DNA of 26,082 nucleotides from positions 1 through 26,082 of IMG/VR virus record IMGVR_UViG_3300020479_000005; one strand, given 5' to 3'. This DNA comes from a virus. This document shows positions 1 to 26,082 of the stretch, in pieces. The stretch's first letter is position 1; each line of letters starts with the position of its first letter. A model generated the notes under the pieces. It was not told where the DNA came from. It did no database searches and saw only the letters and a list, made by a program, of their open reading frames with translations. The translations under genes and the position numbers were made by a program.

Positions 1-239
1 CAATTCAGCACGAAACTCCCCGTAAACGTACTGGGTTGCCCCCATAAGGGCCTACCGTTCCCCGCCCGCACCCACAACCGACCGAAACTACCCCCCGCCG
101 CGATCATCACGGAGTAAAAGATGCACCCCCGTCGCGCCAACCGAAACACCCCCGAGTCTACTAGCTGGAAACAATGGAAAAACGACCCCTGACTGGCCGG
201 GGTGTAAACGTCTTTGGGTTCAAGCAGTGTGCCAATCAT
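1..239 (-). CDS. Partial gene, probable third member of a tandem small-protein family
   Basis: Read from an ATG at 239 downward, the minus strand stays open for 79 codons to the edge of the window, so the 3' end is missing. The start lies four bases past the stop of the gene at 243-752, as expected for the next gene of this operon. The visible protein has a stretch (LARRGCIFYSVMI, then GGSFGRLWVRAGNG) that lines up loosely with the GVYxL...VGSGxxxVxDG core of the two preceding genes, so I infer a diverged third copy. I see no strong Shine-Dalgarno sequence, only a weak GGA. Function is unknown. Its place downstream of the portal gene suggests a structural or virion-associated role. Confidence 0.5.
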   Translation of the reverse strand, partial: MIGTLLEPKDVYTPASQGSFFHCFQLVDSGVFRLARRGCIFYSVMIAAGGSFGRLWVRAGNGRPLWGQPSTFTGSFVLN

Positions 240-242
240 GAT

Positions 243-752
243 TTAGTCCGTCACCAACTGCACCGGGCGTGGGGCCTTCTGTTTCAGCCAGCACACCGTC
301 ACCAGCACCGTCCCATCCTTGATTCCACCGGCTGCCTCCACAGTCAACCCGTGCACTAACGCACAGTCCAGTCCCCAAAAGCCGATACACACCGGGGAGG
401 CTGCGTACACTTTTCGCCCATTCGCCATGGCGTATTCTTGGGAGTACGGATCGAACTTGTCTGCGTCGAAATACCCGTTGGCTGAAGGAACGCCATCTCT
501 CACGATCAAAGACCCGGAGCCTACGTACGTACAAGCAAGACTCCGCAAAATCCCCGGTTCTTCCTCCAGCACGTACACCCCTTTCCGTTCTATGAGATAG
601 ACTTTCGCCCCCATCCGAGCGTCAGGGAGGGTGATGCGATACACGGACAGTCCGTCTCCTCTGGTCATAATGTGTTGTGGCTCCGGCGCGGCAACTACTG
701 TCGGCTCAGGCATCTGTACGTCTGGTGTTACGATCTTCTTAGGCCGCGCCAT
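243..752 (-). CDS. Small phage protein downstream of the portal, paralogue of the 739-1158 gene
   Basis: This encodes about 169 residues, starting MARPKK. I chose the ATG at 752 because an AGGAGGG ribosome site sits a normal distance upstream; a GTG two codons earlier would be too close. It overlaps the end of the preceding gene by 14 bases, suggesting coupled translation. After a Pro-rich N-terminus, the protein shares a pattern with its neighbour: IExKGVYxL, a PGI/PGV, VGSG, a D-x-x-P turn, a C-x-x-W-x-L-type segment and GLTVEAxGG followed by a V-x-V-x-W strand. This looks like a beta-rich domain. No enzyme motif is seen. Operon position fits a virion structural or decoration component, but that is inference from context only. 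Confidence 0.7.
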   Translation of the reverse strand: MARPKKIVTPDVQMPEPTVVAAPEPQHIMTRGDGLSVYRITLPDARMGAKVYLIERKGVYVLEEEPGILRSLACTYVGSGSLIVRDGVPSANGYFDADKFDPYSQEYAMANGRKVYAASPVCIGFWGLDCALVHGLTVEAAGGIKDGTVLVTVCWLKQKAPRPVQLVTD

Positions 753-1158
753 AAGCACCCTCCTTCGTTTGGTTCCAACTCACACTCAAAAACACCGGCG
801 TCGCGGGGCTGCCCCCCACGGCCTCCACGGTCAACCCGTTCTCGAACCCGGCCTCCAACGCCCAAAGGCACATCGTCTGGGGGTTCTGCTTGAAAATCTC
901 TTTCGGACGGGCTAAGTACCGACCATCTTTCGTCGGTATGGCGTCCAACACCCGCACCGTTCCGCTACCTACGTGCGACACCGCCAAAAACCCAATCACC
1001 CCCGGCTGAGACGCCAACAAGTACACCCCTTTTTTCTCGATCATGTACCCTCGATACCCAAATGGTGGCTCCGGGACGTTAACCAAAAACACCGGGTGCC
1101 CGTCAGGTCGTGTGCCAACCTGCGTAGTGTAGAAGTCCTGTGCCGAAGGAGTAGCCAT
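739..1158 (-). CDS. Small phage protein directly after the portal gene, paralogue of the 243-752 gene
   Basis: The product is 139 residues, starting MATPSAQDFYTT. The start codon lies nine bases after the portal stop, and AGGACAGGAC just upstream can act as ribosome site. It shares with the next gene the series IEKKGVYLL, PGV, VGSG, CLWALEAGF and NGLTVEAVGG followed by a VSW strand, so the two are tandem paralogues. The GLTVEAxGG repeat-like ending suggests a beta-sandwich fold of the sort found in virion surface proteins, but I cannot name the family. No catalytic residues are evident. Confidence 0.7.
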   Translation of the reverse strand: MATPSAQDFYTTQVGTRPDGHPVFLVNVPEPPFGYRGYMIEKKGVYLLASQPGVIGFLAVSHVGSGTVRVLDAIPTKDGRYLARPKEIFKQNPQTMCLWALEAGFENGLTVEAVGGSPATPVFLSVSWNQTKEGAYGAA

Positions 1159-1167
1159 GTCCTGTCC

Positions 1168-2778
1168 TTAAATCGTAATTTTCCGTGCGCCTTGATTCAC
1201 GTCGCGGCGCGGGAGGGTGTGTCCCTGTGGTCCCGGACGGCGCTCGTCTGGGTTGATCCCTTCGTTGTACTGCTCAGAGTTGTCGTCGGGAACCGTTCCC
1301 TCTTTCGGTGCCGTCGGCACGGCGTCGCTGCCCGTTTGTGGTGGGCTCTCCACCCGGTAATCCTCCAAATCCATCTGAGCAAACAGGTATTCTTTTGCCA
1401 CTTTTATGTCCAACAGCCCGTTCTGCGTCGCCATGGTCAGGGACTCCACCATGCTCATTTCGTCCTGTGGCGTGGACGTAAATACCTTCGGCCAGCGAAT
1501 CCCAAACGAAGTCAGTTCTTCTTCGCTCATACCTGCAATCTCCGGGGGAAGTGAGCCGGTTCGTGCATACGCGGCTACGATCTTGCTCAAGAAGGGTACA
1601 AACCCCCCGTCCCCGTAGGTAGACCGCATGGCGTTCACCAAGTCATAAAAGCTGTCGTCCATCAACTCCATCGAGCGACCACTTAAAGCACCCGTGTGGG
1701 TCTGCGCGGTTCTAGCACTGGCGGATATGGCGTTGAGTGTTGCCTTGCGGAGGGTATCCACGTAGTTCAAACCCACCTGAGTGCCGTTGCCCACCATCTC
1801 CAAGAGTTTCGCGTCCGACCCTCCCAATTTCTGCGTTTCGTCCCCGTAAGAGGACTTGAGCTTGAGCACCCCCACCGGCCCGCGCCGGTAGTTCATGCCG
1901 TCCGACTCATCCATGTCCCCGATAATCACCAACTGAGGGGCCGCACTGTACCGGATTCCCCGGCCTAGCTGGGACATGGTGTAGTCGATCTCGATGATGT
2001 TGTTCGCCGCGATGCCGAACGTAGAAATACCGTCGATCCCCTCCCCGCCCGGCAAGTTCCGTATCCATATCGCAGGCACCAAACCCAGCCCGTGCGTAAA
2101 CACCTTCTCCGGCACCACCACCAGCATGTATTCATCTTCACCCGTCGGGGAATATTCGGCCTCGGGCAGCGGGTAAAAGGTATGTTCTTCGTCCGCCGTC
2201 CACTCCTTGATGAACCAATAGTTCAGCGTAGGGTCCAACAAGTCTCCTTTGCAGTCGTGCGTAAACCCACTGCGGACCAGCACCGACCCCTTGGTCACGT
2301 ATTGCACCCGGAGAGAGGCCAAATCCCCCATGCGATCAAAGGCCGGGACGCACTGATAGGGACGCCAGACGTTCACTCGAAGCTCCCCGTCAATCAGCGT
2401 AAAGGTCATAGCCACGGACCCCACCGACCCCCAAAGCATGGCTTGCTGGAACTTCTCGTAGAGGGCACTTGTGGCGATGATCTTCATGGCCCACTGCAAA
2501 AACGCCGGGTTATCGTGGGTGACGCGGGGCACGTGGCGACCAGCAAACAACTTCCGCGAAAGCCCCGACACCACCTCGAACGCCATCATGGACTGTGCCG
2601 AAGGCCGACGCTCCACCAGAGGGATGTAATTTCCTGCGTGATCTTCCTCGGTGTAGAAGTCGTGGGGGAGATGGTCGTAAAACGTCCCGTCCACCATCTT
2701 GGTCAGCGCCACCAGTTTTTTGTACCTAGGCGTCGCCCAGTACGGCCAACCCATTTTATTCATCAAGGTCGTGAACAT
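1168..2778 (-). CDS. Phage portal protein
   Basis: The 536-residue product has the length and layout of a tailed-phage portal protein, the dodecameric ring through which DNA enters the head and on which the terminase motor docks. Supporting features are a helical N-terminal region with a Trp- and Tyr-rich segment (GWPYWATPRYKKL), a central wing-like region, the GIAANNIIEIDYTMSQLGRG segment resembling the portal stem or clip helices, and a Pro/Gly-rich disordered tail from about residue 480. The ATG at 2778 follows the small terminase stop with no gap and has AGAGGA upstream. The order terminase then portal is standard. I call it from overall pattern plus context; the exact portal subfamily (SPP1 gp6-like or other) is not certain. 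Confidence 0.85.
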   Translation of the reverse strand: MFTTLMNKMGWPYWATPRYKKLVALTKMVDGTFYDHLPHDFYTEEDHAGNYIPLVERRPSAQSMMAFEVVSGLSRKLFAGRHVPRVTHDNPAFLQWAMKIIATSALYEKFQQAMLWGSVGSVAMTFTLIDGELRVNVWRPYQCVPAFDRMGDLASLRVQYVTKGSVLVRSGFTHDCKGDLLDPTLNYWFIKEWTADEEHTFYPLPEAEYSPTGEDEYMLVVVPEKVFTHGLGLVPAIWIRNLPGGEGIDGISTFGIAANNIIEIDYTMSQLGRGIRYSAAPQLVIIGDMDESDGMNYRRGPVGVLKLKSSYGDETQKLGGSDAKLLEMVGNGTQVGLNYVDTLRKATLNAISASARTAQTHTGALSGRSMELMDDSFYDLVNAMRSTYGDGGFVPFLSKIVAAYARTGSLPPEIAGMSEEELTSFGIRWPKVFTSTPQDEMSMVESLTMATQNGLLDIKVAKEYLFAQMDLEDYRVESPPQTGSDAVPTAPKEGTVPDDNSEQYNEGINPDERRPGPQGHTLPRRDVNQGARKITI

Positions 2779-3339
2779 TTACTTATCCTCTGTGGTGGTG
2801 TGACTGGCCGTGGAGTTTTCCTCCACGACGGTGTTTATTCCCTTCACGTACTCTTGCAGTGCCAGTTCCGCCTTCTTGGACGACATGTGCTCCAGCACGG
2901 CGTCGTTACTAAAATCGTCCTGAGAGTCCTGCGGGGCGGGGATGTCTGCCTCGGAGATCAGCTTGCTCGCCAGCGCCGCCCGTACCTGCGCCGGAGTATC
3001 TTCATTCTGTAGCATCTCAATGGATACTTCGAGTGCGCCACGTGCCGCGAGACTTCTGATCTGCCGGAAGGACTCTCTCTGTGTCGCCCGCAGCACCCGC
3101 ACGGCCCGGCGAATCTTTGGTTGCTCCAGAATAAGATACGCGCCCAAAGATTGTTGTTGCGTGTATCCAGCCCGAAGTGCAGCCATTGAAGCGTCCCCCT
3201 TGCGAATGTATTCCTCCACGAACACTTGCTCGCGGTCGGTCAGCCCGGCAAAAGGGTCCAGTTCGTCTCCGGGGGCAAAGCGGGGGCTTTCCCTTCTTTG
3301 GGCAATCTCATGAACTTTCCGATTGGCTGGCAAGGACAT
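2779..3339 (-). CDS. Terminase small subunit
   Basis: This encodes 186 residues. Residues about 32-80 carry the typical small terminase N-terminal helix-turn-helix region: LTDREQVFVEEYIRKGDA, then AALRAGYT and ILEQPKIRRAV. The later part is helical and charged, suited to ring assembly, with a Ser/Thr/Glu-rich tail. In packaging, such proteins recognise the phage DNA site and hand it to the large subunit. The ATG at 3339 has a GGAG about eight bases upstream. The gene sits immediately before the portal gene and after the large subunit, a reversed order compared with most tailed phages, where the small subunit comes first. Confidence 0.85.
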   Translation of the reverse strand: MSLPANRKVHEIAQRRESPRFAPGDELDPFAGLTDREQVFVEEYIRKGDASMAALRAGYTQQQSLGAYLILEQPKIRRAVRVLRATQRESFRQIRSLAARGALEVSIEMLQNEDTPAQVRAALASKLISEADIPAPQDSQDDFSNDAVLEHMSSKKAELALQEYVKGINTVVEENSTASHTTTEDK

Positions 3340-3355
3340 GGGGGGTGCTCCTGTG

Positions 3356-3481
3356 CTATTTGTGCTTATGCGGGCGCTTCATCCGCTTCTTCGGGTCGAT
3401 CACTTTGTCCGACGGACGATCTGGCCGTTCCGGTCGCTTCGGTTTCTTGATGAGTTTGAAATTGTCGATCTTGTTTCGCAT
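3356..3481 (-). CDS. 41-residue highly basic peptide between the terminase genes
   Basis: A short open frame begins with ATG at 3481, which lies just past the large terminase stop and has a GGAG about ten bases upstream inside that gene's end. The peptide is very rich in Lys, Arg and Pro (MRNKIDNFKLIKKPKRPERP, then a similar basic tail ending KRPHKHK). It fills the otherwise empty space between the two terminase genes almost exactly. A nucleic-acid- or terminase-binding role would fit its charge, but nothing shows it. I include it because start, ribosome site and spacing are all good; chance cannot be excluded at this length. Confidence 0.5.
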   Translation of the reverse strand: MRNKIDNFKLIKKPKRPERPDRPSDKVIDPKKRMKRPHKHK

Positions 3482-3484
3482 AGG

Positions 3485-4933
3485 TCATCTCCAAAACACA
3501 CTGGGAACTTTCGGTTTTACCATCCACTCCGGGACGTTCTGGTTCATCTTCCTGCGCCCGGCGCTGTACTCCTGCTTGACCATCTGCCTCAGAGCTTGGG
3601 TCGTGGAGTCCACGTTGTCCATGTACGCCCCGAAAGGAAAGGACAAAAGCTCCTCTTTGTAGTCAGCCAGCCACGTGGCGTGTAAGGGGAAAAACACCCG
3701 ACCCGACTCGAAAATCCCGGAGATGGCCTTGGCTCGAGCGTCCTTCTGCCCTTTCGGGCGTACCGGCACCAACTTGGTCCCCACGGACATGCGGAGTTCA
3801 TCGATGAGGGGACGGCCCGTCTGTTCTTCCTCCACCCACACGATGTCCGGGTCGTAGGCTTGGATAAGCTCCTTAGCTTTGGCCCGAAGTTCCGGGAAGT
3901 TCAACTGGTGTGCGTACACGTCCAACAAATAGAAAGCAGAACCTCCGGGAAGGGAGTCATTATGCACTACCCCCCACGTGGTACAGGAGGACCGAGCCGA
4001 AGTGCTTTTCTTGGACACGCCGGTGTCCCACGACTGATAGATGGCCGAGAAGTAAATGGAGTCCAGTTCCTGCGGGTCGTAGTATCGGAAATATTCCTCT
4101 TTGAAGATCGCGCCGCCCTCGGGAACTGGGGACTGTTGATACAGTGCGGACCACACCTGCCGCCCTACGGTGTTCTTGATTTCCTCACACTTTTGCAGGT
4201 CGAACTTCTCCGGCCACAAAGGTTCCCCCTTTTTCCGATACTTCTCGTCCCGCGTGGCGATCATGGGGAAAGTGATGTTTTTCCATCCGCTGTCGGAGGC
4301 TAAGACGCGACCTATGAGGTCATCTGTCGCCCATCGAGTAGCGATAATCATTATGGCGCCCCCTTTCTCCAATCGGGTATATGCCGTGGATACGAACCAA
4401 TCCCAGATTTTGTCCTTCACCGTTTGGCTCATTGCATCTTCGAGGTTCTTATGAGGATCGTCGATGGCAAGTACGTTTGCACCCATGCCAGTGAGTGCTG
4501 AACCCACGGACGTGGAGAAGTATCGGCCATGGTTGGTCAAGTCCCATTTGGTGATTGCATTAGTGAGCTTGGACACTTCTACGTCGAACAGGGTCTTGAA
4601 CATCTCGGATGAAGCATACTCTCTGGCCTTGCGGCCCATCTCGTCAGCCAGTTCCGCACCATAGGAGGCGTTGATGACGGTATGGTAGGGATGTTGTGCC
4701 AAATACCAGCCGGGGAAGATTTTGGACACCAACTCACTCTTGCCCATCCGAGGGGGCATTTGGATGCACACTTTCCGATACTCGGGATCGCCCGAGGCCA
4801 CACGCTCCATGACGTTTGCAATAACCCGGTGATGCCAGTTTGGAGCCCAGTCCGGATGCAGCATGGACGCATACGCCCCTAAGCTCTTACGAGCCATGAG
4901 TTTGAGCGTGTTGAAATCCGGTTGTGCATTCAT
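3485..4933 (-). CDS. Terminase large subunit (packaging ATPase-nuclease)
   Basis: The 482-residue product is a clear large terminase, which pumps DNA into the prohead and cuts the concatemer. The N-terminal ATPase has a Walker A at residues 60-66 (PPRMGKS) and a Walker B near 154-159 (VLAIDD). ATR at about 198-200 may be the coupling motif. The C-terminal RNase H-like nuclease starts at QSWDTG (Asp303), continues with WVEEEQTG and ends with DNVDSTTQAL, giving the expected acidic residues. It is the first gene of the leftward operon. The stretch before its ATG is pyrimidine-rich on the coding strand and has no Shine-Dalgarno sequence; a promoter ends seven bases upstream, so the message may be leaderless. 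Confidence 0.95.
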   Translation of the reverse strand: MNAQPDFNTLKLMARKSLGAYASMLHPDWAPNWHHRVIANVMERVASGDPEYRKVCIQMPPRMGKSELVSKIFPGWYLAQHPYHTVINASYGAELADEMGRKAREYASSEMFKTLFDVEVSKLTNAITKWDLTNHGRYFSTSVGSALTGMGANVLAIDDPHKNLEDAMSQTVKDKIWDWFVSTAYTRLEKGGAIMIIATRWATDDLIGRVLASDSGWKNITFPMIATRDEKYRKKGEPLWPEKFDLQKCEEIKNTVGRQVWSALYQQSPVPEGGAIFKEEYFRYYDPQELDSIYFSAIYQSWDTGVSKKSTSARSSCTTWGVVHNDSLPGGSAFYLLDVYAHQLNFPELRAKAKELIQAYDPDIVWVEEEQTGRPLIDELRMSVGTKLVPVRPKGQKDARAKAISGIFESGRVFFPLHATWLADYKEELLSFPFGAYMDNVDSTTQALRQMVKQEYSAGRRKMNQNVPEWMVKPKVPSVFWR

Positions 4934-4940
4934 GCAAGGG

Positions 4941-4970
4941 AGTGTAGGAAGGGAGGGGGAGGGTTGTCAA
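4941..4970 (-). promoter_or_regulatory. Candidate promoter for the leftward terminase-portal operon, possibly leaderless
   Basis: On the minus strand, TTGACA (4970-4965) is followed after 18 bases by TACACT (4946-4941). Only seven bases then separate the -10 box from the terminase ATG at 4933, so transcription would start at or next to the A of the start codon. The absence of a ribosome site upstream agrees with this. Confidence 0.5.
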
Positions 4971-5254
4971 GAGGGTGTATAGTGGTGTGCAGTAGGTTTA
5001 TTTGGTAAATGTGTTGTACAGTGAAGTGTGGAAAAATTTTTGGGGATTTTCTGAGGGTGGATAGGGTTTTGGAAGGCCGGGGGTAGGTGTGAAAGATATT
5101 AAGAAGTCAAGAACCTAAAGTGCCGCGAGCATCAACGGCTACGAGTGTAAAAGGTAAGTGTATTATACAATGAAGGTCATAGATATTGCGCGGTCGGAAT
5201 GGTGCAGCGCGGGGGTAGGGTCTTTGACAAGAAATAAGCCCACCTCTAATCCAT

Positions 5255-5372
5255 ACCTAGAATCAATATAAATATATAACATAAACAATAATCAACGTAC
5301 ATAATAATTAAACCTTACAAAATAATAAAATACAATCAATAATATATAATAACAAATAATACACCGACGGCA
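5255..5372. other. AT-rich stretch, possible DNA unwinding element
   Basis: About 115 bases are almost pure A and T, with repeated AATATA, ATAATA and ACAATAAT words, in sharp contrast to both flanks. There is no open frame of note. Lying 60 bases from a set of tandem repeats, it has the layout of an iteron-type origin, although it could equally act as promoter upstream sequence. Confidence 0.45.
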
Positions 5373-5430
5373 TTAGATACTAGGCGGAAGGCGGACAGTG
5401 CCCGCTATATAGTAAAGCCCGCACCGCGCT

Positions 5431-5490
5431 GCCCTCGATACTGCCCTCGATACTGCCCTCGATACTGCCCTCAATGCTGCCCTCAATGCT
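5431..5490. repeat. Five tandem 12-bp repeats (candidate iterons)
   Basis: Three identical copies of GCCCTCGATACT are followed by two identical copies of GCCCTCAATGCT, head to tail with no spacer. The repeat length is a multiple of three, so the minus strand reads SIEG five times, but there is no sign of a real gene around it. Twelve bases is a little over one helical turn, suiting one protein binding per repeat. Confidence 0.8.
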
Positions 5491-5545
5491 GCCAACCCAT
5501 ATAAAATATAAATGCCTACATATAAAATTTATGTACAAAAGCCTC

Positions 5546-5574
5546 TTGCCTGTGCAATACATCTGCCCTATACT
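5546..5574 (+). promoter_or_regulatory. Promoter for the 5630-7639 operon
   Basis: TTGCCT (5546-5551) and TATACT (5569-5574) are separated by 17 bases, a good sigma70-type match. Transcription would begin near 5581, about 50 bases before the first gene of the operon. Confidence 0.55.
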
Positions 5575-5629
5575 TCTAACCATAGAGCAAGGGCAATGGC
5601 GCCCAAGCCTAGCAAGAGGGGTAAAGGCA

Positions 5630-5821
5630 ATGAGGCACTACTACGCAGCGGACAACTACTACGGTAGCGAAACCAGCGTTGGATTTGCGAACACTTGGTA
5701 CGTATTAGCTTTCAGATCAAAGAAAGAGCGCGATGATTATGTATCCGCCAGCCACAATCTTTCTGCTCGCGCAATCAAATCATCAGAAGTTAAGAAGTAC
5801 CAAAGCTACCAAGCAAGCTAA
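5630..5821 (+). CDS. Small hypothetical phage protein (63 residues)
   Basis: The protein begins MRHYYAADNYYGSET and continues with TWYVLAFRSKKERDDYV, then a Lys- and Ser-rich end. I placed the start at the ATG at 5630 because AGAGGGG and AAAGG lie just upstream; the frame extends further 5' but that part crosses the 12-bp repeats and looks non-coding. The WYVLAF and RDDYV core suggests a small alpha/beta protein. It is the first gene of an operon of six small genes. Function is unknown, and no nucleic-acid or catalytic motif is seen. Confidence 0.65.
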   Translation: MRHYYAADNYYGSETSVGFANTWYVLAFRSKKERDDYVSASHNLSARAIKSSEVKKYQSYQAS

Positions 5822-5837
5822 CAGAGGAGTAAAGGCA

Positions 5838-6026
5838 ATGCTTAAGACTCAAGAGATATACGAAGTGGCAAGCGAATTACTAGCGGGTACAATCCTCGAT
5901 ATGGACCAGATCACGGCGAACGATACGGAGTTTATCTCCGACATTCTGGCGCGTCAAGACTTTGCATTGCGAATCGTGCCAGAATTGAGCGTAGTGTACG
6001 CTGTCCCAGAATCCTACCTTCACTGA
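5838..6026 (+). CDS. Small hypothetical acidic protein (62 residues)
   Basis: The ATG at 5838 is preceded by GAGGAG, and the leader GAGTAAAGGCA strongly resembles that of the previous gene, so the two starts may share a duplicated ribosome site. The protein starts MLKTQEIYEVASELLAG and is mostly helical and acidic. No known domain is recognised. Its position, 16 bases after the preceding stop, makes it second gene of the small-gene operon. Confidence 0.65.
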   Translation: MLKTQEIYEVASELLAGTILDMDQITANDTEFISDILARQDFALRIVPELSVVYAVPESYLH

Positions 6027-6040
6027 GAGGAGCAAACAAC

Positions 6041-6430
6041 ATGAAAGCAACTATCGGAAGTAAACACGAAAATGGCAAAAACTACGGCGACAAAAAAGAG
6101 CTTATTAGCTCTTGGAATGTCATAGTAAATAGCGATGATGGCTTAAAAAACATCATTACAGTACGTTGTTATATGGGGCGAAGTGCCAGCGCGTCAACTG
6201 TTTACGCCTCGATATGGGTACACAGCACGGACCATCACACTAGTGGCACTGGGAAAGCTGGAGGGTATGGATACCACAAGCAAAGCGCGGCCATTGCGGA
6301 GGCGATCCGATCCGCAGGAATTACGCTAGACAAGGATATATATGGCATTGGGGATAGCGCGATTAGAGAAGTGCTTGAGGCCATCGCGCAAGCGTTGGGA
6401 TTTGACGATTGTCTAATCGTAAGAAATTGA
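6041..6430 (+). CDS. Conserved-looking hypothetical phage or plasmid protein (129 residues)
   Basis: The protein starts MKATIGSKHENG. A central region reads ASASTVYASIWVHS, then TSGTGKAGGYGYHKQSAA, and a helical end holds SAIREVLEAIAQALGF. I recognise this type of Gly-rich, His-containing core from uncharacterised proteins of phages and plasmids, but have no function for it. The ATG is preceded by GAGGAG. The gene follows the previous stop by 14 bases, in the same operon. Confidence 0.7.
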   Translation: MKATIGSKHENGKNYGDKKELISSWNVIVNSDDGLKNIITVRCYMGRSASASTVYASIWVHSTDHHTSGTGKAGGYGYHKQSAAIAEAIRSAGITLDKDIYGIGDSAIREVLEAIAQALGFDDCLIVRN

Positions 6431-6442
6431 GGGGGTGAAAAC

Positions 6443-6913
6443 ATGGAAATCAAGCATTTTAAATGCGTAGTAGATAGTGCCCATGGTATCTATACCCCGC
6501 AAATTTTTGCGGAACAGTTCCCAGCATGGCTAGACGATGCCGAAGAAAAGAACATCTTGCTTGCTGGTCCTGAGCATGAGGATTACTGGGACATATGGAA
6601 CAATGTCATATTCTATGAGCGCGAAGATCAGTTCATTTGGCTAGGCGAATCCGGGGATGTTTTCATTTTATCTAATTCGCCTATGCAAGCATTAGTGACG
6701 GCATGGGAAAGCATGGAAGAATTAGAGGATTGCCCTACTGAGTTGCGAAGTACTGTGCAGAAATTAGCGCATGATTTTTTGATAGAGTGTGACGAATTTA
6801 TCAGTGAGGAGGGAGCATTATATTATTTCAAACCTTCGCCCTATAATGACGCGCTAGTCAATAAGGCGCTGGAATGGATGCGCAAAGAACTTGCGGAGGC
6901 GCGCAATGGATAA
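6443..6913 (+). CDS. Hypothetical acidic protein (156 residues)
   Basis: This encodes a Trp-, Asp- and Glu-rich protein (for example EDYWDIWNNVIFYERED) with a C-terminal helical segment ending in KALEWMRKELAEARNG. AGGGGGTG sits before the ATG. The low net charge and many aromatic residues recall small phage proteins that bind host factors or mimic DNA, but this is only a resemblance of composition. I recognise no family. The gene overlaps the next one by eight bases. Confidence 0.65.
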   Translation: MEIKHFKCVVDSAHGIYTPQIFAEQFPAWLDDAEEKNILLAGPEHEDYWDIWNNVIFYEREDQFIWLGESGDVFILSNSPMQALVTAWESMEELEDCPTELRSTVQKLAHDFLIECDEFISEEGALYYFKPSPYNDALVNKALEWMRKELAEARNG

Positions 6914-7025
6914 CAAAAAGAAATTGATTCGCCGGATTGTGGACTATCTCCACAAATATGCAAGCGAGGATCAATTAGCGAAAATAGCTAAATTTTTGGG
7001 AATCGAAACAGGAGAGACAAAATGA
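6906..7025 (+). CDS. Small basic helical peptide (39 residues)
   Basis: An ATG inside the end of the preceding gene opens a 39-codon frame starting MDNKKKLIRRIVDYLHKYAS and ending in KIAKFLGIETGETK. Its TGA overlaps the next gene's ATG as ATGA, so it is linked on both sides by overlaps in the usual phage manner. The composition is basic and alpha-helical. The ribosome site is GCGGAGGCGCGC in the preceding gene. Function is unknown. Confidence 0.6.
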   Translation: MDNKKKLIRRIVDYLHKYASEDQLAKIAKFLGIETGETK

Positions 7026-7639
7026 GTAAAGAAATTGAAGGGATTATCGACCGCGCGTTACAATACAAGAAAGTAAAGAAATATGACGCGCAAAGCATTA
7101 TAAAAGATATTTACTGGAATTTTCCAGAGCTGAAAGAACAGATGGCTATGCTATACTCTTATTTTATGCCACCAATGCCAAAACGTGCAGTGACATCTTT
7201 TGGATGGGTGGCAAAGGCAACGAATGCAAAGGATGCGCGCCAATTCTGCCAATTTGTCTATTGTGACGAAAAATTCATCATAGGCACAGACGGGCACAGA
7301 CTGCACTATATACCCACAGACGGAAGGAAAGGCGGGTATTATCACCCCATAACGGGCGACAAGGTAAACGGGGAAATTATGCGTTTTCCCGATTGGCGCC
7401 GGGTAATTCCGCCAAAGGATGAAGATAGCAAAAAAGTAAATTGTGCCCTCTCAAACTTACACGCTACAGAGCATTACAAAACGCATTGCCTGGTAATCGA
7501 AGGCCGCAAATTTAACAGGCAGTATGTATTAGAGGCATTGAACGGAGAGGATGCATTAAAAGGGTACATAACACGCGGGGTTCTTTGCTTGGATTTGCCT
7601 GAAGATAGACACGCCATCATTATGGGCATGAGGGACTAA
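7022..7639 (+). CDS. Sliding-clamp-like (beta clamp C-terminal type) protein
   Basis: The 205-residue product has a pattern typical of a DNA polymerase III beta-clamp domain: a strand pair with IIGTDGHRLHYIP (86-98), GYYHPITG, FPDWRRVIP (122-130), and an ending in AIIMGMRD that parallels the VIMPMR end of bacterial clamps. A full clamp has three such domains and about 370 residues; here only one to two are present, so it might assemble as a multimer or bind polymerase differently. The N-terminal 60 residues are helical and unlike a clamp. It closes the small-gene operon, directly before a terminator. I infer a processivity or clamp-mimic role; similarity is judged by eye. Confidence 0.55.
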   Translation: MSKEIEGIIDRALQYKKVKKYDAQSIIKDIYWNFPELKEQMAMLYSYFMPPMPKRAVTSFGWVAKATNAKDARQFCQFVYCDEKFIIGTDGHRLHYIPTDGRKGGYYHPITGDKVNGEIMRFPDWRRVIPPKDEDSKKVNCALSNLHATEHYKTHCLVIEGRKFNRQYVLEALNGEDALKGYITRGVLCLDLPEDRHAIIMGMRD

Positions 7640-7653
7640 ACAGGCAAAGCAAA

Positions 7654-7665
7654 GCCCATAAGGGC
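7654..7665. repeat. GCCCATAAGGGC hairpin motif, copy 1
   Basis: This perfect palindromic hairpin (GCCC, loop ATAA, GGGC) lies between the clamp-like gene and its terminator. The same 12 bases occur again at 7800-7811, and GCCCCCATAAGGGC lies near the left edge (38-51). The placement beside terminators suggests transcript-end structure. Confidence 0.6.
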
Positions 7666-7673
7666 ACGGCACC

Positions 7674-7707
7674 GCCAGCACTCGATAGAGTCGCTGGCTT
7701 TTTATTA
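7674..7707 (+). terminator. Rho-independent terminator of the small-gene operon
   Basis: GCCAGC (7674-7679) pairs with GCTGGC (7693-7698), extended by ACTC and GAGT around a GATA loop with one bulged C, and followed directly by TTTTTATTATTT. It lies 34 bases after the last gene of the operon. Confidence 0.85.
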
Positions 7708-7799
7708 TTTACTGCCATCTAAAATTTTTATGATGATATTTATTTTTTATGCGCTGCTATAGAGTGGCCAAGGCGCCAAGTTAGCAAAGGCATCGCACC

Positions 7800-7811
7800 G
7801 CCCATAAGGGC
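7800..7811. repeat. GCCCATAAGGGC hairpin motif, copy 2
   Basis: This is identical to the motif at 7654-7665 and again lies just upstream of a terminator hairpin (7817-7847). The two segments therefore share the layout of short hairpin, then terminator. Confidence 0.6.
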
Positions 7812-7816
7812 AACGC

Positions 7817-7847
7817 AAGGCCGGGAATCCTCCCCCCGGCCTTTTTT
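7817..7847 (+). terminator. Second rho-independent terminator
   Basis: GGCCGGG (7819-7825) pairs with CCCGGCC (7835-7841), extended by flanking A-T pairs and followed by TTTTTT. No gene ends immediately before it; it could back up the first terminator or end a small RNA from 7710-7840. Confidence 0.8.
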
Positions 7848-7976
7848 GTTTTCTAGGTATCGAGTAAACATCTCCAGAAAGGAGCCTGGAATGGCGCAGG
7901 ATCGACGCAAGGGGCGGGGATAGTGTAGGGGTAGCGCAAGGGGTGCAAAATCGCTCAGAGGGCAAAATCTCAAAGG

Positions 7977-8007
7977 TTACGAAAAGTAACCAACTTACGA
8001 AGAGTAA
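7977..8007. promoter_or_regulatory. Tandem palindromic sites, candidate operators
   Basis: TTACGAAAAGTAA (7977-7989) and TTACGAAGAGTAA (7995-8007) are 13-base near-palindromes 18 bases apart. Two nearly identical dyads at short spacing are the usual form of a repressor operator. No promoter is obvious beside them. Confidence 0.5.
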
Positions 8008-8398
8008 TGGCCCGTAGCCCCAACTTCCATCCCCATCACCCGTACAGGGACGGTATAAGCCGCCAAAAACCGCCGCCTCCTCGCATCCTGCCCTCACCTA
8101 CCCACATAACACCTTCGTTAAGGCCCCATACGTGCCCTACAAGCCGTCCAAAACCATTTCCTGCTACTACCCCTACCACCTACCCCCAGAAGATGGCTCA
8201 GAAACCAAGGAAAGGGCCTTAACGGGGATGTCAAGGGATAGGGCGGAGGCGTAAGGCGCGGATGGCAAGGATGGGCGCTGGCGACAGGGAGGACAAGAGG
8301 TGCTATGGGCGCGATTTTCAAAATGACCCCCCGGAGGGCTTTTTGGGAGGGGGGTATGCGTGGACAGGGTTGTGGACAGGGTTATGGGCGAGAAAAGT

Positions 8399-8428
8399 GG
8401 ACAGGGTATGTGCAGGGAAAAAACGGTG
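8399..8428 (+). repeat. Left arm of a 30-bp inverted repeat
   Basis: The arm begins GGACAGGGTATGTGCAGGG, followed by six A and CGGTG. Its partner is the reverse complement of 8976-9004, identical except that it has five A instead of six. Confidence 0.85.
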
Positions 8429-8696
8429 CAAAAAACAAAGAAATCAATAGGTTACAAAATTTTACGCGGCTGCAAAGGAAAACAGAATCTTTGGAAAAAC
8501 AAACAAATTCAAATAGTTATAAAAAGATGGACAGGGTATATCAGCATAAAACGCCGGGTTTATAGGGCAACCGTTTGATTTCATTAAGAATACAAAATAC
8601 TTATGGCGATATTAACAAAAACCCTGTCTACTATAAGCCTATGATTTCATTGAAAATGGACAGGGTGGACAGGGTTTGTGCAGGGACAGGGGGGGG

Positions 8697-8744
8697 GTAT
8701 ATGCGTGTGTGCGCGCGTGCGTGCGTGCGTGCGCGTATATACAC
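8697..8744. repeat. 48-bp alternating purine-pyrimidine tract
   Basis: The sequence alternates strictly between purine and pyrimidine (GTATATGCGTGTG, GCGC and GTGC units, then GTATATACAC) with no break over 48 bases, directly after a run of G. Such tracts can adopt left-handed Z-DNA under negative supercoiling. It lies midway between the arms of the inverted repeat. Confidence 0.8.
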
Positions 8745-8975
8745 TAGGATTTTTTTCATGTCAAGTTTACACTTCCATAGGCATTTGTTTTATTTTTCTT
8801 AGATATAAATAAGATTCTTGTTGCACAACTATGTCCGGTATGTCCAGTTTTTTTAAGAAAAACTCATAAAAACATCCAAGTACGCGGAAAAATTCACCTG
8901 TTGCGTTAAAAAACCATGTCCACCCCCCTGTCCGCCCCTCACCCTATATTTTTCAACGACTTACAAGAAAACGTC

Positions 8976-9004
8976 CACCGTTTTTCCCTGCACATACCCT
9001 GTCC
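8976..9004 (-). repeat. Right arm of the 30-bp inverted repeat
   Basis: This is the reverse complement of 8399-8428 with one A fewer. The arms enclose about 550 bases, including the purine-pyrimidine tract and several TGGACAGGGT copies. Confidence 0.85.
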
Positions 9005-9187
9005 TTTCACCATTTTCACTTTACTTTTCAATAACTTACGCCCTCCATGTATGAACAGATTATCACCCTCCAAGACCTCTCAAAATACAAAATATATAAA
9101 TAAATCAAATAATTATCCATGATTCAATGGTGCACATACCCTGTCCACTTCCCCCTGTTTTCACCCTTTCGCACCCAGACTGACCCG

Positions 9188-9216
9188 TTGACATCCCATT
9201 TCAGGAAGCCTATAGT
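9188..9216 (+). promoter_or_regulatory. Promoter upstream of the DNA-binding protein and primase-helicase genes
   Basis: TTGACA (9188-9193), 17 bases, then TATAGT (9211-9216) is close to the sigma70 consensus. The start point would fall near 9223, about 48 bases before the ATG of the helix-turn-helix gene. It probably transcribes the rightward replication operon. Confidence 0.65.
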
Positions 9217-9270
9217 TCAACCATAGATGATGAAGTTCTACTCTAACTGATTGTATTGTAGGAGGTCGTG

Positions 9271-9486
9271 ATGGAAAAAGAAGTTTTGAAGCCTCTGCTG
9301 GACCTGAGAGAGATGGCAAGTATCCTCGGAGTGAGCCCGGCGCACCTGCATAGAATGACCCATAACGGGGACGTGCCCTTCGTGGAAGTGACCTTGGGGA
9401 AGCAGCGCAGGTCTTTCCGTTATGATCCACAGGATGTAATCTCCCACCTGAAAACCCGAAGTGAACGGGAAAGAATTTCTGCCTGA
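9271..9486 (+). CDS. Small helix-turn-helix DNA-binding protein (excisionase/MerR-like)
   Basis: The 71-residue product carries an excisionase-type winged helix-turn-helix: LLDLREMASILGVSPAHLHRM, then a wing with VPFVEV and RRSFRYDPQDVISHL. Such proteins bind DNA as phage regulators or as directionality factors. I start at the ATG at 9271, with AGGAGGT upstream; a GTG one codon earlier is also possible. It is the first gene after the 1.5-kb repeat region and its own promoter, so a role in binding the repeats or controlling the replication operon is plausible. No integrase is present in the window, so excision is not supported. Confidence 0.75.
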   Translation: MEKEVLKPLLDLREMASILGVSPAHLHRMTHNGDVPFVEVTLGKQRRSFRYDPQDVISHLKTRSERERISA

Positions 9487-9539
9487 ACCCCCGCATAGAG
9501 CAGCCAAAAACATCTGTAACCCATACTCAGGAGCCCATC

Positions 9540-12500
9540 ATGGCCTTCCACACCACCCCTTTTCCCTCACACACCTCCTCGACCATCCAGTATGGGCTAG
9601 GAAAGGCTGCATACAGCAAAGACACCATCGAGAAATCCTCCTCTTGGTCAGACTTCACCCACCTGTTCCTACCAAAAGCCTTGACTTTCCCTAGGAAGAA
9701 GGACGCCTCCCCGTGGGTTCTCCCGTGGACTTTCGAGGAGGGCAAAACAAAAGAACGAGAGAAGGAAAACGTATCTCATGCTACGCTTCTGACGCTGGAC
9801 GTGGATAATAAAACCCCTCCTTACCTAACCTTTGAGCAAGCCCAGCAAGCCCTCCAACGAGCCACACAAGACCCCCAGAACCCTCTGTACCGCCAAGCAG
9901 CCGTCCTCTACACCACGTGGAGCCACAGCCCAGACCACCCCCATTTTCGCATTTTCCTGCCGCTTTCCCCCGACCACCTGATCCACAAGAGCGAACAGAA
10001 AAAGCTGCGAGACCTCGGTCATGCGGTGGCATCCATCCTCTCCATCCCTTACTACGCCATCGACCCGTCCTCTTTCGACGTAGCCCGCCTATTCTTCCTC
10101 CCCGCCTGCCCTCCAGAGTCCGCTGACCTGTACCAGTACGCCATTTTCCATTCGGACCCTCAGACTGCCACGTTCCTCGACCCGGACACCATCCTGGCTA
10201 ACGCCCCAGCACCTGCATCTACACCCACGAAGGCCAAAACAGACAACGTGCTGCCCATCAACCCCACGATCCGGCTCCCCGTCTACCAATCCTCCAAAAC
10301 CGCATCCCCTAACCCTTTATCTTCCCTTCCGGCCAACATGGACCCTAAGCAGTACAAAAAGCTCATGGCCGTCTCAGCGAAATGCCTGAAGGAACAGGGC
10401 GAGCCGAAGTGGACACTACAGACTCTGGAGGACATGCAGGACGCGGCCCCTTATATGGGCCTTGAGGATCGCGTCAACTACGCCATCCTGCTCAACTGCC
10501 TAGCCACCTACGAGGAGGAAATCGACAACCTATCTTCGGACACGGAAGGTCCATTGCCGGGGCGGGCGTTCGACCTGTTCACCTCCATGGCGCGGCAGGC
10601 CAAAGGCTATGAGTCCACGCCAGAGCAAGAGTACCGGGCACATTGGGAGGACGTGAAAGCAGGTGGGAACGAGTATGGCTTCAAAGGCTTTGAGGCGATC
10701 CATCCGGGCGTGCTGTTCAGAAAGGCATTGGATAATGGGTGGAGAAAAATTTTGGTAAAGGGAACTCCGTCTATCGATTTGGCTGATCTTACATGGGATT
10801 ACTCCAAAAAATGGCCTTTCCCCTTTCGTAACGATTTTAATGAGGTTTTGAACCCGATTACAGTAGGGGAATGGGTCGCTAAAGAGGCAAAAGGTTTTGT
10901 ATGGTTAGAAGGAAAAGGCAGCGATATAGCTAGGGAATGGAGGTATGAACCAAGAACTGGCATATTTTTTTCTTATAAATCAGTACCTTTCGCAGAGCAT
11001 ATCTGTACTGAGTTGTATCATTACTTGAAAGAAAAAGAGAAAGACGAGAAAGAAATAAAAATCCTTTCTAGTACATCTTTCCATTCTTCTGTTCGCAGAC
11101 TAGCCTTTACCCAACAAGAAACGATAGAGGAAAATCCAATCCCTATGTTGTTGGCGCAAAAATCAGACTTCAACACTGTGAAGTACGGTCATATTTTACC
11201 AGTAGCTAACGGGTTTCTGGATTTACGGAAGAAAAAGCTAGTGAACTTTTCTCATTCGGAAAAAATGGCGATGAAGTTCAGCCTTTTCATGCCGACACCA
11301 TATTATGAGGACGCACCAGAACCAGTGGAATTTTTAGAATTTTTGAATACGGCGTGTTTAGGGCGGCAGGACATGATTGAGGATTTACGGGATTTTTTTG
11401 CAAGTGTATTGTGGGGAACCCCTCCCGGAATGGCTGCTATTCTTCATGGGGAGGGAGGGAATGGGAAGTCTGTGCTGGTCAGTACCATTATGAATTTATT
11501 TGAAATGGGAACAGCAAATTGCTTTACAAAATCTCTATCCTTCGCAACGTTGCAGGAACATAACTTCATAGCAACGAATAAGAATGAAGCACCAAGTTCC
11601 GCCCCGAAACCGGAACTTATCCCTTTAATCGGAAAGAGAATGGTTCGGATACAAGAAACCGTAGCTAACATGGAACTGGACGAAGCCATGTTGAAAAAAC
11701 TATATGGATCGAAAGATTCATTTATTTTTCGGACTCTTTTTGATGAAGAAAGCATAACGATTCAAAATACTGCCACCTTGGTAATTGAAACGAATGAGAT
11801 ACCTACCATAAAGGGTGGACATGCAATGGATAGGCGTTTGGTTTTTTTCCCATTTGAGCATAAGTTCACGGTAGAAGGGGAACAAACGGAAGAAGAAAAG
11901 AAGAAAGAGACCGACGATCTAGCAAGAATGTACTATGAAAAAGAAGGCCCATCCATTTTAAAATGGTTGGTCCATGCAAAGCACCCTAACAAAAAGACTG
12001 GGTGGGGGCCAACCGTACTGGAAGATACAAAAGAGAGTTTCAGCAAGAACAATCCATATCGCCGGTTCGTAGAGGAGTGCATCGAAGTCACAGGAAACCC
12101 AAAGGACGTTATAACTACAAACACCATGTTGGAGATGTACAAACAATGGGCTGCGCGGAATAAAGAAGGGGATCAGAGTAGGGTGGCGAACATCGGTATG
12201 GGTTTAATGAAAAGACTGGCCCCCTTCATGCCGAAAGCGTCCAGGAGGACAAGAGTAAACGGAGAATGGCGGACGTTTTACGAGACGGTACGCCCAACCA
12301 AAGAGGCCGAAGTGGGAACAGACACGGATGCTTCGGAAAATATAAAGTTTTTGGCTACGTATAATGAGAAAGTTCTTCTTTTCTTCAAGGAGAATCTAAA
12401 AAAGACTGGCGATTTGAAAGATTGTTTCTCCACTTCGGAGGCTTTTCAGGTTTTTCGCAACACCTTACCTGTAGCCTTTCGAGACCGTCCCCAAGTGAAT

Positions 12501-12626
12501 GAGACGAACTTCGGAATCAAGTTAGATGAATGGGCGGGAAAAGCGGGGCTGGAGAAGAAAAGAAAATTGATCGAAGGTAAAAAAACGATGGTCATTGTAG
12601 GGGCTATTTTGAGAAGTGCGGAGTGA
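9540..12626 (+). CDS. Primase-helicase fusion (archaeo-eukaryotic primase plus D5-like SF3 helicase)
   Basis: The 1028-residue protein would prime and unwind DNA for phage replication. The N-terminal part resembles archaeo-eukaryotic-type primases: TLDVDN (85-90) supplies catalytic acids, HPHFRIFLPL follows at 133-142, and DPSSFDVARLFFLPA follows at 175-189. The C-terminal part is a superfamily 3 helicase: Walker A GEGGNGKS at 637-644, motif B around RIQET, then motif C-like IETNEIP and an arginine finger in MDRRLVFFPF. The start ATG has AGGAG upstream. Base composition changes visibly near 10735: the primase part is GC-rich while the helicase part is clearly AT-richer, suggesting joining of modules from different sources. 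The stop overlaps the next gene. Confidence 0.9.
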   Translation: MAFHTTPFPSHTSSTIQYGLGKAAYSKDTIEKSSSWSDFTHLFLPKALTFPRKKDASPWVLPWTFEEGKTKEREKENVSHATLLTLDVDNKTPPYLTFEQAQQALQRATQDPQNPLYRQAAVLYTTWSHSPDHPHFRIFLPLSPDHLIHKSEQKKLRDLGHAVASILSIPYYAIDPSSFDVARLFFLPACPPESADLYQYAIFHSDPQTATFLDPDTILANAPAPASTPTKAKTDNVLPINPTIRLPVYQSSKTASPNPLSSLPANMDPKQYKKLMAVSAKCLKEQGEPKWTLQTLEDMQDAAPYMGLEDRVNYAILLNCLATYEEEIDNLSSDTEGPLPGRAFDLFTSMARQAKGYESTPEQEYRAHWEDVKAGGNEYGFKGFEAIHPGVLFRKALDNGWRKILVKGTPSIDLADLTWDYSKKWPFPFRNDFNEVLNPITVGEWVAKEAKGFVWLEGKGSDIAREWRYEPRTGIFFSYKSVPFAEHICTELYHYLKEKEKDEKEIKILSSTSFHSSVRRLAFTQQETIEENPIPMLLAQKSDFNTVKYGHILPVANGFLDLRKKKLVNFSHSEKMAMKFSLFMPTPYYEDAPEPVEFLEFLNTACLGRQDMIEDLRDFFASVLWGTPPGMAAILHGEGGNGKSVLVSTIMNLFEMGTANCFTKSLSFATLQEHNFIATNKNEAPSSAPKPELIPLIGKRMVRIQETVANMELDEAMLKKLYGSKDSFIFRTLFDEESITIQNTATLVIETNEIPTIKGGHAMDRRLVFFPFEHKFTVEGEQTEEEKKKETDDLARMYYEKEGPSILKWLVHAKHPNKKTGWGPTVLEDTKESFSKNNPYRRFVEECIEVTGNPKDVITTNTMLEMYKQWAARNKEGDQSRVANIGMGLMKRLAPFMPKASRRTRVNGEWRTFYETVRPTKEAEVGTDTDASENIKFLATYNEKVLLFFKENLKKTGDLKDCFSTSEAFQVFRNTLPVAFRDRPQVNETNFGIKLDEWAGKAGLEKKRKLIEGKKTMVIVGAILRSAE

Positions 12627-13999
12627 TAAGTATGTATGGGCATAAATGGATTTACAAGGATGACAAAAATGCCTTTCTTGGCGCTACCTCTCATTGGTCT
12701 ACACATGGCGCTGCGGAAAAGAGGGGGAACGACCTGACTTGTGCCGTGAAAGATTTTGAGTTTTTTCGTAGGATAAAGGGGTTGACGGAGGACGAAAGAA
12801 TCGTCCTGTTTCAGAAGCTAGGCCCATTCCCTGCCAGTATAAAAAACGTTCCGGAGCGGGAATACAAATTTTGGGTGGAGAGGCACATGCGGGAGATCGG
12901 GCGCGGAGAGGAGTATTTCCGAAGCTGCACAGATAACCAGCTTACTTTCAAGTTCCCGGAATGGTGGGTGTATTCCGTCGCTCACGACTGGTTAGACCCA
13001 CGAGACGCAGCGTTTGTGCTTGAATACAGCGGCAAGGAGTACGTGTTCATTCGTTCTCCCTTCGGGAAGTGGTTCATGACTACTGTCACCAAGATTCAGC
13101 GGGAGTTGAGAAAGCCCTTTTTGGAGAAAATCAAGAGCCAGAGTGAGGGAGTGAAAAACGAGGTTAATCTGGCGAAGCAAATCATCCGGGACGACGTGGA
13201 CTTTGAGGAGCGCATAGGCCGGGTGAAAGGGGTGGAAGGCAGGTTTTACTCCCACGTGTTGTGGGACTACTCAGGCAGGAAGGGGAAACCCGGCGGGAAG
13301 GATGTAAGCCCTCTGTATTCTGCGGCGAACGCCAGAGCGTTCGTGAAAAACCCCCAAGTAGCAGAGAAAACCCCGGAGCTTTTGCTGCATGGCTTGGCTG
13401 ACTTACCCAGCATAGAGAAGTTCGCTTACACCGTCCCTGCGATGCTGGTGTACGACCCGACGATGACAAATCCCTACCCAGATATGTACCTACTGGGGGA
13501 CATAGACGACGGAGATTGGACGTTTCCCGGTCAGCCTTTGTTCATCCACGACTTCTGGGAGAAGCGCCCCCCCTTCGTGCGGCCTAGAGTGTTGACCGAC
13601 CCGGTGCCTGTGTATCCGAACCCAGCGTACTACGGTCCCAGATTGAAAGAGGAGAACACGGACGGGATAAAACGGCTGGTGTTCTGGATACACCAGACCA
13701 AGAGGATGCCTACGCACTACGTACTGGACGCACGGACAGGGGACTACACCCCCCACATTCAGAACCGCCCCGTAGCACCACCCGTGCCCCTCACCTTCCT
13801 GCGTCACATCAACGGCCTCTTATCCCGCAGAGAGCGTGCCATACCACGCCCCAAAGACATCCCAGACAGGCGGACTAGACGAGGGAACGCCATAGCGCAG
13901 TTCTACCTGCCTAGAACTCTGTGGACCCCGGTGTGGGTGACGGTGCCGTACATGGAGTGGTTGATTGACGAGTATCTGTACCGGCTGGAGACGATCTGA
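12623..13999 (+). CDS. Hypothetical phage protein (458 residues) after the helicase
   Basis: The frame opens with GTG at 12623, overlapping the helicase stop as GTGA; an ATG at 12632 is the alternative start, and neither has a strong ribosome site. The protein is rich in Trp, Tyr, Phe and Pro and is charged, with segments such as KFPEWWVYSVAHDWL and LPRTLWTPVWVTVPYMEW. It has no signal peptide, membrane segment, nucleotide-binding loop or nuclease motif that I can see. Coupling to the primase-helicase suggests a replication accessory role, but that is context only. Confidence 0.75.
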   Translation: MISMYGHKWIYKDDKNAFLGATSHWSTHGAAEKRGNDLTCAVKDFEFFRRIKGLTEDERIVLFQKLGPFPASIKNVPEREYKFWVERHMREIGRGEEYFRSCTDNQLTFKFPEWWVYSVAHDWLDPRDAAFVLEYSGKEYVFIRSPFGKWFMTTVTKIQRELRKPFLEKIKSQSEGVKNEVNLAKQIIRDDVDFEERIGRVKGVEGRFYSHVLWDYSGRKGKPGGKDVSPLYSAANARAFVKNPQVAEKTPELLLHGLADLPSIEKFAYTVPAMLVYDPTMTNPYPDMYLLGDIDDGDWTFPGQPLFIHDFWEKRPPFVRPRVLTDPVPVYPNPAYYGPRLKEENTDGIKRLVFWIHQTKRMPTHYVLDARTGDYTPHIQNRPVAPPVPLTFLRHINGLLSRRERAIPRPKDIPDRRTRRGNAIAQFYLPRTLWTPVWVTVPYMEWLIDEYLYRLETI

Positions 14000-14013
14000 A
14001 AAGGAGAAGTAAA

Positions 14014-14523
14014 ATGGAGACGCACGTATTTTGTAAAGGGAGAATAGAGGACTACGAAAATGACGGGCCAATACCTGCCCACAAGCATCCTAACGGCGGA
14101 GGATGGGTGAGTGATGAAGCCTTTGTCGAGGATAGCGTGTATGTAGGACCATACGCGGAAATTTGTAGTGGCGCGGAAGTTCGCGGGAATGTAAAGATCA
14201 TGGGTAGGGCTATAGTAATGGGAGGCTCGCTAATAGTTGATAATGCTATGATTTTCGGAGAGGCCAAAGTTTCTGGCTATATATTCGGAAACGCTAAGGT
14301 TTTTGGAAGAGCTGAATTTGATTCTGATGTGTATGTAGGAGGAAACGCTAAGGTTTTCGGAAACACTATTGCATATGGTGGCGCTACAATCCTCGATGAC
14401 TCGGTTGTATTTGGAAATACTGAGCTATGTGGAGAAGTTATACTAGGAAAATCCGTCATAAAAGAAACCCCTAAACCTTTAACACAGACCCTCCTCGACG
14501 GCGAGGTGATTGGAGAGGCTTGA
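14014..14523 (+). CDS. Left-handed beta-helix (hexapeptide repeat) protein
   Basis: From about residue 30 to 150 the 169-residue product consists of degenerate six-residue repeats with small or hydrophobic residues at regular spacing (DSVYVG, GAEVRG, GNVKIMG, GNAKVFG and similar). These would fold as a left-handed parallel beta-helix. The N-terminal HPNGGGWV resembles bacterial YdcK-type proteins. Hexapeptide proteins are often acyltransferases, but no catalytic His is clear. AAGGAG precedes the ATG. The gene is AT-richer than its neighbours and looks like an added cargo gene between replication genes. Its TGA stop forms part of the following promoter. Confidence 0.75.
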   Translation: METHVFCKGRIEDYENDGPIPAHKHPNGGGWVSDEAFVEDSVYVGPYAEICSGAEVRGNVKIMGRAIVMGGSLIVDNAMIFGEAKVSGYIFGNAKVFGRAEFDSDVYVGGNAKVFGNTIAYGGATILDDSVVFGNTELCGEVILGKSVIKETPKPLTQTLLDGEVIGEA

Positions 14524-14547
14524 CATCCCACACCAAAGGTGTATAAT
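14520..14547 (+). promoter_or_regulatory. Strong sigma70-type promoter P1
   Basis: TTGACA (14520-14525), 16 bases, TATAAT (14542-14547) is a full consensus match. AAGGTG precedes the -10, and ACAATCATC follows. The TGA of TTGACA is the stop codon of the upstream gene. The start point near 14554 precedes the 14577 gene, which has CAGGAGGT. Confidence 0.85.
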
Positions 14548-14576
14548 ACAATCATCTTTCAAACAGGAGGTGTGTC

Positions 14577-14885
14577 ATGGATTACGCGGAAGTGATGGAG
14601 AGGGATATGCAGAAAATGTGGGCGGCTGAGGATGCGGCGGAGAAGGCCGCAGCGGATAAAGTAGAGTCCAAGATGGAGCAAATCTGGCAGGAGGACACGA
14701 CGCTCTCCGAGATGACCAGTATCATGCGGGACGACGAAGTAGTGATGATCCTTGATGGTGTGGTGGAGATGCTGGCGCATGGCGGAGACGTGAAAAAAAC
14801 GCTGGACGATATTATTCGCCCGGTGTTCGAGAAGTACGTGCGACAGGAAGCGGAGCATCGGATCAAGACGTGGAGAGAGAAATGA
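14577..14885 (+). CDS. Hypothetical acidic helical protein (102 residues)
   Basis: The product is rich in Ala, Glu, Met and Asp (MDYAEVMERDMQKMWAAED at the start) and appears all-helical, perhaps a coiled-coil dimer. AGGAGGT precedes the ATG. It is the first gene behind promoter P1, so it should be well expressed. Its stop overlaps the next start as ATGA. I recognise no family; adaptor or inhibitor roles are possible but unsupported. Confidence 0.7.
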   Translation: MDYAEVMERDMQKMWAAEDAAEKAAADKVESKMEQIWQEDTTLSEMTSIMRDDEVVMILDGVVEMLAHGGDVKKTLDDIIRPVFEKYVRQEAEHRIKTWREK

Positions 14886-15067
14886 AAACGAAATGCCCAG
14901 ATTGCCGGGGGACAGGCTTGAATCCTCGGAGAGCATGTACGGCTTGCCCTACCTGCGGCGGGTGCGGCGACATGGCGGAATATATCCGTGCAAAAATCCG
15001 CACTTGGCGAAGAGAGAACAGTCCTTGGCGACGGTTGCTGCGGTGGGTAATGGGAAGTGAGAAATGA
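14882..15067 (+). CDS. Small zinc-ribbon protein
   Basis: Starting at the ATG overlapping the previous stop, the 61-residue product has CPDCRGTG (5-12) and CPTCGGCG further on, the CxxCxGxG pattern of DnaJ-type zinc ribbons. Two pairs of cysteines could bind one zinc ion. The C-terminus is basic with many Arg and Trp (WRRENSPWRRLLRWV), suited to binding nucleic acid or membrane. It is linked by ATGA overlaps to both neighbours. Phages often carry such small zinc proteins; the role is unknown. Confidence 0.75.
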   Translation: MKTKCPDCRGTGLNPRRACTACPTCGGCGDMAEYIRAKIRTWRRENSPWRRLLRWVMGSEK

Positions 15068-15456
15068 AGATCAAGGATGATGTGGAGTTTATACGGAAAG
15101 AGTTTGAGAAGGTAGGATTTACTGCAAGGAATCTAGAACTCCGGTGGGTTGGAAAGGAATGCGTAGTTGAAGATGATGACGGCATGGGCGGCGTACTTTG
15201 TAGGTTCTCAGATGGCACACGTGCATGGTTTCCAAAATCCTGTGTAGTGGATGAATCAGAAGAACCCATGCAAATCCTGCCGGACGGAACGATTGCCCCC
15301 GTAAAGACCCTGCGTGACGAGTTTGCTATGGCGACGCTAAGTGGCTATCTCGCGAGCTTTCCTGACGACGCGAACATAAAACCAGAGCACATGCGGAACA
15401 TAGCGGAGTTTTGTTATCTCATGTCGGATGCCATGCTGAAGGCTAGGAAGAAATGA
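15064..15456 (+). CDS. Hypothetical phage protein with a TLRDEFA-type C-terminal domain (130 residues)
   Basis: The N-terminal half is a small mixed domain with RWVGKECVVEDDDG. The C-terminal half (TLRDEFAMATLSGYLAS, then RNIAEFCYLMSDAMLKARKK) resembles a short helical domain I know from many uncharacterised phage and prophage proteins, in which a D-x-F-A segment is followed by an A-x-x-x-Y-x-x-A-D-A-M-L helix. No biochemical role is known to me. ATGA overlaps join it to the genes on both sides. Confidence 0.7.
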   Translation: MKIKDDVEFIRKEFEKVGFTARNLELRWVGKECVVEDDDGMGGVLCRFSDGTRAWFPKSCVVDESEEPMQILPDGTIAPVKTLRDEFAMATLSGYLASFPDDANIKPEHMRNIAEFCYLMSDAMLKARKK

Positions 15457-15728
15457 GCGTTGAAGAAGAAATCACTAAAGAAGTTGCGTACATAGAAGTA
15501 GTACGTTATAGGGATAAGGATGGTAAACCTACCTGCGCGAAGAACTTTGATACCGGCGAAGTGTGCCTGTTTTACACCGCACAGAGATTTGGTACACATG
15601 AGGCCTGTTGGTTCTCAGATAAATCAGGGAAATTTTGGGAAACTATGCGCCGAAGGAATGATGGAATAGGTTCTCTCATTCCATTGAATAATTGCCCGTT
15701 GTGGTTGGATGAAACGGATGAAGAATGA
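15453..15728 (+). CDS. Hypothetical protein (91 residues)
   Basis: The product starts MSVEEEITKEVAYIEVVRYR and reads as a small beta-rich protein with Cys and Trp residues (ACWFSDKSGKFWE, then NCPLWLDETDEE). No domain is recognised. It is the fourth gene of the overlap-linked chain behind promoter P1 and is AT-richer than the polymerase gene. Confidence 0.65.
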   Translation: MSVEEEITKEVAYIEVVRYRDKDGKPTCAKNFDTGEVCLFYTAQRFGTHEACWFSDKSGKFWETMRRRNDGIGSLIPLNNCPLWLDETDEE

Positions 15729-15838
15729 ACACAGCAGAAGAAATCTCCAGATTGAAAAATCAGGCTAACGCATTGAAGTACGGAGTTTGGTTTGTTTTTA
15801 TTATCGTAGCTCTTTTGGCGCTGGGGGGTGTGTTTTGA
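15725..15838 (+). CDS. 37-residue single-pass membrane peptide
   Basis: The ATG overlaps the preceding stop. The peptide has a polar N-terminal part (MNTAEEISRLKNQANALK) and a hydrophobic C-terminal helix of about 18 residues (YGVWFVFIIVALLALGGV), giving one transmembrane segment. Its TGA overlaps the polymerase TTG start as TTGA. A membrane anchor, or a lysis or exclusion role, is possible. Translation of it may be needed to start the polymerase. Confidence 0.6.
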   Translation: MNTAEEISRLKNQANALKYGVWFVFIIVALLALGGVF

Positions 15839-18747
15839 TTATTATATTTGATATGGAGTCGTACTTCGGACCAAAATACTCCCTAACCACGCTGTCCTAC
15901 ACGGATTACGTGGATCACCCTTTGTTCAAAGTCCACGGCTGCGCGATCAAGGAAGAAGGCCGTCCCCCGTTCTGGTTGGAGCCCGATCAGTTCCCTGAGT
16001 ACGTTAAGTCGCACCTACAAGACACCTTCGTGGCCCACAACGCGCCGTTTGACCTTACGATCTGGACGCGCTACTACAAACTCCCCCTCCCTGCCCGGCT
16101 GGTCTGCACCAAGGCGCTCGCGGCGCTTACTCGTGGATACACCGAGCCCGACCTGTCGTTATCTACACTCACCGGAGAGAAGGGGGAGGATTTGAAGTTG
16201 ACGTATGGGCTGAGGGAACTGCCATCGGAGATCAAGACCAAGCTCGTGGACTATGCCCTGAACGACGTTGCCATCACGGAGAAGTTACTTCACGCTTTGC
16301 TACAAGAGACGGTGGCTGCCGGGATCGACCTAAAACAGGAGCTACGGGCCATCGACGCTACCCTTCGCCTCTTGGCACCAAAAATCCCCCTCTGCGTGGA
16401 CCGGGAGAAACTGCGGGTGGAGGAAATCAACGAGCGCCAGCAAGAGCAACTGGCCGTCACCGACGCGGCGAAGCAGTTAGGGCTGTCCCTGAAGGAATTA
16501 GAGAAGCAGGTCAAGTCTCGCGCGAAGTTCACCGAGCTATTGACCCGGCTGGGTGTGGAAGTGCCAACGAAAAAGTCCCCGAGCACCGGCGAACAGATTC
16601 CGGCAATAGCCAAGAACGACGAAGCCTTTACGAAGCTCAGGGAGGAATACGACGGCACCATCGTAGCGGAGTTGATTGATCTTCGCCTGAATCTGTCGTC
16701 CTCCCTGAAACGCACCCGCACGGCCAGATTACAGCGTCTGGCCCTTACGGACGGCCCCATAGCGCCAATCCAGGTGCATCTGAACTTCGCTGGGGCGCAG
16801 CAAACGCTGCGCTGGTCCGGGGCTAACTCCCTCAACCTGCAAAACCTTCCGCGTGAGGGTTCAATCCGGGCCTGTCTCGTGCCTCCCGAGGGACATAAGT
16901 TGGTGGTCTGCGATTACAGTAGTATCGAGGCGCGGGTGTTAGCATGGTTGGCGAAGGAGGAAGATACCCTCAAGGTGTTTCGGGCCGGACATGACGTGTA
17001 CGTGGACATGGCCGAGAAAGTGTGGCCGGGCACCGCACGGATGGACAAGGACGATAAGGAGTTCAAGCGCCGTCGGTTCGCGGCGAAGTGTTTGATTCTT
17101 GGACTGGGCTATCAGGCAGGATGGGTAGTTCTGGAGAGTATTTTGCGCCTTGGAGTGCTATCCGGTGGCAAGACCCGCGTGACGTTCAGTGAACAGGACG
17201 CCTTGGAAATGGGCGTGTCGGGGTCCGAGTTCGCGGACTTCTTTGAGTGGTACTTGAGCAAAATCCCAGAGGACCGAGGTCAAGCCCTGACCCGAGCGGT
17301 AGAAGAAACCCCGGCGCTGTTCTGGCACTACGCCACCTGCCAGTTCCTTGTGAAGAAGTACCGCGACGATCATCCTATGACAAAAGCCCTGTGGGAGCGG
17401 TTTTCCTACCCAGACGACGGGGTGTTTGGCGGACTACGTTACGGATGGGAAGGGAAAAACTGGGCACTTCACTTGCCGGGTGGTACTCGGTTATTGTATA
17501 ATACACCTGTCATAGAGGAACGGGGCTGGTCGTATTGGCTGAAGAAAGGGAAGGTGTACACACACGGAGGTAAAGTGGTTGAAAACTGTATAAGCCGTGG
17601 TACAATGGTCCTAACCGATCAGGGATGGGTGGAGATAGAGAATGTACAAGATCATCACTTGGTCCATGACGGCGTAGAGTTCGTCCATCATAACGGTCTT
17701 ATTTACAAAGGGGTTCAGGACTGTATTTTGGTGGACGGTGTGTATATGACTCCGGATCATGAAGTACTTACAGATGAAGGCTTTAAAAGTGCATCCTCAC
17801 AGCCGCGACCTTACCGGCCAGAAATTCGGAATGTTGAAAGCAGTGGAGAGGGCCTATACGGATGGAAAAAAGTGGCATTGGAAGTATTTATGCGACTGCG
17901 GAAACTTTACGGTGAAAGTTTCTGCGGATGTAACAAAGGAAATAAAGCGAGGGGGACTTCCGAACTGCGGATGTATGAGCAAGAAATTGATTGCGGAAAA
18001 AAACAAAACTCACGGCATGAGTCAGCATCCAGCTTATTGGGTTTGGAGAAGTATGAGAGATCGTTGTCGTTTGCCTTCGCATCAAGCATGGAAAAACTAC
18101 GGGGGGCGAGGGATAACGGTATGCGAACAGTGGAACGAATCTTTCGAGAATTTTTGGGAGGATATGGGGAGCTCGTACCATCATGGATTGCAGTTGGACC
18201 GTATAGACAACAACAAAGGCTATTCTCCGGAAAATTGCAGATGGATCATTGCCAAAGGAAACGCCAGAAACAAAAGAACGAATACTGTAGTCAACACTCC
18301 GTGGGGGGAAATGACCGTATCGGAGGCTTCCGAAATATCTGGAATAAATGTTACGACTATTTTGTACAGGATAGACAATGGATGGGATCATATAGAGGCG
18401 GTAACTGTGCTACCGAGTTATGCCAAGAAAAAGAAGTATACGACCTCTTGGAATGTGGACCGCGCCACCGATTTGTTGTCAAGGGGGAAAACGGACCTTT
18501 CATAGTCCACAACTGTACCCAAGCAGTTGCAAGAAACCTGCTCCGGGACGCATGGGTAGAAGCCAACCAAGCCGGGTTGAACGTAGTCCTGACCGTCCAT
18601 GACGAGATCGTGTGTGTGCAGCGAGAGGAGGAAGCAGAGGAAGCAAGAGAGGTATTGACTCAAATCATGAGCACGGCCCCGGCGTGGGCACCAGACCTGC
18701 CGGTAGAGGCGCAAGCGAAGATTTGTAACAGTTACGCGGAGAAATAA
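15835..18747 (+). CDS. Family A DNA polymerase precursor, interrupted by an intein
   Basis: The 970-residue precursor would yield about 661 residues after splicing, a normal size for a phage Pol I-type enzyme. I start at TTG 15835, overlapping the preceding TGA, with GGGGGGTG upstream; it gives an N-terminus at IIIFDMES. The 3'-5' exonuclease has FDMES (Asp6, Glu8), AHNAPFD and YALNDVA. The polymerase has motif A CDYSSIEAR (Asp360), motif B with RRFAAK and LGLGYQAG (Lys418) and motif C TVHDE (His922 of the precursor). The intein lies in GKVVEN/CTQAVARN, a conserved segment before motif C, so the enzyme cannot be complete until splicing occurs. The DNA inside the intein also encodes an endonuclease in another frame. 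Confidence 0.93.
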   Translation: MIIIFDMESYFGPKYSLTTLSYTDYVDHPLFKVHGCAIKEEGRPPFWLEPDQFPEYVKSHLQDTFVAHNAPFDLTIWTRYYKLPLPARLVCTKALAALTRGYTEPDLSLSTLTGEKGEDLKLTYGLRELPSEIKTKLVDYALNDVAITEKLLHALLQETVAAGIDLKQELRAIDATLRLLAPKIPLCVDREKLRVEEINERQQEQLAVTDAAKQLGLSLKELEKQVKSRAKFTELLTRLGVEVPTKKSPSTGEQIPAIAKNDEAFTKLREEYDGTIVAELIDLRLNLSSSLKRTRTARLQRLALTDGPIAPIQVHLNFAGAQQTLRWSGANSLNLQNLPREGSIRACLVPPEGHKLVVCDYSSIEARVLAWLAKEEDTLKVFRAGHDVYVDMAEKVWPGTARMDKDDKEFKRRRFAAKCLILGLGYQAGWVVLESILRLGVLSGGKTRVTFSEQDALEMGVSGSEFADFFEWYLSKIPEDRGQALTRAVEETPALFWHYATCQFLVKKYRDDHPMTKALWERFSYPDDGVFGGLRYGWEGKNWALHLPGGTRLLYNTPVIEERGWSYWLKKGKVYTHGGKVVENCISRGTMVLTDQGWVEIENVQDHHLVHDGVEFVHHNGLIYKGVQDCILVDGVYMTPDHEVLTDEGFKSASSQPRPYRPEIRNVESSGEGLYGWKKVALEVFMRLRKLYGESFCGCNKGNKARGTSELRMYEQEIDCGKKQNSRHESASSLLGLEKYERSLSFAFASSMEKLRGARDNGMRTVERIFREFLGGYGELVPSWIAVGPYRQQQRLFSGKLQMDHCQRKRQKQKNEYCSQHSVGGNDRIGGFRNIWNKCYDYFVQDRQWMGSYRGGNCATELCQEKEVYDLLECGPRHRFVVKGENGPFIVHNCTQAVARNLLRDAWVEANQAGLNVVLTVHDEIVCVQREEEAEEAREVLTQIMSTAPAWAPDLPVEAQAKICNSYAEK
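17587..18513 (+). other. Intein in the DNA polymerase (Hint blocks in polymerase frame)
   Basis: Cys585 of the precursor starts CISRGTMVLTDQGWVEI (block A), followed by a strand region and GVYMTPDHEVLTDEGF (block B, with the TPDH form of TxxH). After a long insert come VYDLLECGPRHRFVV (block F) and GPFIVHN with Cys+1 (block G; penultimate His, terminal Asn893). All residues for protein splicing are present. The element is 309 codons. The roughly 210-codon insert, read in this frame, is not a recognisable domain; its DNA encodes an HNH protein in the next frame. No stop codon interrupts the precursor frame. Confidence 0.9.
17759..18505 (+). CDS. HNH homing endonuclease encoded out of frame inside the intein
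   Basis: This 248-residue frame is shifted one base from the polymerase frame. It begins after an in-frame TGA at 17747 and ends with TAG at 18503-18505. Residues 17-72 (DLTGQKFGMLKAVER, then CDCG at 45-48 and CGC at 70-72) form the N-terminal zinc-binding part of phage HNH proteins. YWVWRSMRDRC, YGGRGIT (114-120), LDRIDNN (146-152) and ENCRW (158-162) form the HNH core. Residues 181-219 (WGEMTVSEASEISG) look like a helix-turn-helix. The true N-terminus is unclear; no good ribosome site precedes the ATG at 17759. Such enzymes cut intein-free alleles so that the element is copied. Translation could be internal initiation or frameshifting. Confidence 0.88.
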   Translation: MKYLQMKALKVHPHSRDLTGQKFGMLKAVERAYTDGKKWHWKYLCDCGNFTVKVSADVTKEIKRGGLPNCGCMSKKLIAEKNKTHGMSQHPAYWVWRSMRDRCRLPSHQAWKNYGGRGITVCEQWNESFENFWEDMGSSYHHGLQLDRIDNNKGYSPENCRWIIAKGNARNKRTNTVVNTPWGEMTVSEASEISGINVTTILYRIDNGWDHIEAVTVLPSYAKKKKYTTSWNVDRATDLLSRGKTDLS

Positions 18748-18750
18748 GAG

Positions 18751-18969
18751 ATGGGTATGTTAGACATAGATTGGAGTAAAGTACACGAGAAGTACAAATG
18801 GGCGGCGCAGGATGAAGATGGGAAAACTTTTGTGTTTGAAAGCAAGCCTTTTTTATTTGAGGGGGAACTCGGAGTTTGGGACTCTTTTGGTTACATGGTT
18901 CTTATAGAAAATAACGGAGAACCAAATCCAGACTGGAAAAACACCCTCACAAAACGCCCGGAGAAATAA
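18751..18969 (+). CDS. Small hypothetical phage protein (72 residues)
   Basis: The product reads WSKVHEKYKWAAQDEDGKTF in its first half and ends with DWKNTLTKRPEK. The pairing of an N-terminal W-x-x-V-x-x-K-Y-K-W-A-A segment and a C-terminal DW-x-x-x-L-x-x-RP is familiar from small phage proteins of unknown function. It starts three bases after the polymerase stop; AAGAG serves as weak ribosome site. An ATG two codons later is an alternative start. The gene is AT-richer than the genes around it. Confidence 0.7.
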   Translation: MGMLDIDWSKVHEKYKWAAQDEDGKTFVFESKPFLFEGELGVWDSFGYMVLIENNGEPNPDWKNTLTKRPEK

Positions 18970-18970
18970 A

Positions 18971-19873
18971 ATGAAAGAACTAGGAAGGCTGGTAAGCAAG
19001 ACGGGGGTGTATGAGATCGTTAAGATCGTAGAGGGGGGGCTGATACTGCGGAACGACAAGACGGGGTTAGAGTTTGATACCTACCTGTCTCGGGCGCAGA
19101 TAACACCTTTCCTCATAATGACGGACAACGAAAAGCTACGAGCGCATGTGGAAGGAATAGAGGGGATTGAAGTGGTGTCGATGAAACTAGAGGGTTTGGA
19201 AGGCGAAGCAGAACCCATCAAAACCTTCCCCTTGTCTTTCTCCAGCATGAGTACCTTTGAAACCTGCCCGCGTCAGTTCCAGCACCTTTACGTCTTGAAG
19301 GACGTGAAAAACGAAGGCAGCGCCGCGACGATCTGGGGCTCCAAGTGCCACAAGCAGATCGAGGACTACATCAAGGTTGGTACGGAGATTACGGAGCCGG
19401 TGGCGCAGAACGCCATTCCTTATCTGAACTCCATCAAAGCCCAAGATGCGAAAGTGGAATGGAAGTGGGGACTGACCAAGGATTTCGAACCTTGTGATTT
19501 TTTTGCGCTGGACGTTGCTTATCGCGGTGTAGTGGACTATTTGGGGATGCTGGATGGTGGCCGGGCGTTCGTGGTGGATTGGAAAACGGGGAAGGTCAAG
19601 GACGACTTCGAGCAAATGGACTTGTTCGCACTGGCCACCTTCATTCATCATCCCGATGTGCAAAAAATCCGGGGCATGTACGTCTGGCTGAAGCACAACA
19701 CCCACACCAAAAAAGACTACACCCGAGCCGACGTGGACGGCCTGAAAGAGCATGTGCAAGAAAAGGCGCAGCCAATTCTGCTGCGGATAGAGCACGGAGA
19801 GTTCCCCGTCAAGCCTAGCGGCCTGTGCCGTGGGTGGTGTCCAGTCAAGCAGTGCCCAGAGTACAAAGGATAA
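18971..19873 (+). CDS. RecB/Cas4-type PD-(D/E)XK nuclease with iron-sulfur cysteines
   Basis: After an 80-residue N-terminal extension, SFSSMSTFETCPRQF (89-103) opens a Cas4/RecB-type nuclease domain. His127 and Glu131 (CHKQIEDY), Asp189 (GVVDYLG), Asp203-Trp-Lys205 (VVDWKTGK) and Gln215 make the metal-binding centre. Cys99 with Cys286, Cys290 and Cys295 (CRGWCPVKQC) match the four ligands of the 4Fe-4S cluster in Cas4 and AddB proteins. Phage members of this group act as exonucleases in replication or recombination; no cas genes are present, so a CRISPR role is not suggested. It begins one base after the preceding stop and lies just upstream of a helicase gene. Confidence 0.88.
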   Translation: MKELGRLVSKTGVYEIVKIVEGGLILRNDKTGLEFDTYLSRAQITPFLIMTDNEKLRAHVEGIEGIEVVSMKLEGLEGEAEPIKTFPLSFSSMSTFETCPRQFQHLYVLKDVKNEGSAATIWGSKCHKQIEDYIKVGTEITEPVAQNAIPYLNSIKAQDAKVEWKWGLTKDFEPCDFFALDVAYRGVVDYLGMLDGGRAFVVDWKTGKVKDDFEQMDLFALATFIHHPDVQKIRGMYVWLKHNTHTKKDYTRADVDGLKEHVQEKAQPILLRIEHGEFPVKPSGLCRGWCPVKQCPEYKG

Positions 19874-19876
19874 AAC

Positions 19877-21418
19877 GTGGAAAAAGTCATCTATAACCGG
19901 ACGGGGGATAAGGTCGGGGTACTGAAGTCGTTGATTGACGGCGCGGGGAGGATCGGGGAGTTTCAGGAGTATTACCTTTACCCTTATGACTTACAAACGA
20001 CCATCGCGTTACGCAATCAAGGAATTCCCGTTCGTTCTCCCATTCATTGCCATTATCGGTGGTCCGGGAAGTACACCCCCCTCAAGCACCAAGTGACGAC
20101 CGCCGCCTTTCTAACCCTCCATAAACGAGCGTTTTGCCTGAACGGGCTGGGGTCGGGTAAGACTTTATCCGCGCTGTGGGCGGCGGACTATTTGCTGTCT
20201 ATCGGGGAAGTGAACCGGGTGTTGGTGCTGTCCCCCCTTTCAACCCTCAAGTCCGTTTGGTGGCAGACCGTGTTTCAGCACTTCATTCATTTGAGCCCCT
20301 TTATTCTTCATGGCATCAATGCAGCGGGGATAAGAAAAAAGCATAGGGAGCTAGAAAGATCAAAGGTACTGATCGCCAACCATGAGTTCGTGAAAAGTGG
20401 GCAGGCGCGTCTTTTTATGCCTAATGGGGAGTTTGGGTCGGACCTGTTGATCGTAGACGAAATGAGTATGTTTCGGGAAGCAAAAACCGAAAAGTATAGA
20501 GCGTTGAGGAAATTTACGGACAAGAGTAAATACGTATGGGCTTTGACCGCCACCCCTACCCCAAATAGCCCGGTTAATTGCTGGGCTCAAAGTGCTGCGT
20601 TAGGTTTAGTAAAGATGCGTTTTTCGGAGTTTAAAGAACTGACCATGCAGAAGGTCAGCGAATATAAGTGGGTGGCGCGTAAAAACTCGGAACAGGCGGT
20701 AAAGAAAATTTTGACCCCATATATTCGTTTTGCCACCGAGGATTGTATCGACTTGCCCGGCATATCTTTTGAGACACGAACTGTGGAAATGACCGCCGAG
20801 CAGAAGAAAATGTATGCTCAACTCAAAAAAGAGGCGGTGTTGATGTTGGAGGGGGGGAATATAATCACAGCGGTGAATGAGGCTGTAAAAGCATCCAAGC
20901 TCTTGCAAATCGCATGTGGCTGTGTATATGACGAAGCAGGAAATACGGTTGAGATCAAGGACAACCGAAAAACGCACGAACTACGCAGCGTGGTAGAAGA
21001 AGCTGGTGACAGTCCAGTTATTACGTTCGCCCCGTTCAAATCCGTGGTCCGGCATATTGCGGAGAAAATGAAAGACTTCCATCCAGCCGTAGTGACGGGC
21101 GATACTCCCATAGGAGAGCGAAACCAGATCATTGAAGATTTTCAAGCGGGAAAGATACGGCTGCTGATCGCGCATCCAAAGACCATGAGCCACGGCTTAA
21201 CCCTTCATAAGAGTTCGGTAATATGCTGGTATGCTCCTCTGTACAGCAACGACATATATGAACAGGCCAACGGGCGAATCTACCGTACTGGGCAGACAAA
21301 GCATTGCACAATCATCCACTTGAGTTCCAGTGAGGTCGAGGACGGCATGTATAAAATTCTTCGGGAGCGTGGACAGATGCAGGGGTCCGTGTTGAAGTTG
21401 CTGGCCGGAAGGGGTTGA
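19877..21418 (+). CDS. SNF2-like superfamily 2 helicase/ATPase
   Basis: The 513-residue product starts at GTG 19877, with AAAGGA upstream. Helicase motifs are in order: Q-like TPLKHQ (67-72), Walker A NGLGSGKT (89-96), VLVLSPLSTL, a DEMS box (194-197), ALTATPTPN (222-230), and in the second lobe HGLTLHKS and QANGRIYRTGQ (motif VI). The last, with the RxGQ ending, is characteristic of SNF2-type proteins. They track along double-stranded DNA and are common beside phage polymerase genes. The DEMS box departs from the usual DEAH or DEAQ. The stop codon lies in the -35 box of promoter P2. Pairing with the preceding nuclease suggests a recombination or repair module. Confidence 0.9.
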   Translation: MEKVIYNRTGDKVGVLKSLIDGAGRIGEFQEYYLYPYDLQTTIALRNQGIPVRSPIHCHYRWSGKYTPLKHQVTTAAFLTLHKRAFCLNGLGSGKTLSALWAADYLLSIGEVNRVLVLSPLSTLKSVWWQTVFQHFIHLSPFILHGINAAGIRKKHRELERSKVLIANHEFVKSGQARLFMPNGEFGSDLLIVDEMSMFREAKTEKYRALRKFTDKSKYVWALTATPTPNSPVNCWAQSAALGLVKMRFSEFKELTMQKVSEYKWVARKNSEQAVKKILTPYIRFATEDCIDLPGISFETRTVEMTAEQKKMYAQLKKEAVLMLEGGNIITAVNEAVKASKLLQIACGCVYDEAGNTVEIKDNRKTHELRSVVEEAGDSPVITFAPFKSVVRHIAEKMKDFHPAVVTGDTPIGERNQIIEDFQAGKIRLLIAHPKTMSHGLTLHKSSVICWYAPLYSNDIYEQANGRIYRTGQTKHCTIIHLSSSEVEDGMYKILRERGQMQGSVLKLLAGRG

Positions 21419-21442
21419 CACCACACTAGCAAGGTGTATAAT
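21415..21442 (+). promoter_or_regulatory. Strong sigma70-type promoter P2
   Basis: TTGACA (21415-21420), 16 bases, TATAAT (21437-21442) is a full consensus match, with AAGGTG before the -10 and ACAGTCATC after it, nearly identical to P1. The TGA of TTGACA is the helicase stop. The transcript would begin near 21449 and lead into the 21480 gene. Confidence 0.85.
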
Positions 21443-21479
21443 ACAGTCATCGAAGGTAGCTAGTGTAGGAGAACAGGTC

Positions 21480-22082
21480 ATGTGCAAGGTTCAAGTAGTA
21501 GGGGATGTGGAGCAGGTTAAGGCCGCGTGTGCGGAGCGCTCCATGCGCTGGGTCAAGGCCCGTCCCAGTTTTCTGGGGCAGACGGTGGAGTTGGTGGCGC
21601 GGAGCGACGAGGAAGGGAAGGTGCTGCTGCGCCATGAAGGTAAGGAGTTGTGGTGGCCGGTGTCGGTCGTTCAGGAGGTCAAGGAGGGCAAGAAGGTGCC
21701 TACAGTCGAACAGGTGGTGGAGAAGATATACGAGTTGAAGGAGCGCAAGGCTGCGCTTCAGGAGGAGATCAATAAGATCAAGGAGGCGGAGGACAAGTTG
21801 GAGAACTGGCTTCTCTGGAATCTGCACAATTCGGGTCTGACCAAGATGGGTGTGGAGAGCCCAACTGTTGGAAAAGTAACAATTTTTAGCCGCCAGAAGA
21901 TCACATATCGAGTCGGGGATTGGGACACGGTGCTTTCCTACATTCAGACCCATAACGCCTATGACCTACTTACGAAATCCATATCCTCGACGGCGGTCAA
22001 GGAGCTTGTGGATCAGGGCGTGGAGGTTCCGGGGTTGGACGTGTTTCAGGAGGAAGTGGTGTCGATCCGAAAGACCTCTTGA
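21480..22082 (+). CDS. Conserved phage protein with coiled coil, unknown function (200 residues)
   Basis: The protein has three parts: an N-terminal region of small beta structure (VKARPSFLGQTVELV, then ELWWPVSVV), a central helix rich in Glu and Lys (about 77-110) that should form a coiled coil, and a C-terminal domain with YRVGDWDTVLSYIQTHNAYD and EVPGLDVFQ. The last part resembles a segment I know from many phage proteins next to replication genes, ending in VPGVEPF or similar, whose function is not established. A separate strong promoter suggests high expression. GTAGGAG lies 12 bases before the ATG. Confidence 0.75.
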   Translation: MCKVQVVGDVEQVKAACAERSMRWVKARPSFLGQTVELVARSDEEGKVLLRHEGKELWWPVSVVQEVKEGKKVPTVEQVVEKIYELKERKAALQEEINKIKEAEDKLENWLLWNLHNSGLTKMGVESPTVGKVTIFSRQKITYRVGDWDTVLSYIQTHNAYDLLTKSISSTAVKELVDQGVEVPGLDVFQEEVVSIRKTS

Positions 22083-22106
22083 CATTGGTGTGGTAAGGTG
22101 TATTAT
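22079..22106 (+). promoter_or_regulatory. Strong sigma70-type promoter P3
   Basis: TTGACA (22079-22084), 16 bases, TATTAT (22101-22106), again with AAGGTG before and ATAGTCA after the -10. The TGA of TTGACA is the stop of the 200-residue protein. The transcript would begin near 22113 and lead into the 22136 gene, which has AAGGAG. Confidence 0.8.
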
Positions 22107-22135
22107 ATAGTCAGTCTTAAACAAGGAGATGTGCG

Positions 22136-23065
22136 ATGGGTAATCTCGTTTTGAAGGGTAGTAGTTTGTCGGTCCCGCAGTCCATGATGGACAAGCTGAT
22201 GGCGGTAAGTAAGCAGGCGGTGGTTAAGAGCGTAGGCGGCTCTTACTTCCCCCGTATTTCCCCGGCGCGTCGGCGTTTTTCGATTGTCGAGTCCGGTCTG
22301 GAGCCCGAGGTCATTACTGGGGCGGACGGTAAGCCGGTGGATCATATCGACGTGGTTATTCTGGGGACTAATCCCGGTGAGTATAAGACCTACTATGCTG
22401 ACAGCTACGACCCCAAGGCCAAGGAAAAGGGTGCGCCGGTCTGTTTTTCCAATAACGGCATTGCGCCACACCCTGCTGCCAAGCAACCTCAGTCGGACAA
22501 GTGCGCTAGTTGCCGTCAAAACGTGTTCGGATCAAAGATCACCGAACAGGGCAAAAAGTCCAAAGCCTGTAGCATGTCCAAGCGACTGCTCGTGGTAAGT
22601 GCCGACGATCTTCAAGGCCCAATCTATATGCTGAATGCCTCCTACATGGCGCTTCCGGGATTTAACGCTATGGTCGGGGAGTTGCTTGCTGGTGGGCTGC
22701 CTTTGCCTGCCGTGGTGGTGCGCGTGGCACTGGATGATAACGTGGACGTTCCTGTATTCACTTTCAACCCCATCGCCGTGCTGGACGAGAAGGATTTGGG
22801 CATCGTGGCTGCGCGGTTGGACGAGCAGAACGTCAAGGAATTTGTGGAAGGAACGTTCGATGCTGAGAGCAACGCACCGCGTAACGTGGGGGCCGAGGAA
22901 GAAGCCAAGCCTGAACCTGCGCCAGCACCGGCCCCTGAGCCGAAGGCTGAGGAAAAACCCCGTCGTGGTTTCGGGGCAGCGAAGGCCGAGCCCGAGTTAG
23001 TAAAGGAAGCGCCGCTTGCCGCTTCTGGCGGGGCGCCCGACGTGTCGGACCTGATGGACTTTTAA
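22136..23065 (+). CDS. Putative single-stranded DNA-binding protein
   Basis: The 309-residue product belongs to a phage family I recognise by pattern: an N-terminal beta domain (GGSYFPRIS, then HIDVVILGTNP), four cysteines at 103, 123, 126 and 145 (CFSNNGIAP, CASC, CSMSKR) that may bind zinc, and a Pro/Glu/Ala-rich linker (about 255-280). It ends in an acidic tail with terminal Phe (DVSDLMDF). Acidic tails ending in Phe are typical of single-strand-binding proteins, where they contact other replication proteins. The assignment rests on this tail, the beta-rich body and the setting; it is not proved. Its own strong promoter P3 would fit a protein needed in large amounts. Confidence 0.6.
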   Translation: MGNLVLKGSSLSVPQSMMDKLMAVSKQAVVKSVGGSYFPRISPARRRFSIVESGLEPEVITGADGKPVDHIDVVILGTNPGEYKTYYADSYDPKAKEKGAPVCFSNNGIAPHPAAKQPQSDKCASCRQNVFGSKITEQGKKSKACSMSKRLLVVSADDLQGPIYMLNASYMALPGFNAMVGELLAGGLPLPAVVVRVALDDNVDVPVFTFNPIAVLDEKDLGIVAARLDEQNVKEFVEGTFDAESNAPRNVGAEEEAKPEPAPAPAPEPKAEEKPRRGFGAAKAEPELVKEAPLAASGGAPDVSDLMDF

Positions 23066-23066
23066 G

Positions 23067-23091
23067 AAGGAGGCGGGGGGCTTCGGCCCCC
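23067..23091 (+). promoter_or_regulatory. Shine-Dalgarno followed by a UUCG hairpin before the 23101 gene
   Basis: AAGGAGG at 23067-23073 is an ideal ribosome site but lies 27 bases from the ATG at 23101. Between them GGGGGC (23076-23081), loop TTCG and GCCCCC (23086-23091) form a very stable hairpin. Folding would shorten the effective distance to about 11 bases. There is no T run, so it is not a terminator. Confidence 0.6.
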
Positions 23092-23100
23092 TGAACGTGT

Positions 23101-23403
23101 ATGGACAATCGAAATGAGCGAGAAATACGAAAGCAATCCACAGCCATCGTCATGCAACGACTACAGACTTACATTGATAGGGCGATAATCTCAGTCTCCG
23201 AAGTGACGCAGATTCTCGGAGTCTCTCGGGCGCTCTGGTATATGTGGAAAAGCGGGCACTCCGTCCCGTCCGAAGAACTTCTTAACCTCCTGAAATCCCT
23301 GTTGGCGTTTCTGGTTAGCATGGAGGGGCACTTGCAGAAGGTAAAGGTTCACGGGCTGGATATTCAGGATGGCCGATTTGTCTTGAAAGGGGGTGGCAAG
23401 TGA
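23101..23403 (+). CDS. Helix-turn-helix protein (100 residues)
   Basis: An N-terminal charged segment is followed by IISVSEVTQILGVSRALWYM (residues about 30-49) and KSGHSVPSEELLNLLKSL. This is a helix-turn-helix of the type found in phage repressors and in terminase-like DNA-binding proteins. The C-terminal part is short and beta-like. The likely ribosome site is the distant AAGGAGG brought near by a hairpin. It is translationally linked to the next gene by a GTGA overlap. A regulator of late functions is possible but unsupported. Confidence 0.65.
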   Translation: MDNRNEREIRKQSTAIVMQRLQTYIDRAIISVSEVTQILGVSRALWYMWKSGHSVPSEELLNLLKSLLAFLVSMEGHLQKVKVHGLDIQDGRFVLKGGGK

Positions 23404-23633
23404 GGACTTTGCAAATCCCGGAAGAATCCTTGCAAAAGATGCGCGAGACCGGCCCGATTAGTCTGTTTAAGTTGCTGGAAGAGGAAGGCGTCCTTCCAGA
23501 CGGTTATACGTTTTGGCAGCTACAACGCACCGTCCAGACTGGGCTATGCCACGAGTTCGAGATGGACATGTTTATAAATGCGGGGCTGGTGGAGGAAGAT
23601 CGTGACGAAGAATCTGTTGAAGTTCCCGAATAA
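23400..23633 (+). CDS. Hypothetical acidic protein (77 residues)
   Basis: The GTG start at 23400 overlaps the preceding TGA. The protein reads RTLQIPEESLQKMRETGPI, then FWQLQRTVQTGLCHEFEMDMF, and ends in an acidic stretch (LVEEDRDEESVEVPE). It appears helical with a flexible tail. No family is recognised. The next gene begins inside its 3' end. Confidence 0.6.
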   Translation: MRTLQIPEESLQKMRETGPISLFKLLEEEGVLPDGYTFWQLQRTVQTGLCHEFEMDMFINAGLVEEDRDEESVEVPE

Positions 23634-24660
23634 TGGCAAGCCCTTGGCCCGGTTCATTACGTTCCCCGCCGCAGAATCTATCGGGTATTGGCGTATGGGG
23701 ATGCCCTTCGTTGGGGTGCACAAGCTGGGTGTGCATGGGAAGATCGGAGACAAACTCCCTTCTCGGTATGAGGTACAAGCAGACGACAAGAAAAACGGAA
23801 CGCGCACCCTCGTCGTGGCTACCCACCTGACTTATATAAACGCGGCAAAGACGCTGGAGACACTAAAAACCTACGAGAAAGGCTCTATTCGCACGGTGAT
23901 CGACGTGGATGATTACGTCTGGCGGGCTGACATTCTACGCCTCACCTCCAAGCAAAAACAGCAGTTCTCTGACACCCTCCGGGCCGCGACGGTCGTGACC
24001 ACGACCACGGAATACCTGCAAAAAAAGATCAAAGAGCACAGCGGGGTACAGGCATGGATCGTGCCGAACACCATCCCCGAAGCAGAGTTTCGTTTGCCAC
24101 AGCCTAGAAAAGATGGAGAGAAGCTGCGAGTCATTTATACCGGCGCGTTTCAGCACTCTTCGGAGTGGCCCATGCTCAAGGAGATGATCGAGCGCACGGC
24201 GGATTTTGCAAAGTGGATTTTGTTTTACGGGCGGACGAAGGACAAATCAGGTTTTGAGAACTACGTCGTCCCTGAGCCGCTGAAAGACTTGAAGAACATC
24301 GAGTGGCAAGTCCCCCAAGACGCACAGTTTTTTCTGCGAACCGCGTACAATACCACTCCCCACGTCGCCGTAGCGCCATTAGCGACGACCTTTACCAATC
24401 TGGCAAAGAGTGATTTGAAAATTCTGGAAGCCGGGGCGTTGGGGTGTGCAGTGATTGCACAAGACTTGGAGCCCTATAAAGACTGGGGGCATAAGGCGGA
24501 TTTCGTAGATGGGTTCGTGGAGAAGTTGAAGGAACTCAACGAGGACGAAGCGCTACGTTTCCAGATCGCGGAAGAAGCAACGAACTACGCATGGGAACGG
24601 CGGTTGGAATCAGCGAAATATCTGGGGAAGCTGTATGCGGCGTACACTTACGGTCAGTAG
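23602..24660 (+). CDS. Glycosyltransferase (GT4-like)
   Basis: I start at GTG 23602, which has GGAGGAA five bases upstream; an ATG at 23578 is the alternative. The 352-residue product has two Rossmann-type halves: an N-terminal one with TVIDVDDYVWR and TTTTEYLQKKI, and a C-terminal one with LRVIYTGAFQHSSEW, then LKILEAGALGCAVIAQ, the last being the E-x-x-A-x-G-x-P-like sugar-nucleotide region of group 1 transferases. Its acceptor is unknown; it could modify phage proteins, DNA or the host surface. It overlaps the previous gene by 32 bases and precedes a second glycosyltransferase gene. Confidence 0.8.
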   Translation: MTKNLLKFPNNGKPLARFITFPAAESIGYWRMGMPFVGVHKLGVHGKIGDKLPSRYEVQADDKKNGTRTLVVATHLTYINAAKTLETLKTYEKGSIRTVIDVDDYVWRADILRLTSKQKQQFSDTLRAATVVTTTTEYLQKKIKEHSGVQAWIVPNTIPEAEFRLPQPRKDGEKLRVIYTGAFQHSSEWPMLKEMIERTADFAKWILFYGRTKDKSGFENYVVPEPLKDLKNIEWQVPQDAQFFLRTAYNTTPHVAVAPLATTFTNLAKSDLKILEAGALGCAVIAQDLEPYKDWGHKADFVDGFVEKLKELNEDEALRFQIAEEATNYAWERRLESAKYLGKLYAAYTYGQ

Positions 24661-24826
24661 CATCATTGAGAAAGCGAGAAAGATCGAGGCGATCCGAGAG
24701 GACATGCGGCGCGTTCAGGATGCGAAAATCGGGAAGCCTATCGAGGCACGGTACTATAAGCTCTGTGCGGATTTCGTGCAGGAATTAGCGAAAGGGGATG
24801 GTAATGGCGACACAACAAATGCCTGA
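24635..24826 (+). CDS. Small basic helical protein (63 residues)
   Basis: The ATG lies 26 bases inside the end of the glycosyltransferase gene, and the stop lies 23 bases inside the next gene. The protein reads SSIIEKARKIEAIREDMRRV, then ARYYKLCADFVQELAKG. It is helical and basic. The start is uncertain because no clear ribosome site stands before it. The position between two glycosyltransferase genes suggests a linked role. Confidence 0.5.
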   Translation: MRRTLTVSSIIEKARKIEAIREDMRRVQDAKIGKPIEARYYKLCADFVQELAKGDGNGDTTNA

Positions 24827-26082
24827 AATTCAGGAGCAGATGCGGTTGGTGCAGGAGACGGGGTTCTTTGACCCAGAGTGGTATCAGCAACAGTATCGGG
24901 ACGTACAACGCCGCCGTATGGACCCCTTGCAGCACTACGTAACGCTGGGAGGGCGAGTGCAGTATCGCCCGAGCGAACGATTCGATTTGGACGGGTATCT
25001 CAAAAAGTTCCCAGAACTTCGCCACAACCGCGTCCCCGCGCTTCTCCACTTGGCTTTGAACGGCAATCAGGCCGCCCCGGTGGTACAGAACACCCACCCA
25101 ATTACGAAGTATTCCACGTCCGAGAAGTCCCTGTACGACCTCAAAATTGACCAGCATCGCTTTCAGATTCCTTTAGGCCCGGTGGAAGGGTCTATTACGG
25201 CCATCATCCCTACCTGCGGGAAGTCAAAGCTGCTGGACCAGTGCTTGGATAGTTTGGACGACGAGACGAAGATTATTTTGGTTGCCAACGGCGACCGTAA
25301 GAAGGAGATTGCCCAGAAGTACGAAGGGCGGCGCAATGTGGACGTGCTGGTGATGCAGGGAAGTTTCAATTGGTCCGTGGCGAACAATCTGGGGGCGCGA
25401 AGGGCTAACACGGAGTATTTACTGTTCCTGAATGACGACCTGTATGGGCCAAAGGGATGGGATCGAGAGCTATTGCGTGGGTTTTATAACAACAAAGTGC
25501 GGGTAGTCGGGCCGGTCATCACCAATTTAGACGGTTCTATCCAGTCTGCCGGGTGCTATCGGGTGCCCAGAGGGTGTACGAGCGCCCACATCCAATTCCG
25601 ACCGCTCCACAGCCGGTATGTAGAGTCCGTGATGGGCGCAGCGCTCATGGTGAAGAAGGGGGTGTTTGACGCCGCGCAAGGGTTTGACCCGGACTATCGT
25701 TTGCTCATGGCTGAGACAGACTTTTGTATGCGCGTGGGGCTGTGCGCCGTGGTGCATGACGTGTTGGTGACGCACGACGAACGGACCAGTCGTGGTGGTC
25801 AAGACCCTGCGGAGGACATTCAGCGTTTTGTGGAGAAGCACCCGGTGCCCGTAGGTCAGGAATGGTGGGGACGGTTTATCGTGCCTAAGAAGAAGTTGCG
25901 GATGCTGGTCATGAAACTGGACCACATTGGGGATGCAGCTATTGCGGAACAGGCAGTAAGGGAGTGGGCAGCGGGGAAAGCGGTAGACGTAGATTGGCTA
26001 GTGAACCCGGTAGCTAGGGACTACTTTGAAGGTCTGGGGTACGAGACATACACCTACGCTTTTTTCCACGAGAACGCCAGCA
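24804..26082 (+). CDS. Partial multidomain glycosyltransferase: repeats, GT2 domain and start of a GT9-like domain
   Basis: At least 426 residues are encoded from ATG 24804 (AAAGGGG upstream) and the frame is still open at the edge. Residues 21-50 (FFDPEWYQQQYRDV, then DPLQHYVTLG) and 60-87 (RFDLDGYLKKFPEL, then LHLALNG) are two DP-x-W-Y / P-L-x-H-Y-x-x-x-G repeats found in multidomain bacterial glycosyltransferases. A family 2 glycosyltransferase follows: AIIPTCGKSKLLDQCLDSL (133-151), FNWSVANN (188-195), FLNDD with the metal-binding acids (208-212), GAALMVKK and ETDFCMR. From residue 364, KLRMLVMKLDHIGDAAIAEQ resembles the N-terminus of heptosyltransferase-type GT9 enzymes. A protein with two transferase domains could build a disaccharide. 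Confidence 0.82.
   Translation, partial: MATQQMPEIQEQMRLVQETGFFDPEWYQQQYRDVQRRRMDPLQHYVTLGGRVQYRPSERFDLDGYLKKFPELRHNRVPALLHLALNGNQAAPVVQNTHPITKYSTSEKSLYDLKIDQHRFQIPLGPVEGSITAIIPTCGKSKLLDQCLDSLDDETKIILVANGDRKKEIAQKYEGRRNVDVLVMQGSFNWSVANNLGARRANTEYLLFLNDDLYGPKGWDRELLRGFYNNKVRVVGPVITNLDGSIQSAGCYRVPRGCTSAHIQFRPLHSRYVESVMGAALMVKKGVFDAAQGFDPDYRLLMAETDFCMRVGLCAVVHDVLVTHDERTSRGGQDPAEDIQRFVEKHPVPVGQEWWGRFIVPKKKLRMLVMKLDHIGDAAIAEQAVREWAAGKAVDVDWLVNPVARDYFEGLGYETYTYAFFHENAS

Follow-up and report, generated by a model that had tools for sequence, protein, structure and literature searches.

Inteins are usually viewed as single polypeptides in which splicing and homing reside together. In canonical large inteins, an in-frame LAGLIDADG or HNH endonuclease is located between blocks B and F of a Hint domain, which is inserted at a conserved position in a gene essential for replication. 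A second arrangement, known as fractured genes, was reportedly described by Dassa et al. in 2009 and consists of split inteins whose halves are separated by a free-standing endonuclease gene. A third one is the ShiLan case, in which a phage methylase conceals an out-of-frame HNH endonuclease and its own frame is stop-free (Arsenault, Gosselin and Gogarten 2025, PMC11855218). The authors proposed an independent start codon, found no detectable ribosome-binding site, and explicitly described a sequence without a splicing domain that is thought to be retained in the methylase (PMC11855218). An announcement published in 2025 repeats the ShiLan case (PMC12613952). These were the only two reports on out-of-frame HNH proteins found in the accessible literature, both without an intein carrier.

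The window analyzed here, the whole 26,082-nucleotide stretch of the viral record, carries an element that can be compared to each of these systems. As in canonical large inteins, a Hint domain is found at a conserved position in an essential gene for replication and the endonuclease lies between blocks B and F; unlike them, the endonuclease is in another reading frame, has its own start and would be a separate protein, and the linker is overprinted and predicted to be disordered. The element shares with fractured genes an endonuclease that is a separate gene between Hint halves, and the split form itself is seen in three relatives (L001, L003 and L144), but the host frame in the window is unbroken, the genes overlap, and splicing would occur in cis. 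Like ShiLan, it has an out-of-frame HNH and a stop-free host frame; it differs in that the carrier is a complete intein with a Hint domain and in that a Shine-Dalgarno sequence is the rule. Elements of the same kind are represented in GenBank by the polymerase inteins of APSE-1 (P45/P46), vB_SenS-Ent1, and BPS11Q3. The APSE-1 record lists both ORFs, P45 and P46, and that of vB_SenS-Ent1 mentions an intein "encoding splicing domains", but the records consulted do not join a nested out-of-frame endonuclease and the intein as one mobile element. InBase presumably lists the APSE polymerase intein as well. The accessible literature contained no report of a complete intein carrying an overprinted endonuclease; a preprint on actinobacteriophage inteins with "non-canonical architecture" lay outside this scope, and priority is uncertain. 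We consider it very probable that the element is a mobile intein of the Hint type, residing in the family A DNA polymerase of a phage, and that its homing endonuclease is encoded by a separate gene overprinted at +1 inside the intein.

The polymerase intein and its nested ORF

The features of the locus are the following:

15787..18747, + strand: family A DNA polymerase precursor with a 3′-5′ exonuclease region, interrupted by the intein (TTG start as mechanically listed)
17587..17793, + strand: N-terminal splicing half of the intein, Hint blocks A and B, with Cys1 and T55-P-D-H58 (from alignments)
17759..18505, + strand: nested ORF of the HNH-type endonuclease, shifted to +1 with respect to the polymerase (longest extent, counted from ATG; PHROG match)
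17776..17791, + strand: probable internal endonuclease start, Shine-Dalgarno GAAGG, spacer, and GTG 17789 (AAGG, spacing 8)
17794..18426, + strand: overprinted region; the host frame reads an open, non-conserved linker predicted to be disordered and the +1 frame reads the zinc knuckle and HNH core
18427..18513, + strand: C-terminal splicing half of the intein, Hint blocks F and G, ending in VHN (from alignment and model)
18514..18516, + strand: TGT codon of the +1 extein Cys, first residue of the C-extein CTQAVAR (from the sequence)

The polymerase ORF matched Pfam PF00476 (4.8e-24), with a weak match to PF01612, and the PHROG family phrog_17 (1.9e-71), while phrog_7766 was matched by the C-terminal extein. 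The polymerase frame is stop-free in the ORF list through the whole intein, located at 17587-18513 and exactly 309 codons long, with the junctions GGKVVEN and CTQAVAR at either side. All splicing residues are present in this frame, namely Cys1, block A, the TPDH of block B, block F, the penultimate His, Asn309, and the +1 Cys, in agreement with the coordinates and intact residues proposed in the earlier note. Residues C1, G13, D28, G29, T55, and H58 are invariant in alignments of the N-half with those of its relatives, and D286, G291, R295, H308, and N309 of the C-half are invariant in 31 aligned sequences. The AlphaFold2 model of the intein has pLDDT values of about 97 at residues 1-80, about 96-97 at residues 280-309, and about 45 at the middle residues 86-275, which are predicted to be disordered. 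When the model was compared to the Mtu RecA and gp41-1 inteins using Foldseek, the probability was 1.00 and E about 1e-3. The excised product is thus predicted to be a Hint fold with a disordered middle. The insert is in frame, open from end to end, and equipped with the catalytic residues and the modeled fold of an intein, and it would be expected to splice. No Rfam intron match was found in the insert up to E 1.

The nested ORF, which had been recognized as lying one base out of phase, is indeed at +1, and it was identified through its matches to the PHROG families phrog_374 (5.6e-61) and phrog_3377 (2.1e-51). Its relatives are found in 1078 phage records, many of them annotated as HNH endonuclease. 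The alignment shows conserved Cys, His, Asn, and Arg columns, including a zinc knuckle (CxCG...CGC) and the HNH core H..NYG.R..C..W...DM...LDR.DN..Y.P.NC.W. The HNH assignment rests on these columns and on the PHROG families. Searches of Pfam, NCBIfam, and PDB produced no HNH match and a fold search with the model of the nested protein returned only noise; since no Pfam HNH model or solved endonuclease matched, the enzymatic activity is attributed by family annotation. A single weak match to TnpB in the PDB sequence search was not used.

Stop avoidance and recurrence of the layout

The probability that the polymerase frame is open by chance was assessed by permuting synonymous codons of the HNH gene and counting stops in the other frames, with 500 permutations for the window. 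The polymerase frame has 0 stops against 14.0 expected and none of the 500 permutations was stop-free; the third frame has 16 stops, close to the 15.6 expected. This result bears out the proposal that the frame is open beyond chance. The same was observed in 64 non-redundant relatives (0 host-frame stops, 399 expected; third frame 719, 682 expected), in 115 distinct HNHs nested at +1 (0 host-frame stops, 735 expected), and in the +2 group (0 stops in its own host frame, 17.7 expected; 63 in the other frame, 70 expected); these summed counts overstate the joint significance because related sequences are counted as separate, but the tests are individually strong, with a permutation P of about 0.01 or less for most single sequences. 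Free-standing HNHs from the same loci showed no avoidance in either of the two other frames, with 89 and 51 stops observed versus 84 and 46 expected. The synonymous permutations together with the third-frame and free-standing controls rule out a chance open frame. A sequencing indel artifact is ruled out by the presence of the same two-frame layout in many independent assemblies and in cultured phage records.

A scan with the intein alignment identified 295 relatives in IMG/VR and 17 loci in bacterial genomes. To escape the bias towards the overprinted middle, a search was carried out with the N-half only, which recovered 514 relatives, and the best 80 loci were classified. They contained 69 continuous inteins with the HNH at +1, a few of them only as a remnant; in six more inteins the HNH was at +2, in another six it was absent, three were broken or split, and one N-half had no called C-half. 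The lists are ranked by similarity, so frequencies among the best 80 are not population estimates. The out-of-phase HNH therefore recurs in relatives, with 75 inteins in the best 80 loci having it nested out of frame. An in-frame HNH was found in none of the 84 classified inteins within these 80 loci, and host-frame stops were confined to a few split relatives at another insertion site; both had been named in the earlier note as observations that would speak against its reading. In this intein clade, an out-of-frame HNH is the norm and not a peculiarity of the window. One locus (L008), with the HNH in two frames and a run of unknown bases, was handled as an assembly break.

The layout recurs at numerous insertion sites, in hosts that belong to two or more protein families. 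Pfam confirmed family A polymerases and helicases of the SNF2 or DEAD/ResIII type as hosts. Reading of the sequences suggested a terminase-like host (L084) and a RuvC-like host (L162), for which Pfam gave no match. Within the polymerases several insertion sites were observed, including EN|C.Q, GGKL|CEN, GGK|CVEN, ELA|CGYGG, GKT|CVLGLGYG, SSNIE|C, and others. The element is carried by the cultured phages APSE-1/2/4/5/7, Shewanella SFCi1, Caulobacter GB2A/RW/RLK/KcrB, Streptococcus Javan113, Gardnerella vB_Gva_AB1, Pseudomonas MR14, and Vibrio 97.13, and the intein of SETP3 is present in 165 phage records, 147 of which are from Salmonella phages. The cultured-phage records are mostly annotated as plain polymerase; a second ORF is noted in a few GenBank records (APSE-1 P46, APSE-2 DQ092617, and Sodalis SO-1 gp39). 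Many phage "DNA polymerase" records thus hide an unannotated endonuclease gene, and database inteins scored as endonuclease-free may be mis-scored. The double-coded design, present in considerably more than a hundred sequences of phages and prophages, is real and selected, and it represents a probably under-recognized class of mobile elements.

Selection on the two frames and expression of the nested gene

Substitutions in the nested region of 17 close pairs were distributed at HNH codon positions 1, 2, and 3 as 366, 300, and 923 (of 1589). In these pairs the HNH-synonymous changes were enriched 2.3-fold irrespective of their effect on the host residue (2.32 when it changed, 2.36 when it did not), and those creating a host stop were not enriched (0.65). 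Host-frame identity in divergent pairs was 0.246, compared to 0.227 expected, and that of the third frame was 0.260, compared to 0.250; the slight excess in the host frame leaves some room for residue-level constraint. In the +2 element of Salmonella phages, position 2 of the host codons corresponds to position 3 of the HNH codons and was the most variable, with 85 sites compared to 36 and 19 at the other two. Escherichia phage Pubbukkers (L192), whose locus starts out of register, was omitted from the position counts. The substitution pattern and the identities indicate that the HNH residues are conserved and that the host frame is maintained open, its residues being constrained little or not at all. 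As judged by comparing sequences, there is purifying selection on the HNH residues, and the host frame appears to be selected only for openness.

The codon-position and synonymous profiles thus agree with stop avoidance in that selection keeps both frames, as had been proposed. The further proposal that the middle of the excised intein is a novel overprinted polypeptide stood only in part: the middle is open, but it is not conserved as a protein. A functional overprinted protein was rejected on the basis of the near-expected host-frame similarity, the lack of preference for host-synonymous changes, and the disordered model. Since stop avoidance and predicted disorder are all that characterizes it, the overprinted middle would be an open spacer instead of a new functional polypeptide. 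Elements of this kind provide an extensive and statistically clear example of long genes that overlap, with residues selected in one frame and openness in the other.

The frames overlap just after block B, where the N-half and the HNH adjoin, and this proximity would suit a programmed +1 frameshift that yields an endonuclease fused to the N-half of the intein, instead of internal initiation. To evaluate the starts, at least four matched Shine-Dalgarno bases at a spacing of 5-10 were required, and the expectation was obtained by synonymous recoding of the host-frame codons. In 55 of the 58 non-redundant members, versus 12.3 expected, the HNH frame had an ATG or GTG preceded by such a Shine-Dalgarno sequence; with five Shine-Dalgarno bases the numbers were 32 and 6.7. 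Two starts recur. In one, the ATG comes from the Asp codons of block B and GAGGT from Glu-Val codons; the other is located five codons later, with AAGG(A) coming from Trp-Lys codons. In the window, GTG 17789 is the likeliest start because the upstream ATGs at 17759 and 17774 lack a Shine-Dalgarno sequence. The frequency of these well-spaced signals favors internal initiation and makes frameshifting unneeded; furthermore, the HNH frame is closed shortly upstream of the start in most members, and nests at both +1 and +2 exist, therefore one type of slip would be insufficient for all. Frameshifting is in our judgment improbable.

Somewhat less credence is given to the HNH being a dead passenger that, once captured, spread together with the intein and is no longer expressed, in a host frame that stays open since the polymerase is essential. 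Some members do have a truncated or deleted HNH, so the intein can live without it. Against this explanation stand the purifying selection on HNH residues in close pairs and in the relatives from Salmonella phages, the start and Shine-Dalgarno signals kept across members, and the finding of an internal stop in just 3 of 122 HNH segments; we regard it as very unlikely. The insert could also be read as an RNA intron with an intronic HNH gene, the openness of the host frame being incidental. Phage HNH genes are frequently located in group I introns, and this is the reading in the record of Sodalis phage SO-1, where gp38/gp39 are annotated as an intron case and the context of gp39 is labeled a type I intron. 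The host frame, however, has the complete set of Hint catalytic residues and a confidently modeled Hint fold, the insert lacks an Rfam intron match, and stops are strictly avoided, which is unnecessary for an intron. An intron is the least credible of these alternatives, with hardly any chance of being correct.

Proposed cycle, independent fates, and mobility

The comparative tests support a continuous intein with a separate nested endonuclease gene, for which we infer splicing, HNH translation, cutting, and homing. The polymerase mRNA would be read in the host frame to produce a precursor, in which the Hint halves, joined by a disordered linker of roughly 200 residues, would form the domain that splices out and restores the polymerase. 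Ribosomes would also initiate internally at the nested start, yielding a free HNH enzyme that may cut intein-less polymerase alleles of co-infecting phages, with repair copying the whole element across. One stretch of DNA, in which two overlapping frames encode splicing and homing, would then give two molecules. Since the intein protein does not include the enzyme, the HNH could decay or be lost in multiples of three with splicing unharmed. A later break in the host frame may be tolerated if the halves splice in trans, and this would result in a split ("fractured") intein.

The relatives show such separate fates, as the earlier note had anticipated for the two parts. One APSE-like locus (L053) has a nonsense mutation at HNH codon 46 and keeps the intein. 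Three other inteins (L010, L110, and L157), of 372, 474, and 588 nt including the +1 Cys codon, kept the host frame after internal deletions, and their +1 frame still reads recognizable HNH ends. The polymerase gene of L001, L003, and L144 has a second intein, and this one is split; in the first two, its N-half ends at a stop, its C-half has its own ATG, and the HNH is between them in a third frame. The HNH tree is divided into two groups with strong separation. The first includes the type found in the window, with free-standing HNHs at its base; the second is a mix of +1, +2 (one clade, support 82), and split members. This topology fits at least two HNH captures and a transition that probably ran from nested to split. 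There is about an even chance that two-frame inteins are a widespread and old class of phage mobile elements, which originated two or more times through separate HNH lineages (one +1, the other with +1, +2, and split members), that overprinting is normal for this Hint clade, and that these elements are the missing intermediate between whole and split inteins. They offer a testable route by which inteins may acquire endonucleases and split inteins may originate.

Both naturally occurring knock-outs and empty alleles exist for the element. Jerseyvirus SETP3 carries it and the polymerase of Jersey is empty, with no intein. Comparison of both by blastn showed a clean insertion of about 894 nt at position 1900-1903 of the Jersey locus. 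The flanks of SETP3 and Sodalis SO-1 are 65-72% identical and their inteins are 80-88% identical; SETP3 and SP-101 share 83% identity at the 5′ flank and 98% at the nested gene. Conservation of the intein between phage genera exceeds that of the adjacent extein. These comparisons suggest that the element was transferred between phages.

Two-frame inteins in helicases and polymerases

Continuous Hint inteins with an HNH endonuclease ORF overprinted out of frame (two-frame inteins) occupy several conserved sites in phage helicases, as seen in the relative loci L101, L160, L167 and L175 (helicases) and L061, L077 and L150 (SNF2 helicases). The polymerase genes of SETP3 (L185, intein-plus) and Jersey (L191, intein-minus) are natural alleles within one phage genus, a pair suited to a homing cross. 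The nested ORF in the Sodalis phage SO-1 polymerase locus, gp39, is labeled in GenBank as a type I self-splicing intron. Hint motifs in the host frame, that of the interrupted polymerase, indicate that the SO-1 insert is an intein.

L186, 94-3282: SO-1 polymerase locus
L186, 1578-2336: nested ORF gp39

Decay of the HNH ORF

In an APSE-like phage (L053, 3501-4421), codon 46 of the HNH ORF is a nonsense codon and the polymerase/intein host frame is still open. Remnants of the +1-frame HNH are still readable in three short inteins, mini-inteins that apparently originated by deletions in the nested HNH preserving the host frame.

L010, 4061-4432: short intein
L110, 2501-2974: short intein
L157, 1583-2170: short intein

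An upstream split intein

Three loci include a second, split intein located upstream within the same polymerase gene.

L001, 160-1160: split intein
L003, 1820-2840: split intein
L144, 1-960: split intein

In all three, the C-half and N-half lie in different frames, and the HNH ORF between them occupies the third. In L001 and L003, a stop closes the N-half and the C-half starts from its own ATG (MLVPVYDI...).

In the window itself, a tandem repeat at 5429-5493 (5.4 copies of the 12-bp unit CTGCCCTCGATA) reads as iterated GSIE/IEGS in one minus-strand ORF.
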